Source: Pirellulales bacterium | GTDB taxonomy: Bacteria; Planctomycetota; Planctomycetia; Pirellulales; JADZDJ01 | Length of the DNA: 64,000 nt | Reading direction: 5' to 3' | Assembly: GCA_035656635.1 (NCBI GenBank) | Contig: DASRSD010000067.1 | Location: 1-64,000, forward strand | Shown: positions 1-64,000 of the stretch, one piece after another | Layout of the letters: every line of letters starts with the position of its first letter | Numbering within the stretch: position 1 is the first letter of the stretch | The notes under the pieces: generated by a model | The model's input: the letters and a program-made list of their open reading frames with translations, nothing else | Told to the model about the DNA's origin: nothing | The model's database searches: none | Program-made: the position numbers and the translations under genes

Positions 1-806
1 ATTAAGTATTGAATCACGAATGGCGCGCAGGCAGTGAGAAGCAGAAAAGCGACTCCAACTGTCAGGCGGATCGAACGCTGGGAAGCGTACCAATCGGCGA
101 TCATCAAAACAGGGACGCAAATGATGGGAATTAACTTAAAGCTAATGCTTAATCCCAGTATGGCATAACTGGCGATCGACCAAGCAAGAGATCGACGGCT
201 CGCTTCCAACGAATGAACCCAGCAAAAGGCCCAAGCCATAACCAAAAACAGCAATGCCATGTCAAGGCGATCGTATAACAGGTGCGCAAGAATCGACGTT
301 AAAAGCGTGTAAGTGAAGGCAGCCCACGGTAGCATCTGCGGTCTGCGGACCCAAACAATCCCCAATAGCAAGAGGAACGAGCCGACATCGCACGCGCACA
401 TAATTCCGCGAAATACTTGCTTGTAAAATGCCAACGCCGATTTCAGTTGTCGTGGATCTTGCAAATCGGCCGTCGTGTGTGAATCGAGAAGCCGGGGTAT
501 GTAGATCGCCCACCAGGCTAGCGGTGGATACTCAATACGCGATTCCCCTTGATAGGGTGTCACGTGTTCGTCAGCGACTTGAACTGCATAGATGAAATAT
601 GGGTTTTCGATATCCGATGACCATGCCTGAAAAATACACAAAATGTACACGCGTGACGCAACAAACAATACAATTCCAGCGAACAGTTGAAGCTTCACGT
701 GGTTTTCCAAACGGCGAACCGCCCGCGATGGTTCGGGGCATAACGAAACCTTCGCGGATTGCGTTGGCTTTAAAGGCAAAGAACCGTTTGGCCGCCGATG
801 GCGCAT
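1..806 (-). CDS. Membrane glycosyltransferase, DUF2029/GT87-like (partial, C-terminus outside window)
   Basis: The minus strand is open from an ATG at 806 to the left edge, about 268 codons. After a polar N-terminus of roughly 35 residues there is a membrane segment, then a soluble loop holding the short motif YQGESRIEYPPLAWW, then several hydrophobic segments. A YPPL motif in the first large loop of a polytopic protein is typical of DUF2029/GT87 polyprenyl-phosphate-dependent mannosyltransferases, which build lipid-linked or cell-surface glycans at the membrane. That assignment rests on one motif and the hydropathy pattern. No clear Shine-Dalgarno sequence precedes the ATG, so the true start could lie elsewhere. 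It follows mqnC on the same strand by 50 bp and could be cotranscribed with it. Its end cannot be seen. Confidence 0.55.
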   Translation of the reverse strand, partial: MRHRRPNGSLPLKPTQSAKVSLCPEPSRAVRRLENHVKLQLFAGIVLFVASRVYILCIFQAWSSDIENPYFIYAVQVADEHVTPYQGESRIEYPPLAWWAIYIPRLLDSHTTADLQDPRQLKSALAFYKQVFRGIMCACDVGSFLLLLGIVWVRRPQMLPWAAFTYTLLTSILAHLLYDRLDMALLFLVMAWAFCWVHSLEASRRSLAWSIASYAILGLSISFKLIPIICVPVLMIADWYASQRSIRLTVGVAFLLLTACAPFVIQYL

Positions 807-856
807 TGGTTGATGCTCATTGGACTGCTGGCGGAAGCCAAAATTGGGCACCGGCC

Positions 857-2092
857 TTATGCCGTTCCATCGCCGGATACAATCGTAAGTGGCGAGTTTG
901 TTGCTATTTCCACATTTAGAGGCAGGGAACGATTCCGCGCACCGGAAACGAGCTGCCCTGCGTTTCGAATTTGCTCGTAACGAGCTCGATTGGCTTCGAT
1001 GGCGGCTTGTTCGTGCTGCAAATCAATCAATTCATACCACACATTACGCTGCCGCGGGGTATAGCCAAGTTCTTCAATCGAGGCTCGGATTTCGTCCAAA
1101 GTAAGATAATGAACTGTGCCCGCCTCTGCTACGACATTCTCTTCAATCATCAGGCTTCCCATATCGTTGGCACCGAACAACAATGCCAACTGACCGATCT
1201 TCAATCCTTGGGTTACCCAACTTGATTGGATGTTGGGAAAATTATCCAAATATAGCCGACTAACCGCTTGCGTTTTCAAATACTCAAACGAGCCAGCCGG
1301 CGAAACATCGGCCATATCGGTATGTTCCGGTTGAAACGTCCAGCAAATGAACGCGGTGAAGCCGCCAGTTTCGTCTTGCAATTGTCGCAAGCGTTCTAGG
1401 TGCTCTATTCGTTCTGCCAGAGTTTCTACATGACCGAACATCATGGTGGCCGTGCTGCGACCGCCAAGATCATGCCAAACGCGGTGCACATTGAGCCAAT
1501 CGTCCGTCAGCACCTTCCCACGTGTAATCTCGTTGCGAACGCGATCAACAAGAATCTCTCCACCGCCGCCGGGCAAACTTCCCAAACCCGCTGCTTTCAA
1601 TCGCTCAAGCACCATCAGTAACGGCAGTTTGGAAACTTTCGTGAAATGATGAATTTCCGGCGGACTGAACCCGTGAATATTTACCTGCGGAAAATGTCGC
1701 TTGATGTCGCTCAGCAGCTCTTCGTACCATTCCAGATTGAATTGCGGATGCAATCCACCTTGCATCAGAATCTGGTCGCCGCCCAGTTCAACCGTCTCAC
1801 TAATTTTTTGCAGAAGTTCATGTCGTTCCAATACATAGCCATCGGCATGCTTGGGCGGCCGATAGAACGCACAAAAATCGCACACCGCCGTGCAAATATT
1901 CGTGTAGTTGATATTGCGGTCGATATTGTACGTACGAACCGAATCAGGATGCAGTCGGCGCGTAACCGCATCAGCAGCCCGACCGATGCTGGCTAAATCG
2001 TGCGATTCTAAAAGCCGCAATGCTTCTGCAGCGCTAATTCGTTCGCCAGCGATAGATTTATCAAGAATCGACTGAATCGATGTCGCAACCAT
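857..2092 (-). CDS. mqnC: Cyclic dehypoxanthinyl futalosine synthase MqnC (radical SAM)
   Basis: MqnC cyclises dehypoxanthinyl futalosine in the futalosine route to menaquinone. The 411-residue product carries the radical-SAM iron-sulfur motif CTAVCDFC (Cys67, Cys71, Cys74), followed by the family sequences GGDQILMQGGLHP and HGFSPPEI and the glycine run GSLPGGGGEIL. The extreme C-terminus, about 30 residues after the last conserved helix, looks like a non-conserved extension, because family members are usually near 360-380 residues. The gene lies 22 bp downstream of mqnA on the same strand, so the two almost certainly form an operon. The ATG at 2092 has only a weak upstream AAGAA. MqnB and MqnD/E are not in the window. 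Confidence 0.93.
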   Translation of the reverse strand: MVATSIQSILDKSIAGERISAAEALRLLESHDLASIGRAADAVTRRLHPDSVRTYNIDRNINYTNICTAVCDFCAFYRPPKHADGYVLERHELLQKISETVELGGDQILMQGGLHPQFNLEWYEELLSDIKRHFPQVNIHGFSPPEIHHFTKVSKLPLLMVLERLKAAGLGSLPGGGGEILVDRVRNEITRGKVLTDDWLNVHRVWHDLGGRSTATMMFGHVETLAERIEHLERLRQLQDETGGFTAFICWTFQPEHTDMADVSPAGSFEYLKTQAVSRLYLDNFPNIQSSWVTQGLKIGQLALLFGANDMGSLMIEENVVAEAGTVHYLTLDEIRASIEELGYTPRQRNVWYELIDLQHEQAAIEANRARYEQIRNAGQLVSGARNRSLPLNVEIATNSPLTIVSGDGTA

Positions 2093-2114
2093 AACTGTTC
2101 TTGAATCGTCCGTA

Positions 2115-2918
2115 TTAAATCGAAATACTCATGCCGGCGAATTGAATGCCGGCCGGGGCAAGTCCCAATTCATTAGCTTTCCGGTAAAATAACTGCAATC
2201 CGTGGATTTCATCCGGACCGAGATAAAAATGCAAGTGGTCGCGCAAATATGCTAGACATTGGGGAATAGTTAGACCTAATGGAGCAGCCTCCGCTTCCGC
2301 GATTTGCTCCAAATTCGTTACGCCGCAGTCACGGGCCTCGGCCAGTGCCGGCTCTAGCTCACGAACGCTAACCCCCTGTCGTGCCACCCACATGGCAAAC
2401 ACGAACGGCAAGCCGACCCAGCGGCACCATTGATCGCCCACATCCCAAACTTCGGCAAAGCGGCCGGGGGGAGAATGAATGGCCCGATCGCCAATTAACA
2501 ATACCGCATCCGTATTTGCCTCATCCCAAGCGGCGCCAATTGGAAGTGGCCGGCAAACTGGCTCCAGTTGAAATCTCTCCTTAAGCAAAATACGAATCAA
2601 CGCGGCACTGGTCCGTGAACCCTCATCTAATGCCAAAGTACGAATTTCGGAGACTGGTGTGCGGCAAAACAGCTTTACGCTTAATACAGGCCCACGGCAA
2701 GCAATGCAGGCATCGGACACAATAGAATACGCGGGGTCTTGGAAGTATTCAATCGATGGGATTAACGCCACATCGAGCTGACCGGCCGCCAAATGATCGG
2801 CTAGCCGACTGGGCAAATCAAAACTCAATTCAACCTGCGGCGCAAATTGTTGCAACCGATAAACCAACGGCTTGGTATTCAAATAATTAACCGCCCCGAC
2901 CTTGAGGCGTGTGGCCAT
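2115..2918 (-). CDS. mqnA: Chorismate dehydratase MqnA
   Basis: MqnA dehydrates chorismate to 3-enolpyruvyl-benzoate, the entry step of the futalosine menaquinone pathway. The 267-residue protein begins with the family hallmark LKVGAVNYLNTKPL and contains LDVALIPSIEYF and LALDEGSRTSAALIRILL, as expected of this periplasmic-binding-protein-like fold without a signal peptide. The frame stays open upstream to 3176, but the ATG at 2918 is chosen because it opens directly on the conserved N-terminus. It also has a strong GGGAGG Shine-Dalgarno seven bases upstream, and this choice avoids overlap with the ABC permease gene that ends at 3047. Together with mqnC downstream it supports menaquinone-based respiration. 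Confidence 0.93.
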   Translation of the reverse strand: MATRLKVGAVNYLNTKPLVYRLQQFAPQVELSFDLPSRLADHLAAGQLDVALIPSIEYFQDPAYSIVSDACIACRGPVLSVKLFCRTPVSEIRTLALDEGSRTSAALIRILLKERFQLEPVCRPLPIGAAWDEANTDAVLLIGDRAIHSPPGRFAEVWDVGDQWCRWVGLPFVFAMWVARQGVSVRELEPALAEARDCGVTNLEQIAEAEAAPLGLTIPQCLAYLRDHLHFYLGPDEIHGLQLFYRKANELGLAPAGIQFAGMSISI

Positions 2919-3046
2919 AATTTCCTCCCGTTGCGACGCAGACGACCTCGTGGCCCACCGTGGCCAGCCTGCATGATTTTCCTTCTCCGATTGTAGAAAC
3001 TCGCCAGGCATTCGGAAAGTGCGACCTATCGCCGGTCGTGAAACTA

Positions 3047-4831
3047 CTAGAGTTCCAATTTCCGAAACGCTCGCAATCCTACGCGCATGGGCCAAATGGT
3101 GGCTACTACGCCGGTGAACAGCGTCAGCGCCATGCCGGAGGCAATTCCAGTGCGACTGCCTAAAAAATGCAGGCACTGGTCGACAAACGTTTGCGGTGCC
3201 TCCTGCATTGAACCCAAAAACAAATGCACCGGCAGCGCGGTCAACAACACAATCACTACGATGTATGCCGCGCTGATGACCAGATTTAGCGTGCCGCCGA
3301 AGCCGGCCGCAATTTTTGAAGGCGATTGTTCACGTAAATCAGGCATTTTTGCGCCCAAGCCCACCGCAATGGCCGACAGTCCCATGCATAGCACGATGCA
3401 TGATATCTGGTGAAAAATAATCACCAGCGGCAAGTTAATCTGCAGCATTAAATCGCTCACCAATACCAGCATGGTGCAAGGCAACAACGAGCCAATCGCA
3501 GCAAATAAAAACTTCGACCACAAAATGGCATCCCGATGAATTGGCAATAAACCCAAAATCCACAGGCGCCGTCCTTCCAAGCTAATCATTGGATAAATAA
3601 ATCGCGTCGTAAACGTAGATAAAATTAAGCCAACGACCGCCAAATTCAAAAATCCGATCATCGCCGAATAATTTGGAATGTAACTCAGGCGGCGAATATT
3701 GACCACGTACAAGCCAAGTAAGCCAAATGAAATGATAAATTGCGACCACTGCACCGGATCGCGACGAAAAAGTCGGAAGTCTTTCACTAACAACAGCCGT
3801 ACGTCACGTGGCAAAAAGAACAAGCAACGGATTAACGCTCCATCCAACCACCAAGTACTGGCATGGCGCCGTTGCGTGGGTTCATCATATAGGCGACTAT
3901 AAGTGACACGGTACAGCTTGGCGGCCAGCCAAACGCCCACTAAATTGAAAAACAAGGCATTTGAAACCAAGAGCGCCAAATACATCAAGCTCTGGGCCCA
4001 CGGTGGATCTCCCAACGGAACCAGCACAGAAGACCGCGACGCCTCTAGCAACCCTGTGCTTAGCCACCAACTGGGTAATAGCCGCTGCTCAGTGAAACGC
4101 AAGCGGGAAAACATCTCCTGGAACCATTCTGGCGTCATCAAATTATTTTCCGCCCCATTGAACATCGTCCAGGCCAGCCAAGACAACGACAGAATTGCCG
4201 CCACTAAGCTCAGAACCAATGCGTGCATCCGAACGGACGGCAGACGATTTACAAGCAACAGGCACAGTATTCCGCCAATCGCGGCTGGAATATGCACAAA
4301 CGCAATAACGAACGGCAACAACAGCGCGAAGTAATACCATGGTGCCGAAGTCGCCACGCCATAGGCCACCAAGGTAGGACTGCCCAATAAGACAAATCCC
4401 CAACTACTAAACCAGACCGCTTCTTGAAACTTGTGCTGAAAAATGCGTTGCGCGCGGACCGGCGTGGTCATTAAAAACGCCACTTCACTGGAATTGAACA
4501 GCGCATTGTACAGGATGATGCCGGACGAAAAAATCAGCATCAACATCAAAGCCAAAAAGAAAGCATTGAAAAGTGGCTCGATCACATTGGTATGGATCGA
4601 CGGCGACGATAAAAACGTAAAGCCATGGTAGAATAACACGAACAGTCCGCACCAAAAAAACAAACTGAGCGAACCAACAAGTGATATTCGCAACCGTGCC
4701 GAGGCCAACATCCAACGCAGATTTGCAAATGCCGAACGCCAACGAAGCTGCCAAAATAACTGCGCTTCATCATGCGCGTCGAGCAAACCGCCCACCGGCG
4801 GAATAAAATCGTTAACGGCAGCCGTGGCCAT
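3047..4831 (-). CDS. ABC-2 type transporter, large permease subunit
   Basis: This is a 594-residue polytopic membrane protein with hydrophobic segments spread from about residue 50 to the C-terminus and a cytoplasmic stretch near residues 320-350. No catalytic motif is visible. Its identity as a permease comes from the membrane topology and from the ATP-binding subunit gene that ends 33 bp upstream on the same strand (4865-5617). One ATPase plus one long permease of this kind is common for planctomycete ABC-2 exporters of unknown substrate. The start is the ATG at 4831, beginning MATAAVNDF. Any role in quinone metabolism, suggested only by the neighbouring mqnA and mqnC, would be guesswork. 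Confidence 0.8.
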   Translation of the reverse strand: MATAAVNDFIPPVGGLLDAHDEAQLFWQLRWRSAFANLRWMLASARLRISLVGSLSLFFWCGLFVLFYHGFTFLSSPSIHTNVIEPLFNAFFLALMLMLIFSSGIILYNALFNSSEVAFLMTTPVRAQRIFQHKFQEAVWFSSWGFVLLGSPTLVAYGVATSAPWYYFALLLPFVIAFVHIPAAIGGILCLLLVNRLPSVRMHALVLSLVAAILSLSWLAWTMFNGAENNLMTPEWFQEMFSRLRFTEQRLLPSWWLSTGLLEASRSSVLVPLGDPPWAQSLMYLALLVSNALFFNLVGVWLAAKLYRVTYSRLYDEPTQRRHASTWWLDGALIRCLFFLPRDVRLLLVKDFRLFRRDPVQWSQFIISFGLLGLYVVNIRRLSYIPNYSAMIGFLNLAVVGLILSTFTTRFIYPMISLEGRRLWILGLLPIHRDAILWSKFLFAAIGSLLPCTMLVLVSDLMLQINLPLVIIFHQISCIVLCMGLSAIAVGLGAKMPDLREQSPSKIAAGFGGTLNLVISAAYIVVIVLLTALPVHLFLGSMQEAPQTFVDQCLHFLGSRTGIASGMALTLFTGVVATIWPMRVGLRAFRKLEL

Positions 4832-4864
4832 GGAAATATCTTTTTTTGCTTCCGAGAAATTCGT

Positions 4865-5617
4865 TCAAACTGACTCGCGCGCAGCCGCTTCCTCGGCCGT
4901 GGCCGTCAGATCGAGGTACATGCGTTCCAAGCTGGTATGTTCCTGTGCCAATTGTTGCCGCAATTGGGCGACAGTGCCCAAAAATTTTAGTCTGCCGCGA
5001 TCGACAATTCCAATGCGATCGGCAATTTCCTCGGCCAGCCCCAAGGTGTGAGTTGACATAAACACGGTCATGCCGGCATTCGCCCGTTCTCGGAGCAAGT
5101 CCTTCACCAACCGCATGCTGCGCGGGTCGAGTCCCACCATGGGCTCGTCCAATACTAGCACTGCCGGATCATGCAATAGCGCAGCCGCAAACACAACCCT
5201 TTGCTTCATGCCGTGCGAATAGCTTTCTGTCATTTGATCAACGAATTCCGCGAGACTAAAATTTTGAATTTCACGCGCAATTCGAGTCGCTGCTTCTTCA
5301 CGACCTAGGCCGTACAAATCTGCGATAAATTGCAAAAACTCGCGACCGGAAAGCTTTTCGTACAGATAGGGTTCTTCCGGCACGTAACCCAGGCAGCGGT
5401 TGGCCTGACGCGTTTCGCGGACAACATCGTAGTTGCAAATCCGGACTGTACCGACGGTGGGTCGCAATAAGCCGACCAACATTTTGATGGAAGTTGTTTT
5501 GCCGGCGCCGTTGGGGCCCAAGAGCGCAAACAACTCGCCGGGCGGAATGGCTAAGGTCAAACGGTCAACCGCCGTTTTTGGTCCATAGTTTCGCACTACT
5601 TGGTCGAATTCGATCAT
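4865..5617 (-). CDS. ABC transporter ATP-binding protein
   Basis: This is the ATPase subunit that would energise the adjacent permease. The Walker A motif GPNGAGKT lies near residues 34-41, the signature is the ABC-2 variant SHGMKQR, Walker B is LVLDEPMVGLD, and the switch histidine follows in MSTHTLGLAEE. The length of about 250 residues is normal for a stand-alone ABC-2 ATPase with a short C-terminal extension. A TTG at 5629 would add four residues. The ATG at 5617 (MIEFDQVVRNYG) is preferred because it matches the usual family start. The pair is a self-contained exporter module, with the substrate unknown. Confidence 0.9.
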   Translation of the reverse strand: MIEFDQVVRNYGPKTAVDRLTLAIPPGELFALLGPNGAGKTTSIKMLVGLLRPTVGTVRICNYDVVRETRQANRCLGYVPEEPYLYEKLSGREFLQFIADLYGLGREEAATRIAREIQNFSLAEFVDQMTESYSHGMKQRVVFAAALLHDPAVLVLDEPMVGLDPRSMRLVKDLLRERANAGMTVFMSTHTLGLAEEIADRIGIVDRGRLKFLGTVAQLRQQLAQEHTSLERMYLDLTATAEEAAARESV

Positions 5618-5686
5618 CGCTGTCTTCAAAAACTGATTTCGGCGATCAGAAATAAATGCCGACTAACATCGCCTGTTCGCCATGAC

Positions 5687-6727
5687 TCAGGGCGGTGGAC
5701 TAGTCACGGGTTCGGTAGGATCAGGGCCAGTATCGGGCACACTGAGATTGGAGTTTGCGGGATTTGAATTGGCGTTCAATGGCCCTCCAAATCCGCCTCG
5801 CCGGTGCATATGTAACCTGCCCTCCGGCTCTTCGTCTTTACTTCGTACGGCAAGTTCATCCGACCGTTCCGGAGAAAGTCGCAGAAAAGTCAAGTCAGAA
5901 CCCAATATCGACACTTCCTGCTTGAGAACTGCGCCATCATCGCGGACCCAAATTCTGGCTCGTGGTTGACTCGTGGAGGATAGTGCCGATCCGGAATCAG
6001 CACGATATTCTACTAAATTGACTGCCGCTCCCTGGCCTTCCCATATTAATACTTCGCGACGTTCGACCCGAGCTTGCAACACATCTACAGGATTGTTCGG
6101 CGGTCGCAATGGACTGAATACCGGCACGGTCCATTCTTGTCCAATCCGCAGGCCGGTCAGGCACAATTGTGGCGATAATTCGTCAGATACGAGGGCGTCG
6201 CCAGGCAAATAGGTATCGAACGGATATTCCACTTCACCAGCGCGTACCACAATTTTTAGCAACGTTCCATTCACAGTTCCTTTTATTCGGATGACATCGT
6301 GCAAGCCATCGATCCGCAGCGCCGAGTTGAACTCGGACAAATATCCAAGCTTATCAATTACCAAATGACTTTCCACGAACATGCGGAAGTTATCACCAGG
6401 TGGAACTGCTGTATGCATCAATGCTCGCATCCAGGCTGGCGACAACTCTTCCAAAGGCACGTGTTCAAAATGAATGCGGCTTTCCACCTCGGTCATGTCG
6501 CTATTCTTTTTTTGTAGCGAAATCACCGCATAGCCCAACTCCTTACCATTAAGTGACATATCCCAAGCAACATGCAAACCTGCTTCCGTCGCTTGGAGAC
6601 TATACATGGAGTGATAGTTCGGTGGCTCTCCGCGGCGCAGCGGAGGCAAAATTTTGGCCACAACTAACCATGTGCCGGTCGTTAGCCAAACCAAAACCAC
6701 GGCGGTATTAAACCATCGGCTACCCAT
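5687..6727 (-). CDS. Hypothetical protein with N-terminal membrane anchor
   Basis: I do not recognise this 346-residue protein. It has one hydrophobic segment near residues 8-26 (AVVLVWLTTGTWLVVAKI), which reads as a signal anchor, and then a long soluble region predicted to lie outside the cytoplasm. The C-terminal 30 or so residues are rich in Gly, Pro, Asn and Ser. The body alternates beta-type hydrophobic residues without visible catalytic motifs. It is on the same strand as the ABC transporter genes, about 70 bp upstream, so it may be cotranscribed. A GTG at 6736 is an alternative start; the ATG at 6727 (MGSRWFN) was chosen. Confidence 0.65.
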   Translation of the reverse strand: MGSRWFNTAVVLVWLTTGTWLVVAKILPPLRRGEPPNYHSMYSLQATEAGLHVAWDMSLNGKELGYAVISLQKKNSDMTEVESRIHFEHVPLEELSPAWMRALMHTAVPPGDNFRMFVESHLVIDKLGYLSEFNSALRIDGLHDVIRIKGTVNGTLLKIVVRAGEVEYPFDTYLPGDALVSDELSPQLCLTGLRIGQEWTVPVFSPLRPPNNPVDVLQARVERREVLIWEGQGAAVNLVEYRADSGSALSSTSQPRARIWVRDDGAVLKQEVSILGSDLTFLRLSPERSDELAVRSKDEEPEGRLHMHRRGGFGGPLNANSNPANSNLSVPDTGPDPTEPVTSPPP

Positions 6728-7525
6728 GCACGCCACTTTCTAATAGATACACCGAAATGGAACTGTATTATTGCACAGTTACTATCGATTTCCACTTCAA
6801 GTACTGGCCCATTTTGGTTTTAACCACCATGCGCTACTCAAGGTATCGCGAAATCCTTGAATCAACCCAATTTTGCCGCTTGGGATTTCGCCAGATTTCT
6901 CATTCCCTGCAGCAGAAAAGATGGGAAATGCCGGCCAACGTATTTTACCAAAGAATCAGCAAATAGCTGGCACGGATGGCAACATATAGCTGTCGCCCTA
7001 TTGCCAACTGCTCTAATCGCTGATTTTCAGTTTTATTTCGTCACTATTGCCCCGCAGTTCGGGGGCATACATTGCGCTGGCTGCGGCAGGCAGAGCGCTA
7101 AATTGACCTGGAACCTCAGCCCGCATAGCACTGCAAAGGTCGTCCAAGCCACAAGCACCATGCCCATTGGTACAACCATTTTTGAGCGACCAAACGGATT
7201 TCCAGTTACCATTTTTCTATGCTCGCCAAGGGAGCAAACTTCATTGTTGTAAAACAATTGTGATCTACGTTTCTGTTATTCTTTAATTACGGAAATGAAA
7301 AACGTTGCAACTGCTCCCCTTGTTGGGTTTTCGCATAATTCCAAGAGCTAACCCAATCGGCAACAAATCATGGCCGCCAACCACAGAAGACATCGCTTTA
7401 GTATCTTGAAAGTTAACTGAACCATTTGTATGCCGGATAGTCGCGTTATAGGCAGCTGCCGTTAGTGCGACAAGAGCGACCTATTTTTACTTACAAGCGA
7501 ATCGCGCCCAGTGTATCATAGTGCC
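6728..7525. other. Intergenic stretch with no confident gene
   Basis: Nearly 800 bases lie between the start of the membrane-anchored protein and moaC. Open frames on both strands are short and lack recognisable motifs. The only candidate is a small hydrophobic reading frame on the minus strand, listed separately. A loose inverted repeat (TTGGGTT at 7323-7329 with AACCCAA at 7350-7356, flanked by TTGTT and AACAA) is visible, but it has no U-tract. Promoters for the genes leading away on both sides must lie here; none could be identified with confidence. Confidence 0.5.
7033..7212 (-). CDS. Possible small single-pass membrane protein
   Basis: A 59-codon frame starts at an ATG at 7212. It encodes a basic N-terminus (GNPFGRSK), one clear hydrophobic helix ([20 protein letters not shown]) and a short Cys/Pro-containing tail. 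The basic-then-hydrophobic pattern is what a small membrane protein looks like, but there is no strong ribosome binding site and no recognised family. The frame also continues upstream to 7257. It could equally be a chance frame in an intergenic region. Confidence 0.25.
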
Positions 7526-8032
7526 ATGCCACACGAACTCTCTCATTTCGACGAGCATGGCGCCAGCCGCATGATCGATGTGAGCCAAAAATCGATCACT
7601 CGGCGAAGCGCCAGAGCTAGCGCGATGGTAACAATGTCGACTGCAACCTTGTCACTGGTGCACAATCAAAAGTTGGCAAAAGGGAACGTACTTGAAATCG
7701 CTAGATTAGCTGGCATCATGGCCGCCAAGCGCACGGCGGATTTAATTCCGTTGTGTCATCCATTGCCGCTTGATTCCGTGACCGTCGATTTTGCTTTTCC
7801 CGACGAAGCCGAAAATTCGCGCCAAAATAGCGGCATTGTGCACATTGAGGCCACGGTCTCCTCTACCAGCAAAACTGGTGTAGAAATGGAAGCGCTTACA
7901 GCCGTCAGCATTGCGGCACTCACCATTTACGATATGTGCAAAAGCGCCGAGCGAGGTATGAGGATTGAGCATGTCCGGCTTGAGGAGAAATCTGGCGGTA
8001 GAAGCGGCGATTGGAAAGCATCGAGCGAATAG
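7526..8032 (+). CDS. moaC: Cyclic pyranopterin monophosphate synthase MoaC
   Basis: MoaC, together with MoaA, converts GTP to cyclic pyranopterin monophosphate in molybdenum cofactor synthesis. The 168-residue protein has the family motifs [14 protein letters not shown] at the N-terminus, [16 protein letters not shown] in the centre and [22 protein letters not shown] towards the C-terminus, which includes the conserved catalytic lysine and aspartate region. A GTG at 7511 lies five codons upstream; the ATG at 7526 was chosen because it fits the family start, although neither has a clear Shine-Dalgarno sequence. It stands alone: no other moa or moe gene is in the window. It converges with nrdR. 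Confidence 0.95.
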
Positions 8033-8045
8033 ACAGGTTCGCGAG

Positions 8046-8080
8046 TTGGATGATTTTTACAGTTCTCCCTTTTCATCCAA
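8046..8080. terminator. Inverted repeat between convergent moaC and nrdR
   Basis: TTGGATGA at 8046-8053 is perfectly repeated in inverse as TCATCCAA at 8073-8080, with a pyrimidine-rich 19-base loop. It sits 13 bases after the moaC stop, between two converging genes, where a bidirectional transcription end is expected. The stem is AT-rich and no U-tract follows, so it would be a weak terminator at best. Confidence 0.35.
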
Positions 8081-8149
8081 ACAAAGTCGCCGAATTCGCC
8101 AAAGAGTGGCGATGTCAAAGCGTGATTGAATGTAGACAAAACAGCGCGA

Positions 8150-8620
8150 TTATTTTGGCGCTCGCTTGGCTTCGGCTAAAATTGGCTTGAGTTCTTGCAC
8201 GAAGTCCCGCAAATCCTTGAACTCGCGGTACACACTGGCAAAGCGCACATATGCTACTTGATCGACGTCACGAAGATATTGCATCACCAGATTACCCAAG
8301 TAACGGCTGTCCACTTCAGTTTCGAAATTCGTAAATGCGTTATTTTCCACTGCCGTCACAATGCCTTCCAATTGTTCGTCGCTCACCGGTCGCTTCCAGC
8401 AGGCTTTAAGCAGACCAGATTTGATTTTTTCCCGATCGAACGGTTCACGCACGCCATCCTTTTTCACAACGTTAATCACCGGTTCTTCAACGCGCTCGTA
8501 GGTTGTGAACCTGCGGCTACAATGTACGCATTCTCGGCGGCGACGAATGGAAAAACCATCTTGCCCCGTGCGAGAATCAATTACTTTATCGTTATCCACA
8601 CGGCAATAAGGGCATCGCAT
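8150..8620 (-). CDS. nrdR: Transcriptional repressor NrdR
   Basis: NrdR represses ribonucleotide reductase operons in response to bound ATP/dATP. The N-terminal zinc ribbon is intact, with cysteines at 3, 6, 31 and 34 (MRCPYC and CVHC) and the basic RRRRE stretch between them. The ATP-cone follows, beginning VVKKDGVREPFDREKIKSGL at about residues 49-68. Length (156 residues) is standard. It is the last gene of a minus-strand run that includes rpoN, with 97 bp between them. No ribonucleotide reductase gene or obvious NrdR box pair was found in the window, so its targets lie elsewhere. Confidence 0.96.
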   Translation of the reverse strand: MRCPYCRVDNDKVIDSRTGQDGFSIRRRRECVHCSRRFTTYERVEEPVINVVKKDGVREPFDREKIKSGLLKACWKRPVSDEQLEGIVTAVENNAFTNFETEVDSRYLGNLVMQYLRDVDQVAYVRFASVYREFKDLRDFVQELKPILAEAKRAPK

Positions 8621-8717
8621 GCAGTTACTTTACAAATCTGGATAGCGGCAAATTAAGAGTGTGCGCAGAAAAACTGAGAGTCGATAGAGGAAACGATCGA
8701 ATTCAATGAGAATTGCC

Positions 8718-10400
8718 TTAGCCAAAACGAATAGTTGATTTCCCATCCAATGATGCAGGACGATCGGGATCAGTTGCTGGGGGACTACTCAGAATTGGTG
8801 CTTGGTCGTTCGCCACTGAAGCAGGTGATTTAACCTGCTGACTCGCGGGCAAGCTGCTCAATTCCGGCAAATGATTCTCCGGAAGAACCAAACTGTTTTC
8901 CTTGGGCGCAACTTCTTTTGGTGCCGCTGTCCAATCGCGCCGCTGGCGAGAACTAGGAATGTTCATTGCCTTGCGGTATTTGGTGACGGTCCGCCGTGCT
9001 ACTGTAAGCCCATGCTTACCTAATTCGGTTACTAAATCATCGTCGGATAGGGGACTGGCCTTGTCTTCTTTGTCAATGATTTCTTGGAGCTTCATGCGGA
9101 CCGTGTCCCACGCTACTTCTTCACCATCAGCACTAACGGTGCCTCCCACGAAAAAGCGTTTGAGCGGGAAAATCCCCCGCGGCGTTTGAATCCATTTATC
9201 ATCCACTGCCCGGCTCACGGTGGTCACGTGCACGCCCACCTTGTCAGCAATTTGCTGCATCTTGAGCGGCTCAATGGCCTCGGGCCCCTTGTTCAAAAAC
9301 TCGATTTGATGATCGACAATCGCCTGCGACACCCGAGTGAGCGTATTGCGTCGCTGCTCAATGGATTCAATAAGCCACTGAGCAGCGTTGATTTTTCGCT
9401 TAATATATTCCCGTGTTTTTTCGTCCGTATCTCCGCTCATCAATAGTTTGCGATAATACGGACTGATAAACAAATTCGGGGTGCGGCCATCTTCCAAGCG
9501 CACTTTGTAGCGCCCGTTTTCACCCGGCTCAACAAATACGTCTGGCTCCACCGGTTGCACGTAGGTTGATGTAAATGCCGCGCCGGGCTTCGGGTTGAGG
9601 TGACGCAAATGCTCTAGTGTTTCCTTAATGAGCTCCAGCGAATAACCGGTTTTGCGTTCGATCTGCGGCAAACGGTTGTGTTCCAAGTCTTCGAGATGGT
9701 TCGAAATGAGCGTCTTCAGTTGCTCGTAATAGTCCATTCCGGGAACTAGCTGCAAAAGCAGACATTCCTTCAGATCACGAGCCCCTACGCCAGGTGGATC
9801 GAGTTTTTGCACAATCGAGAGCGCCTGCCGAGCCAATTCCAGTTGTGCCGGCGGTGCATCGGGCTCCACGAAGTCTTCTAGGCGGCTTTGCAGATAGCCA
9901 TTGGCGTCCAAATTATAGATAATTCGGTCGCACCACTGGCGGACTGTGGAATCCAATTCAAACCAACTGAGTTGATGATGCAGATAATCGTTGAGGGACT
10001 CAGGCCGATCCACGGCGTTAGCCATGGCATCGTGCTTGCGTTCACCTTCTTCCTCCATCCGCGTGGCCGAAGGGCGGCTGCGTTCCTCGAAGTGATCGGG
10101 CCATTCTTCATCCAATTGCAACAGACGTTCAAAATCGTCTTCGTTGTTCTTTTTTTCGTCGACGACGAGTTCACGTTCTTCGACAGTGGGGGCATTAGGG
10201 TTTTCCTGCTCCGCTTGCTCTTCCGGCAGGTCCGGATCGAGCTCTTGCAATTCCAACGTCTCATTTTCCTGCATCTCTTGCTCAATCCGCTCCTGCAAAG
10301 CGAGGATTGGCAATTGCAAGATTTCCATCGACTGGATCATACGCGGCGCCAGAATTTGCTTCTGGACCATCCGCATTTCTTGGCCGAAGGAAAGTCGCAT
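8718..10400 (-). CDS. rpoN: RNA polymerase sigma-54 factor RpoN
   Basis: Sigma-54 directs RNA polymerase to -24/-12 promoters and needs an enhancer-binding ATPase for initiation. Region I (LSFGQEMRMVQKQILAPRM) is followed by an acidic region II near residues 45-120, the core-binding domain, the helix-turn-helix region, and the RpoN box ARRTVTKYRKAMNIPSS near residue 480. Family members normally stop 10-20 residues after the box; this one continues for about 76 residues of Pro/Ser/Ala-rich sequence ending KSTIRFG. The tail looks disordered and has no recognised motif. The gene is 109 bp downstream of recR on the same strand. Confidence 0.95.
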   Translation of the reverse strand: MRLSFGQEMRMVQKQILAPRMIQSMEILQLPILALQERIEQEMQENETLELQELDPDLPEEQAEQENPNAPTVEERELVVDEKKNNEDDFERLLQLDEEWPDHFEERSRPSATRMEEEGERKHDAMANAVDRPESLNDYLHHQLSWFELDSTVRQWCDRIIYNLDANGYLQSRLEDFVEPDAPPAQLELARQALSIVQKLDPPGVGARDLKECLLLQLVPGMDYYEQLKTLISNHLEDLEHNRLPQIERKTGYSLELIKETLEHLRHLNPKPGAAFTSTYVQPVEPDVFVEPGENGRYKVRLEDGRTPNLFISPYYRKLLMSGDTDEKTREYIKRKINAAQWLIESIEQRRNTLTRVSQAIVDHQIEFLNKGPEAIEPLKMQQIADKVGVHVTTVSRAVDDKWIQTPRGIFPLKRFFVGGTVSADGEEVAWDTVRMKLQEIIDKEDKASPLSDDDLVTELGKHGLTVARRTVTKYRKAMNIPSSRQRRDWTAAPKEVAPKENSLVLPENHLPELSSLPASQQVKSPASVANDQAPILSSPPATDPDRPASLDGKSTIRFG

Positions 10401-10509
10401 AATAGAGCTCAGAATTCAGGGTTCAAAAATCCAACGTCACATGTCATTCGCTTACTACTTAATTCCCAATCAACTACCGACCACCTCACCCTAACTCTAC
10501 CATTTTTGG

Positions 10510-11103
10510 CTAAAACTTCTGTCGCCCGGACAGGGCATCCGCTAAAATTTCTTTGTTCGCAAATTCTAGTACGCTGCCCGTAGTAATACCCCGGGCGAGG
10601 CGAGTGATTTCAACTGGAAACCCAGTCAATTGCTGCGAAATAAACAAGGCCGTGCCGTCTCCTTCTAAGGTCGGATTTGTGGCCATAATTACTTCCCTAA
10701 ACTCGCCGTTTCTTACCCGATTTACTAAAGCGTCGATTGTCAATTGGTCTGGCCCCATCCCATCCAGCGGTGCAATCCGCCCCAATAATACATGATACAA
10801 CCCCTTATAGGTTCCCGGCTGCTCCAAAGCGATCAAATCGCGCGGCTGCTCCACTACGCACAATAAACGTCGATCGCGTTTTGGATCTCGGCATATTTCA
10901 CACTCATCGGTTTCCGATAGGTTAAAACAGACCTTACAGTAGCGAACGTTCTCCTTTACATCACGAATGGCATCCGACAGAGCCAACGCGTCGGTTTTCG
11001 AAATTCGCAATAAATGGTAAGTAATTCGTTCCGCGCTTTTACGGCCTATGCCTGGAAGCCTGGCTAACTGTTCAATCAGCTTTGTGACGGACTGAGTGAT
11101 CAA
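10510..11103 (-). CDS. recR: Recombination mediator RecR
   Basis: RecR works with RecO/RecF to load RecA on gapped DNA. The 197-residue protein shows the helix-hairpin-helix LARLPGIGRKSAERITYHLL (residues about 13-32), a four-cysteine zinc site (CKVC and CEIC), and a Toprim domain starting LLCVVEQPRDLIALE. Length matches the family. The start codon appears to be TTG at 11103, because no ATG or GTG is available before the conserved region; there is no evident Shine-Dalgarno sequence. It lies in the conserved order ffs-dnaX-ybaB-recR, 48 bp after ybaB, and is presumably cotranscribed with them. Confidence 0.95.
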   Translation of the reverse strand: MITQSVTKLIEQLARLPGIGRKSAERITYHLLRISKTDALALSDAIRDVKENVRYCKVCFNLSETDECEICRDPKRDRRLLCVVEQPRDLIALEQPGTYKGLYHVLLGRIAPLDGMGPDQLTIDALVNRVRNGEFREVIMATNPTLEGDGTALFISQQLTGFPVEITRLARGITTGSVLEFANKEILADALSGRQKF

Positions 11104-11151
11104 GGTTTAACAATTCGATGCTTTGGCAAAGACTGAATATTCGATCCAATA

Positions 11152-11526
11152 TTATTCGGGTTCGGAGGATGGCTGAACGTCGAGGGAGCCGGCGCCGAGC
11201 GCTTCTTTCAGGCCCGGCAGATCCATCCCATCAGTCAAGCCACGAAGAACTTCCGCATGCAGTTCCTTCGATTTGGCGATGGCGGCATTCACCGCTGCGG
11301 GAACTAAATCTTCCATTAGCTCTCGGTCTTTGCGTTCAATCAACGATGGATCGATCGTAACTCGTAAAACTTGGCCTAATCCATCAACCTCCGCTTCGAC
11401 CATGCCACCGCCTGCTTTGCCAGTGGCTCGGCGAGTTTTGAGTTCCTCGTTCATGGCCTGCATGCGACTGCCGACTTGCTGAGCCTGCTTAACGAGCGAT
11501 GCCAGGTTTGTAAGTCCTTTGAACAT
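11152..11526 (-). CDS. YbaB/EbfC family nucleoid-associated protein
   Basis: This small DNA-binding protein family coats the nucleoid as a dimer and is nearly always encoded between dnaX and recR, as here. The 124-residue product starts MFKGLTNLASLVKQAQQV, which is the typical N-terminal helix, and contains the conserved beta segment GMVEAEVDGLGQVLRVTIDPSL and the helix MEDLVPAAVNAAIAKSKEL. The C-terminal 20 residues are Gly/Ser/Glu-rich. It is separated from dnaX by 67 bp and from recR by 48 bp on the same strand. Confidence 0.94.
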   Translation of the reverse strand: MFKGLTNLASLVKQAQQVGSRMQAMNEELKTRRATGKAGGGMVEAEVDGLGQVLRVTIDPSLIERKDRELMEDLVPAAVNAAIAKSKELHAEVLRGLTDGMDLPGLKEALGAGSLDVQPSSEPE

Positions 11527-11593
11527 GTTGTTTTTTGCTAGTTTTTGATTTCTCTTTGCATCCGTACGATTTCAACAAACCCATTGCCTGCCA

Positions 11594-13507
11594 CTAGCCT
11601 TTCGCTGGCTCCTCCAGTCGTTGAGCGGTCGCCTCAAACAATTCCATGGCTTGCCGAACAAAAGGGCGCTGACATGCTTCGTACATTCGTTGCCGCGGAT
11701 TGGCAGCTCTTTGTGGCTCCGCAGGTTTAGTTGTCTCGTCATCGCTCAACCGAAATTCCAACTGCAATGCGCGACCAGCTAGCTCTTCGATGATTTCTTT
11801 CAATTGCAAAACCATCTCAGGCCGTTCGCAGAACTGCTTGCAAAAATTATACCTTTTAGGAAAGATAACTACTAGTTTATTTGGCGCGGAAATTGCAGCA
11901 TTTTTAGCCTGTTGTGCTTTTTCCGCAGCTAAACCTCCCAAACGTTCTGCAGCTATCTGCCAGATTTCAATCGCAGATTTTGAGGCCGTTTCGTTTTCCT
12001 TCAAGGAGAATGGAGGCCCATCCGCTGAATTGATCCCGAGCAAATCTCCATTTGCTTCATTGATTTGCAGCTTTTCTTCTGCGGGCCGCGCAGTGGCACA
12101 GTCGAAGGGTGAGCGAGCAGTGTTCGCTTGATGCAGCGATGATTCGTTTTTACCGTTTTCCGGCTGCACTTCGCTTGGAATGACGGTTCCCGATGCCGCC
12201 GACTCATTGAAATCTGAGCTGGCGCATATTATAGGCTCAACGTGCTTTTTTTTTGATGCCACAGAGGAAGTATCTGCTTGGATAACCGCCGTACCAGCAG
12301 CCGTCGTAGCAGTTGGGAGCCATCCCTCGCGCATTTGAGAAATCAACTGCTGCAAAGCATCAAGGTCTTCCAGTTTGCAGATCCGCACCAAAGCAATCTC
12401 CGCTACTGTACGCGGGTGCGTCAGAAATTTCAGCCGAGAAATTGTCTGATCAAGAATTTGCAATACTGCAAGAATCGTCTCTAGCCCTAAACGTAGACCG
12501 GTGCTACGAACCTTTTCGAATTCCCCAGCCAAAACGTGCAACAGTGCATCTGCAGGACAACCTGCCGCAGCCGCCATTACATCTCGGAAATAACCGAGTA
12601 GTTGGGAGAGCAACTGCCCAACATCGACGCCATCCGACACGGCCTGGCCTAACTCCGCCAGCGCCGCTGCTGCATCACGTGCAATCAGTTTTTCTACCAA
12701 TCGCGAAATTCGGTCTGAACCGGCCGTGCCTAGCAAGCGATGCACGTCGGCTACAGTAATTCCCTTTGATCCAAAGGCTAATAGTTGCTCCAGTAGTGAT
12801 TGGCTGTCGCGCATCGATCCGGCGGCCCGGAGGGCCAAAAGTTCGAGCGCTTGCGGCTCAGCGTTTACTCCCTCGCCAACGGCAATCTGTCGCAGACGTT
12901 CGACAATTTGCTTGGTTTGAATTCCGGCAAAATCGAACCGCTGACACCGGGAAAGAATGGTGATCGGAATCTTTTCCGGCTCAGTTGTGCAAAAAATGAA
13001 CTTCACGTGTTCCGGCGGCTCTTCTAAAGTTTTCAGAAGCGCGTTGAACGCGGGTTCGGTCAGCATATGCACTTCGTCGATGATGTAAACTTTGAACCGA
13101 GCTCGGCTCGGCCGTACGTTCACATTTTGCCGCAGTTGGCGAATTTCATCGATACCGCGATTGCTGGCCCCGTCAATTTCCAGAACGTCCATGTCTTCGC
13201 CGGTAGTAATGGAACGGCAAATATCGCACTGGTTGCATGGCGTCGGCGTCGGCCCATTCTTGCAATTCAGCGCCTTGGCCAAAATTCTGGCCGCTGAGGT
13301 TTTCCCAGTTCCGCGAGCCCCGGTGAAAAGATAAGCGTGCCCTACTCTGCTGGCTGCAATCGCCGCCGCCAGCCCTTGGGCCACATGTTCCTGGCCAATC
13401 AATTCCGAGAACGTTTGCGGGCGATACCGCCTGGCAATAACGACATATCCTCCGGCCCGCCCTACGGCTTCATGTGCAATTCCATCCGTGGTTATTTCAT
13501 CGGCCAT
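11594..13507 (-). CDS. dnaX: DNA polymerase III subunits gamma/tau DnaX
   Basis: This is the clamp-loader ATPase that links the leading and lagging strand polymerases. The 637-residue product has Walker A GARGTGKT, a zinc site with three closely spaced cysteines (CNQCDIC), Walker B VYIIDEVHML, the sensor stretch FIFCTTEPEKIP, and the arginine-finger motif SRCQRFDF. About 270 residues of less conserved tau-type sequence follow. Length indicates a full tau form. No slippery poly-A frameshift signal was recognised by eye. A TTG at 13525 would add six residues; the ATG at 13507 was chosen. The SRP RNA gene lies 55 bp upstream on the same strand, a very conserved arrangement. Confidence 0.95.
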   Translation of the reverse strand: MADEITTDGIAHEAVGRAGGYVVIARRYRPQTFSELIGQEHVAQGLAAAIAASRVGHAYLFTGARGTGKTSAARILAKALNCKNGPTPTPCNQCDICRSITTGEDMDVLEIDGASNRGIDEIRQLRQNVNVRPSRARFKVYIIDEVHMLTEPAFNALLKTLEEPPEHVKFIFCTTEPEKIPITILSRCQRFDFAGIQTKQIVERLRQIAVGEGVNAEPQALELLALRAAGSMRDSQSLLEQLLAFGSKGITVADVHRLLGTAGSDRISRLVEKLIARDAAAALAELGQAVSDGVDVGQLLSQLLGYFRDVMAAAAGCPADALLHVLAGEFEKVRSTGLRLGLETILAVLQILDQTISRLKFLTHPRTVAEIALVRICKLEDLDALQQLISQMREGWLPTATTAAGTAVIQADTSSVASKKKHVEPIICASSDFNESAASGTVIPSEVQPENGKNESSLHQANTARSPFDCATARPAEEKLQINEANGDLLGINSADGPPFSLKENETASKSAIEIWQIAAERLGGLAAEKAQQAKNAAISAPNKLVVIFPKRYNFCKQFCERPEMVLQLKEIIEELAGRALQLEFRLSDDETTKPAEPQRAANPRQRMYEACQRPFVRQAMELFEATAQRLEEPAKG

Positions 13508-13562
13508 ACGATTCAATGCGGTCAATCAATATTGATACATGCTCAAGTTGCACTGGCGACTC

Positions 13563-13662
13563 CCGATGAGAGGTCCTCCGCACAAAAAGGTGACTGCTTA
13601 TGGCTGCTGTATTTCTACCCTGACCAGGTTCACAGGCCTCCATTGCGGGGACCTCTCATCGG
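13563..13662 (-). ncRNA. ffs: Signal recognition particle RNA (small, 4.5S type)
   Basis: On the minus strand the terminal stem is a perfect 14-bp pairing of CCGATGAGAGGTCC (13649-13662 read inverted) with GGACCTCTCATCGG (13563-13576 read inverted). The apical part contains GGTCAGGGTAGAAATACAGC followed by AGCCATAAGCAG, which is the domain IV core bound by Ffh (the GGTCAGG and AGCAGCC strands of the symmetric and asymmetric loops, capped by a GAAA-type tetraloop region). The length of about 100 nt is that of the Alu-less bacterial SRP RNA. Position directly upstream of dnaX matches the widespread scr/ffs-dnaX-ybaB-recR order. Exact ends are taken from the stem and may be a few bases off. Confidence 0.93.
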
Positions 13663-13915
13663 AAATCGCAGCCGCTATCACAAGTTTTACGATCAACGAG
13701 GCATGACGTCAAACGGCTGGGTCATTAGGATAGAATTAGGCAGCCGAACCAGCGATGAAAATCCCGCCTTAGGAGCTTGGTCAAGCGTGCCATCGCGGCC
13801 AGAGCTGTTGCCGCTTTTGAGCCAATCGATGTATTACGGAGTTAGGGTAGCATGCGTAACCATGTATTGGGGAATGACGGGTGGACCAATGTCAAGTGAA
13901 AATGCCCTAAACCCA

Positions 13916-14575
13916 TCACGGTTGAGCAACGAGCAATTTTTCCGCCACGTCGCGCCCCAGCGATGTCACTTGTCCACCTACTTCAACTGAGAGCGAGCCC
14001 GCCTCCATCCGGTTTAGCAGCACCTTTCCCTGCGTGCCCGGCGAAAGATCCGCGGCCGTTAGGTAACGCAGAAATTCCGGCGACTGATCGAGCACACGGA
14101 TCAATCGGAAAGGCTCTCCTTCGCGGCAGGAGGCCAGGCTGTGCGTTGTTGGCGCGGCAACCGAACCATCAGCCCGAGGAATTGGATCGCCGTGTGGATC
14201 GGAATCAGGGTAGCCCAAAAAGGCGTCGATACGATCGATCAACAAATCGCTGACCGCGTGCTCCATGTGCTCGGCCTCTTCATGCACTTCGTCCCAGTTG
14301 AGGTCCAGCGTACGCACCAAAAACAGTTCAATCAACCGATGCCGCCGCACAACGCGCAAGGCCAAGGCATGCCCCGAATGTGTAAGTCTGGCCCCATGGT
14401 GCGGCGTATATTCCGCCAGGTTACTCTCCCCCAGCGTTTTAAGCATGCTGGTCACGGTACCTGGTGAAACGCCCAGCGCTGCGGCCAATTGACCGGTGGT
14501 CGCTGGTTCACCGTTCTGTTCCGCACTGATCTGATAAATTGCCTTGACGTAGTTTTCGACGGTTAAACTAGGCAA
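13916..14575 (-). CDS. DtxR/MntR-family metal-dependent transcriptional regulator
   Basis: This family senses Mn2+ or Fe2+ and represses metal uptake genes. The 219-residue protein has an N-terminal winged helix (SLTVENYVKAIYQIS, then GQLAAALGVSPGTVTSMLKT), a metal-binding and dimerisation domain with the signature HRLIELFLVR and EEAEHMEHAVSD, and a C-terminal SH3-like FeoA domain from about residue 145. The start is probably the TTG at 14575: a strong GGGAGG ends eight bases before it, whereas an in-frame TTG at 14581 is only two bases from the same site. No metal transporter gene is adjacent, so the target operon is unknown. Confidence 0.9.
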   Translation of the reverse strand: MPSLTVENYVKAIYQISAEQNGEPATTGQLAAALGVSPGTVTSMLKTLGESNLAEYTPHHGARLTHSGHALALRVVRRHRLIELFLVRTLDLNWDEVHEEAEHMEHAVSDLLIDRIDAFLGYPDSDPHGDPIPRADGSVAAPTTHSLASCREGEPFRLIRVLDQSPEFLRYLTAADLSPGTQGKVLLNRMEAGSLSVEVGGQVTSLGRDVAEKLLVAQP

Positions 14576-14761
14576 GTTCAATTCCTCCCGTGGAATAGCC
14601 CGTCGTTAGAAAACCTGTGCCTCCAGGACATTTAATTCTAGCTCGAGCTCGCCACTCCGCATACCCGTCCCCCAATTGCGAGAAATCGTTAACAACGGCA
14701 TGATGTAGGCCTTTGTGCCTTCGGAGCAGGATTTCTGAGCAAGCGGCTTTCCTTGAATTTT

Positions 14762-16591
14762 ATGCTGCGCGTTCCAATTCCCATGCAACCGATTACATGC
14801 ACCGCCAGAACAACATCTGCTACGGTACATACAAAGGCGAATGTATCGCAGCGTCTTGCTGAAATTGCCAGGCTTATGCCCTCGGCGGTGGCTATCGCCG
14901 AACCATGTCGAAAAAAACATTCTTCCGTTCCAGATGATCCGACCGATGAGGTTCTAATTTGTCCATCTGGCTATCGATGCCTGTCATTTGCAAAGCTCGA
15001 TACCGATAGTACCAATATTGCCGCCGGACTCGACAAGTTAGGCATTGAACCAGGCATGCGCATTGCATTATTGCTGCAACCAGGAATCGATTTCGTTTCG
15101 TTGATTTTCGCTTTATTCAAACTCGGCGCAGTACAAGTCCTGATTGATCCTGGCATGGGGATGCGCAATGTGATTCGCTCCCTGGCAGAAGTTCAGCCGC
15201 AAGGCTTTATTGGCGGGTCAGCTGTACACTTTGCTCGATTATCGATGCAAAATCTATTTCCAGCGGCTCGCTTCAATGTGGTCGTTGGCAATAGATGGTT
15301 TTCGCGAATGCCAACGTTGAATGAAATCCGTCGTATTGGCGCGAGAGTATCAAATTTCCAGCCCGAGGCCACGATTGCTGCTACGCCCGCCGCCATTATC
15401 TTCACCAGCGGTAGTACAGGCCCGGCCAAAGGTGTGTTGTATCGCCACGGAAACTTCGACAAGCAGGTCAGCCAAATCCAGAATTTTTATGGGGTTCGGC
15501 CGGGAGAAATCGACATTTCCTGTTTCCCGCTATTTGGGCTGTTTAATGCCGCAATGGGTGTCAGCAGCATCATTCCACAAATGGATGTCACTCGACCTGC
15601 TCGTGTCGATCCGCGGCATATCATCACCGCAGTGAATGACTGGCAAGCCACCCAGGCATTCGGTTCTCCGGCAATTTGGAATGTTGTTGGACGATATTGT
15701 GAGGCACAACATCTCCGTTTACCTAGTTTGCGACGCATTCTTTCGTCCGGTGCACCAGTTGCGGCGCATATATTGCGTCGCATGACTGCCTGCATTCACC
15801 CTGAAGGAGGCATGCATACTCCCTATGGTGCTACCGAGGCGTTGCCAGTGGCGTCTATTGCAGCTTCCATAGTTCTTAACGAAACTTGGGCTCGCACAGA
15901 ACAAGGAGCCGGGGTATGCGTCGGCAACAGATTCGAAGGTATTTGCTGGCGGGTGATCCGGATTACCGACGATCCAATCCCCAGTTTGGACAGTACGAAA
16001 GAAATGCCGTGCGGGCAAATCGGCGAACTCATTGTCCAAGGCCCAAATGTCACTACCGAATATGTGACGGAGAGCAACGCCAACGCGAAAGCAAAAATAT
16101 ACGACAGCACCGGATTTTGGCACCGCATGGGCGATGTCGGATATTTGGATGAACGCGATCGCTTCTGGTTTTGCGGCCGCATGTCACAGCGAGTAATCAC
16201 AAGTGTGGCCGGGAACGATCGTCGCTTCGCCCACGGTCCGGCACCGACAGATACGACGATGTTCACAATTCTCTGCGAGGCCATTTTCAACCAGCATCCT
16301 GATGTATCTCGCTCAGCGCTGGTCGGCATTGGCTTGCCGGGGGAGCAAGCACCGGTGATTGTAATTGAACCGCAGCCGGGCCGATATTCGCGCGGTCGAA
16401 AACAGCGTGAAAAGTTGATTGCCGATTTACGAACGCTCGCCAAATCGGCTAACTGCTCTCCACCGATCCACGACTTTTTAATCCGTAAATCGCTCCCCGT
16501 CGATGTACGGCATAATGTAAAAATCAATCGCGAACAGTTGTCTCATTGGGCTGCGCGAAAAACACGGCCACGGCAAGGACAGAAAACGTGA
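14762..16591 (+). CDS. oleC: AMP-binding synthetase, OleC-like (olefin beta-lactone synthetase)
   Basis: OleC activates 2-alkyl-3-hydroxyalkanoates with ATP to form beta-lactones, the third step of long-chain olefin synthesis. The 609-residue protein carries the AMP-forming motif TSGSTGPAKG near residue 215, PYGATEALPVAS as motif A5, and the GDVGYLDERDRFWFCGRMSQ segment where the acyl-adenylate enzymes have the hinge aspartate. The pair with a downstream NAD(P)-dependent reductase that overlaps its stop codon is the diagnostic OleC-OleD context. The start is uncertain between TTG 14753, ATG 14762 and ATG 14783. An ordinary fatty-acid:CoA ligase is the alternative, less likely given the neighbour. 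Confidence 0.82.
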   Translation: MLRVPIPMQPITCTARTTSATVHTKANVSQRLAEIARLMPSAVAIAEPCRKKHSSVPDDPTDEVLICPSGYRCLSFAKLDTDSTNIAAGLDKLGIEPGMRIALLLQPGIDFVSLIFALFKLGAVQVLIDPGMGMRNVIRSLAEVQPQGFIGGSAVHFARLSMQNLFPAARFNVVVGNRWFSRMPTLNEIRRIGARVSNFQPEATIAATPAAIIFTSGSTGPAKGVLYRHGNFDKQVSQIQNFYGVRPGEIDISCFPLFGLFNAAMGVSSIIPQMDVTRPARVDPRHIITAVNDWQATQAFGSPAIWNVVGRYCEAQHLRLPSLRRILSSGAPVAAHILRRMTACIHPEGGMHTPYGATEALPVASIAASIVLNETWARTEQGAGVCVGNRFEGICWRVIRITDDPIPSLDSTKEMPCGQIGELIVQGPNVTTEYVTESNANAKAKIYDSTGFWHRMGDVGYLDERDRFWFCGRMSQRVITSVAGNDRRFAHGPAPTDTTMFTILCEAIFNQHPDVSRSALVGIGLPGEQAPVIVIEPQPGRYSRGRKQREKLIADLRTLAKSANCSPPIHDFLIRKSLPVDVRHNVKINREQLSHWAARKTRPRQGQKT

Positions 16592-17610
16592 GCGTTCTCG
16601 TCACCGGTGCCGCTGGCTTTTTAGGCCGGCACATCGTCCAACAAGCGCTGGCTCGTGATAACCACGTGCGCGTATTTTGTCGCACGCCAAAAGCTTCTTG
16701 GGCTGCGCTGTTTGGACTGAAATCGGAGCATGTTGAAATCGCGGTAGGCGACATCCGCGATCCGCTTGCCGTTGATGCTGCCCTAAATGGCATGGACACG
16801 GTCTTTCATGTAGCAGGCGTGGCAGGATTGTGGGGGCCGTGGAAGCATTATTTTCAAGTCAATGTGCAGGGTACGCAAAATGTCATCGCCGCTTGTCGCC
16901 GCCATGGGGTTCGACGATTGGTATATACCAGCAGCCCAAGCGTAGTTTTTACCACGGCAGATCAATGTGGCGATGACGAATCGCTGCCCTATACTCATCG
17001 TTGGCTGTGCCATTACTCGCACAGCAAGGCCCTGGCCGAACAAGCCGTTTTGGCTGCCAACATCGAAGGTGACTTAAGGACCTGTGCATTGCGGCCGCAT
17101 TTAATTTGGGGCCCGGGCGATCGTCACTTATTGCCGCGCCTCTTGGCCAGCGCTCGTTCTGGGCGGTTGCGCAAAGTCGGCAATGGCCAGAACCTCACCG
17201 ATATCGCTTATGTCGATAACGCAGCTGCCGCACACTTGCTGGCTGCCGACGCGCTTATTCCTGGATCGCCGGTTTGTGGCCGCTCTTATTTCATTAGTCA
17301 AGGCGAGCCGGTGAACTGCTGGCAATGGATCGACGAATTGCTGGCCTTGACTGGCTTGCCCGCCGTGAAGAAAAGCATTTCGGTTACGCAAGCCTGGCGC
17401 GTCGGACTGATGATGGAAACTGCATACCGGGTATTACGATTGCGGACAGAACCGCCCATGACTCGGTTTTTGGCGGCTCAGCTTGGGCGTTCGCATTGGT
17501 TCGACATTTCCGCCGCCCGCCGCGATTTTGGCTACCAACCAATCGTAACTACTACCGACGGAATGTCCCGCCTGAAAGCTTCGTTTGTTAGCGAACCAAC
17601 CTATGTGTAA
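16588..17610 (+). CDS. oleD: NAD(P)-dependent 2-alkyl-3-oxoalkanoate reductase, OleD-like
   Basis: OleD reduces the 2-alkyl-3-ketoacid made by OleA, giving the substrate of OleC. The extended short-chain dehydrogenase fold is evident from the N-terminal VLVTGAAGFLG nucleotide motif and the YSHSK catalytic pair (Tyr and Lys), with the conserved serine segment VYTSSPSVVF before it. The frame is open back to 16546, but translation probably starts at the GTG at 16588. That codon overlaps the oleC TGA in the sequence GTGA, is preceded by AAGGA, and puts the nucleotide motif right at the N-terminus. The overlap indicates translational coupling. 3-beta-hydroxysteroid dehydrogenase-like annotations in databases would refer to the same family. 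Confidence 0.82.
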   Translation: MSVLVTGAAGFLGRHIVQQALARDNHVRVFCRTPKASWAALFGLKSEHVEIAVGDIRDPLAVDAALNGMDTVFHVAGVAGLWGPWKHYFQVNVQGTQNVIAACRRHGVRRLVYTSSPSVVFTTADQCGDDESLPYTHRWLCHYSHSKALAEQAVLAANIEGDLRTCALRPHLIWGPGDRHLLPRLLASARSGRLRKVGNGQNLTDIAYVDNAAAAHLLAADALIPGSPVCGRSYFISQGEPVNCWQWIDELLALTGLPAVKKSISVTQAWRVGLMMETAYRVLRLRTEPPMTRFLAAQLGRSHWFDISAARRDFGYQPIVTTTDGMSRLKASFVSEPTYV

Positions 17611-17797
17611 AACCACGATCTATGCACTTTGCAACCGCTGGAAATTACACCGCAAATTAATGGATGCATGATTTTAGATTGCTTTACCTCGATTTTGAAG
17701 CTTGCTATGCTAACAGCAGCTTACACGCCTTGCTAATAAATTCGGCGAGGCAAAGTCCGATCGTTTTGGATCGCGGGGGGAAAGAGGAGCTCTGGGA

Positions 17798-20700
17798 ATG
17801 GCGATACGCCGAAGACGGTGGCACAAAAAAACTGGGCCCCGCCTGCTCACTTTGCGCAGCATGGAATTTGAGCGATTGGAATCTCGCTGTGTACTGGCCG
17901 TAATGATCAACGAGTTTCTGGCCAGCAACGTGCACGGGATTTTCGATCAGGACGGTGCCCACTCCGATTGGATCGAACTGCAAAATACCGGCTCGTCAGC
18001 GGTCAATCTGGGCGGCTGGTATCTCACCGATGATCTCGGTAATCCCACCAAGTGGCAATTCCCTTCCACAAATCTAGCGGCCGGCGCATTTCTGACCGTG
18101 TTCGCCTCGGGAAAAAATCGGGCTGTATCTGGCCAAGAACTGCACACAAATTTTGAATTGAACACCAGTGGCGGATACTTGGCGCTGGAAATGCCCGATC
18201 AAACAATCGCCTCCAGTTATGCGAGTTACCCGGCGCAATTGGACGATGTGTCGTACGGCATCACCGCCACCTCCACCACAACCGATATGCTCGTCGACGA
18301 GGATGCACCTGTGAAGGTGTTAGTTCCTGCCACCACTTCAACGCTGGCATCGAATTGGAACACCGTGGGCTTCGACGATTCCAACTGGCTGGCTGGGCAA
18401 ATCGGCGTGGGTTACGATACCGCCCCCACCGCTACGCAAGATTACCGACCGTTTATCAACACGGATGTCGGCGCCATGATGAATGTTTCGCCGCAGCGAA
18501 ATGCCGCTTTTTTACGATTGGCATTCTCGGAAACCAATGTCAGTCAATTGACTTCGCTCACACTACAACTGCGTTATGACGACGGCTTTGTTGCCTATCT
18601 CAACGGCACCGAAGTGGCACGAGCAAACTTTACAGGCGCGCCTGGATCAGGCTCATCGGCCTCAAACACGCACACCGACACACAAGCAGAAGTTTATCAG
18701 AATTTCAATATCTCATCATTCGTGAACAAGCTTGTGAACGGCAATAACGTACTGGCAATTGCCGGATTAAATCAGTCCGGCAATCTGACGGATTTTTTGA
18801 TCGACCCGCTGCTATCGGCTGGACGCAACAATCCACCGACCGTGGGCTACATGTCCACGCCCACGCCCGGCGCCGCCAACAACACCGGCTCCTTAGGGTT
18901 TGTAGCTGACACCCAGTTTTCGGTCGATCGTGGATTTTATAGCGCGCCTTTCAATGTTGCTATCACCACGGTCACACCCAGCGCGACCATCCGATATACC
19001 CTCGATGGCAGCGAGCCGACCGCCACCACAGGTTTAATTTACACCGCACCAATTCTCATCTCCACGACTACGAATTTGCGCGCGGCTGCCTTCAAGGTCG
19101 GCTATACGCCCACCAATGTCGATACAGAAACCTACGTCTTTCTCAACGATGTGATTCATCAAACCGGCGCGAACCTGCCCGACTATGCAACCTGGGGCCA
19201 TTCCGGGCCGGATTGGGCGATGGATCCGAACATCGTCAACAATCCCACTTATGCCAGCCAAATTATTCCGGCCTTGGAAGCCATCCCGACCATGTCCATC
19301 ACTTTGCCCTGGGACAGCATGTTCGGACCGAATGGGCTAGGCATTTATATTTCCGGCGCGGGCATTCCGGAAGCTGCCTCGACTGAATATTTCAATGCCG
19401 ATGGCACCCAGCAATTTCAAATTGACGATTCGATCCAAATCCAAGGCGGCACAAGCGACGACCGCTGGAAGCAGGACAAGCTTTCCTTCCGCCTTAAGTT
19501 CACTTCCGATTATGGCCCATCTAAGCTTGATTTTCCGCTGTTTACCGATTCGACGTTCGACCCGGAAGCGGCCACATCGTTCGATACTTTAATCTTGGAC
19601 GCGGAATCAAATAACGTATGGACCCATCCCGATGCCACTCAGCGCGGCCGCGAAACCGGCGTGCAGGACCAATTCGTGGCCGATTTACAAAATCTCGCTG
19701 GCGGAAATGCCCCGCATGGCACGTACGTGCAACTTTACATCGACGGCTTGTATTGGGGCGTGTACTACGTGCACGAACGGCCCGACGATTCTTTCGATTC
19801 GTCGTACTTGGGCGACGACAAAGACAATTACGATGTCATCAAGCACAATCCCACCACGCCGGTCAACAATAGCACGACGGCCGTTCCGGATTATGCGACT
19901 CTTTTAGCCGCCGTCCGCCAAAACATGACCGTGCAGGCCAACTATCAGGCAGTGACCAACCTGCTGGATACTAAGAGCTTCATCGACTACATGATCATCA
20001 ACTACTACGCAGGTAATACCGACTGGGCTTCCGTCACGGCCCAACACAATTGGTATGCCAGTTACGATGATGTCAGTGGCACCGGAAAGTGGCGATTCGC
20101 AAGTTGGGATGCCGAGCATGTCTTCGAGAATCTTACAGACAATGTAACCGGCGTTTTACAACCGGGCGGCCCGACGGACATCTTCAAAGACCTGATGGCC
20201 AATTCAGAATTCAAGTTGCAATTTGCCGACGAAGTTCAGCGTTTAATGCTCAATGGCGGACTGCTCACACCGCAATCCGCGGAATCGCTGTTCACGCAAC
20301 GAGCGGGCGAATTGAATTTGGCCATCGTCGGCGAATCGGCACGTTGGGGAGATAACTACACGCCCGGCGTGCCCTATACAGCTGCCCAGCGAAACGGCAA
20401 TGTACAAAGCTTGTTGACGAATTACTTTCCGAATCGCACTTCTACCGTACTGAACCAGTTCATCGCCAATGGTTGGTTTCCGTCCTTGGCTGCTCCCGTC
20501 TACAGCGAATATGGGGGAACCGTCAGTCCCGGGTTTCAACTCAACGTGAGCCTTCCAGCGGGTTCTCCTACTGGCGCCGTCGTTTATTACACACTGGACA
20601 ATTCCGATCCGCGTGTCACCGGTGGAGCGATAAGTTCCGGCGCACTTCCAGCTAGTGGTCCCATTGCCATCAATGCGTCCGAGCATGTGAAAGCGCGTGT

Positions 20701-23068
20701 CTATGTCAGCAGCACAAGCACCTGGAGTCCCTTGGTCGATTCTATCTTTAAGCTGACCACACCCTATCCTGTACGAATTGTCGAACTGAACTACCATCCC
20801 GCCGATCGCCCCGGCGTTACAGATTCCGACGATATGGAATTCGTCGAGTTGCTCAATACGGGTACACAAATGGTCGACCTGAACGGCGTCAAGCTCGACA
20901 CTGCCATTACTTATCAATTCACCACTTCGCTCCAAATTGCTCCGGGACAGCGAATTGTCTTGGCGCGTGACCGGTCGGTATTTCAATCGATCTATGGCGC
21001 AGCCGTAAATTTAGCGCCGGGAACCTACTCGGGCAAATTGGCAAATTCCGGAGAAGAAATTCGGTTGCTCGATCCCTTCGGCGACGTACTGCAAGATTTT
21101 ACCTATAGCGATGATAGTCCTTGGCCCAACCGCGCAGACGGCAAGGGCAGCTCATTGGAAATTATCGACGCGTTGGGCGATCCGACCGACGCCGACAATT
21201 GGCGCTCCAGTTACGAATATGGCGGCACGCCCGGCACCGCCGGCAAGGGGCCCGCAGACCGTGTCGTGGTGAACGAAGTGTTAAGTCGCGAAGATTCGCC
21301 TGCCGTCGACGCCATCGAACTGCTGAACACTACTGCCTCGGCCATCGACATTGGCGGTTGGTATTTGAGCGACTCGAGCGACAACTACAAAAAGTATCAA
21401 ATCCCTACAGGCACAATCATCGGAGCCGGCCAGTATCTGGTGTTTGATGCCATGCAATTCGATTCATCCACTCCCACGGACGGCAATATTCCGTTTGCAC
21501 TTTCCGGTACCTCGGGTGACGACGTCTGGCTTTTATCGACCAATGCCAGCGGAACATTATTGAACTTTGAAGATCATCAGAATCTCTCGGCTGTGGCCGA
21601 CAATGTTCCGCTGGGGCGCTGGCCCAATGGAACCGGAATTTTATATCCCCAAAAATCGATCACATTGGGCGGCCCCAATAGCGGCCCTTTGATTGGGCCG
21701 GTGGCATTTAGTGAAGTCATGTACAATCCGGTCGGCGGCAATCCCGATTTGCAATATGTCGAGCTGACCAATCTGACCACGCAAGCTGTTGCTTTGTCAA
21801 ACACCATTAGCGGATTTGGCGCTGTACCCTGGCAAATCAACGGGTTGGTTTTCAACTTTCCGCTGGGCACAATCATTGGCCCGCGCGCCAACCTGTTGAT
21901 TGTGGACTTCGATCCCAGCAATCCGGCCAACGCTTCCAAGCTTGCCGCCTTTCGTGCTGCCTATGGACTGGATGCCAGCGAGCAAATAGTCGGCGGCTGG
22001 ACCGGCACGTTGAATGCCAATGGCGATGATTTGCAATTGCTGCGCCCCGATACGCCATCGTCCGACAACCCGACGGTGCTGCCCTATGTGTTGGTGGACG
22101 AGGTGGATTACGGCATTGCTGCACCTTGGCCTTCATTGCCTCACGAGCAAAGTGGAATGTCTCTCACTCGTATTTCGTCACGGGTATTCGGCGATGAGCC
22201 AACCAATTGGGTCGGCGCCCCGCCTACGCCAGGCCAATCCGATCTGGTAGGGATCAATCTGGTGCATGGCGATATAAATTATGACGGCCACGTAGATGCA
22301 TCAGATCTCGTGTCCATGATGCAAATGCTCGTCAACATGGCCGGTTATCAATTGAGTCATACTTTGACCGATTCCGATTTATTGTTCATCGCCGATATCA
22401 ATGGCGATCACCATGTGAACAATGCCGACCTGCAATACCTCATCGATCAATTGCTTAACGGCGGCGGCTCGACCTCTGCGGAGAACGGCACCAGTGAGGC
22501 GATGGCTGCTTCCAACACCGGCAACGCCGCAGCAGTAGTTCACATAAGTGGGACCACGACATCGACGTCTTCCTCAAACGACTCTGTAACTTCTACTTCG
22601 GTTGCTCCTGCCTCGTCACTGAATTCTGTTGATGTGGTAGATGCTGCTCTTGCGCCCCCTTGGAATGGCACCATCCTCTCGCGTAGCTTTTTGCCCACAA
22701 TAAGCGATTACACAAACATTGATACCGCAACCGCCCCACTACCTTCAGATTTGACAGCTGATCCTCCACTTTCGTCCAACAGCGATATGGTGACCGACCC
22801 TTCCCTGCAAAACGTGCAGATAATTTCCTTCGAGGCAATCGCTGTTCCAATTTCGTCCAATGAACCTTTGCGGTTGTCCCGGCCAGCGGAAACGTCCCCA
22901 GAACAAGCTTCGCTGCCAACAAGGTTAACCCGGCTCCTACCGGCATCAACCGATCAAGCGCCCGGGGATGCGAACTTGCACGCGGACAGGCATCCACACA
23001 GGAAAAGTTGTGCTTCAGAAGATGATCATTTAGACGAATTCTTTGCCCAATGGTCCAATTGGGAGTAA
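17798..23068 (+). CDS. Giant secreted protein: lamin-tail, chitobiase-like, CotH and dockerin domains
   Basis: This 1756-residue protein opens with a basic stretch and FERLESRCVLA, a planctomycete N-terminal motif that I take to mark export. Domains in order: lamin-tail domain (about 36-140), a beta-rich region ending near 345, chitobiase/FN3-like repeat (about 378-455, with YTLDGSEPT), CotH kinase-like domain (from about 499), second chitobiase-like repeat (about 899, YTLDNSDPR), three further lamin-tail domains (about 992, 1155 and 1302), and a type I dockerin with two calcium loops (GDINYDGHVDASDL and ADINGDHHVNNADL, about 1490-1555). A Ser/Thr/Ala-rich tail of 200 residues follows. CotH enzymes phosphorylate spore-coat proteins in Bacillus; activity here is not known. 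A good GAGGAG site precedes the ATG. Confidence 0.85.
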   Translation: MAIRRRRWHKKTGPRLLTLRSMEFERLESRCVLAVMINEFLASNVHGIFDQDGAHSDWIELQNTGSSAVNLGGWYLTDDLGNPTKWQFPSTNLAAGAFLTVFASGKNRAVSGQELHTNFELNTSGGYLALEMPDQTIASSYASYPAQLDDVSYGITATSTTTDMLVDEDAPVKVLVPATTSTLASNWNTVGFDDSNWLAGQIGVGYDTAPTATQDYRPFINTDVGAMMNVSPQRNAAFLRLAFSETNVSQLTSLTLQLRYDDGFVAYLNGTEVARANFTGAPGSGSSASNTHTDTQAEVYQNFNISSFVNKLVNGNNVLAIAGLNQSGNLTDFLIDPLLSAGRNNPPTVGYMSTPTPGAANNTGSLGFVADTQFSVDRGFYSAPFNVAITTVTPSATIRYTLDGSEPTATTGLIYTAPILISTTTNLRAAAFKVGYTPTNVDTETYVFLNDVIHQTGANLPDYATWGHSGPDWAMDPNIVNNPTYASQIIPALEAIPTMSITLPWDSMFGPNGLGIYISGAGIPEAASTEYFNADGTQQFQIDDSIQIQGGTSDDRWKQDKLSFRLKFTSDYGPSKLDFPLFTDSTFDPEAATSFDTLILDAESNNVWTHPDATQRGRETGVQDQFVADLQNLAGGNAPHGTYVQLYIDGLYWGVYYVHERPDDSFDSSYLGDDKDNYDVIKHNPTTPVNNSTTAVPDYATLLAAVRQNMTVQANYQAVTNLLDTKSFIDYMIINYYAGNTDWASVTAQHNWYASYDDVSGTGKWRFASWDAEHVFENLTDNVTGVLQPGGPTDIFKDLMANSEFKLQFADEVQRLMLNGGLLTPQSAESLFTQRAGELNLAIVGESARWGDNYTPGVPYTAAQRNGNVQSLLTNYFPNRTSTVLNQFIANGWFPSLAAPVYSEYGGTVSPGFQLNVSLPAGSPTGAVVYYTLDNSDPRVTGGAISSGALPASGPIAINASEHVKARVYVSSTSTWSPLVDSIFKLTTPYPVRIVELNYHPADRPGVTDSDDMEFVELLNTGTQMVDLNGVKLDTAITYQFTTSLQIAPGQRIVLARDRSVFQSIYGAAVNLAPGTYSGKLANSGEEIRLLDPFGDVLQDFTYSDDSPWPNRADGKGSSLEIIDALGDPTDADNWRSSYEYGGTPGTAGKGPADRVVVNEVLSREDSPAVDAIELLNTTASAIDIGGWYLSDSSDNYKKYQIPTGTIIGAGQYLVFDAMQFDSSTPTDGNIPFALSGTSGDDVWLLSTNASGTLLNFEDHQNLSAVADNVPLGRWPNGTGILYPQKSITLGGPNSGPLIGPVAFSEVMYNPVGGNPDLQYVELTNLTTQAVALSNTISGFGAVPWQINGLVFNFPLGTIIGPRANLLIVDFDPSNPANASKLAAFRAAYGLDASEQIVGGWTGTLNANGDDLQLLRPDTPSSDNPTVLPYVLVDEVDYGIAAPWPSLPHEQSGMSLTRISSRVFGDEPTNWVGAPPTPGQSDLVGINLVHGDINYDGHVDASDLVSMMQMLVNMAGYQLSHTLTDSDLLFIADINGDHHVNNADLQYLIDQLLNGGGSTSAENGTSEAMAASNTGNAAAVVHISGTTTSTSSSNDSVTSTSVAPASSLNSVDVVDAALAPPWNGTILSRSFLPTISDYTNIDTATAPLPSDLTADPPLSSNSDMVTDPSLQNVQIISFEAIAVPISSNEPLRLSRPAETSPEQASLPTRLTRLLPASTDQAPGDANLHADRHPHRKSCASEDDHLDEFFAQWSNWE

Positions 23069-23205
23069 CTGGCCAAGTCGACATGAATTACACCGACCGA
23101 GTTTGGCAGGCATCGTTTCTGGTTCGCCCGCTGTCACACGGTTGATACAATGTTGTTGTCGCATCCTGCAATTGCCATCAGCCCTATTTCGCATCGCCCG
23201 CACCG

Positions 23206-23448
23206 ATGAAAACCATCGATGTGTTACTGGAAGAATTTGACATTACACTCGCTGAGCTGTCAGCGCAATCCGGCTTACCAATCGAGCGAGTGGCGGCCAT
23301 TGCCGATGGCCGTTGGACTCCCAGCCCTGCTGAGCGAGAAAAACTAGCCATCGCTTTAGGAGTGGGTGTGACCGACATCAGTTGGGGACACACGATGAAT
23401 CCACGCAACGTGCGGTACCATCGATTTGGATTGAAAGAGGATTTTTGA
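23206..23448 (+). CDS. Small helix-turn-helix-like protein (paralogue 1 of a tandem pair)
   Basis: The 80-residue product is nearly all one small helical domain: LAELSAQSGLPIERVAAI fits the first helices of a lambda-repressor/XRE-type helix-turn-helix, followed by RWTPSPAEREKLAIALGV and a terminal ISWGHTMNPRNVRYH. It shares RWTPSPAER, the SGL turn, RV-AI and WGH with the next gene, 42 bp downstream on the same strand. A role in transcription control is likely from the fold, but no target is visible. Start codon ATG at 23206 without a clear Shine-Dalgarno sequence. Confidence 0.72.
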   Translation: MKTIDVLLEEFDITLAELSAQSGLPIERVAAIADGRWTPSPAEREKLAIALGVGVTDISWGHTMNPRNVRYHRFGLKEDF

Positions 23449-23490
23449 TTTAGCTTTGAAAATCGGCCGGACCGAACGAAAGGCGCTACC

Positions 23491-23721
23491 ATGCCACAAA
23501 CCGTCGCCGAATTGTGCATTGCTCAAAGCGTCAGCTTAGAGAAATTGGTGGAGGACTCCGGCTTGGAGGAGCAGCGTGTAAAAGCAATTTTACTGCGCCG
23601 CTGGACTCCCAGCCCCGCTGAACGGCAAAAGATTTCCACTGTGTTCAACCTTCCGGCCGACGAAATCGTATGGGGCCACGCCACGCCCATTCAACATCTT
23701 TACGGCCACGGCCCGGGCTAG
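23491..23721 (+). CDS. Small helix-turn-helix-like protein (paralogue 2 of a tandem pair)
   Basis: The 76-residue product repeats the architecture of its upstream neighbour: LEKLVEDSGLEEQRVKAI, then RWTPSPAERQKISTVFNL, then IVWGHATPIQHLYGHGPG. The two proteins agree in the core but differ at most surface positions and in the C-terminal tail, which here is short and His/Gly-rich. The ATG at 23491 follows an AAAGG site at a reasonable distance. Two such genes side by side suggest a heterodimer or two promoter specificities arising from tandem duplication; this is inference. Confidence 0.72.
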   Translation: MPQTVAELCIAQSVSLEKLVEDSGLEEQRVKAILLRRWTPSPAERQKISTVFNLPADEIVWGHATPIQHLYGHGPG

Positions 23722-23727
23722 CATGGT

Positions 23728-24009
23728 TCATGAGCGCAAGCCAGCACGCGGTCGAAAATCCGCTTCCAAATCACCTTCGGTCGGCGTTAATCGCGTCAAT
23801 TCGACCAGCCCTTCCCGGCCATCGTCAATACGCAACAGATATTGCCGCTCCAGCTCCAGTTGGCTGCCGTGCTGCGAAGACAACCGCAACTTGCCGGACA
23901 ATAACCATGCCCTGGAATTCACTGCTTGCTCTTCCTGCTCGATCCGCCCTTGCAGCTGGCGCAAGGCCATGCCGCCGATTAATAACTCACCTCGCTCGAA
24001 CGCGTGCAT
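23728..24009 (-). CDS. Hypothetical protein, 93 residues
   Basis: I do not recognise this protein. It starts MHAFERGELLIGGMALRQLQ and has Glu/Gln/Arg-rich amphipathic sequence with alternating hydrophobics (SRAWLLSGKLRLSS, LELERQYLLRIDDG), suggesting a small mixed alpha/beta domain, with a charged C-terminus. No membrane segment or signal peptide is present. The ATG at 24009 is selected over an upstream one at 24057 because a strong GGGAGGA lies seven bases before it, and because the longer version would start inside the ATGACGA repeat. It converges with the tandem HTH genes, with only six bases between the stop codons. Confidence 0.6.
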   Translation of the reverse strand: MHAFERGELLIGGMALRQLQGRIEQEEQAVNSRAWLLSGKLRLSSQHGSQLELERQYLLRIDDGREGLVELTRLTPTEGDLEADFRPRAGLRS

Positions 24010-24028
24010 ATGGGATCCTCCCGACAAA

Positions 24029-24141
24029 AATGACGAATGACGAATGACGAAACCCAAATGACAAATGACGACAAAATCTCAATGACGAGGCAATTCGTGC
24101 TTCGTCATTCGGACTTCATTTAGACATTCGTCATTTTTTTG
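24029..24141. repeat. ATGACGA short-repeat array with inverted copies
   Basis: The spacer holds three head-to-tail ATGACGA heptamers (from 24030), then ATGACAA-ATGACGA, another ATGACGA near 24082, and two inverted TCGTCAT copies near 24112 and 24129. The last runs into a T-tract on the plus strand, and the first set runs into a T-tract on the minus strand. The inverted copies can pair with the direct ones to form alternative hairpins, so the array may act as a terminator in either direction. It fills the gap between two minus-strand genes. Confidence 0.75.
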
Positions 24142-24183
24142 TTTGCCTTCCACCTCACGCTGTGCCTGATGAACAAATGCTCG

Positions 24184-26181
24184 TTATTGCTGCACAATAA
24201 TCCCCTCAGCCAATCCAGCGGCCAAAACTTCCGGCGTAGTGCGAATTTCGGTATCGTCGTCCAAAGACAATACCAGCGGATGGAGCGATTCCACTGTACC
24301 ATTAACCCATACGCTGGCCCGCCGATCGCGATACTTGATTTTCGTGCCGATAGCCAATCCGGAAGCCATGGCGCCGTTGGATAATTTACCAACCCCATTC
24401 CCGCTATTTACAACTTTTGATGCGGATGCGGCGGGAACTGCAGGCTTTTCAAACGGCGCTTTTGTCGCCGAAGGCTGTATTGCAACCGCTGTGCCAGCGG
24501 CCAATTTTACACGTGACGTTATCGCTGCCTTTCCGCCTCGCACTCCGGCCAATTCCTGCAACAATCGCCAGTTTTCCAGCCGATCTGCTTTGGCTCGCAA
24601 CAGTGTTTCGCTGGGATTGCCTTCTTTATCAAAATGCTTGCCAAAACGACCCTCGCTCCGGGCAAACTCAATGAAATCGACTACTTCGCCGGTCTTGGGA
24701 TTGGTCCACCAATCTTCCGAAACCGCCGGATTGCCTTGTAATGATAGCCGCTCTCGAAGCATATCGCCTTTGCGCGGATCGTAAATTAATAATGGGAAGG
24801 CGCGAGAATCGACCGCAAGCCGAGCCTGATCAGTGGCCATATTGTCGGCCACACCATGTTCTGGCTGGCAAGTTGTGAAGCAGCAAATCAGCGCCGGTCC
24901 GTCGAACGCCAAGGCATCTAGCACGCAGCGGTAAAAGTGATTAACGTGCGCACACGTGGTTTGCGCCACAAAGGTGCGCGGATGCATCATCGCAATTTGT
25001 GCAATTTCCTTGCGCCGCTCCTGCTTGCCGGCGATAACCTTGCCATGCACGCTCATCTTTGTGTTCTGGCCGGTGTAGCTGGATGTGGATGCCTGTCCGC
25101 CGGTATTGGAATACACCTGCGTATCCAGCACAAAAACTTTGATGTTCATGCCTGAAGCGAACAAGCGCGATAGGGCCTGGAAGCCGATGTCGAACATCGC
25201 TCCATCACCCCCCAGGCACCACATGGGCTTATTACCCCAACCCATTTGATCCCACCGCGAACGCACTCCCATGGCCATGGCAGGCGCGTTTTCAAACAAC
25301 GAATTGGTCCATGGCACCAAATACGGATTGTATGGATACGTGGACGTGTACACTGTGTTACAGCCTGTGGCGGCCACAATGGCCCAATCATCGCCGTATT
25401 TAGCTCCGGTGGCAGCGCACATCATCCGCAGTGCTGTCCCTTCGCCGCAACCGGCGCAGCTGCCTGCGCCGCCAGTATAGATGTGCGTTTGCTCCTTGAG
25501 CATCATATCGATCAGCAAATTATCGCTGATATAGCGCGGATCGGAGGGTCCCACCTCCTTGAACCAGCGATGGCTCTTTCGCACATGTGTCATCACCTGC
25601 TCGGTCTTGGGAATCATTTTCAGTGCCAAGTCGTCGCACACAGTCACACACTCGGCACACCCTTTACACTTGCTGGGATCAATCATGATCGAAAACAGGC
25701 CCCCCTCACCCACTTTCTTGGCCGGGCCTTCGTAATACTTACGTGTTTTGGACCACTGGCTGCGAAAATCTTCCCGTTCCTGCGGATCGCTAATGGCGGC
25801 CACGCGCTTGTCAAATTCGCTTTCGCCCAACACTTTGCCCAAGATGGCAGTATCCGGACACAACGTGACGCAATCCATGCAGCCGGTGCAATTGCTGGGA
25901 ATGTATTCTGGGATGTCCGGAGCGATGTAGCTGAAATCACGCAGCGTAGCCGTGCCCGCGGGAATGAGTGATCTGGCGACCGATAAATCGGCCGCCAATC
26001 CTTTTTCTGCCGTACCTTCCTCATAGGAGCGAATGATTCGCTCATTGAAGTCATTCACGTCGAGAATGGGAAGTTTAACCATTTTATATCCGCTATCGAC
26101 CAGCGTGCCGTAACTGTTGTTGTTGTACGGATCGCGCGGATTGGCCTCATTCATCGAAGGAACTTTTTCCACAGTAGCCAT
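24184..26181 (-). CDS. 2-oxoacid (pyruvate):ferredoxin oxidoreductase, ferredoxin-TPP (delta-beta) subunit
   Basis: With the next gene upstream this forms a two-subunit PFOR-type enzyme that converts a 2-oxoacid and CoA to acyl-CoA, CO2 and reduced ferredoxin. Two 4Fe-4S ferredoxin motifs (CTGCMDCVTLCP near residue 98 and CKGCAECVTVC near 172) precede the TPP-binding domain, which has CAGCGEG near 245, the Mg-TPP motif GDGAMFDIGF and the QVYSNTGGQ segment of PFOR. A C-terminal extension of about 70 residues, after an Ala/Pro linker, ends in a compact beta-rich piece (IKYRDRRASVWVNGTVESLH) that PFORs normally lack. The ATG at 26181 has AAAGGA upstream. Substrate is inferred, not shown. Confidence 0.88.
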   Translation of the reverse strand: MATVEKVPSMNEANPRDPYNNNSYGTLVDSGYKMVKLPILDVNDFNERIIRSYEEGTAEKGLAADLSVARSLIPAGTATLRDFSYIAPDIPEYIPSNCTGCMDCVTLCPDTAILGKVLGESEFDKRVAAISDPQEREDFRSQWSKTRKYYEGPAKKVGEGGLFSIMIDPSKCKGCAECVTVCDDLALKMIPKTEQVMTHVRKSHRWFKEVGPSDPRYISDNLLIDMMLKEQTHIYTGGAGSCAGCGEGTALRMMCAATGAKYGDDWAIVAATGCNTVYTSTYPYNPYLVPWTNSLFENAPAMAMGVRSRWDQMGWGNKPMWCLGGDGAMFDIGFQALSRLFASGMNIKVFVLDTQVYSNTGGQASTSSYTGQNTKMSVHGKVIAGKQERRKEIAQIAMMHPRTFVAQTTCAHVNHFYRCVLDALAFDGPALICCFTTCQPEHGVADNMATDQARLAVDSRAFPLLIYDPRKGDMLRERLSLQGNPAVSEDWWTNPKTGEVVDFIEFARSEGRFGKHFDKEGNPSETLLRAKADRLENWRLLQELAGVRGGKAAITSRVKLAAGTAVAIQPSATKAPFEKPAVPAASASKVVNSGNGVGKLSNGAMASGLAIGTKIKYRDRRASVWVNGTVESLHPLVLSLDDDTEIRTTPEVLAAGLAEGIIVQQ

Positions 26182-26239
26182 AAAATATCCTTTGAAACCT
26201 TTGGTTTTTGAAGTTTATTTGAGAATTGTAATTTGTGTT

Positions 26240-28237
26240 TTACACCGCAACTGCGTCTTGCATCATTTCCTGCAGCACTTCGTGCAGTTCCTGGTAACCA
26301 CGCATGACGCACTTCATGTTGTCTTGCACAACTCTGTCGCCGCGTTTGCCGAAGTATTTTCGCAGCGCTTTTTCCACACCGGCATAAACTTGTTCGTCGC
26401 TCATGCCGCTTTGTCGACCATAGGGCGTGAGCTTGAGGAACGCGCCCAACAGCACAATACCCTGCATGCGCATTTGCAAATCGGCCACCGAGGCTACTTC
26501 GCGGGCAATTTGCACCATGTCGGCATAAAACACCCGCAAGTGCTTGTCGCGGATGGTACGTCTATGATGGTCGGGAATGCGCTGCCACACGTCGTGGGGT
26601 TCGGTATAGGTCGATTGCATCACAATTGCCCCGCCATCGACCAGGCCTTCTAGCGGATTGCCGCTGAATAATGCCGTGGTGTCGTTCAGCACGACCAGGT
26701 CAACGTATTCCAATTCGCTGTGCAAATAAATGTGCCGGTCGGCAATGGAAAGGTAATATGTGGTCGGCAACCCTTTCTTTTCTGATCCATATTTTGGATA
26801 TGCCTGCACGTCTTTGCCAAACACGTCGCCGCCAATCGTGGCGATGACTTTATTCGTCGTCACCGACCCAAAGCCACCAATACTGTGCCCGCGCATGGAA
26901 AACGTGCCCGATTCGCGCAAATCGGGGTCTTCGTTTACTTTCAGAGCCAGCGCATGATCGATGCCCACGCAAAAATAATCCTGACCGTCTTCTTGCATGT
27001 TCTCGACCACGGCAATAATGTCGCCCGGCCGCACGTCACGGCTTCCTAGTCCGGCTGCGCCGGAATAAATTTGCGGAATCTGCTCGATTTTTTCCAAGCC
27101 GTTTTGCCCCGTCACGGCGTCGCAAAACGCCGCTTTAATTTCCCGCGTCAAATGGTTGCCCGTGGTCGAAAGCGGGTCGTCCATTCGTTCCAGTACGGTA
27201 AAGGCTTTGCAGTGCTGCAAGGCACCCACGATCTGTCGACTGGGGAACGGCCGGAAACAACACACCGTTAAACACCCGACTTTAATGCCCCGTGATCGCC
27301 GCAGATAATCAACCGTGGCTTCGCACGTTTCCATGTAACAACCCATGCCGACGATGATGTATTCCGCATCTTCGCAACGGTATGGCAATACAAAATCGTA
27401 CCGCCGCCCGGTATTTTTGTAGAACACGTCGAATGCGTCGCGCAATGCCGGACCCACCCGGTCGTAATACCAACGTTGGGCAATCTTCCCCTTCATGTAC
27501 GAATCTTGGTTTTGCACCACGCCCGACATTATCGGGTTCGCTGGATCCATTAAATTCACCAGCTTTTCCGTTGGGCTGCCGACGAATTGCTTCATGAACT
27601 CCGGCTCCGGCAAGCGTACTTTTTCCACGGTATGGGTCGTCAGAAAACCGTCCTGCACGTTAAAAAACGGCGTAACTGAGGATTCCGCGGCACGCCGGCA
27701 AATGAGACATAAATCGCCAGCTTCTTGAGCGTTGCGGCCAAATAGCATGCCCCAACCGGAATCGGCCACGCTCATCAGGTCGTCATGGCCGGCGTGCACG
27801 TTCAATGAATGGCTGGTTAAGGCCCGCGCGCCAATATTCATAACCACCGGTAAGCGTTTGCCGGAAATGGTGTACAGCACTTCTTTCATTAGCACGAGGC
27901 CCTGACCCGACGTAAAGTTGGTCACGCGGCCACCGCTGGCGGCAAAGCCCTCGCAAAATGAGGCCGCCGAATGCTCACTTTCCGGTTCGACGAAAATCAG
28001 CACGTCGCCCCACAAATTCTTCCAGCCATTCATCACGGCATTGTTGTAACCTCCGCCCATCGTCGTCGAACTGGTAATCGGAAACGCTCCGGCCCCTTGT
28101 GTGACACGAATCTCCACATGCACGACAGCCTCCGCGCCGTCGCAGGTGGTGGGAATGCCAGGAAACGGAACCTGTTTGCCGTTTTCGCTGGTCGACGCAA
28201 CGCCACCGGTTTCATTGGAACGGATGACCATCGTCAT
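26240..28237 (-). CDS. 2-oxoacid (pyruvate):ferredoxin oxidoreductase, alpha-gamma subunit
   Basis: This 665-residue protein contains the PFOR domain I pyrimidine-binding fold (the region around ITSSTTMGGGYNNAVMNGW and FTSGQGLVLMKE), domain II, and then the gamma domain with the sequence SMRGHSIGGFGSVTTNK, which binds CoA-related elements in the family. Single-chain PFORs of about 1170 residues contain the same domains plus those of the next gene, so the enzyme here is split after the gamma domain. The ATG at 28237 is chosen because GGGAG lies six bases upstream; an ATG at 28276 would add a non-conserved leader. The two genes are 58 bp apart and evidently an operon. Confidence 0.88.
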   Translation of the reverse strand: MTMVIRSNETGGVASTSENGKQVPFPGIPTTCDGAEAVVHVEIRVTQGAGAFPITSSTTMGGGYNNAVMNGWKNLWGDVLIFVEPESEHSAASFCEGFAASGGRVTNFTSGQGLVLMKEVLYTISGKRLPVVMNIGARALTSHSLNVHAGHDDLMSVADSGWGMLFGRNAQEAGDLCLICRRAAESSVTPFFNVQDGFLTTHTVEKVRLPEPEFMKQFVGSPTEKLVNLMDPANPIMSGVVQNQDSYMKGKIAQRWYYDRVGPALRDAFDVFYKNTGRRYDFVLPYRCEDAEYIIVGMGCYMETCEATVDYLRRSRGIKVGCLTVCCFRPFPSRQIVGALQHCKAFTVLERMDDPLSTTGNHLTREIKAAFCDAVTGQNGLEKIEQIPQIYSGAAGLGSRDVRPGDIIAVVENMQEDGQDYFCVGIDHALALKVNEDPDLRESGTFSMRGHSIGGFGSVTTNKVIATIGGDVFGKDVQAYPKYGSEKKGLPTTYYLSIADRHIYLHSELEYVDLVVLNDTTALFSGNPLEGLVDGGAIVMQSTYTEPHDVWQRIPDHHRRTIRDKHLRVFYADMVQIAREVASVADLQMRMQGIVLLGAFLKLTPYGRQSGMSDEQVYAGVEKALRKYFGKRGDRVVQDNMKCVMRGYQELHEVLQEMMQDAVAV

Positions 28238-28634
28238 GATCTCCCGAGAAAATAGAATTCCGCGCTGATTGCACACTTTGATCAGGCAGTGATCAAGCGC
28301 CGGATAAAGTCAGCACGCCGCACGCAGCCGCTCGCCCATAAAAAACGTGGGCGAGTAGTTACGTCAAACGACCCAAATTCCTAATCAACGCGCCTTGCGG
28401 CTTATTCCTCGCTTGGCGCGGTGTACTCGGTTGCAACGAAAGGAACTGCGGTCTCGGTCGTGCGAAGCGGACGAACGTGGCAATAAAGAAGGAAAGAAAA
28501 GATTTGCCAAAAGGAAACCACGCTCGAACGGGTCCATTGCCAATAAGATATGAGATTTTCGAGATGCTGTCAAAGATCAGCCAGTAGAATTCTTGGAATT
28601 CCATCGCCGCATACGCTAGATGCCTACTTCCAAA
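28238..28634. other. Intergenic stretch upstream of the oxidoreductase operon
   Basis: About 400 bases with no supportable gene. Two short minus-strand frames (28359-28604 and 28385-28573) are Arg/Phe/Ser-rich, have no motif and overlap each other. The notable element is a perfect hairpin at 28331-28355, listed separately. The promoter for the oxidoreductase operon is expected in the left part. Confidence 0.5.
28331..28355. promoter_or_regulatory. Perfect 8-bp inverted repeat upstream of the oxidoreductase operon
   Basis: CTCGCCCA and TGGGCGAG flank the nine bases TAAAAAACG. The centre lies about 105 bases upstream of the chosen start of the alpha-gamma gene. There is no U-tract after either arm, so an operator or an RNA hairpin near the 5' end of the operon mRNA is more likely than a terminator. 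Function is inferred from position only. Confidence 0.35.
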
Positions 28635-29999
28635 TCATTGTCGGCCACCTTGCCTCATGCCAACTGTTCGTGTCGGCGGCGTAATTGATGTGGGAATTTC
28701 ACCACGCAACAGTTTGCCTCCCGTCCCCACAAGCCACAAATAGTGATCGCTTGGCAACCCTTCAAAAGTCAGAAACTGGCTGTCGCCGACCGGTGGATCG
28801 TTCGTGCACTTGAAAATGGCCGTTCCTTCATCCATTTCGTCGAACATGGCCTGATAAATCATCGTGGCTCCCGCTTCACGGGCATCAACGTACTGTCGCC
28901 ACAAAAACTCTCCCTTTAGCCGCGGAATTTGGTCCGAAGGCGATTTCGGGTTCATATTATGCCAACTGAAACCCGGAAAGACGACCGGCAAATAGTCCTT
29001 CCCATGGTCATGGCACCAATTTAGATCGGGTTGCAAATCATGAGCAGCGTGATGGTCAACGCCATCCAACGTTGAATACCGCCCAACGGTCCACGGGCTG
29101 ATGATGTCAGCTTTCAACAGTGTGGCATGTAAAGCAGGGTCGGGAATGGTGTCACGGTCCAGCGTTCGCCAACCCGTCGGCACACCCACCATCACCTTGT
29201 TGCCACCGTATTTCGGATCGTTTTCGAGAAAATCGAGCAGCCGACCGCAATCATCCAGCGTGTAAGCTCGATGATCATTAAAACCAATGCCCCACACAGC
29301 GATAACCGGCTTACCCCCATGATGCAAATACGCACGGTCGTTGGCATCCCGACCCAAATGCATTTTGTCGACGAGCAATTTCCAATCGTCGATCGCATAT
29401 TGAATACCGCCGGCTTGTACTCCCGACAGATCATACATCACGGCATAGCAACGGCCGTATCGATTCGCTCCCTCGCGGCAGGAATTTAACACTGCATTGC
29501 AATGCCGCAAATTCACAGGCGAGATAGTTTCCACGACAAACCGTTGCACAAACACGCCATCCAAGCCATATTGCTGCATCCATTGAAAATGCCGCAACAC
29601 CGTTTTCGGTTGATCGGCGCTATAGACATATGCCGGGCTGCCATCGCTATAAGAAAACCGCGTGATAAACTTCTCGTCGGCACCCAGTTCGCTGACGTCG
29701 GGCCAAAAATCAATATTGCACCGCCCCGGCCGAAATTCTCCGTGCGATTCATAATGATGCCATCCCAGGCCCGAAGAATCGCCCGCGCAGGTAAACCAAC
29801 CCTGGTAACCAGCTATTACTTTCCCGGTCAGAGTGCTGCAATCGACGCCGGTTTCGCTGGCGCCATGGTACGGCTGCATGGCGCTGACGACTTCATCCCG
29901 CGTGAACTTTGGTTCCGCCGCGATCGCGCTCAACGAAACCAAAATCTGCGCCAGAATCAGCGCTGCAACAAAACGGGAAGCGCGGATCATTCGGCTCAT
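28635..29999 (-). CDS. Secreted glycoside hydrolase family 71/99-like protein
   Basis: A 454-residue exported protein. Residues 1-26 form a signal peptide (MSRMIRASRFVAALILAQ, then LSAIAAEP). The mature part starts with the GH71/99-like pattern TGKVIAGYQGWFTCAGD and shows further TIM-barrel-type strands such as YGLDGVFVQRFV, GKPVIAVWGIGFND and YLPVVFPGFSWHNMNP. GH99 enzymes act on alpha-mannosides and GH71 on alpha-1,3-glucan; no substrate can be assigned. The frame is open to 30290, but the ATG at 29999 begins the signal peptide and overlaps the stop of the upstream gene as ATGA, so the two are translationally coupled. Confidence 0.8.
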   Translation of the reverse strand: MSRMIRASRFVAALILAQILVSLSAIAAEPKFTRDEVVSAMQPYHGASETGVDCSTLTGKVIAGYQGWFTCAGDSSGLGWHHYESHGEFRPGRCNIDFWPDVSELGADEKFITRFSYSDGSPAYVYSADQPKTVLRHFQWMQQYGLDGVFVQRFVVETISPVNLRHCNAVLNSCREGANRYGRCYAVMYDLSGVQAGGIQYAIDDWKLLVDKMHLGRDANDRAYLHHGGKPVIAVWGIGFNDHRAYTLDDCGRLLDFLENDPKYGGNKVMVGVPTGWRTLDRDTIPDPALHATLLKADIISPWTVGRYSTLDGVDHHAAHDLQPDLNWCHDHGKDYLPVVFPGFSWHNMNPKSPSDQIPRLKGEFLWRQYVDAREAGATMIYQAMFDEMDEGTAIFKCTNDPPVGDSQFLTFEGLPSDHYLWLVGTGGKLLRGEIPTSITPPTRTVGMRQGGRQ

Positions 30000-30739
30000 C
30001 CCATGCGAAACCGTCGCAGCGACGATCCGGAAAGCACCAACATCATCGATAACATGATCATATAGATCATCGACCGAAAATTTGCCCCTCCAAAAATTGC
30101 AACCAAGCTGATCGCCGCAAAAACCCACCCCGCCGCTTGAGCAAACCAGCCAATGCCGTGCATGATGCGAGCACCTCGGCGGTCGCTCGGCCGCCGGCCG
30201 ACAATGGGTTCCTGCACGGCCGATAAATCGCCGATCGCTTTGCCCATGTGGTTGGAAATTTGCGTCGCAATTTGTTGTGCGTCCGGCCATAGCATTCCCG
30301 GGAGAATGAATTTTCCTGCAGCGGTATACAGAACAAATTCCTCCTGCACTCCGCCGGGCGCCAGCATGTTCGTCAAGGCGAAGGGCTGAATGCCGGCAAC
30401 TTCATTCCACGCCAATCTCACGCGGCGCATTCGCCGTATTGACCACATCGAAAATCGATGAGCATACATCTCCAGGCCGTCTTCTCTAATGGCTACATGC
30501 GCTCGCCATATTCCAATCCCCAAACTCATCAGCCATAGACTGAACCATGTCAGTGGGTCAAGGAATACCAGCATTGCTAAGGCACTGGAACGCGCCAAGT
30601 TGAATGGCTGCTTGTTTTCACCGGTAATTCCCCAAGCCAAGAGAATTCCCAAGATCAACGTCATTAATCCGAAAATAACCGGAGGCCAACCTTTGGAGCG
30701 GTAGGGATGAAATCTTGATACGGCGGTATCGGTTTGCAT
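29996..30739 (-). CDS. Membrane protein with PH-like middle region
   Basis: The 247-residue protein has two hydrophobic segments near residues 20-36 and 57-75, then a soluble region of about 100 residues with the pattern HVAIREDGLEMYAHR followed by RRVRLAWNEVAGIQPF and FVLYTAAGKFILPGML, and two more segments near the C-terminus. The soluble part resembles bacterial PH-like domains between membrane helices (alternating strands, a lone Trp and a final helix). I do not recognise a specific family. The stop overlaps the start of the GH-like gene by four bases. Why a PH-like membrane protein is coupled to an exported hydrolase is unclear. Confidence 0.7.
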   Translation of the reverse strand: MQTDTAVSRFHPYRSKGWPPVIFGLMTLILGILLAWGITGENKQPFNLARSSALAMLVFLDPLTWFSLWLMSLGIGIWRAHVAIREDGLEMYAHRFSMWSIRRMRRVRLAWNEVAGIQPFALTNMLAPGGVQEEFVLYTAAGKFILPGMLWPDAQQIATQISNHMGKAIGDLSAVQEPIVGRRPSDRRGARIMHGIGWFAQAAGWVFAAISLVAIFGGANFRSMIYMIMLSMMLVLSGSSLRRFRMG

Positions 30740-30755
30740 CCCTCAAGTTTACCCA

Positions 30756-33700
30756 TCAATGGACTCCCGTCTCAACCACAGTTAGCACGGCGGCTTCAAC
30801 CGGCCGTTGAATCAGCGGCTTCGATTGGACTGGGGGCAAAGGATGATCTTTCGACTCTTGCGGTTCTCGCGGTTCCGAATCTTCTTGATCGGTATCGTAC
30901 CACCGCCGGATGCGCCGAGTTAAATCGTTTATTCCTTCAATCACATAGAAGAATACAGGCGTTAGAAAAATGCCGAACAGGGTCACTCCCAACATTCCGC
31001 CAAACACGGCGGTTCCTAAAGTGCGGCGCATTTCCGCCCCGGCCCCCACCGAAAGCACCAATGGCACCACGCCCAAAATAAATGCAAACGATGTCATCAC
31101 AATCGGCCGCAACCGCAAGCGGCACGCGGCCAGGGTCGCGTCAAACCGAGTCATTCCGCCAATGCGCCGGGCCCGCGCGAATTCCACAATCAAAATCGCA
31201 TTTTTGCAAGCCAATCCAATCAACACTACAAACCCAACTTGCGTGAAAATATTAATATCGAGGTTCGCAAATAGCACCGCCGCAATGGAACACAGCAAAC
31301 ACATGGGCACAACCAAAATCACGGCCAGCGGCAGCGACCAGCTCTCGTATTGCGCCGCCAGCACTAAAAACACGAGCACCACCGCCAGCAAAAATACCAT
31401 CATCGCCGTGTTGCCGGTTTGTAATTGCAATAGCGCCAGCTCAGTCCATTCGGAGCGCATCGACCAGCTTAAATTCTTGTTCACCACATTCTGCATCAGT
31501 TCGATCGCCTGGCCCGAGCTAACGCCTTCGTCGGGGCTACCATTAATCGCCGCGGCCGGATACATGTTGTAACGATTCACCAGCGCCGGCCCGGCAATGT
31601 CGCGCACTTGGGCAAACGACCCGAACGGCACCATGCCGCCTTTGTCGGTGCGCATTTTCAGTTGCTTCAAGCCGTCGATCTCCTGGCGGAAATCTTTATC
31701 TGCTTGTACGTTCACCTGCCAGGTGCGGCCGAACTCATTGAAATCGTTGACATACAGCGAGCCTATGTAAACTTGCAGCGTGTTGAACACTTCGGCCATC
31801 GAAATGCCCAATGTTTTGGCTGCCGTGCGATCGATGTCCAAATACAGCCAGGGCGTGTTGGCACGGAAGCTGGTGAACAAATCTCGCAGACCCGGGGTGC
31901 GCAAGCCGTCAGCCACGGTGGCGTCGGCGACATCTTGCAGTACCTGCAAGCCACCGTTGCCTCGATCTTCAATCATCATTTTGAAGCCGCCGACATTGCC
32001 CAGCCCTTCCAAAGGCGGCGCGCCAAGAACTTGAACTATCCCTTCCGAAACATCGCTTTGCAGGCGGTCCTGCAGCCGGGTACGAATGGCTTCCGCTGAT
32101 AAATCTGGCGACAGCCGATCGTAAAAATCGTCCAACATCACGTACATGGCTCCAAAGTTGGGCGAGTTCGCGCCGAGTAATATCGATTGCCCAGAAATGC
32201 CTACGGTGTGCTTCACGCCTGGAATTTTCTTGGATTCTTCCTCCATTCGCTGCATCACTTGCTCAGTGCGGCCCACCGAAGCGGAATCGGGCAGCTGCAA
32301 ATTCACGACCAGGTAGCCCTTATCCTGCGAGGGAATGAATCCTTTGGGGGCGATGTTAAATCCGGCGTACGTCAGATACAGCAAGAATCCGTAGGCCGCC
32401 AGCGCCAACACCGAAACCCGCAGCAGCTTGCCGACGGTCCACGTGTAGAATCGCGACGTGTAATCGAAGCCGCGATTAAACCATCGGAACGCGATACCCA
32501 GCAGTTTGTTAAGCGGCCACGCCACAATGCCGCCGGCAATCGCGCCCAACGCGGCGCCAATCCAAGGAGCAACTGCGGGAGTAACCTCGATCGGCAAATT
32601 CTGGCCCGCTGCGGCAACCCAATTCGATAAAAACTCCCAGCCCGCCCAAGCTCCGGAAAGCACAAATACGAGCCACGGCAGCGGAGGAGCGGCGTGTTTA
32701 TCGCGCGGCCGCAACAGTAACGCGGTTAGCGCGGGACTAAGGGTCAGCGAATTGAACGCTGAAATTACCGTCGATACAGAAATCGTCAGCGCAAATTGCC
32801 GGAAAAACTGCCCCATGATGCCGCTGATGAAAGCGCACGGAATAAATACCGCGCTCAGCACCAAGCCCACGGCGATGACCGGGCCGGACACCTGCTCCAT
32901 GGCCTTAATGGTGGCGTCGCGCGGCGATAGACCGGTTTCAATGTGATGTTCCACCGCCTCGACCACCACAATGGCGTCGTCCACCACAATGCCAATCGCC
33001 AGCACCAATCCGAACAGCGTGAGATTATTCAGGCTGAAGCCCATGGCCGCCATCACGGCAAAGGTGCCCACAATTGCCACCGGCACGGCAATCAGCGGAA
33101 TAATCGCCGACCGCCAGTTCTGCAAGAACACCAACACCACAATCGCCACCAAAATCACGGCGTCGCGCAACGTTTTGTACACTTCGCTAATCGATTCATC
33201 AATAAACGGCGTCGTATCATACACAATCGAATAGTCGAGCCCTTCCGGGAAGCGGCTTTTCAAATCGTCCATCTTCGCCCGCACGCGCCGGGCAATTTCC
33301 AAGGCATTCGAGCCGGGCAATTGATAAATCGACAGCGCCACCGAAGGCTTGCCATCCAGACGGCAGGTTTGATCGTAGCCTTGGGCGCCCAATTCAATGC
33401 GGGCCACGTCTTTCACCCGCACAATGCGGCCCGAGGCGTCGGCCTTCAAAATCATGCCGGCAAATTCCTCGGGATCGGCCAACCGGCCCATGGTCGAAAT
33501 GGTGTATTGAAATGTTTGCCCCGATTTCACCGGCGGCTGGCCAATTTGCCCGGCGGCCACTTGCGTATTTTGCTGCTCAATGGCCTGCACTACGTCGTTG
33601 GCCGAAAGATTAAGCGTCGACATTTTTTCCGGGTCCAGCCACAGCCGCATGCTGTAATCGCGCTGGCCGATGTAGGCAATGTCTCCCACGCCCTCCAAGC

Positions 33701-34205
33701 GGGCCAACTCATCCTTCAATTGAATGGTGGCGTAGTTGCTCAAATACAAGTTGTCACGCCTGCCATCGGGCGAAAACAAGTTCACAATCATCAACGTGCT
33801 GGGCGATTTTTTCTTCACCGTAATGCCGCGGCGCTTCACCAAATCGGGCAAAATCGGCTCGGCCAACGCCTCGCGGTTTTGCACCAGAACTTGGGCCATG
33901 TTCAAGTCGACGCCGTTGTGGAACGTAACCGTAAGCACGTAGGCGCCGTCGTTGGTGCATTGCGACGACATGTACAACATGCCTTCCACGCCCACCACTT
34001 GCTGTTCAATCGGCGCGGCCACGGTGTCGACCACCACTTGCGCGTTGGCCCCGGGATACGTGGCCGAAACTTCAATCGTGGGGGGCGTAATCAGCGGATA
34101 CTGCGCAATGGGAAGCGTGAACCGCGCAACGCTGCCGGCCAACGTGATGATGATCGACAGCACGCTGGCGAAAATCGGTCGATTAATAAAGAACGTCGAA
34201 AACAT
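30756..34205 (-). CDS. RND efflux pump permease, HAE1 family (second of two)
   Basis: An inner-membrane proton-driven drug exporter of 1149 residues. It has FINRPIFASVLSIIITLAG at the N-terminus, the two porter-domain repeats and the proton-relay aspartate pair in TM4 (GIVVDDAIVVVEAVEHH). Between TM6 and TM7, residues about 505-620 form an extra segment with two hydrophobic stretches (LPWLVFVLSGAWAGW and PWIGAALGAIAGGIVAWPLN) that AcrB lacks; the other permease has an equivalent. The C-terminal tail is charged and Pro-rich. The pump should pair with the adaptor at 38364-39539. No TolC-like outer-membrane factor is encoded in the window. Confidence 0.93.
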   Translation of the reverse strand: MFSTFFINRPIFASVLSIIITLAGSVARFTLPIAQYPLITPPTIEVSATYPGANAQVVVDTVAAPIEQQVVGVEGMLYMSSQCTNDGAYVLTVTFHNGVDLNMAQVLVQNREALAEPILPDLVKRRGITVKKKSPSTLMIVNLFSPDGRRDNLYLSNYATIQLKDELARLEGVGDIAYIGQRDYSMRLWLDPEKMSTLNLSANDVVQAIEQQNTQVAAGQIGQPPVKSGQTFQYTISTMGRLADPEEFAGMILKADASGRIVRVKDVARIELGAQGYDQTCRLDGKPSVALSIYQLPGSNALEIARRVRAKMDDLKSRFPEGLDYSIVYDTTPFIDESISEVYKTLRDAVILVAIVVLVFLQNWRSAIIPLIAVPVAIVGTFAVMAAMGFSLNNLTLFGLVLAIGIVVDDAIVVVEAVEHHIETGLSPRDATIKAMEQVSGPVIAVGLVLSAVFIPCAFISGIMGQFFRQFALTISVSTVISAFNSLTLSPALTALLLRPRDKHAAPPLPWLVFVLSGAWAGWEFLSNWVAAAGQNLPIEVTPAVAPWIGAALGAIAGGIVAWPLNKLLGIAFRWFNRGFDYTSRFYTWTVGKLLRVSVLALAAYGFLLYLTYAGFNIAPKGFIPSQDKGYLVVNLQLPDSASVGRTEQVMQRMEEESKKIPGVKHTVGISGQSILLGANSPNFGAMYVMLDDFYDRLSPDLSAEAIRTRLQDRLQSDVSEGIVQVLGAPPLEGLGNVGGFKMMIEDRGNGGLQVLQDVADATVADGLRTPGLRDLFTSFRANTPWLYLDIDRTAAKTLGISMAEVFNTLQVYIGSLYVNDFNEFGRTWQVNVQADKDFRQEIDGLKQLKMRTDKGGMVPFGSFAQVRDIAGPALVNRYNMYPAAAINGSPDEGVSSGQAIELMQNVVNKNLSWSMRSEWTELALLQLQTGNTAMMVFLLAVVLVFLVLAAQYESWSLPLAVILVVPMCLLCSIAAVLFANLDINIFTQVGFVVLIGLACKNAILIVEFARARRIGGMTRFDATLAACRLRLRPIVMTSFAFILGVVPLVLSVGAGAEMRRTLGTAVFGGMLGVTLFGIFLTPVFFYVIEGINDLTRRIRRWYDTDQEDSEPREPQESKDHPLPPVQSKPLIQRPVEAAVLTVVETGVH

Positions 34206-34603
34206 AAGCGTTGATCACGATTGCTCGATTTATCTTCCCTGGGGAAATGTTTTTTCAGTTGTGTGTCCAGGATTTTTATTTTCCGGACAGAACGGGAGTG
34301 TTTTGTCCGTCAACCACCGCCGCAGACTCGGAAAATCTGTCACTTCGCGATTCCAGCGCCTGCCAATACGGCCGGCATTTACGTCCGCCGGTGCGCGTTT
34401 TCGCACCATGGTTGTCAGCGCGCGGGCTTTTCTGGGGCGGCCCGCGCACCACGGAATCACCTGGGCAGCGTTCGGAATCGGATCGATGTCATGCATAAAT
34501 ATGTTCATCTGTACACTAATCGGCCTAGTATGCCATTCGCCGGGCGGTATGGCAAGGGAAAATTGGGCCAGCGCGTCATTTTTAATCGCCTCGTTCGCAT
34601 TCG
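34206..34603. other. Long gap between the two RND permease genes
   Basis: Nearly 400 bases between two genes of one apparent operon. Minus-strand frame 34230-34508 is Arg/Pro-rich without motifs and is not supported as a gene. An inverted repeat CGGACA (34284-34289) with TGTCCG (34304-34309), plus a nearby GTGTCC, lies about 80-100 bases upstream of the second permease. The gap is long enough to hold an internal promoter, so the second permease may not depend only on the upstream promoter. Confidence 0.45.
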
Positions 34604-37600
34604 CTAATCTTTCAGTGCCGGATTACGTGGCGCCGGATCATGCAGCGCCGGATCGCGCAGTGCCGGATCACGCGGAGGATTGTCCACCACAGATGTCGGC
34701 CGTCCATTCACTGCACTCAACGTATTAATTCGCGGCGGCGGGCCCACGACGGTTGAAGGGCCGACGACAGTTGACGGACCGCTAACGGGCGGCGGATTGA
34801 CGACGGTCGTCGAACTCGCCACGGGCCGCGCTGGCTTAGGCCGCGCGGGCTTCGGCGCTGCTAATTTTCGCCGCTCCCACCAGCGCATCGTGATTTCTCG
34901 CGCCGGCCGGAGTGTAATTACCCCCAGCGAAAAGCGCCCCACTATCCGCATCGCCCAGGAAGCAAACAGCGGCGTGCCTCCCAGCCAATCGATGGTCGAG
35001 AAGAACACCGGCGTCAGGAAAATGCCGAACAGCGTCACTCCCAGCATGCCGCTGAACACGGCGGTCCCCAGGGTGCGGCGCATTTCCGCCCCGGCCCCGC
35101 TCGCCAACATCAGGGGCAACACGCCCAGGATGAACGCCAGCGAAGTCATAATAATGGGACGTAACCGCAATCGGCAGGCTTCCAGCGTCGCCTGTCGGCG
35201 CGATTTCCCGGCTTCGCGCTGCCGCTTGGCAAATTCGATAATCAAAATCGCGTTCTTGCTGGCCAACCCCACCAGCACCACAAACCCAATCCGCGTGAAA
35301 ATGTTGATATCCATGGCCGCCATGCGCACGCCAATAATCGCGCTGAGCAAGCACATGGGCACAACCAATATCACCGCCATCGGCAGCGACCAGCTTTCGT
35401 ACTGCGCGGCCAGCACCAAAAACACCATCACCACCGCCAATCCGAACAGCACCATGGCGGTGTTGCCCGCCAATAATTCCAGATACGCCATGTCGGTCCA
35501 TTCAAACGTCATGGTGGCGGGCAATTCGGTCTTGGCCGCGCCGGCCATCATGTCGATGGCATCGGCGGAACTGACACCCGGCAAGCCGGTGCCATTGACA
35601 GGCGCCGACGGATAACTGTTGTAGCGCGAAATCAAGAGCGGCCCATTCACCGGCGTAATGCTGGCCAACGAGCCTAGCGGCACCATTTTTCCCTGGTTGT
35701 TGCGTACTTCCAGCCGCGGCAAATCTTCAATTTGGTTGCGGAACTGCGGCTCGGCCTGCACAATGACCTGCCACGTGCGGCCAAACAAATTGAAGTCGTT
35801 CACGTACAACGAGCCCTGATAAATTTGCAGCGTGTCGGCAAAATCGCGCAGCGTGACCCCTTTTTCCATGCACTCGTGAACGTCGGGGTCGATTCTCAAC
35901 TGCGGCACGTTGGCCCGAAACGGCGACGGAAACACCATAATTTTTCCCGCGTTTTGCTGCTGCGCACCGGCGACCAGCTTTTCGGTTTGTTCCTGCAATT
36001 GGTGCGGCCCCAAGTCGCCGCGGTCTTCCACCATCAGCATGAATCCACCCGCCCGGCCCACGCCGCGGACCGGCGGCGGCGGGAACACCATCACTTGGGC
36101 ATCGTAAATTTTGGCGGCGAACTGCTGCGTGAGCGAAGCAATGATTTTATCGCTCGTCAAGTTCGGATCGCGCCGCTCGGAATAATCTTTCAAGCCGATG
36201 AACACCGATCCAAAGTTCGATCCAAACGCATTCAACACGAACGACAAGCCCGTGATGGCCGAAGCGTGCTTGACCCCCGGCGTGTGCTGGGCAATATCGC
36301 TAATTCGGTTCATCACTTCCTCGCTGCGCTCCATCGAAGCGGAGTCGGGCAACTGCACGTTGCACAGCAAGTAGCCCATGTCCTGGCCGGGAATGAAGCC
36401 TTTGGGCGTGTGCTCCAAATCATAATTGGTCAGGTACAACAAGGCGCCGTAGCCCACGAGCACAAACGGCGTCAACCACAGCAGAATCCCCACCACGAAC
36501 GAGTACACCACGCTCAGCCCGTTAAACAATTGGTTGAAGCCCGCAAAGAGCAGCGCCAACAGTCGATTCAGCGGCCAGCAAACCAGCGCGCCCGCCACGG
36601 CGCCCAGTCCCGCGGCGACCCACTGCAGCACATCCTGGTCAAAGCCGTAGCTACCCAGCCAGGGCGCCACATGCGGGGCCAAATAAGTCCAGCCCAGCCA
36701 TCCGCCGGCAATCACAAACGCCGGCCAAGGAAGCGGCGGGGCACTGTGCTTTTTGCGCGGCTTTAACAATAGCGCCGCCAGCGCCGGGCTCAGTGTGAGC
36801 GAATTGAACGCCGAAATTACGGTGGAAACTGAAATCGTCAACGCAAATTGCCGAAAGAATTGCCCCGTAATGCCGCTAATGAACGCGCAAGGAACAAACA
36901 CCGCGCTGAGCACCAGGCCGACCGCAATCACCGGCCCGGAAACTTGCTCCATGGCTTTAATGGTTGCCTCGCGCGGCGCCAGGCCCAATTCAATGTGATG
37001 CTCCACCGCCTCGACCACCACAATGGCGTCGTCCACGACAATGCCAATCGATAGCACCAATCCGAACAGCGTCAAATTGTTCAAGCTGAAGCCCAGGGCT
37101 GCCATGGCGACAAACGTGCCGATAATCGCCACGGGCACGGCTACCATGGGAATCAGCGACGACCGCCAATTACGCAAAAACACCAGCACCACCACGGCCA
37201 CCAAGGCCACGGCGTCGCGCAGGGTTTTGAACACTTCGGTGATCGATTCCCGCGTGTAGGGCGTGGTGTCGAAGGCAATTTCCCACTGCACGTCCTTGGG
37301 GAAGGTCTTTTCCAACTCGTGCATTTTGGAAATGACTTGGTCGTAAGTTTGCAGGGCGTTAGCGTCGGGCAATTGAAACACGGCCAAAAACACCGTCGGC
37401 TTGCCGTCCAGCTTGACGTCGACATCTTCATTTTTGGAGCTCAGCTCCACGCGCCCCACATCGCGAATGCGCACGGTATGGCCGCGGTCATCGGATTTCA
37501 GAATGATGTCTTCAAACTGCTGCGCATCGGCGAGCCGCCCCAGCGTGCTCAGCGTGATTTCAAAATCTTGCTGACTTTGTGTGGGCGGCGCGCCAATCAT

Positions 37601-38260
37601 GCCCGTGGCGACTTGCTGGTTTTGCTCGCGAACGGCCTGCACCACGTCGCCGGCGCTTAAATTTCGGGCGGCCAGCTTGTTGGGATCGACCCAAATGCGC
37701 ATGCTGTAATCGCGCTCGCCGAATAGCTTGACGTCGCTAATGCCATCCAGCCGAGAAAGCTCGTCCCGAATTTGCATCAGGGCGAAGTTGCTGAGATACA
37801 ACTGGTCGTACCGCTTTTCGTCGCTGGTGGTGATGGCCAAGCCCACCAGAATATCGGGCGATTGCTTTTTCACCGTGACGCCGGTTTGGCGGATGACATC
37901 GGGCAGCGAAGGCAACGCTAAATCGACCCGGTTTTGCACCAGCACCTGGGCCATGTTCAAATCGATGCCGTGGCGGAAGGTGACGGTGAGCGAATAGGAG
38001 CCGTCGTTGGTGCTGTTGGACGACATGTAATACATGCCTTCCACGCCGTCGACTTGCTCCTCGATGGGGGCCGCCACCGAAGTGGAAACATCTTTGGCGC
38101 TGGCCCCCGGATAATTGCACGTGACCTGAATGGTCGGCGGCGTAATCATCGGGAATTGCGCAATCGCCAATTGAAACACGCTGATGGCGCCGGCCAAGGT
38201 GATGACAATGGACAGCACCGAGGCGAAGATCGGCCGGTCGATAAAAAATCGAGAAATCAA
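34604..38260 (-). CDS. RND efflux pump permease, HAE1 family (first of two)
   Basis: A 1218-residue homologue of the neighbouring permease with the same features: FIDRPIFASVLSIVITLAG start, TM4 pair GIVVDDAIVVVEAVEHH, and the same extra TM6-TM7 insertion (PPLPWPAFVIAGGWLGW, then WVAAGLGAVAGALVCWPLN). The start is a TTG at 38260 with GAGG five bases upstream. The C-terminus is unusual: about 110 residues after the last helix are Lys/Arg/Pro-rich and repeat, with GPSTVV twice and an RDPAL-type unit four times. The order tetR, adaptor, permease, permease, all on the minus strand, suggests a pump using two different permeases with a single adaptor. Confidence 0.93.
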   Translation of the reverse strand: MISRFFIDRPIFASVLSIVITLAGAISVFQLAIAQFPMITPPTIQVTCNYPGASAKDVSTSVAAPIEEQVDGVEGMYYMSSNSTNDGSYSLTVTFRHGIDLNMAQVLVQNRVDLALPSLPDVIRQTGVTVKKQSPDILVGLAITTSDEKRYDQLYLSNFALMQIRDELSRLDGISDVKLFGERDYSMRIWVDPNKLAARNLSAGDVVQAVREQNQQVATGMIGAPPTQSQQDFEITLSTLGRLADAQQFEDIILKSDDRGHTVRIRDVGRVELSSKNEDVDVKLDGKPTVFLAVFQLPDANALQTYDQVISKMHELEKTFPKDVQWEIAFDTTPYTRESITEVFKTLRDAVALVAVVVLVFLRNWRSSLIPMVAVPVAIIGTFVAMAALGFSLNNLTLFGLVLSIGIVVDDAIVVVEAVEHHIELGLAPREATIKAMEQVSGPVIAVGLVLSAVFVPCAFISGITGQFFRQFALTISVSTVISAFNSLTLSPALAALLLKPRKKHSAPPLPWPAFVIAGGWLGWTYLAPHVAPWLGSYGFDQDVLQWVAAGLGAVAGALVCWPLNRLLALLFAGFNQLFNGLSVVYSFVVGILLWLTPFVLVGYGALLYLTNYDLEHTPKGFIPGQDMGYLLCNVQLPDSASMERSEEVMNRISDIAQHTPGVKHASAITGLSFVLNAFGSNFGSVFIGLKDYSERRDPNLTSDKIIASLTQQFAAKIYDAQVMVFPPPPVRGVGRAGGFMLMVEDRGDLGPHQLQEQTEKLVAGAQQQNAGKIMVFPSPFRANVPQLRIDPDVHECMEKGVTLRDFADTLQIYQGSLYVNDFNLFGRTWQVIVQAEPQFRNQIEDLPRLEVRNNQGKMVPLGSLASITPVNGPLLISRYNSYPSAPVNGTGLPGVSSADAIDMMAGAAKTELPATMTFEWTDMAYLELLAGNTAMVLFGLAVVMVFLVLAAQYESWSLPMAVILVVPMCLLSAIIGVRMAAMDINIFTRIGFVVLVGLASKNAILIIEFAKRQREAGKSRRQATLEACRLRLRPIIMTSLAFILGVLPLMLASGAGAEMRRTLGTAVFSGMLGVTLFGIFLTPVFFSTIDWLGGTPLFASWAMRIVGRFSLGVITLRPAREITMRWWERRKLAAPKPARPKPARPVASSTTVVNPPPVSGPSTVVGPSTVVGPPPRINTLSAVNGRPTSVVDNPPRDPALRDPALHDPAPRNPALKD
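34615..34674. repeat. 15-bp minisatellite, four units, in the RND permease C-terminus
   Basis: Four adjacent 15-bp units at 34615, 34630, 34645 and 34660 share the core G(C/T)GCCGGATCAYGCG with small changes. On the minus strand each encodes a five-residue unit of the RDPAL, HDPAP or RNPAL kind. They form the last 20 residues or so before the end of the first RND permease. Being in-frame and at the extreme C-terminus, copy number could vary without loss of function. Confidence 0.8.
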
Positions 38261-38363
38261 GTTCGCCTCGCTTCAACACCAGCGATTAGCAATTCGCTTT
38301 TAGCAACCAGCCACATCGTCCCACACCACTTGCCTCTAATCCTTAGCCACTAGCCACTCGTCC

Positions 38364-39539
38364 CTAATTCTTCGCCGTCGTTGTCGAAGGCATGATTTTC
38401 GGCTCGACTACCATGTCCGGCCGCACGCGCTGCAACCCGCTGACCACCACTTTTTCGCCCGCCGCCACGCCCTTGAGAATGACCAGTTGCGATCCTTCCG
38501 AGCGGCCCGTTTCCACCTGCCGGTATTCCACTTTGTTTTCGCCATTGACGACGTACACAAATTTCTTGTCTTGATCGGGCATTAACGCCTTTTCCGGAAT
38601 TGTGATTGCCTGATACGGCTCGCCCAGCGGCAGCCGAATGCGGGCGTACAAGCCCGGCAAAATGCGGCGATTGGCATTGGGGAATTCGCCGCGCACTTCC
38701 AACGTTCCGGTGCCGGTATCGAGATGGTTATCGATGAAGCTGACCGTGCCGGGGTGCGGAAAGCCCTGTTCATTGACCAGGCTCATCAGCACGGGCACTT
38801 GCCCTTTTTCGTTGGTTTTGACCATTCCTTTGGCAATGTACGTGTGAACTTTTTCCAGCAGCCGTTCGTCCACGCCGAAGGTGGCGTAAATGGGATCCAG
38901 CGCCACGATGGTGGTGAGCACGGTGTCGTCGGCTTTCACCAGATTGCCTTGATCGAACATAGTGCGGCTTAAGCGGCCGCTAATTTGGGCTTTGATTTTG
39001 GTATAGCTGAGGTTCAACTTCGCCAAATCTAAGCTGGCCTGGGCCACGCCAATGGCGGCTTGCGCTTCGGCCTGATCGCCGGCCACCTGGTCGTACTGCT
39101 CCTGGCTGATTGTGCGGTTAGGCAACATGGAATTCGCCCGCTGCAAATCCAAATTCAACCGCTTCAAATGCGCCTCGGCCTGCGAAAGGTTGCTCTGCGC
39201 GCGATCGACCTCGGCCTGATAAGGGCGCGGGTCAATTTCGTACAACATGTCCCCTTCCTTCACGTCGGCCCCTTCCTTGAAGTAAATTTTGTCGAGATAG
39301 CCGGTGACGCGGGGGCGAATGTCGATCGTCGGCTTGGCCATGGAGCGACCGGTGAAATCTTCGTAATCGGTCACTTCCGCCAGGACAGGCAGGCTGACGA
39401 AAACTTCCGGCGGCTTGGGAGGCGGCATCCCAGGCGGGCCGCTAGGTGCTCCGCTGGCCGATTTGCCGGGCATAAATTTATCGCACCCGGAGAGCGTCAG
39501 GCCGATCCATGCGAGCGCGACCAGCATGCCGGCCCACAT
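38364..39539 (-). CDS. RND efflux periplasmic adaptor (membrane fusion protein), lipoprotein
   Basis: This adaptor bridges RND permeases to an outer-membrane channel. From the ATG at 39539 the product has a lipoprotein signal (MLVALAWIGLTLSGCDKF, lipobox LSGC), a lipoyl-like domain (IDIRPRVTGYLDKIYFKEG), a coiled-coil hairpin (about residues 70-150), the second lipoyl half (YTKIKAQISGRLSRTMFDQG) and a beta-barrel plus membrane-proximal domain. The frame is open to a GTG at 39650, which would overlap tetR by 28 bases and add a leader with a repeated SLKNLTV; this leader does not look like a signal, so the internal ATG is preferred. The true start is uncertain. Confidence 0.9.
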   Translation of the reverse strand: MWAGMLVALAWIGLTLSGCDKFMPGKSASGAPSGPPGMPPPKPPEVFVSLPVLAEVTDYEDFTGRSMAKPTIDIRPRVTGYLDKIYFKEGADVKEGDMLYEIDPRPYQAEVDRAQSNLSQAEAHLKRLNLDLQRANSMLPNRTISQEQYDQVAGDQAEAQAAIGVAQASLDLAKLNLSYTKIKAQISGRLSRTMFDQGNLVKADDTVLTTIVALDPIYATFGVDERLLEKVHTYIAKGMVKTNEKGQVPVLMSLVNEQGFPHPGTVSFIDNHLDTGTGTLEVRGEFPNANRRILPGLYARIRLPLGEPYQAITIPEKALMPDQDKKFVYVVNGENKVEYRQVETGRSEGSQLVILKGVAAGEKVVVSGLQRVRPDMVVEPKIMPSTTTAKN

Positions 39540-39622
39540 TGCGGTTGGTTTTTGAATGGTGAACACGGTTAGATTTTTTAGAGATGACACGGTTAGATTC
39601 TTTAGGGATAACTGCAAGGGAT

Positions 39623-40303
39623 TCACTCTGCTTTCTTCAATTCGGCGCACATGCCGCGGCGCTTCAATTCTTGCGGCGTTAAAATTCCGCGGAACACAAT
39701 GTCGATGATGTTGTCGGCCTCCACATCCACCGCAATGGGCCGGCCGCTGAAATAATTCATGAAAATTGTGCCGTACAACAAGCTGCCCAGCACATCGGTA
39801 ATGCGCTCGGCGGGAATATCACGCACTCGATGCTGTGCCATCAAGTCCCGATAAAATGCCTGCCAGCGCTCGGCGTTCATCTCCCGATGCTCAATGAACG
39901 TGGGCCGTTTACGATCGCGGAACAAAGCCCGTTCTTGAATGAGCAATTCGACAAACCCGGGATGCTCGGCAAAAAAACTCAAAAACTCGCGCACGCCGTT
40001 GATCAGTTGCTCCAAGGGGTCTTCAATTTGTGCCATCCGCGCGTCGATGCGCTCGCACAGCATCCGCATCACTCGATCAGCCGCTGCCAAAAAAAGTTCG
40101 CGCTTGCTGGGAAAGTGACGGTAAACCGTGCCCTTGCCAACGCCGACGGTTTCGGCCAGCAGCGTGGTATCGGTTTTGTCGTAACCCCGCTCGGCAAACA
40201 GCCGGGCAGCCTGGGTGAGAATTTCCTCACGGCGGGCGGCACATTGCGGATCGTCTTGCGGCCGTTTCAGCGAGATTTTCACATTGTTTCTAGGTACAGC
40301 CAT
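39623..40303 (-). CDS. TetR/AcrR-family transcriptional regulator
   Basis: A 226-residue repressor-type regulator. The N-terminal helix-turn-helix reads ILTQAARLFAERGYDKTDTT, then LLAETVGVGKGTVYRHFPSKRELFL, typical of AcrR-like proteins that sense hydrophobic ligands through the C-terminal domain. The ATG at 40303 is chosen because GAGGG precedes it by seven bases and because the frame start at 40327 would lie inside the promoter region with the palindrome at 40329-40348. It is the first gene of the efflux operon, so it most likely represses itself, the adaptor and both permeases until a substrate binds. Confidence 0.92.
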   Translation of the reverse strand: MAVPRNNVKISLKRPQDDPQCAARREEILTQAARLFAERGYDKTDTTLLAETVGVGKGTVYRHFPSKRELFLAAADRVMRMLCERIDARMAQIEDPLEQLINGVREFLSFFAEHPGFVELLIQERALFRDRKRPTFIEHREMNAERWQAFYRDLMAQHRVRDIPAERITDVLGSLLYGTIFMNYFSGRPIAVDVEADNIIDIVFRGILTPQELKRRGMCAELKKAE

Positions 40304-40328
40304 ATAAAGCCCTCGGGAAATGCTCAAT

Positions 40329-40348
40329 CTGACTGACTGGTCAGTCAG
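40329..40348. promoter_or_regulatory. TetR-type operator, perfect inverted repeat
   Basis: CTGACTGAC and GTCAGTCAG form a perfect 9-bp inverted repeat separated by TG, centred 35 bases upstream of the chosen tetR start. TGACTGACN(1-2)GTCAGTCA-like palindromes are a recurrent operator type for TetR/AcrR-family efflux regulators. Position immediately before the regulator gene and its operon supports autoregulation. Confidence 0.85.
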
Positions 40349-40525
40349 CGATCAATTATCCGCGGTTATAGCCTTGCAGTCAATTGATTTTTTCAGCTGC
40401 AGCCGAGACAGGGCCGAGGAATAAGTTTCGCGCCTAAAGCCTGTATAACAAAAAACTTACGGCAACAATCGAGGTCCATCCACCGGAAACGGCCGGTTTG
40501 GGGCGAACGGTTTCAACCGACGATT

Positions 40526-42220
40526 TTACCGATGGCGATTGTAATGCAAGGCCAACGGAGCGGCGGCAATTCGTACCAGCGGCACCAGGAGTGCTACTGC
40601 GCACACGATCAGGGGCGTCAGCGTCACATACCACGCTAGCACTCCGACAATGCCAGCCAGCAGGGCAGCCCATAGAAGAAGCGTGGCGACCAGGAATCGG
40701 ATAGGAACGATGCCCAGTTGCATTAATCGCGCGGCAACGCACGCCGCTGTGCACAGCTTAATTGCCACCACGCCGGCGACAATCCAAGGCAGCAGTTTTA
40801 CAAACTGATCGCGCAGAAGCGGATGGGTGTAAATCCACTCCGCCGCGGCCGGCAAGATCGCGAAGGCCGTAAGCGGAAGCACGGCCATCGCGGTCGAAAG
40901 CCATTTGCGCCCCGCCAAGGCTATCCAACATCCGGTGACCAGTGCGCGCCACAGGAGGAACAAGTAGGCCACCGCGCACAAACCGAAGGCGGCAATGTCT
41001 TTCGACGTGGCATAGTTCCAGGTTGCCTTCACGAGCGATTCGTGCCGATTCAACGGGCTGATATCGAGCCCTGCCCAAATCAACAATAAACATAGCAGCA
41101 GCCCCCAGGCCGTCGCCGCCCCCAGCGCGGCGGCTTTGAACTTTGCCCAGACAAACTCGCTGCAAGCCATGGGCCGCACGGCAAAAAATGTGGACATGCG
41201 CTCGGACCCCCAAAAATCGAATTTGCCCAGCGCCGTGGCAGCCACGCCAGCCATCACTAAGGGAAGAAAAATCGCCGCCCCCAGCCCGATAACTTCGGAT
41301 TTGATTAGCACCGAGTGAATCTGTAAACCGTGCGGTTGATCACGCTGGAAGAGCATACTGATCAAAATCGGCACAAAACACAGCGACGACAGGCTGACCA
41401 AAAACGGAAGCGAAACGGCATTGCGGCGGAAATCGTGCCAATATTGCGCAGCGCCCGCCGAACGATACGGTTTAACGCGCATTGGTCTGGCCGTCGTGCG
41501 GCGCGGCAAATACCGGGCCACTGCGCGCAGCAACCGCCGCCAATCCGATTGGCCGCCGCAACGGGCGCGCGCCAATCCCAACACGCCCACGACATAGGCC
41601 ACCGCAGTCCAGGCAATTTCCAAAGCAATTGCACTATTAAACTTCAACGCATCGTCGTTATTAACGCAGCCCCACATGGCCAACCAACCGACGGGAATTA
41701 CGGCCGCAATTAACAGCGGGGCGCGAATCCACGGCGTGGGAAATGGCGACCACGCCACGGCCTGCACCCACACGGTGGCCGAACCCAACACCAACGCCGG
41801 CCAAATGAGATAGCACATCCACACTCTGGCCGGGGCTGAATGCATTTCGGGCCACTCGGTAGCCATGGCGGCGATCGGAACAATGATGGCCACCACCACT
41901 CCCAACCACAGCGCTGCACTGGTGGCCACGGCGTAAAGCATCGGCCAGCCGACCAGTGCGCGCGTTCGAACCGGCAACACCAACATGTGCGCGGGAAAAG
42001 TCGAACGCTGGGAACCAATATCGGCGGGCCCAAACGCAAACACATTCAACAGCGCGGCCCAGACAAAAATCAAAACCATCGCGCCCGAGATGAATACCTC
42101 GGCGTACTGTGGAAAGCAGCGCACACCAACTCCCAGAAAAAGCAGGTAAGCCGCCGACGCGATTAAAATCCATCGCGCCCGCCACCATAACGAGTTGGCC
42201 ATTCCCACTGCCGCGCTCAT
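40526..42220 (-). CDS. ABC-type transporter permease, multi-pass membrane protein
   Basis: A 564-residue protein with a dozen or so hydrophobic segments distributed over its whole length and a cytoplasmic Arg-rich loop near residues 225-250 (RRLLRAVARYLPRRTTARP). No enzymatic motif is visible. It is the last gene of the operon GntR-ABC ATPase-permease, starting 33 bases after the ATPase gene ends, and so is taken as the membrane partner of that ATPase. The start ATG has GGAG seven bases upstream. YtrA-controlled ABC systems in other bacteria respond to cell-wall stress; that link is inference. Confidence 0.75.
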   Translation of the reverse strand: MSAAVGMANSLWWRARWILIASAAYLLFLGVGVRCFPQYAEVFISGAMVLIFVWAALLNVFAFGPADIGSQRSTFPAHMLVLPVRTRALVGWPMLYAVATSAALWLGVVVAIIVPIAAMATEWPEMHSAPARVWMCYLIWPALVLGSATVWVQAVAWSPFPTPWIRAPLLIAAVIPVGWLAMWGCVNNDDALKFNSAIALEIAWTAVAYVVGVLGLARARCGGQSDWRRLLRAVARYLPRRTTARPMRVKPYRSAGAAQYWHDFRRNAVSLPFLVSLSSLCFVPILISMLFQRDQPHGLQIHSVLIKSEVIGLGAAIFLPLVMAGVAATALGKFDFWGSERMSTFFAVRPMACSEFVWAKFKAAALGAATAWGLLLCLLLIWAGLDISPLNRHESLVKATWNYATSKDIAAFGLCAVAYLFLLWRALVTGCWIALAGRKWLSTAMAVLPLTAFAILPAAAEWIYTHPLLRDQFVKLLPWIVAGVVAIKLCTAACVAARLMQLGIVPIRFLVATLLLWAALLAGIVGVLAWYVTLTPLIVCAVALLVPLVRIAAAPLALHYNRHR

Positions 42221-42253
42221 GTTATTGCTCCGCTGTTGATTGCTCCACTCTTA

Positions 42254-43216
42254 TTATTCAATCACGGCGGAAGTAACTTCCCGCCGCTGGCTGGTTCGGG
42301 CGAGAAAAATTTCGTCGAGCGAAACTCCCGCCTGTGCCACAATTCGCGCGCCCAACTGCTGCGCCGCTTCACACAGCCGATTGGTTTGCCCGGCGCAAAC
42401 AGCGGTCCATTCGTGCCCGGAGCCATCCCACGAAAGCGCTCCGGCCAGCGCCGGCGGGCTGCTGCGCGAATCTTCAAAGCGCAGCGTCAGCCGGGCATGC
42501 GTTTGCTTGATGTGCTCCATCGAATCGCAAAACAAAATGCGGCCCGATTGAATCATGGCCACCTGGTCGGAAACGCGCTCCACTTCGGCCAGCAAATGCG
42601 AGGAGAACAACACGGTTCGGCCTTCGTCGGCAATGGTGCGAATAATGGCCCCCAAAATATCGCGCCGCACCACCGGATCCAGCCCCGAGGAAGGCTCGTC
42701 CAGCACCAGCAACGCCGGGCGATAGGCCAAGGCAATTAGCAAACCGGCCCGGGCGCGCTGCCCCTTGGAAAGCTGCTTCACCTTGGCGGCGGGGTCGAGA
42801 TCGAACTCGCGCCGCAATTGCTCCGCGTAATTTGCATCCCAGTGCGGATAGAAAGCCGAAACATAGCGGATGAGCTGCCGCACCCGCATCCAGCCGGGCA
42901 TGTCGGGCTCCTCCGATAAATACCCAATCCGCGAGAGCACCTCCACCGGCTTGGCCACGGGGTCGTGTCCAAACACGCGCACCAAGCCGCTTTGTGCTTT
43001 GAGCAGCCCCGAAATGTGCTTGATGAGCGTGGTTTTTCCTGCGCCGTTTTCGCCGACCAGGCCGACGACGGAGCCAGCCGGCACGCGAAAATTCACGTCG
43101 TCCAGCGCCACTTTGTCGCCAAAGCGGCGCGTCACGTTCTGCACGTCGATAATGGTATCGGGCTCCCAAGCAAAGTCGCTCTGCGGGGCGGGAAGCGTTT
43201 GATTCATAGCAACCAT
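42254..43216 (-). CDS. ABC transporter ATP-binding protein
   Basis: A 320-residue ATPase. Walker A is GENGAGKT, the signature region reads QLSKGQRARAGLL (an LSGGQ variant seen in YtrB-type ATPases), Walker B is LLVLDEPSSGLD, and the switch histidine follows in LFSSHLLAEVE. The last 100 residues after the ATPase core are an extension of the type found in ABC-2 ATPases. The gene begins three bases after the gntR stop and has AGGAG upstream of its ATG; it is followed by the permease gene. Together these form one transport unit under GntR control. Confidence 0.92.
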   Translation of the reverse strand: MVAMNQTLPAPQSDFAWEPDTIIDVQNVTRRFGDKVALDDVNFRVPAGSVVGLVGENGAGKTTLIKHISGLLKAQSGLVRVFGHDPVAKPVEVLSRIGYLSEEPDMPGWMRVRQLIRYVSAFYPHWDANYAEQLRREFDLDPAAKVKQLSKGQRARAGLLIALAYRPALLVLDEPSSGLDPVVRRDILGAIIRTIADEGRTVLFSSHLLAEVERVSDQVAMIQSGRILFCDSMEHIKQTHARLTLRFEDSRSSPPALAGALSWDGSGHEWTAVCAGQTNRLCEAAQQLGARIVAQAGVSLDEIFLARTSQRREVTSAVIE

Positions 43217-43219
43217 GGC

Positions 43220-43615
43220 TCACTCCTGGTTCGTTTGCGATTGCATCATTCGATCGCGCTGGCGGAGCAATTCGACTACTTCCGTCAATGGAATATCCAG
43301 TTGCCGGGCTTCGGCCACCAAGGAGTCGATCCGCTGCGAAATAATTTTCAACCGTTCGCGCCTGCCCATGCGCAACCCCGCATTAGATACATAAGTGCCC
43401 GCAGTGCGGCGCTTGACGACCATTCCGGCCTGCTCCAACTCGCGGTAGGCCCGGGCGACAGTGTTAGGATTCACGAGCAACTTTTCGGCCAGCACGCGGA
43501 TGGGAGGCAGTTCCTCGCCCACGGTCAGCCGTCCGGCGGAAACGAGATACTTGATTTGATTGACAATCTGCAAATAGATCGGCACGCCGTCGCTGGGAGA
43601 AATGTGAATTTGCAT
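43220..43615 (-). CDS. GntR-family transcriptional regulator, YtrA subfamily
   Basis: A 131-residue regulator with the standard GntR winged helix: GVPIYLQIVNQIKYLVSAG, then LPPIRVLAEKLLVNPNTVARA, then YRELEQAGMVVKRRTAGTYV. The remaining 50 residues are a short helical dimerisation tail, which is the YtrA pattern and distinguishes it from larger ligand-binding GntR proteins. YtrA members usually repress their own operon with an ABC transporter, and here the ATPase and permease genes follow directly. A long palindrome just upstream (43628-43653) fits its operator. Confidence 0.92.
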   Translation of the reverse strand: MQIHISPSDGVPIYLQIVNQIKYLVSAGRLTVGEELPPIRVLAEKLLVNPNTVARAYRELEQAGMVVKRRTAGTYVSNAGLRMGRRERLKIISQRIDSLVAEARQLDIPLTEVVELLRQRDRMMQSQTNQE

Positions 43616-43627
43616 GGGCCACGCACC

Positions 43628-43653
43628 TATTGTATTAACTCAGTAATACAATA
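43628..43653. promoter_or_regulatory. YtrA/GntR operator, perfect 10-bp inverted repeat
   Basis: TATTGTATTA and TAATACAATA are exact inverted copies separated by ACTCAG, ending 13 bases before the gntR ATG. GntR/YtrA operators are AT-rich palindromes overlapping the promoter of the regulated operon; this position would let bound protein block transcription or early initiation. Assigned by position and symmetry. Confidence 0.85.
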
Positions 43654-43750
43654 ACCGCACGGTCCTGTCAACGATTTTGCAAAAAGATTTTTGCGATGCG
43701 GCAGCCGCACACTGCAGCAAAGGGCGGCGGGGCAAACTCGAGCCGGCCGC

Positions 43751-44809
43751 TTAGAAGCTCACACCGGTTTTTACGCCGACGGTGAACATTCTTGAAGTCG
43801 GTTGATACCAGCCGCGCACCACGGCCGATTGCGACCAGCTGAGCGCCTCAAAATAAGCCCCCACAAACAACCGCTGCCCGCGAAGTCCCCCTTCCGCTTG
43901 CGCTTCGATCCCTGGAAGCGGATACAATGTCACCGCAGGATCCACATTCAGGTTTTGGTAAGTCACGGCTGTCAGGCCAATTCGACCCCGGCCATACCAT
44001 TGCAAATCGGGCTGGGGCAACTGCCGGGTTTCCATGCCGAAGTACGGATAAATTGTCCACCACGTTTCCTGGTAACCCATCACAAACAGCCCGCCGTCAG
44101 TAAAGGCGTCGGGCAAATCGCGAATCCAAAAGCGCGTGCCCAGGCCCAGGAAGAAATCCAGCTCCGGCAACGTTTGCGGCTCGAACAGCAATTCGTACTC
44201 GGCGCGCAGGCCCAAGTAATTGGTGTGCGCATGCAACGGATCGAGAATTCCACCCCCCAGGTCGATCTCCGATGATGACTGCACCTGGCTGCCGAAAAAT
44301 TCCGCCCGAAAGCGCTCTCGATTCACCCGCCGCTCATAACCCAGCGTGAACAAGGGCCCGCTTTCGTTCACGAAATCGGCGCCGTCGATTCGTTCGTTCC
44401 AGTGAAAGTAATCGATCCGCGTGTACCAGGTGGCAATGCTGGGGCAACCCGGCAGCGGCTCCGTGGGACAATCGCTGGTAGGGGGCACGTAATTAGTCGC
44501 GGGCGTTGACGTGGCCCAGGTTGGATTGGGCGCGGGAAGTTGCGCCACGGCAACCGGCGCAGGCGACGTGAACGGCGGCGGCGCAGCAATCGGGCTGGGC
44601 AGTGCGCCGGGCAGAGGAACCGCATCGACCGGCGGCATGGCAGGCTGATCGAGCAAGCGAAAGGTTTGGGGAGAGCTTTGTTGTGCAGCGCTTGTGGAAT
44701 AATAATCCAGTGCCAGCGCGTTAGAGCACAACGCGCCGGTGACGACCAAAGCCGCCAGGCAATTTGCGAGTGGATTACGCATGGCACGAACGTGCGAAGA
44801 GAAGTTCAT
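43751..44809 (-). CDS. Probable outer-membrane or secreted beta-barrel protein
   Basis: From the ATG at 44809 the product has about 352 residues. Residues up to about 36 form a signal peptide (NCLAALVVTGALCSNALA). A Pro/Ala-rich linker of about 90 residues follows, then alternating amphipathic strands rich in aromatic and charged residues (YTRIDYFHWNERIDGADF, LGLRAEYELLF, LPELDFFLGLGTRFW), ending in the pattern MFTVGVKTGVSF, with a C-terminal Phe as in outer-membrane barrels. The body is consistent with a barrel of unknown function. An ATG at 44845 lies upstream and one at 44782 downstream; the signal peptide favours the middle start, with no clear Shine-Dalgarno sequence. Confidence 0.65.
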   Translation of the reverse strand: MNFSSHVRAMRNPLANCLAALVVTGALCSNALALDYYSTSAAQQSSPQTFRLLDQPAMPPVDAVPLPGALPSPIAAPPPFTSPAPVAVAQLPAPNPTWATSTPATNYVPPTSDCPTEPLPGCPSIATWYTRIDYFHWNERIDGADFVNESGPLFTLGYERRVNRERFRAEFFGSQVQSSSEIDLGGGILDPLHAHTNYLGLRAEYELLFEPQTLPELDFFLGLGTRFWIRDLPDAFTDGGLFVMGYQETWWTIYPYFGMETRQLPQPDLQWYGRGRIGLTAVTYQNLNVDPAVTLYPLPGIEAQAEGGLRGQRLFVGAYFEALSWSQSAVVRGWYQPTSRMFTVGVKTGVSF

Positions 44810-44967
44810 CGTTGGGTCGGTAGAATAACCGCGCTGCCAGTGCACGGCGACCCCAAATTCCGCAGAAAATCGCTAGCTGAATGCGCTGCTAGCCGCCACG
44901 AATCGCCTGTTTGTGCCGTCGGGGGTGCATGCTGTCACGCCAAACGTTTCGATGCTACATTTGATTT

Positions 44968-46722
44968 ATGCGAAAAGGCATTGGAGTTTCCCCGGGAGTG
45001 GCTGTCGGCACGGCTTATTGCATTCACGAAATCTACGTGAATCCGAACACGCGCCGGCTGGCGGCTGCCGAAGTGCAGCCTGAGTTGGCCCGTTACGAAA
45101 AAGCCCGCGACGCCACCGCTGCTGATTTGCGGGCGCTGCACACCAAAGTTTCCAGCCAGGTCGGTGCGCAGCAGGCGGCGATATTTTTGGCCCACGAATC
45201 GATTTTGCACGATCCGGCATTTACGGAAAAAATTCGCCGCTGGATCGTTGACGATGGGCAATCGGCCCCCGCCGCCTTGCACAACGTGTTGAACGAATAC
45301 AGCAGCCTGTTTGCGCGCACCAAAGACGAATACATCAAGGAGCGGCTGACCGACGTGCGCGACGTGGTCGTGCGGTTGAGTGGACATCTTTCGGAAATGC
45401 TGCAAACCAAATCGGAGCCGGGGGTCGATGGCCCGTTGATTCTTATCGCCGACGAGCTGCTGCCATCGCAAGTGGTGATGCTGGGAGAGCGGGAAGTTCG
45501 CGGCATTGTGACGCAGGCCGGCGGCGAAACCAGCCACGCCGCTATTTTGGCCCGCAGCCGTGGCATTCCCGCGGTTTCCGGCATGCGGGGAATGCTCAAG
45601 CACGTGAAGAATGGCGATCTCGTGGTGGTCGACGGCCGCGAAGGGCACGTGCTGATTAATCCCGATGCCGAAACTGCTTCGGCCTATCGCAAGCTGCAGC
45701 GTGAATTTTTCGATTTGAAAGACCATCTGGCTGAAAACCGCCAGCAGCCTGCCGTCACGCGCGACAACGTTGAAGTGGAGCTGCTGGCCAACATCAATAA
45801 TTTGTCTGATGCCCAAGCGGCCGGCGCCATGGGCGGTTCTGGGGTAGGCCTGTTCCGCACCGAATATTTGTTTCTCACCCATCCCAACGTGCCCGATGAA
45901 AAAGAACAAACCGCCGCCTACCGCAAAATCATTGCCGCCAGTCCCAACCACCGCGTGACCATTCGCACGCTGGATTTGGGCGGCGATAAGACGATTCCGT
46001 ACCTGGGGCACGCGCGCGAGGCCAATCCGTTTTTGGGATGGCGCTCCATTCGGCTGTCGTTTGAGCATCCGGAATTTTTCGCCACGCAAATTCGGGCGGT
46101 GTTGCAAGCGGCAGCCGGCCCGCGAAAGCACGTGCGGCTGATGTTCCCGATGATCACCACGCTGGAAGAAATCCGCAAAGTGCGGAGCATGGTGGACCGG
46201 GCGCAACGCGATTTGACCAAGCAGCGCAAGCCGTGCGGGCGAGTGCCGATTGGGTTAATGCTGGAAGTGCCGGCGGCGGCGGTGATGATTGAATCGCTGT
46301 TGGAAGTGGTCGATTTTGTTTCCATCGGCTCCAACGACCTGGTGCAGTATTTAATGGCGGCCGATCGCGATAATCCGCGCGTCAGCCATTTGTGCCAACC
46401 GCTAAGTCCCGCCGTGCTGCACGTGCTGGCCAACACCATTGCCGCTTGCAACCGGGCCAAAAAGCCGGTCACGCTGTGCGGGGAAATGGCCGGCCGCCCG
46501 CGCGCCGTGGTGCTGCTATTTGGCATGGGGCTGCGCAGCTTCAGCATGAGCCCGGCGTTTATACCGACGATCAAAGAGCTGATTTCGAACCTGACGCAAG
46601 CCAAGGCGGAAAAAATTTTGCAGCACGCGCTCAAGCTGAGCACCTCCGCCCAAATCATCCGCTACATGGAGCGCCAAATTACCGAACTGGCGCCCAATGT
46701 GAAGCTGCTCGACACGGCATGA
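44968..46722 (+). CDS. ptsI: Phosphoenolpyruvate-protein phosphotransferase (enzyme I)
   Basis: Enzyme I takes phosphate from PEP on a histidine and passes it to HPr. The 584-residue protein contains the active-site histidine in GGETSHAAILARS near residue 189, the PEP-binding segments GSGVGLFRTEYLFL and RTLDLGGDK, and the catalytic cysteine motif LCGEMAGRP near residue 505. The length is typical. No ptsH or sugar-specific EII gene is adjacent, so it may serve a regulatory or nitrogen-type phosphorelay or act with components elsewhere. It is divergent from the barrel protein, with 158 bases between start codons. Confidence 0.94.
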   Translation: MRKGIGVSPGVAVGTAYCIHEIYVNPNTRRLAAAEVQPELARYEKARDATAADLRALHTKVSSQVGAQQAAIFLAHESILHDPAFTEKIRRWIVDDGQSAPAALHNVLNEYSSLFARTKDEYIKERLTDVRDVVVRLSGHLSEMLQTKSEPGVDGPLILIADELLPSQVVMLGEREVRGIVTQAGGETSHAAILARSRGIPAVSGMRGMLKHVKNGDLVVVDGREGHVLINPDAETASAYRKLQREFFDLKDHLAENRQQPAVTRDNVEVELLANINNLSDAQAAGAMGGSGVGLFRTEYLFLTHPNVPDEKEQTAAYRKIIAASPNHRVTIRTLDLGGDKTIPYLGHAREANPFLGWRSIRLSFEHPEFFATQIRAVLQAAAGPRKHVRLMFPMITTLEEIRKVRSMVDRAQRDLTKQRKPCGRVPIGLMLEVPAAAVMIESLLEVVDFVSIGSNDLVQYLMAADRDNPRVSHLCQPLSPAVLHVLANTIAACNRAKKPVTLCGEMAGRPRAVVLLFGMGLRSFSMSPAFIPTIKELISNLTQAKAEKILQHALKLSTSAQIIRYMERQITELAPNVKLLDTA

Positions 46723-46799
46723 CGTGAAATTGTTTCTGGCGCGTGTAATGCAGATCGGTATCGACCCAGCAGCCCTACTTCTCGAAGCAGGAGCGCAAC

Positions 46800-46828
46800 A
46801 AAAAAGCCCGGTGGTTAAACCGGGCTTT
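46800..46828 (-). terminator. Rho-independent terminator for the Cys-rich protein gene
   Basis: AAAGCCCGG (46803-46811) and CCGGGCTTT (46820-46828) form a perfect 9-bp stem with an eight-base loop. Read on the minus strand it is followed by six T residues, so it ends the transcript of the gene at 46859-47941. On the plus strand the trailing T-run is only three, but the hairpin could still help to stop ptsI transcription coming the other way. Confidence 0.88.
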
Positions 46829-46858
46829 GACCGTGGGTCTTGTTGAACGATTGCAATC

Positions 46859-47941
46859 TTAGCGGCCGCTGCCGGCTTGCCAACCGTCGTTGTTCGTCGA
46901 TGAATTGCTGTTCGAAGCAGCCGACCAGCCGCTGGTGGAATTGCTATTCTGGCTCGCCGGATACATCGCCGTGTGGAACACCGAGCCGCGATCGGCCGTG
47001 TTGAAAATGGCCGTTGTCACCTGGGGATTCATGAGCGAGGTTGAGGTGGTTCGGCTTTGTGGATCCAAGAGGCGCGGAGCGGCGCCGGAATTCATTTTGT
47101 CGTTATCTGGAATTGCAGTCGGCGGCGTCAACGATGAATTATTCTGCGGGGTGGCGCCGCTCGGCTGGAACGTGTTGGCTGGGGTGCTGCCCGCGGGCGG
47201 AGCAGCCGGCGTGGGCATGCCGTTCATCGACGGGGCAATCATCCCTTGCGGACCACTGGGGGGCATGCCGTATGCAGGCGGCGCTACATAGCCAGCAGGT
47301 GGCGCTGCATAGCCAGGAGCCGCGCCATAGCCTGGCGTGGTAGTCGTGGTGTAAGCCGGCGCCGCGGCGTAGCTAGGAGGCGTGGCGGCGTAAGCTGGGG
47401 CCGCGCCGTATAGCGAAGTCGTCGCTGCCGGAGCGGCGGTGTAAGCCGGTGGGCCGTACGAAACAGCCGCTCCGCCGCCGCAAGTAGCGCAGCCGCTGGT
47501 GGCAGCCGGTGCGTACGCCGCGCCGCTATAGTAGGGAGCGCTGGCGCCGCAACTGGTGCAGGCCGGGGCCGCATAATTTACTTGTGTGGCCACGGGCCGA
47601 TAGCTGGTATACGGAACCATCACAGGGCGGCGCACATACGTGGTGACGGGCTGCATCACCGTTTGCGAACCACCGCAAGGATCGCACGCAGCCACTGGCT
47701 GGCACGAAGTGCAAGGCACGCACGTATATTCCGTCCGGTAACTGGTTTGCGGCACGTAGCTAATTTGTTGCGGGCAAACGGCGCATGCGGGCGTGACGAC
47801 GGGCGCAGGGCAAACCGGTTCTTTCGGCTTGAACCAACAGCAGCACCAATCCGAAAAGCAACACGCCTGGCTTGTTCCACTGGCCAGCGCCACGGAAGTT
47901 ACCACAGCCGCTACGCTGCACCGCACAAATCTTTTGAACAT
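46859..47941 (-). CDS. Secreted Cys- and Ala/Pro/Tyr-rich repetitive protein
   Basis: A 360-residue exported protein. A signal peptide occupies residues 1-26 (VRCSVAAVVTSVALASG). The next 130 residues hold many Cys pairs and planctomycete-type short repeats (YVPQTSYRTEYTCVPC, PVTTYVRRPVMVPYTSYRP). The middle is made of AP/GY repeats (about 175-250) with YAAAPAYTT-type units, and the tail is Ser/Asn-rich. It is low in complexity and has no enzymatic motif. The family of similar proteins is common in planctomycetes, with no established function; a cell-surface structural role is inference. A strong terminator follows. Confidence 0.75.
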   Translation of the reverse strand: MFKRFVRCSVAAVVTSVALASGTSQACCFSDWCCCWFKPKEPVCPAPVVTPACAVCPQQISYVPQTSYRTEYTCVPCTSCQPVAACDPCGGSQTVMQPVTTYVRRPVMVPYTSYRPVATQVNYAAPACTSCGASAPYYSGAAYAPAATSGCATCGGGAAVSYGPPAYTAAPAATTSLYGAAPAYAATPPSYAAAPAYTTTTTPGYGAAPGYAAPPAGYVAPPAYGMPPSGPQGMIAPSMNGMPTPAAPPAGSTPANTFQPSGATPQNNSSLTPPTAIPDNDKMNSGAAPRLLDPQSRTTSTSLMNPQVTTAIFNTADRGSVFHTAMYPASQNSNSTSGWSAASNSNSSTNNDGWQAGSGR

Positions 47942-48302
47942 GACATCGCTCCGATGCTCGATGGGAACCCTTCTTTATGTTAAATCCGCGGGTCGACGGA
48001 TTGTCAACAAGCGCTGGCGCGCCGGCGACCATTTGGAAGAACATTCGTCAGGGGCAACACGTTCGCGTTGCACAAGCTGTGCTGGCGTGGTGTCATTCTG
48101 CGATTGCACTTCCTGGCGCTAGTGCGAACCGCGCGCCTAAGCGCTGCGGCCGCGCAAATCCTGCGCCTTTCGCTTGTGCAAGCGTAGGTTACAAAAAGGC
48201 AACGCCGCAGAATGCAAAAAGAATTCCTGGTTGACGTTGATCAGCAATGGCGGCTGTGTAATTGTTACAACCGTTACAAGCGGCCAGGCGTTCGCTTGCC
48301 AC
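47942..48302. other. Intergenic stretch between Cys-rich gene and ATPase gene
   Basis: About 360 bases without a supportable gene on either strand. On the minus strand two TTGTAAC copies lie 11 bases apart near 48256-48275; they may be a regulator site, but nothing confirms this. The promoter for the Cys-rich gene should be in the left part. The right part follows the stop codon of the ATPase gene. Confidence 0.4.
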
Positions 48303-48956
48303 TTAGCCTGCACCGAGATGAACAAGCTCTTCTTGGGGTGACCCTTCCTGAGGCGCCCGCCGTCGCTGTTCGTACAAATCGTACAAGGCAAATAGGGTTT
48401 CGCGCACGTTGCCGGCGGCTGCCTGGAAGGCGGCGGCCACCTCTGCGTGGCCAATCTGCCCACCATGCGAGGGTAACACGTCGTCGATTAGGAACTGAAC
48501 GGTCGCCAAATCCGCCGCCGTGCGAAACAGAACCGGCAAGCTGCGATCAGTCGGCGCAGCATGCGCGGTAATCAACAGCCCCCAACGATGGCGCCGGCAC
48601 GCCGCGGCCAACCGTTGCCGCTGCCACCAACTCAGTTGCTCGTAACCGTCGATCACCAGCAGCCGGCGGCGTGTTGACTGGTGCGAGGCAGCGAGCGCAC
48701 CGGGCGGCAATTTCCTTTGACCGTTGTGCAATGCGATGAGCTGCACCGCCACATTTTGCTCCTTGATGAGCGGAATTAAGGAGGCCAGCAGTGTCGATTT
48801 TCCACTGCCGTGCGGGCCGACAATCGCTCCCCGCCAGCCAGCCGCTTGCAACCGCGCCACCACCGCGGCTGCATCGACGCCGGTGGAAAATAAATATGGG
48901 ACCGCTCCGGGTCGCACCCACCGTGTGGAAAACGGATTGCTTTGTCGGGATTGCAT
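48303..48956 (-). CDS. P-loop ATPase of unknown role (arrestin-like cluster)
   Basis: A 217-residue protein with a Walker A motif IVGPHGSGKSTLL near residues 45-57, a Walker B-like LLVIDGYEQL near 100, and LLITAHAAP as the likely sensor strand. The C-terminal 50 residues are helical with a Glu/Arg-rich end. It is small for an AAA or ABC protein and has no signature motif, so it belongs to a P-loop group I cannot name. It is the last gene of a three-gene minus-strand cluster; its start is 17 bp downstream of the arrestin-like gene's stop codon. It probably powers or switches something with that cluster. Confidence 0.75.
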   Translation of the reverse strand: MQSRQSNPFSTRWVRPGAVPYLFSTGVDAAAVVARLQAAGWRGAIVGPHGSGKSTLLASLIPLIKEQNVAVQLIALHNGQRKLPPGALAASHQSTRRRLLVIDGYEQLSWWQRQRLAAACRRHRWGLLITAHAAPTDRSLPVLFRTAADLATVQFLIDDVLPSHGGQIGHAEVAAAFQAAAGNVRETLFALYDLYEQRRRAPQEGSPQEELVHLGAG

Positions 48957-48973
48957 AGCCGCATCGCTCTTCG

Positions 48974-49402
48974 TTACTGACTACTTGCTTGCTCGCCGGA
49001 TCCCACGGGAGGCGGAACCGCGCCCAGGTGGAAGGCTTTTTCGGCCACAAAATCGCGCCCCTCGCGCAAAAATATTCGGACCCGCACGCACCAGCAAATT
49101 TTCACAGAGAACCCTTCATAACTCAACGGGCTATTGGGCAACACGGTTTGAAACCGGCGCCGTTGATGCAGATTCAGCTCCGGCACATCCTCGGCCGACA
49201 CGCGCTCGAAATAATGCACGCCTAAATCTTCGTCGCCGGCGCCTTCGGTAAACCACAGCACGGAAATTTCCACCGCCCGAAGCGCGGCGGGATCGACGGC
49301 GTCAATTTGAAAGGCGCCCGCCAAAACTTCGCCCGGCTCGAACTCTTGCTGGCGCTTGTCAATTTGAATGCTGATTAACGGCTGGCGAAGCATTTTGATC
49401 AT
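48974..49402 (-). CDS. Arrestin-like beta-sandwich protein
   Basis: The 142-residue product starts MIKMLRQPLISIQIDKRQQE and continues with EFEPGEVLAGAFQIDAVD, VEISVLWFTEGAGDEDLGV and LSYEGFSVKICWCVRVRIF. The pattern of a strand, then a PGE turn, then paired strands ending in a conserved WxVRVxI segment matches the arrestin N-like / Spo0M-type fold. Those proteins bind other proteins, often at membranes. The ATG at 49402 is chosen over one at 49444 because it matches the start of the domain, has a GAGAG site and avoids overlap with the upstream gene. It lies between the ATPase and a membrane protein with a similar domain. Confidence 0.65.
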   Translation of the reverse strand: MIKMLRQPLISIQIDKRQQEFEPGEVLAGAFQIDAVDPAALRAVEISVLWFTEGAGDEDLGVHYFERVSAEDVPELNLHQRRRFQTVLPNSPLSYEGFSVKICWCVRVRIFLREGRDFVAEKAFHLGAVPPPVGSGEQASSQ

Positions 49403-49418
49403 GGAAAAATCTCTCTTC

Positions 49419-50747
49419 TCATCCGCGCGGTGCGCCAACTTCATGGCCTACGCCGGCTGCCGGCTCATCGGCTTGAGCGCCATTTGACCGCTCCGGCGGA
49501 TACACCACCACCGCATAGCTCCGCTCGAACGCTGGCCACCCCTCCGCCTCGCCCCGCGCAATCAGCTTCCATTGCACTTGATTGTGATCGGCCTCGAAGG
49601 AATGCATGGCCCCTGGCGGCACACGAAACTCGGCAACAATTTCGAACGGCTCGCCCGGAACAATTTCAAAATTCTGCTTCTGCAATAATTGCTGCGTGTA
49701 GACTTCCCGGCGATCAGTGCGAGTATCGGTTCCTTGATGAAATGTGGCCTGCTCCTCGCAGCGCAAAAGCACCTCGAAGGTTTTCACCGACAAATGCCCC
49801 TGCTGCGCCACGTACAACTCGTAAGCAACGCCGGGCAGCAGCGGATGGGCCGATATTTCTACAATCGTGGGACCCACGCCCGTGGCAATTAAAATCTCGC
49901 GCACAAAGTAATAAATGAGAAAACAACCCACCAGGAAAAATGGGAGCACCAGCAAATCGAGCGGCCAATCGCCGGCGCCTTGCAAGTGCTTGCGCACTGC
50001 CAGCACGACAAACACCGCGACAATGCCGTTCCAAATCAGGCAAATGGTTGTGGCCGCCAGCAAGCGCCAGCCCTGCGATGCACTGCTGGGCAAGCGATAC
50101 TTCAATTGCGTGCCCGGGCTGTTGGTTAAATCGGCATCGAACGGCACGGTGGGATAATCTTTCGCCCGCGCGCTTTGTTCTTCAAATAAATCGATGCGCC
50201 CAAGTTGCCCTCGCGCCGCCTGATGCTCCGGCGAGCGCCCCCAATGCCACAGCGTGTACGCCAAGCCGCCGCCGCCGATGAGCATAAAGCCGCTGGGCGC
50301 CAACAGCAACATCCAAAACCATAAGCTGTATCCGCGCACCAGCACCGCCACGCTGGGATCGAGCGGATCGTACCAGCAAGCGTACGCTTGGCCAATTTCG
50401 TAGCGATCCAAAAGCGATTGCGCGTCTGCTTCGTGGCTGGTGGACGTGGAGGCAATGTCGTAGGTCCAAATATCGTCGGGCGACTGGTCGTACTGGATTT
50501 TCGCTTTCGGCACGTACAGCAGGTTGCCGTCCGGATCGTGCCGATGCTCGATTCGCTTTTCGAGGATGGTCGCCGTGGTTTCCAAAAATTCGTGATTAGC
50601 CCGCCACTCCGGAATGACTTTTCGGGCGAGCAGCAGCACCAAAAATGCGGTCCCCATGGTCAACAGCAGGGCGAAGAACACCACTTCGCCGACATTCCGC
50701 AGAGTCTTCGACCCCGTGCGGCGATGACCGCGCTTCTTACCGAACAT
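49419..50747 (-). CDS. Membrane protein with DUF3592 and arrestin-like region
   Basis: A 442-residue protein from the ATG at 50747 (MFGKKRGHRRTGSKTLRNVG). The first hydrophobic helix is at about 22-42. A DUF3592-type domain follows (TATILEKRIEHRHDPDG, then IGQAYACWYDPLDPSVAVLV), then a helix near 140, two more near 230-275, and a large C-terminal beta-rich region starting VEISAHPLLPGVAYELYV, with FEIVPGEPFEIVAEFRVPPG and a final AVVVYPP. That region resembles the arrestin C-like fold. The frame runs upstream to 50957 without a conserved start. It is the first gene of the cluster, followed 17 bases later by the small arrestin-like gene. Confidence 0.65.
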   Translation of the reverse strand: MFGKKRGHRRTGSKTLRNVGEVVFFALLLTMGTAFLVLLLARKVIPEWRANHEFLETTATILEKRIEHRHDPDGNLLYVPKAKIQYDQSPDDIWTYDIASTSTSHEADAQSLLDRYEIGQAYACWYDPLDPSVAVLVRGYSLWFWMLLLAPSGFMLIGGGGLAYTLWHWGRSPEHQAARGQLGRIDLFEEQSARAKDYPTVPFDADLTNSPGTQLKYRLPSSASQGWRLLAATTICLIWNGIVAVFVVLAVRKHLQGAGDWPLDLLVLPFFLVGCFLIYYFVREILIATGVGPTIVEISAHPLLPGVAYELYVAQQGHLSVKTFEVLLRCEEQATFHQGTDTRTDRREVYTQQLLQKQNFEIVPGEPFEIVAEFRVPPGAMHSFEADHNQVQWKLIARGEAEGWPAFERSYAVVVYPPERSNGAQADEPAAGVGHEVGAPRG

Positions 50748-50989
50748 GCGGAACGATCGAGCCACGTCCGTAATGAGGGCTAAGGAAAAAAATGTGCGGG
50801 GAAAGACGCAGCAAATCAATGCTTGGGCGCCAGCAGCGCCGACAGTTTGAGTGTACACCTTCCGCCTGGCAACGCCAGCCTGCCACAGGCGCACAGAGGC
50901 ATACGCACCGCAAGAACCTCGCGGAAAATGCGGCTTCTCCTGCTTTCTCAGCGCCACGGTCTATTTCGACCCGCGTGCAAACGAATTGG

Positions 50990-51271
50990 TTAGGCTATGC
51001 TGACCTCGGCCTGGCGGTTCGGGCGGAAAAAGCCGATGCCTTCCAGGGCGGTATAAACCTCTTCCAATGTCTTTTCGCCGAAGTTGGAAATGCTCAGCAA
51101 ATCATCGCGAGTGCAATTCAACAGATCGTCCACCGTGAAGATGCCCCGTTCCTCCAGGCAATTGGTGGTTCGCACCGAAAGGCCGATTTCGGCGGTGCTC
51201 ATTTCGAGCCGTTCGGCCAAACCATCGTGCGGACTGGAAATAGTATTCAGCGGAATACGAGTGCGACTCAT
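50990..51271 (-). CDS. Free-standing RNA polymerase alpha C-terminal domain-like protein
   Basis: A 93-residue protein that is essentially one alpha-CTD: LSVRTTNCLEERGIFTVDDL, then LLNCTRDDLLSISNFGEKTL, then EEVYTALEGIGF. This is the helix-hairpin-helix arrangement by which alpha-CTD contacts UP elements and activators. The N-terminal alpha assembly domain is absent. A strong GGGAGG precedes the ATG at 51271, which settles the start (the frame otherwise runs to 51394). Such orphan CTDs are seen in planctomycetes. They might bind DNA or compete with polymerase for activators; neither is shown here. Confidence 0.85.
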   Translation of the reverse strand: MSRTRIPLNTISSPHDGLAERLEMSTAEIGLSVRTTNCLEERGIFTVDDLLNCTRDDLLSISNFGEKTLEEVYTALEGIGFFRPNRQAEVSIA

Positions 51272-51675
51272 GGGTTCCCTCCCGTCAACTAGCGCTTCCT
51301 TCCGGCACGCGACCCCACCATGAGTTCGAATACGCACCGGATGTTGAAGTGCTAGTATAACGAAATTTCCAATTTCGCCAACTACTTTGCCCAAGTTTCC
51401 AAAAAAAATTCGTGCTCATCTTCTATGTCGCCTCTTCGGACGGCGCGGTCAACACAAACGCTAGCATGTGCGCTGCCCTTCGCGGCGTGTGTGCTAGCGG
51501 TATACTTATGTATGGTAGGCAGTGGTCGGTGATCAATGGTCGGTGAACCGAACGATTGATTTCTCGTCGACTCCAAAGAGTCTTTGCAACTTGGTTCACC
51601 AACTACAGGCAATCAACAACCATTACTGACAACTGGCCGCCGATCACTCAACCTCTCACACTGCGTTGCCGTCTC
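51272..51675. other. Intergenic stretch before the helicase gene, with nested inverted repeats
   Basis: About 400 bases. The only open frame (51382-51612 minus) lacks motifs and is rejected. Within 51542-51600, GGTGAACC and GGTTCACC are perfect inverse copies enclosing a small hairpin, GACTC-CAAA-GAGTC, followed by TTTG. Also present are two GGTCGGTG motifs (51523 and 51539). The nested repeats lie 76 bases upstream of the helicase start and may belong to its leader. Confidence 0.5.
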
Positions 51676-54069
51676 ATGAGCATCGAACAACTTACCGAAG
51701 CCCAATTGGCAGCCGTGCGGCATGTCGACGGTCCGCTGCTCATTCTTGCCGGTCCGGGGAGCGGCAAAACGCGCGTGGTTACGCATCGCATTGCAAACCT
51801 GCTGGAGTTGGGCGTTCCGGCGCGGCACATTTTAGCGCTCACCTTCACCAACAAAGCGGCCGATGAAATGAAGCGTCGCGTGGCCCTGCTGGCCCCGCTG
51901 GCCGCCGTGTGGATGAGCACTTTTCACCGTTTTTGCGCGCAGCTGTTGCGGGAATACGCCCCGTACATTGGGCTGCCGGAAAACTACACCATTTACGACA
52001 CTTCCGACAGCTTGCAAGCCCTGCGGCACACGCTCGATGCGCTCGATTTAGACCTCACCCACACCACGCCGGAGCGCGTGCAATCGGCCATGAGCTGGGC
52101 CAAAAACAATCTCATTACGCCGGAGCAATACGAACCCCGCAAAGGCAGTCCGGTGGGCGCTATCGTGGCCCGCGTGTATCCGGAATATCAAAAGCGGTTG
52201 TTGGCGAGCGGAGCGGTCGATTTCGACGATCTGCTGTTGCACACGGCGGTATTGTTGCGCGAGAACCCGGAAATTCGCCGCCGGCTGGACGATCGCTACC
52301 GTTACATTTTGGTCGACGAATATCAAGACACCAATTTAGCGCAGTACACCATTGTGCGGGCGATGTCGGTTGACTATCCGAACCTGGCGGTCACCGGCGA
52401 TCCGGATCAATCGATTTACGGCTGGCGCGGCGCGAACCTCAGCAACATTCTGGATTTTGAGCACGATTATCCGAACGTGAAGATCGTGCGGTTGGAGCAA
52501 AACTACCGCAGCACCAAGCGCATTTTGCGCGTGGCCGATCGGCTCATCTCCTTCAATAAGCGACGCAAGCTGAAAACGCTGTTCACCGACAATGCCGAAG
52601 GGCGCGCGGTGCAATTGATTTTTCATCCTACGCAAAAAGATGAAGCGGAGCAAATTGCCGGCACGATCGAAGCTGAAGTGCGCTCCGGCCGACGCCGCCC
52701 GCGCGATTTCGCGATTTTTTACCGGACCAATGCGTTATCTCGGGCGTTGGAATTTGCGCTGCGCGAATACGGCATTCCGTACCAAATGATCAACGGCCTG
52801 GAATTTTATCAGCGCAAGGAAATCAAGGATGTGCTGGCGTATTTGCACTTGCTGAACAATCCGCGCGACAACGTGGCTTTCGCGCGCATCATCAACACGC
52901 CGCCACGGGGCATTGGCCGCGGCACCATCGGCAGGCTGCAAGATTACGCCGCCACACGGGGTTTCTCGCTCCTTTCGGCCGCGCGCGAGGCCGGTTTGAT
53001 CGAAGGCCTGAATAAAAGGGCGGCCGTGGGGGTGGCCAAGTTTGTGGCCCTGTTCGATCACGTGACGCTGGCGGCCGGCGCCCCGGTGGAAGAAATTATC
53101 GGGCGAGTGCTGGCCGATTCCGGTTATCACGATTTTCTAAAAGAGTCGGAAGACGAAGACGACCAGGAACGGCTGGCCAACATCGAAGAATTGCTCACCG
53201 CCGCCCGCGAGTTCGACGAAACCCATCCTGGCCCGGGCGCGCTGGAGGCATTTTTGGAGCAGGCCGCCTTGGTGAACGACACCGATGCCTGGGAAGTGGA
53301 CGACGACCGGGTCACGCTCATGACCGTTCACGCCGCCAAGGGCTTAGAATTTCCGGTGGTATTTATCATCGCGCTGGAAGAAGGCATTTTCCCGCACGAG
53401 CGCAGCCGCAATGAGGAAGAACAATTGGAAGAGGAGCGCCGGCTGCTGTTTGTGGGCGTCACGCGGGCCAAGGAAGAATTGTATTTGAATCGCGCTTGCT
53501 ATCGCCATTACCGCGGTCAATTCCGGCCGACGGTGCCCAGCGCGTTTCTGATGGAGCTGCCCCAAGAGGAGCTGGACTTCCAGCAGCCGCAAACTGCGCC
53601 ATTACCGGAGCCGGCGTTTTCCGATTTGCATGCGGAAGATCAACATGGCGATGATGCCATCGATTTCGATCCGCACGATTTGGAATTTCCCTCGCCGCCT
53701 TCCGAAGCTGGCCAAGTAGCCGCCTCTCTTTCTGCCGGAGCCGACAATTCTTCACTCTCTCTCCCTTTGGAAGAGGGCCGGGGTGAGGGTGCTGTGTCCG
53801 CACCACCCTTTCGCTTCACCACTGCCGCCGAATTGGCCGCACGCAGCGCCTCAGCAGCCCCGGGCCAAGCAGCACCATCCCTGCCAAGCATTTCGCCGGA
53901 AGTGTTCCACCAGGGCATGGTCGTGCGCCATCCGCATTACGGCCTGGGAAAAATCGTGGCCCTCTCCGGCAGCGGCCTAAAGCGCAAAGCCACGGTCATG
54001 TTCGCCTCCAGTGCCGGCGAAAAACGTTTTTTGCTGGCTCATAGCCCGCTATGCCCGGCCTCTTTATAA
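51676..54069 (+). CDS. ATP-dependent DNA helicase, UvrD/PcrA family
   Basis: A superfamily 1A 3'-5' helicase of 797 residues. Motifs in order: Walker A AGPGSGKT (near residue 27), Q-motif region LTEAQLAAVRH, VDEYQDTN (motif II), VTGDPDQSIYGWRGA (motif III), VHAAKGLEFPVVFI (motif V) and LLFVGVTRAKEELY (motif VI). The C-terminus ends in a Tudor-like piece (VRHPHYGLGKIVAL), which PcrA uses to touch RNA polymerase. The ATG at 51676 was chosen because the conserved N-terminus begins there; the frame starts at 51556. Between the helicase core and the Tudor piece there is an acidic low-complexity linker carrying an inserted repeat. Confidence 0.94.
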   Translation: MSIEQLTEAQLAAVRHVDGPLLILAGPGSGKTRVVTHRIANLLELGVPARHILALTFTNKAADEMKRRVALLAPLAAVWMSTFHRFCAQLLREYAPYIGLPENYTIYDTSDSLQALRHTLDALDLDLTHTTPERVQSAMSWAKNNLITPEQYEPRKGSPVGAIVARVYPEYQKRLLASGAVDFDDLLLHTAVLLRENPEIRRRLDDRYRYILVDEYQDTNLAQYTIVRAMSVDYPNLAVTGDPDQSIYGWRGANLSNILDFEHDYPNVKIVRLEQNYRSTKRILRVADRLISFNKRRKLKTLFTDNAEGRAVQLIFHPTQKDEAEQIAGTIEAEVRSGRRRPRDFAIFYRTNALSRALEFALREYGIPYQMINGLEFYQRKEIKDVLAYLHLLNNPRDNVAFARIINTPPRGIGRGTIGRLQDYAATRGFSLLSAAREAGLIEGLNKRAAVGVAKFVALFDHVTLAAGAPVEEIIGRVLADSGYHDFLKESEDEDDQERLANIEELLTAAREFDETHPGPGALEAFLEQAALVNDTDAWEVDDDRVTLMTVHAAKGLEFPVVFIIALEEGIFPHERSRNEEEQLEEERRLLFVGVTRAKEELYLNRACYRHYRGQFRPTVPSAFLMELPQEELDFQQPQTAPLPEPAFSDLHAEDQHGDDAIDFDPHDLEFPSPPSEAGQVAASLSAGADNSSLSLPLEEGRGEGAVSAPPFRFTTAAELAARSASAAPGQAAPSLPSISPEVFHQGMVVRHPHYGLGKIVALSGSGLKRKATVMFASSAGEKRFLLAHSPLCPASL
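53753..53790 (+). repeat. REP-like repeat embedded in the helicase coding sequence
   Basis: Bases CTCTCTCTCCCTTTGGAAGA followed by GGGCCGGGGTGAGGGTG match the short palindromic intergenic repeat widely seen in proteobacterial and planctomycete genomes (CCCTCTCCC...GGGAGAGGG-type, then CGGGGTGAGGG). Here it lies in frame within the linker of the helicase and encodes SLPLEEGRGEGA. The frame is not broken. Confidence 0.6.
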
Positions 54070-54072
54070 AGC

Positions 54073-54089
54073 CGCGACCGTTGGTCGCG
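54073..54089. terminator. Short perfect hairpin between convergent genes
   Basis: CGCGACC-GTT-GGTCGCG is a perfect 7-bp stem with a three-base loop, four bases after the helicase stop codon and eight before the stop of the convergent DUF1080 gene. On the minus strand it is followed by GCTTTAT, a weak U-tract, so it could end transcription from the DUF1080 side. It may also belong to a dispersed repeat family. Confidence 0.5.
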
Positions 54090-54097
54090 CTCGGGGG

Positions 54098-54889
54098 CTA
54101 CGGATAACTGACATCAGGCCCCGGCGATTTGACCTTATTTCCCCACAACTTCACTTCGGCAATGTCCGACGTGTCGTCAAAGGTTCCCACGCCAATGCGG
54201 CCCGACGTGAACGTTTTGTCGTGGGCCGTCATCAGCGGCTTGTCGGCGTCGGTAAACGGTGCGTCGTCTTCGTGAAAATATGCTTCAATCAGCCCGCTGT
54301 CGATATTGCGAACAATTTTCAATCGGTGCCAGGTGGTTTTATCTCCCCATTTCACGCCGGTCGAAAGATGATCCTTATCGGTAATCGCCGCCCGATCGGC
54401 GTTGTTCACAATGAATACCTGGTCGGCGTGCGGATCGCCCGTCACTGGGGCAAAGTGCACATAATAAAAATGCGACGGGTCCTGGTAGCCAAACAGCAAA
54501 CACGCATCGCGGTGCGGATATTCACGGGCAGTTTCCCGCATTTTCACTTCCAGCACAAAATTAGCCACCGTGATGTCTTTGAGCAGGGCCACATCCCACG
54601 GGCTGCGATGCGGCAGCTTTTTCGTGAGATCGGTCACTTTGAAACTGCTGAAGGCTTTGCCGCCGCCTTCCAAATCGATCATTTTCCAGGCCTCCGGGCT
54701 GGCCGGCTGCCAACGGTCGGCGCCATTGGCGAAGTTTTCATCCAACAAGAGCGGCAAATCGGTCGGGGCGGCAGTGCTCTTGGCACTCGCTTGATCGGCC
54801 GCTCGGAGAGACTGCACGAAAACAAATCCCACGGTCACGCACAGGCCCACACCAATGAATCTCGCAATCCGCAAATTGTTAGCGTGCAT
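54098..54889 (-). CDS. Secreted DUF1080 (3-keto-disaccharide hydrolase fold) protein
   Basis: About 263 residues from the ATG at 54889 (MHANNLRIARFIGVG). An N-terminal signal peptide (about residues 6-30) is followed by a concanavalin-like sandwich with LPLLLDENFANGADRWQP, YPHRDACLLFGYQDPSHFYY and FTSGRIGVGTFDDTSDIAEV, the layout of DUF1080, a large planctomycete family of exported sugar-binding or sugar-cleaving domains. An ATG at 54895 overlaps an AGGA directly; the ATG at 54889 has that AGGA at six bases, so it is preferred. The start overlaps the end of the upstream pectate lyase-like gene by 11 bases. Confidence 0.85.
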   Translation of the reverse strand: MHANNLRIARFIGVGLCVTVGFVFVQSLRAADQASAKSTAAPTDLPLLLDENFANGADRWQPASPEAWKMIDLEGGGKAFSSFKVTDLTKKLPHRSPWDVALLKDITVANFVLEVKMRETAREYPHRDACLLFGYQDPSHFYYVHFAPVTGDPHADQVFIVNNADRAAITDKDHLSTGVKWGDKTTWHRLKIVRNIDSGLIEAYFHEDDAPFTDADKPLMTAHDKTFTSGRIGVGTFDDTSDIAEVKLWGNKVKSPGPDVSYP

Positions 54890-57335
54890 GGTCATTCCTG
54901 ATTTTGAAATTTGCCTGTTTTTGAAAATTCGAAGGTGAAGCCCACACTGGAATTGGTTTCCTTGTCCACGTGGAACGAAATGCTGTGCTCCCCACGGCGA
55001 GCAGTCCCAACAGCATGAGGATCGCCGAGCTTGGTTCGGGCACTTGCGAAACCAAAAACAAGTTACCCCCTTCTTGATCGAGCGTAAAGCCAGTGGTGAT
55101 TGCTGCAAAACTGCCCGTTATGCCGGCGGCGGAAGCAATTTGCCAACGATCGCCCACCTGCGGTTGGAAGCCGTTGAATAATTCTACATCAAGCGTTCCG
55201 CCCAACGTGAGCAGGCTGTCGATGGTCAGCGAATCGCTCAGGGTGTGGCTGCCCAATTCAATTTCCAGCGATCCACTTTGCAGCGTTAAATTGCCCAGCA
55301 CGTGAGTTTGGCCAATATGCACTCCCGGCACAAACACATTGCTGGCATTGAAGCCGCCCAAAGTGTCGCCGGGCGCTAATACGCCGCCTTGGTTGACCAG
55401 ATCAAACGCCACCGCATCGGCATGCAGCTTTCCGCCGGTGAAGAAAAACTGACCGGCCGCCCCTTTCGTCAACAGCGGCGTGCTTAACTCTCCGCCGCTC
55501 AGCCGCAACGTTCCTTGCGACGTGGGAGTGTTTCCGATGACCACGCCGCTTTCCACTTTCAGCCAGCCGCCGCTGATATCCATCTCGGCAACATTGCCTG
55601 CACTGGTCGCCAAACGCACTACATTGGCATGCTGGCCGACGCTGGTAATAGTGCACACGCCGGAGTTGATTTGCGCTTCGTCATAGCGCGACGGCTGCCA
55701 CAAAATATTCCAACTCGTGCTCAGTTCAAATCGACCACCCGCGGGATTGAACACCAACGGCTGGGGAGCCGGCCACTCGCCCAGTTCGTTAATGTACTCT
55801 TCCAGATTCGTGTAACCGTCGCTGTCGAAATCGCCATTGTTGTCGGCCACGTTCGGATTCAATCCGTGTGCAGCTTCCCAAGCATCGGGCATGCCGTCCC
55901 CATCGGAATCGAAATTCGCCGACCGAATCATGGCGCCCGTGCCCCCAACGCCGCCATTGGTCACCGAACGCAGAGCCAACAGTGCGTTCCAATCCGTGCC
56001 GTGCGTGGGATCGTTGAAGGCTGTAATTTTGCCCGTGCCGGTGCGCACTTCGTTGACCAAGCGGGCATCAATCGAATTGCGATTGTTCCAATTCGCGCCC
56101 GCGTAATTCAGCACGTTTTGGTATGCGGCGGTCGCGCTGTCGGTCACGCCATACACAGGAACTGCGTACGGGTTGGCCTGCAGCGTGGAATTGGTGAAAT
56201 CGGCAGCGGTGGTGGTGACGCCGTCGTTGGCATCGCCGTCTTTATTGGTGTCTTTCAAATTTCCCGACTGGTACACGCCGGTCACGCTGGCACTGGACCC
56301 GTTAAAAATGCTCGTGCCCCCGGCCTTGCTGATAATGGTAGTGCCAGAGTTATCATCGCCGCCTGGTCCGGCCAGATAAAAATTGCCCACAAAGTTGTTG
56401 GAACTTGGCTGCCCAGAAGCGCCGGTGCCGGCGGTATCGTACCAATTGTAAATGACGTTGTTGCGAATATCGTTGATGGCGCCCACGCCAGAAGTGAGTT
56501 TCGAGGTCTCAGTTCCCACTCGCACCAACCGTCCTTTTTGCTGCGCATATAAATTGTGCAAAATGCTGGTTTTGGCATTCGTGCCCGGCTGCCACAGCGA
56601 ACCTAACGCATGGCCAGTGTACGTGCCCGGATTTTCGGCATCGGCCTGTGGATAATTCTGCCCCTGCGAAATATCGCTGTACTGCACGGTCACGTTGTTG
56701 GCAAATTCGTCGGCTGAGATTCCCTCATCCGTGGAGAAGACGGTCGAAACGTGATCGATAATCACGTTATTGGCGTGAATGTTCATGCCGTCGAAAACAT
56801 ACGAATCGGCGTAGCCCGTGGTGGAGTTAAGCGATCGCGTCCCATATCCCGGCGCGATGACCACGTTGCGGATAATGGAATTGTTGCCGTTGGCTTTCAG
56901 TCCGCCCCCCATAATCGTAATTCCGCCCGGTGCGGTCTGTCCGGCCAGCGTAACATTCGAGCCAATCGACATAGGATCTTCGGTATCCCAGCCTTCGGTA
57001 TCGGTCGGATTGCGACCCAGCCAGATGGTGCCGCCGACATCAAACACAATGGTCCGCGGAATGACGTTGCCGCCACTGTCTTTGAAGTTGGCGTCGTTCA
57101 GGCCGTACCGCAACGTGCCGACGCCGGAATCGCTGAATTTGGTATCGAGCTTGGTGACGTGATACACAATTCCGCCGCGGCCGCCAGAAGCCAGGGCCCC
57201 TGCTCCATCAGCGCCCGGAAAAGCCAACAATTGAGCGCGCACTGGTCTCGCGGAAAATGCAACCAATGCGCACACGGCAAGTGCCAGCCCGGCCAGAATG
57301 GTATGTACGCATTGAGAGCGCGTATAAGTGCCCAT
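54879..57335 (-). CDS. Pectate lyase-like secreted protein with PEP-CTERM anchor
   Basis: An 818-residue exported protein. A signal peptide (about residues 1-35, HTILAGLALAVCALVAFSA) precedes a PL1-type right-handed beta-helix with GADGAGALASGGRGGIVYHV, RTIVFDVGGTIWLG, LAGQTAPGGITIMGGG and IIDHVSTVFSTDEG. Next come calcium-loop repeats SDGDGMPDAWEAAHG and DFDSDGYTNLEEYI, then an autotransporter-like passenger repeat region, and a PEP-CTERM signal (VPEPSSAILMLLGLLAVGS) near residue 765. A normal PEP-CTERM ends a few residues after the basic cluster; here another 28 residues follow. The ATG at 57335 was taken over a GTG at 57365. Confidence 0.82.
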   Translation of the reverse strand: MGTYTRSQCVHTILAGLALAVCALVAFSARPVRAQLLAFPGADGAGALASGGRGGIVYHVTKLDTKFSDSGVGTLRYGLNDANFKDSGGNVIPRTIVFDVGGTIWLGRNPTDTEGWDTEDPMSIGSNVTLAGQTAPGGITIMGGGLKANGNNSIIRNVVIAPGYGTRSLNSTTGYADSYVFDGMNIHANNVIIDHVSTVFSTDEGISADEFANNVTVQYSDISQGQNYPQADAENPGTYTGHALGSLWQPGTNAKTSILHNLYAQQKGRLVRVGTETSKLTSGVGAINDIRNNVIYNWYDTAGTGASGQPSSNNFVGNFYLAGPGGDDNSGTTIISKAGGTSIFNGSSASVTGVYQSGNLKDTNKDGDANDGVTTTAADFTNSTLQANPYAVPVYGVTDSATAAYQNVLNYAGANWNNRNSIDARLVNEVRTGTGKITAFNDPTHGTDWNALLALRSVTNGGVGGTGAMIRSANFDSDGDGMPDAWEAAHGLNPNVADNNGDFDSDGYTNLEEYINELGEWPAPQPLVFNPAGGRFELSTSWNILWQPSRYDEAQINSGVCTITSVGQHANVVRLATSAGNVAEMDISGGWLKVESGVVIGNTPTSQGTLRLSGGELSTPLLTKGAAGQFFFTGGKLHADAVAFDLVNQGGVLAPGDTLGGFNASNVFVPGVHIGQTHVLGNLTLQSGSLEIELGSHTLSDSLTIDSLLTLGGTLDVELFNGFQPQVGDRWQIASAAGITGSFAAITTGFTLDQEGGNLFLVSQVPEPSSAILMLLGLLAVGSTAFRSTWTRKPIPVWASPSNFQKQANFKIRNDHAR

Positions 57336-57452
57336 GCCTCTTCCGTTGCCTCTGTTTTTCCCCACTTGCCGTCGCGGCGCTTCAAAATGCGCGGTCTGGC
57401 CGGTCTCTGAAACCGACCACTATCATAGTGTGGCCGGCGAGGAAAATGCAAC

Positions 57453-58508
57453 TCACACGCTGAACTTAATGTTCAGAATATCTCCCTCCTGCACGACGTA
57501 ATCTTTTGGCTCTTGTCGCACCAGCCCTTGGGCTTTGATTTCGCGCTCGCTGCCCAGGCGGATTAAATCTTCGCTGCGCATGACTTCGGCCCGAATGAAG
57601 CCGCGAGCCAAATCGGTGTGAATGTTTTCGGCCGCTTCCAAGGCGGCGCCGCCACGGCGCAAAATCCAGGTGCGAACCTCTTTTTCGCCGGCGGTGAAAT
57701 AAAGCATTTGCCCGGAGGCGGTCATAATTTGCCGAATCACATGGTCTCGATCGACTTGTGCCAGGCCGAATTCTGCTTGAAATGCGGCCCGCTCTTCCGG
57801 GCTCATCGCGGCCAAATCCATTTCCAGCCGCAAGGGAACCGTGGCCCAAGCGAGCGCCGGTGCTCCGGTATCCACAGTGGAAGCGCTGGCCGGCGGCGGA
57901 AATTTATCGGCGGGATCATCATCGGCTAAATTCACCAACACCATTTTCGGCTTTTCGGTCAGCAGCCGAAACGAACGAGTGAACTTCCACTGCTCTTCCG
58001 AAAGTTGCGCCTCACGGGCGTGCTGGCCGGCTTCCAGCGTGGTCAGCAGAATTTTGAGCGCGGCCAGTTCGTGTTCTTCCAATTCCCGTTGATCTTTCGG
58101 ACGCGGCTTTTTGAGCGATTCTTCCAATCGCTGCACGCGGCCGGAAACAATATCCAAATCGGCCAGCAACAAATCTTCCTCAAATGTGCGCAAATCAACC
58201 AGCGGATCGGCTCCCCCATGCGCCGCCACCGTGAGCAGCAAGCAGCCGGCTTCGCGAATGAGCGCCAGCCGAGCGGCATTGCCTTCGTGAGTGCGGCTGA
58301 GCCCGGGCGTGTCGACCACTTCCAGCGCCGCCATGGTGATTTTTTTGGGATGATAAATTCCGCACAGCGGCTCAATGCGGGCCTCGGGAATGGGCGCCAT
58401 CGCGCTTTGCGAGAGATGCGCCTGGGCAGGATCGGCCTTGACGCCCGTCAACCACGTAAATAGCGTGCTTTTTCCCGAACCTTGATAACCGACAATTCCA
58501 ATTTTCAT
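57453..58508 (-). CDS. YchF/Obg-family nucleotide-binding protein
   Basis: A 351-residue P-loop GTPase-fold protein with G1 IGIVGYQGSGKST, G3 ALEVVDTPGLSR and a probable G4 in VLVNLADD (about 197), an inserted coiled coil (about 130-180) and a C-terminal TGS domain (QGLVRQEPKDYVVQEGD). The coiled coil plus TGS arrangement is that of YchF, which prefers ATP and binds ribosomes. The canonical YchF G4, N(M/V)xE, reads NLAD here and the identity is otherwise weak, so this may be a divergent paralogue rather than YchF itself. No close neighbours suggest a specific partner. Confidence 0.85.
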   Translation of the reverse strand: MKIGIVGYQGSGKSTLFTWLTGVKADPAQAHLSQSAMAPIPEARIEPLCGIYHPKKITMAALEVVDTPGLSRTHEGNAARLALIREAGCLLLTVAAHGGADPLVDLRTFEEDLLLADLDIVSGRVQRLEESLKKPRPKDQRELEEHELAALKILLTTLEAGQHAREAQLSEEQWKFTRSFRLLTEKPKMVLVNLADDDPADKFPPPASASTVDTGAPALAWATVPLRLEMDLAAMSPEERAAFQAEFGLAQVDRDHVIRQIMTASGQMLYFTAGEKEVRTWILRRGGAALEAAENIHTDLARGFIRAEVMRSEDLIRLGSEREIKAQGLVRQEPKDYVVQEGDILNIKFSV

Positions 58509-58768
58509 GGAAAACTGTTCTACCGTTGCGCCTTCCGCGCTGTCCAGGGCGTGAAATCACGATCGGGTTATCCTCGCCGGCGTGCAGCGCGTGAAATCAA
58601 CTTAACTTCGCCTAATCGCTACACGCGGCATTTCCGACATTCCCTGTGCGCCCTGCACCGCGGCGATAAATTTCCGCTCGTGCGTCGATGATGAACCGGG
58701 GCAGTCGGTTTGCGCCGTGAAACGAGCCTGGCTGCTACTGCCGCCGAATTTTTTGAGGAACTGCGACT

Positions 58769-58987
58769 ATGTGGCGTTCATTCTTTTTGGCGATCGGCCT
58801 GTTTCTGCTGGTGCTGGGAGCGGAGTCGATGGTGATCGATCAGGCCACGCTCACCAACCCCAGCAGCGAAAGCGGTCCGGCCGAAATTACCGTCTCTCCG
58901 CCCGATTGGGTTCCCTGGAGCTTGGTTTCCGCCGGCGCGGTCACCATTCTGTATTCCTACACGCTGCCGCAAAAATTCAAGGGCTGA
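58769..58987 (+). CDS. Small two-helix membrane protein
   Basis: A 72-residue protein with hydrophobic segments at about 4-20 (SFFLAIGLFLLVLGAES) and 48-62 (WSLVSAGAVTILYSY), separated by an acidic and Ser-rich loop. The ATG at 58769 has GAGGAA nine bases upstream, a good initiation context. No family was recognised. It is followed after 47 bases by a palindromic repeat element. Confidence 0.7.
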   Translation: MWRSFFLAIGLFLLVLGAESMVIDQATLTNPSSESGPAEITVSPPDWVPWSLVSAGAVTILYSYTLPQKFKG

Positions 58988-59033
58988 GCTGCCCACCGCC
59001 GGGCACAGCAAGCTTCCGTCCGGCAGGCACGGG

Positions 59034-59181
59034 AATTTTGGGTAGTGGGCCAATTTGATTTTTCAGGGTGGCTGGGGTCGAACGAAGTGAGTCCCCAGTC
59101 GCAGAAATTCCGGGGGCTCGGCGGCACTCGACCCCGGCCACCCAAACTGTTTCCATCAAATTTGGCCCGCTACCGAATTTT
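59034..59181 (+). repeat. Palindromic MITE-like element, copy 1
   Basis: The core 59066-59143 (78 bp) begins GGGTGGCTGGGGTCGA and ends TCGACCCCGGCCACCC, a near-perfect inverted pair. The flanks continue the palindrome: GGTAGTGGGCCAATTTGA (from 59041) mirrors TCAAATTTGGCCCGCTACC (to 59175). The total is about 148 bp with no coding capacity. An inverted second copy lies at 63213-63348. About 68 of 78 core positions agree by eye, and the last 36 core bases are identical. Confidence 0.85.
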
Positions 59182-59231
59182 GCCGTGCCATTTCGTACGT
59201 GCAAATTCCGAGATCGGCCGCTTAGCAGGCG

Positions 59232-60662
59232 TCACTTTGCCACGGGGTTGCCGTTTTGATCCCATTCCACCCAATGGCCCACCGGCGTGCCGTGGAAAAA
59301 GTTATTGACCGCCCAGGGCTTGCCGTCTTCGTACCAGTAATCGACTTCGCCGTTCAACTGGTCATGAACGTACTTGCCGACGGAACGGACCTGGCCGTTA
59401 TCGTACCACTCCGTGAAGGGCCCTTCGCGCAGGCCGTCTTTGGTCAATACTTCCAACTCCTTTTGGCCATTTTCGTGGTAAGTAATTTGCTTCCCCTGAA
59501 ATACGCCGCGCTTGTAGTTCCAATCGTTCGCCAAAGGATGCACGGGCGGTTTTTGATCTGCCCCGCTGTCGCCCTCGGTTTTAGAAACAGCGGTTTGCGA
59601 ATTCCCGTTGCCGCTGGTTTTATCTGTGTTTTTGTCGGCGCTTTTATCTGTGTTTTTATCTGTGTTTTTATCTTTTCCAGCGGTTTGGCCAGCACCAGCA
59701 TTCGTCGGAGCAGCGTCTTTGTTGGCAGTATCTTGATTGGCGGTGCTTTTGCTTTCTTTTTCGCCGGCCTTGTCAGGGCCTTTCACGGTTGCATCGCTTG
59801 CGGGACTTTTTTTACCGGCATCGCCAGTGGCAGATTTGGAATCGGCAACCGGCTTGGCCGCACCCGAGGGTTGCTTTTTGCCGATGCCGTAATAATTGGC
59901 ATCTTCGTCCCCCTCCAGTTCCTTCCATTCTTTCCAAGCGCCATCCATCTGGCCATCAACATACTGCCCGGCGCTTTTTAGCGCACCATCCTGAAACCAC
60001 TGCTGATACTTTCCGTTGGGCGAACCATGCTTGTATTCGGCAAGGAACTGGAGCTGCCCGTTGGAATACCATTCGCGATATTCGCCGTCGCGCTGGCCGC
60101 CGGCGTAGTTGGCTTCGATATATTTCTTACCGTCGGGGAAAAAACGCTGCTCCAGCCCTTCCTCCAAGCCGGCTTTGTAATGCCGCACCGATTTTAGCTG
60201 GCCCGAGGAATACCATTCTTGGGCCAAGCCGACGAGCTTATCGTGATCGTACTCGGCCTCGTAGGTTTTGGTTTTGCCTTCCCAATCGGCAATGGCGCCG
60301 TTTCGCACGCCGTCTTTATAGTGAACTTCGCCGGCCTTCGCGCCGTTCTCCGCATACACCGTTTCCGCGCCGTCCTTATCACCCTTATGGTACGTGCCTT
60401 CCATTTTGAGCGTGCCACTGGGATAGTATTCCCGCCAGGGGCCATCCTTGATGCCGAAGTGATAGGTCGCTTCCGTTTCCTTCACGCCGCCGGGAGCATA
60501 ATGCGTCTCTAAGCCGTTGGGCACCATTTTGCCGCGTAAATTGTCGGTTACCTGCTGGCGCATTTTAAGCGAGCCGTCTGGCCACTTCTCGTCGACCGTT
60601 TTTACATCGGCCGTGGCCCAGGACGACAGCAGCAAACCCATCAATAGCAAAACGTGCGACAT
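59232..60662 (-). CDS. Secreted MORN/YwqK-type repeat protein with acidic linker
   Basis: A 476-residue exported protein: signal peptide MSHVLLLMGLLLSSWATA, then roughly nine YwqK/MORN_2-type repeats (about 30-260, units of the type GPWREYYPSGTLKMEGTYH and GEYREWYSNGQLQFLAEYK), a linker of about 120 residues rich in Lys, Asp, Asn and Thr (265-385), and four more repeats (390-476). The linker contains an imperfect KNTD tandem repeat. MORN repeats often bind lipid or protein surfaces; YwqK-like proteins are sometimes annotated as antitoxin-like, but no toxin gene is near. The ending is WDQNGNPVAK. Confidence 0.8.
   Translation of the reverse strand: MSHVLLLMGLLLSSWATADVKTVDEKWPDGSLKMRQQVTDNLRGKMVPNGLETHYAPGGVKETEATYHFGIKDGPWREYYPSGTLKMEGTYHKGDKDGAETVYAENGAKAGEVHYKDGVRNGAIADWEGKTKTYEAEYDHDKLVGLAQEWYSSGQLKSVRHYKAGLEEGLEQRFFPDGKKYIEANYAGGQRDGEYREWYSNGQLQFLAEYKHGSPNGKYQQWFQDGALKSAGQYVDGQMDGAWKEWKELEGDEDANYYGIGKKQPSGAAKPVADSKSATGDAGKKSPASDATVKGPDKAGEKESKSTANQDTANKDAAPTNAGAGQTAGKDKNTDKNTDKSADKNTDKTSGNGNSQTAVSKTEGDSGADQKPPVHPLANDWNYKRGVFQGKQITYHENGQKELEVLTKDGLREGPFTEWYDNGQVRSVGKYVHDQLNGEVDYWYEDGKPWAVNNFFHGTPVGHWVEWDQNGNPVAK
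59618..59675. repeat. 12-bp tandem repeat coding the KNTD linker
   Basis: Plus-strand units TTTTATCTGTGT recur three times here, interrupted once by a TTGTCGGCG variant. On the minus strand they encode the repeated DKNTDKN residues in the YwqK-type protein linker. Each unit is in frame, so copy number changes would lengthen the linker without a frameshift. Confidence 0.8.
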
Positions 60663-60860
60663 GGCGGTAAAGGAAAGACAGAAGGAAGAAAGCAGCAGGC
60701 GGAACGTTTTCCAGCGCGGTAAGCCGCCCTACATTCCATTATAACTTGTAAATTCGGCAGGCAATTGAGAGAGAATCGCGAGAACGAAGGGGCCACGCAT
60801 TTGTCCCGTCGCAACATAAACAGGCCACGCGTGGTCGTCGGCAGCCTGAATCGTGCGTTC

Positions 60861-62519
60861 TTAACCTGTGCTGGTCCTAGCCCCCGGGCCGTTGCGGAAG
60901 GCGTCGAAATATTGCTGCACGTGGTCGCGCTGCTGGCGAGGAAGCCGCTGGCCGGTGAGCGGATCGGCGGAATCGTGCTTGGCCGATTCCACTTCGGTTT
61001 TAATTTCTTCCCCAACCTGCCCCTTGGAATTGGGACCTTCGACCAGACCGGTGATGACCGCCGCCCCTTTGCCGATATTCTGCTTGACCTTGGAATCGTA
61101 AAACTTTGCGCCGTCTTTTTCCGGCCGCTCCCCTTCCCCACCCTGGGCTCGGCCAGGTTCGGTGGAATGATCTCCGCCTCGACGCTCGGTTCGTCTCTCC
61201 AAGTCGAGGCTCATGCCTTCCACGCCGTTCATGGCAATTTTGGCTTCATCGATTTCGTCCAAGGTGCTTTCCAACATTTGCATTTCGGCCGCTTCCTGCT
61301 GCGCTTGCGCCAAATCGTGAGCCAATTGGTTCATGGCTGCCTGGGCCTGGGCCGTGTCTCCGGTCTTCATGGCTTCGCCGCTTTGCCCCAGTTTTTTGGC
61401 CACATCGCGCAACTTGCCCATCTGCGATTGTTGCTGGGCCAGCTTTTGCAATTGCTGCTGTAGTTTTTTGGCCGTTTCCTGATCGCCGGCTTTTTGTGCC
61501 TGAGCGAGTTGCTTTTGCGTTTCCTGCTGGGCTTTTTCGTGCGCATCGGCAATTTTCTGCAGCGCATTTTTCATGGCGTCGAATTGCTCGGCCAACTGTT
61601 TTTTCTTTTCCGGATCGAGCGTCCCCTGCGACAGTTGCGCTTGCAGCTTTTCAATTTCCTTCAGCGCCTTGTCGAAGTCGCCATTTTTTAAGTCCTTGGC
61701 CAGCTTGTCGGCCGGCCCGCTGGGCATATTTTTCATGCCGGCGAATTGATCTTTCAATTTTTCCGCTTCGGCGAGTTGATTGCGTCGTTGTTCCAGTTGT
61801 TGCGCCAAATCGTTCAATTTGGATATCGCTTCGTGGCGATCGGTTTCGTCCTTTTTGGCCAGCTCGTGCGTGCCTTCTTCGATGCGCTTGAACAGCTCTT
61901 CGGCTTCCTTCAGCCCTTCCTCGCCTGCCTGCTTGGCGCGCTCCTGCAATTTCGATTGCAACGGCTTCACGGAATCATCTATTTTCTTTTTCACGGCCAC
62001 GGTGTTGGCGTTGGCATCGGCCTCGGTGGGGCGCGTGGGATCGGCCAGGAAACAAAATGCGAATGCCGCCGTCGCCGGAACAAGCGGCAGCCACGCCTGC
62101 TGCTTGAGGCGAATGGGAAACCGCCCCGACACATCCAACTTGCTGATCCGCCGCCGGGCATCCTCGAGCAGTGCCCGACCAGCAGGAGTTTGCAATTCTT
62201 CCTCGGAAAGCGCCAGCGAGCTAGAAATTCGCTCCTTCAATCCAAAGCGACGGTCAATTTCCAGGGCCGCCTCCAGCTCGGGCAAGCGCCGCATCCAGGT
62301 CCACACTAGCGCCGCGAGCAATCCCGCGGCTGCATCGCCACTCAGCCAGAAAGTGGCCCACTGCGCGCCGTCGATGCGAGTGAGCAACCATTTTTGCACG
62401 CCGATAGCAACCGCCGCCGCCAGCAAAGTGACGAACCAACACCACACCAGCGTGCCGAGAAATTGCTGCAGCATCAATCGCCGCCGCGCAATGCGAACTT
62501 GCTGTTTGAGCTGGTCCAT
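60861..62519 (-). CDS. Large membrane protein with long coiled-coil region (DUF4175-like)
   Basis: About 552 residues from ATG 62519 (MDQLKQQVRIARRRLMLQQ). Three hydrophobic segments lie in the first 170 residues (TLVWCWFVTLLAAAVAIG, then WLSGDAAAGLLAALVWTW, then LVPATAAFAFCFLADP), followed by over 250 residues of Gln/Lys/Glu/Ala-rich heptad sequence (RRNQLAEAEKLKDQFAG, QLAQAQKAGDQETAKKL). The stretch EAALEIDRRFGLKERISSSLA between segments two and three resembles DUF4175-type membrane proteins. The C-terminus is charged. The role is unknown; a periplasmic coiled coil that tethers cell envelope parts is one possibility. Confidence 0.65.
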   Translation of the reverse strand: MDQLKQQVRIARRRLMLQQFLGTLVWCWFVTLLAAAVAIGVQKWLLTRIDGAQWATFWLSGDAAAGLLAALVWTWMRRLPELEAALEIDRRFGLKERISSSLALSEEELQTPAGRALLEDARRRISKLDVSGRFPIRLKQQAWLPLVPATAAFAFCFLADPTRPTEADANANTVAVKKKIDDSVKPLQSKLQERAKQAGEEGLKEAEELFKRIEEGTHELAKKDETDRHEAISKLNDLAQQLEQRRNQLAEAEKLKDQFAGMKNMPSGPADKLAKDLKNGDFDKALKEIEKLQAQLSQGTLDPEKKKQLAEQFDAMKNALQKIADAHEKAQQETQKQLAQAQKAGDQETAKKLQQQLQKLAQQQSQMGKLRDVAKKLGQSGEAMKTGDTAQAQAAMNQLAHDLAQAQQEAAEMQMLESTLDEIDEAKIAMNGVEGMSLDLERRTERRGGDHSTEPGRAQGGEGERPEKDGAKFYDSKVKQNIGKGAAVITGLVEGPNSKGQVGEEIKTEVESAKHDSADPLTGQRLPRQQRDHVQQYFDAFRNGPGARTSTG

Positions 62520-62747
62520 AAGTAACTTCAGCGTAAGCGTGCTAGGCCGGGTTGATCGGCCCAATTGCATGCAGCCGATGGCTTTGATAACAGTCCCATT
62601 ATAAGGGATTCCGGCAAAGCCTGGCGACAATAATTTTTACTTCCGCCTCGTTTTCCCAAGAATACGGCTCTTTCCCATATCACTTTGACGCCGGCAACAA
62701 GATATAATTCCGTGGACACCATTTTTGCGATAAACTCTGCCCCCGAC

Positions 62748-63194
62748 ATGAACGCTGCTCCCACACAAACCGATGCTGAACCGTTGCCGACACCGGCCGA
62801 GCGGCCCGAGGCAAATATCGTCATCTTCGACGGGAACTGTCGGATGTGTACGGCCCAAATTCGCGCACTCACCTGGTGGGATTGCCAGGGGAAGCTGTCG
62901 TATCTTTCGCTGCACGATCCGGAGGTCGCGCGCCGCTTTCCTGATTTGACCCACGACATGCTCATGGAGCAAATGTACGTGGTTGATGGGCAAGGCAACC
63001 GTTACGGAGGCGCGGCAGCCATCCGCTATTTTTCCCGCCGACTGCGCCGGTTGTGGTGGCTGGCGCCGCTCTTGCATATTCCAGGCAGCTTGCCTGTGTG
63101 GCAATGGCTTTACCGCCAGGTGGCCAAGCGGCGCTATCGCTTCGGCACGCTAAATCAGTGCGATAACGACGCCTGCAGCCTGCACGTGCGGTAG
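62748..63194 (+). CDS. DCC-family thiol-disulfide oxidoreductase-like protein (DUF393)
   Basis: A 148-residue protein whose core is the DCC family: IVIFDGNCRMCTAQIRAL with a Cys-x-x-Cys (C-R-M-C), then MYVVDGQGNRYGGAAAIRYF and a Trp-rich helix (LRRLWWLAPLLHIPGSLP). The family is thioredoxin-like in the first motif, with substrates unknown. From the ATG at 62748 there is a polar leader of about 25 residues before the domain. The frame is open from 62685 with a TTG; the ATG was chosen. A palindromic element follows the stop codon, whose TAG lies in a GGTAGTG sequence. Confidence 0.8.
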   Translation: MNAAPTQTDAEPLPTPAERPEANIVIFDGNCRMCTAQIRALTWWDCQGKLSYLSLHDPEVARRFPDLTHDMLMEQMYVVDGQGNRYGGAAAIRYFSRRLRRLWWLAPLLHIPGSLPVWQWLYRQVAKRRYRFGTLNQCDNDACSLHVR

Positions 63195-63212
63195 TGCTGT
63201 ACAGGCCTGGCT

Positions 63213-63348
63213 CGGTAGTGAAGCATTTTGAAGTGAACTGCATTGGGTGGCCGGGGTCGAGTGCCGCCGAGCCCCCGGAATGCTGCCCGCTGGGGGCTCC
63301 CTTCGGTCGACCCCAGCCACCCTGCGGAAGCAAAGTGCATCACTACGT
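63213..63348 (-). repeat. Palindromic MITE-like element, copy 2 (inverted)
   Basis: The core 63245-63322 is 78 bp, the same length as copy 1, and its reverse complement matches it. The outer arms are weaker: GGTAGTGAAGCATTTTG (from 63214) mirrors the minus-strand reading of CAAAGTGCATCACTACG (to 63347). No coding capacity. It lies between the DCC gene and fumC, 128 bases before the fumC start. Confidence 0.82.
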
Positions 63349-63475
63349 CGGGCGCTTTCGCCTTCCAACAAACCGCTGAACTGCGGTATCATATTGGTTT
63401 CGGCAATTGCACAAAAAAAGCAGCGTCGCAATAACATCGTCCACAGTTCGCCGCCTGCAATTACATCTCACCTGC

Positions 63476-64000
63476 ATGACCGATTTTCGCACGGAGCACG
63501 ATTCGATGGGGGAAGTCCGCGTTCCCGGGCAAGCTTATTACGGCGCGCAAACGCAACGGGCGATCGAAAACTTCCCCATCTCCGGCGAGCCGTTGCCGCC
63601 AGCGTTGATTCACGCACTGGGCCTGGTGAAATATGCCGCCGCTATTGCCAATCGCGATTTGGGCAAGCTGACCGGCTCGGGCAAAAACCCATTGAATCAA
63701 AAGCAGGTGGAGGCGTTGCTCACTGCCAGTCGCGAAGTGGCTGAGGGAAAATTCGACGAGCAATTTCCGCTCGACGTTTTCCAAACCGGCTCCGGCACCT
63801 CCAGCAACATGAACGCCAATGAAGTCATCGCCAACCGGGCCATTGAGCTGACCGGTGGCGACCGCTTCGTCGAGCAAAAGCCAATCCATCCCAACGACCA
63901 CGTGAACATGGGGCAATCGACCAACGACATGTTCCCCACTGCCATTCACGTGGCCGTGGCCTTGGCAATTAAAACCGATTTTCTGCCGGCCTTGGAAAAG
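63476..64000 (+). CDS. fumC: Fumarate hydratase class II, FumC (partial)
   Basis: The first 175 codons are visible. FumC interconverts fumarate and malate in the TCA cycle without an iron-sulfur cluster. The visible part starts [20 protein letters not shown] and includes [16 protein letters not shown], the catalytic-loop segment [20 protein letters not shown] and [18 protein letters not shown], which are all standard for the family (and shared in part by aspartase). It runs off the right edge. The upstream palindromic element separates it from the DCC gene, so its promoter is probably in that gap. Confidence 0.93.

Follow-up and report, generated by a model that had tools for sequence, protein, structure and literature searches.

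Inspection of the open reading frames in the window, the whole 64,000-nucleotide stretch of DNA that was analysed, revealed three minus-strand genes, referred to here as P1, P2 and P3, which are arranged head to tail and tightly packed (Table 1), the close packing having been described in an earlier note on this DNA. The gaps between the genes are 16 bases (P1-P2) and 17 bases (P2-P3), so that the value of 17 given earlier for both holds for the second. The end of the cluster at 48303 was likewise placed correctly, but the ATG at 50747 is probably not the start of P1: translation probably begins at the GTG at 50765, because VARSFRMFGKKRG fits the family start MARxFRxFxKKRG, and the cluster span would therefore be 48303-50765. 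Profile searches of the 4.9-Mb genome to which the window belongs found one match each for P1 and P2, and P3 is also present in single copy, the second match to its profile being a RarA-like ATPase on another contig. Scans for promoters and terminators gave signals no better than chance. Just upstream of P1 lies a gene for a stand-alone RNA polymerase alpha C-terminal domain protein (50990-51394, minus strand; RNA_pol_A_CTD E-value 1.8e-18) and, beside it, a divergent UvrD/PcrA gene (51556-54069). On the other side of the cluster, a minus-strand gene (46859-47941) encodes a protein that is rich in Cys, Pro and Tyr, starts with a CC-rich segment, is probably secreted and has no Pfam match; it is reminiscent of planctomycete wall proteins.

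Table 1. Coordinates of the three genes and of the two P1 domains in the window
Feature	Coordinates	Strand	Length or residues	Description
P1	50747..49419 from ATG; alternative GTG start at 50765	-	442 aa from ATG; ~448 aa from GTG	Membrane protein
P1 DUF3592 domain	50328..50579	-	Residues 57-140	Pfam domain, predicted extracytoplasmic
P1 C-terminal arrestin-fold domain	49494..49871	-	~Residues 293-418 of the 442-aa form	Predicted with AlphaFold2 and Foldseek
P2	49402..48974	-	142 aa	Putative soluble single arrestin lobe, N-lobe equivalent
P3	48956..48303	-	217 aa	Small AAA+ ATPase (predicted fold)

The protein P1 has four transmembrane (TM) helices, a DUF3592 ectodomain and a C-terminal beta sandwich, in the order basic N-terminus, TM1, DUF3592, TM2, linker, TM3-TM4 hairpin and arrestin-fold domain, and the linker between TM2 and TM3 carries a conserved SPGTxLxYRLP motif. 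DUF3592 is its sole Pfam match above cut-off (E-value 3.6e-10) and was found in all 44 aligned P1 orthologues; neither Arrestin_N nor Arrestin_C of Pfam matches the protein. An AlphaFold2 model built from 79 sequences (pLDDT 88 overall and mostly above 90 in the C-terminal domain) consists of a TM helix, a beta ectodomain, a second TM helix, the linker, a TM hairpin and the beta sandwich, the last at residues 294-417. Foldseek searches against the PDB returned arrestin-clan structures first, with the N-lobe of ARRDC3 at an E-value of 3e-8 and a target TM-score of 0.69, followed in order by TXNIP, Spo0M (PDB identifier 5cl2; E-value 6.4e-7) and then beta-arrestins and Vps26, and the C-terminal domain is accordingly predicted to be an arrestin lobe. 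Charge counts over the 79 sequences favour a topology in which the N-terminus, the linker and the sandwich are inside and DUF3592 and the TM3-TM4 loop are outside. On this positive-inside pattern we place the N-terminus, the linker and the arrestin lobe in the cytosol, with the ectodomain probably outside.

For P2, a profile compared with the PDB matched solely arrestins, TXNIP and Vps26, the best E-value being 4e-4 with the wider alignment. When 46 P2 orthologues were scanned singly, 18 matched Arrestin_C and 15 matched Arrestin_N at an E-value of 0.1 or better, the best single match to the Arrestin models having an E-value of about 3e-5; the P2 of the window scores 16.1 bits against Arrestin_N, under the Pfam cut-off of 24.9. 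This profile evidence suggests that P2 is an arrestin-type beta sandwich. When the profiles of the P1 lobe and of P2 were compared, no significant similarity emerged, and for this reason we refrain from calling the two homologous by sequence; what connects them is their common fold and the two-lobe variants described below.

The third protein, P3, carries the Walker A motif GPHGSGKS and the Walker B motif DGYEQL, and an N-terminal NPF, K53 (Walker A), D103 (Walker B), H132 and R185 are invariant among 77 sequences. R185 is located in the lid at the sensor-2 position, this name, like that of sensor 1 for the H132 region, being given by place in the fold. The structure model from the 77 sequences (pLDDT 90) has a three-helix lid, and its Foldseek matches include AAA+ clamp loaders (RFC, E-value 2.6e-6), ORC and Hda, with which it shares the alpha-beta core, helical lid, Walker A and B motifs and sensor-2 arginine. 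On this model P3 is a reduced AAA+ ATPase of the clamp-loader/ORC/Hda type, but it differs from that clade in being very small, in having no helices alpha2 and alpha4 in the model and in its partner genes, which are arrestin-like rather than DNA-linked. Apart from R185, no column of the P3 core has arginine at 75% or more, so that there is no conserved arginine finger. A canonical ring ATPase appears unlikely because both helix alpha4 and a conserved arginine-finger column are missing, and the model would fit a switch-type better than an unfoldase-type AAA+ protein.

The domain assignments of the earlier note thus largely hold. Its DUF3592 domain in P1 passes the Pfam cut-off, and the arrestin-like character it proposed for the C-terminus of P1 and for P2 came through the structure search and the profile matches, respectively. 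Of the two outcomes that the note had named as refuting its reading, a fold other than arrestin and genes that never occur together among relatives, neither was observed. What it called a small P-loop ATPase does have invariant Walker A and B residues, but this was an underestimate of a protein with an AAA+ lid and a sensor-2 arginine; a profile search against P-loop families was run, and no Pfam or NCBIfam model matched P3 above cut-off, the AAA+ assignment coming from the fold.

The genes are conserved across the order, taken to be Pirellulales from the named relatives. Of 58 genomes sampled from the order, 56 carry P1; of the two others, one is 70% complete and one has a fragment of P3 where a contig ends. 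Among 53 P1 loci, 42 have P1-P2-P3 in order on one strand, three are cut off by the end of a contig and the remaining eight are split, so that the three-gene order is kept in 42 of the 50 loci in which it could be tested. P2 is present in all eight genomes with split loci, and in seven of them P3 is found elsewhere in the genome, the eighth genome being 83% complete. More generally, where P3 does not adjoin P1-P2 it occupies a separate site in 10 of 11 genomes, and the remaining one (G002) retains a P2-P3 pair. Of 80 named loci, some of them from genomes that are also in the order sample, 69 have all three genes, and the named carriers include Blastopirellula marina DSM 3645 (P1, P2 and P3; L210) and Thermogutta MAGs. 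An overlap of exactly 4 bases joins the reading frames in 95 of 141 P1-P2 pairs and in 48 of 124 P2-P3 pairs. Conservation of gene order and coupling across the order places the cluster far beyond chance. Six contigs labelled Candidatus Kuenenia stuttgartiensis (L194, L196, L198, L212, L213 and L229) carry a Pirellulales-type P1, and the names of those MAGs may therefore be wrong. Divergent clusters (L084-L089) have short P1-like genes without DUF3592, together with P2 and mostly also P3, and in L087 and L089 two such short genes stand in tandem.

Across the phylum, full P1 was found in 25 of 294 genomes and P3 in all 25 of these, even when located elsewhere (Fisher 2e-35, a value that ignores relatedness and to which vertical inheritance contributes in part); one additional P3 fragment was found at a contig end. 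In the genomes with P1, P3 is matched at E-values below 1e-16, and the next independent matches to the P3 profile begin at about 2e-7. P1 and P3 are jointly present or absent inside at least six families, and P3 is retained, although far away from P1-P2, in three genomes that belong to one genus of the same class. In far families no further partner gene is shared beside the module, the candidates being mainly reverse-strand shadow open reading frames. Since the genes stay together through evolution, the three very likely work as one unit.

In L045 and L146 the genes of P1 and P2 are fused into a single reading frame; the alignments that combined fused and separate rows (A4 and A5) were misaligned and were left out of folding. 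Furthermore, nine loci of distant planctomycetes (L118, L124, L126, L127, L128, L129, L150, L151 and L152) encode a single protein in which a P2-like domain is followed by a TM hairpin and then by a P1-like lobe. The L150 form of this two-lobe variant matches Arrestin_N (E-value 4e-14) and then Arrestin_C (E-value 9.2e-13), both passing the Pfam cut-offs. An NPF-type P3-like ATPase gene is directly upstream of the variant in L126, L129, L150 and L152, and in L151 such a gene lies beside it as a fragment at a contig end. The variants of L126, L151 and L152 have an extra C-terminal domain. P2 is homologous to the N lobe of these variants and the P1 lobe to their C lobe, and, given the variants and the P1-P2 fusions, the two appear to be the corresponding halves of a split arrestin that is anchored in the membrane. 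That its two arrestin domains may be the two lobes of one arrestin had escaped the earlier note. DUF3592 is an accessory part of the module, since L078, L081-L083 and the two-lobe variants do without it and L116 and L146 have it twice. Most DUF3592 matches in the phylum are without an arrestin part.

The arrestin fold is best known from the control of animal receptors and organises membrane-receptor traffic in eukaryotes. Alpha-arrestins, TXNIP, ARRDC3 and Vps26, which P1 and P2 resemble in lobe fold and the variant in its succession of Arrestin_N and Arrestin_C, are soluble eukaryotic trafficking adaptors with both lobes on one chain, whereas the proteins of the window have them on two genes. 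We know of no dedicated AAA+ partner of eukaryotic arrestins, nor of an ATPase and membrane anchor in arrestins elsewhere. Bacterial relatives, essentially Spo0M, have to our knowledge barely been studied. In 2008, Spo0M alone was described as a prokaryotic member of the arrestin clan (PMC2515105). In the open-licence literature searched, work on bacterial or planctomycete arrestins consisted of papers on Spo0M and the arrestin clan in which the module is not reported, no description of Arrestin_N-TM-TM-Arrestin_C proteins was found, and DUF3592 (PF12158), the domain of the P1 ectodomain, was mentioned just once, in passing.

Based on these similarities, we propose that the three proteins form one membrane-bound machine, a split arrestin with an AAA+ switch or loader and an optional envelope sensor, a reading to which we give a probability of about one half. 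P1 would cross the inner membrane four times, with DUF3592 outside and the arrestin lobe inside, and the cytosolic P2 would be the matching second lobe. Together they would make up a membrane-located arrestin with two lobes, which would resemble Spo0M, Vps26 or an alpha-arrestin except that it is divided between two chains. P3 may act as an ATP-dependent switch or loader which binds the lobe pair or the conserved linker of P1 and controls when the lobes meet and when a client protein is held or released, and the P1 ectodomain may provide an optional input from the envelope. The physical complex, the topology, the direction of signalling and the ATP switching, the last already suggested earlier as an ATP-driven switch, are what we infer from this arrangement. 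Selection appears to act on the split arrestin and the AAA+ ATPase at the membrane as one unit, for which an ATP-gated adaptor or scaffold with optional envelope input would be the most likely mechanism.

The main rival, drawn by analogy, is that the split arrestin serves as a static, Spo0M-like scaffold for division or envelope assembly and P3 as an assembly chaperone with no switch, which we regard as possible though distinctly less probable. Spo0M (PF07070) is the closest bacterial relative by fold and, through the two-lobe variants of L150 and L126, which pass its Pfam cut-off, also by Pfam. In Bacillus subtilis, the cells of a spo0M mutant are elongated and show defects of the membrane, and division proteins are among the interaction partners of Spo0M (PMC5325327). 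In 30 of the 53 order loci the gene after P3 encodes the Cys/Pro/Tyr-rich, presumably secreted protein, but this gene has no linkage to the module outside the order and its position may therefore be plain synteny. Neither the proteins of the window nor its genome (G000) match PF07070, for which a B. subtilis control was positive, and Spo0M is one soluble chain, whereas the module has its lobes on two genes, one of them membrane-anchored, and a linked AAA+ gene.

It is rather improbable that P3 is a STAND-type signalling NTPase with the arrestin lobes as receptor and effector arms of a stress or conflict sensor. P3 does approach the NACHT model (24.1 bits against a cut-off of 26.7) and, likewise below threshold, nSTAND, one NLR is among its Foldseek matches, and an invariant arginine finger is missing; nevertheless, it is a lone domain with no added sensor or effector domains, and its best folds are those of the clamp loader, ORC and Hda. 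The earlier statement that no known defence module is present agrees with PADLOC, which has no family for P1 or P2 and only P-loop-level matches for P3. The module is also single-copy and near-universal in the order, unlike most defence genes, and P1 is unmatched in plasmids and P2 in phages and viral contigs; on these searches the defence and mobile-element readings were dropped.

That these are unrelated housekeeping genes left adjoining by slow genome rearrangement is very improbable: the UvrD and secreted-protein neighbours are also partly syntenic within the order, but P1 and P3 co-occur even when apart, P1-P2 fusions exist, and the three genes are found together in far families sharing no other neighbour, all of which contradicts a chance neighbourhood. 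Finally, a KirBac-type two-TM ion channel regulated by P2 and P3 is nearly excluded by the sequence of P1. KirBac structures, which have a TM pair and an Ig-like domain in common with P1, do appear in its Foldseek list (E-value about 2e-4), but the best arrestin matches surpass them by about four orders of magnitude, and the TM3-TM4 loop of ~10 residues is too short to hold a pore helix and lacks a selectivity-filter motif.

Returning to the split arrestin with its AAA+ partner, a bolder and more tentative possibility, which we consider unlikely on present evidence, is that the ATPase opens and closes the membrane-anchored arrestin and so captures or releases membrane clients, as a lineage-wide, ATP-powered bacterial system. 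We know of no counterpart to such ATP-powered opening and closing of an arrestin in bacteria or eukaryotes. The envelope and the endocytosis-like traits of the order are debated, and the module, near-universal and single-copy there, would add an ATPase and a membrane anchor to the arrestin fold. The small size of the three genes, the one invariant Walker lysine and the availability of Blastopirellula marina DSM 3645 in culture would make an arrestin-type membrane adaptor directly testable.
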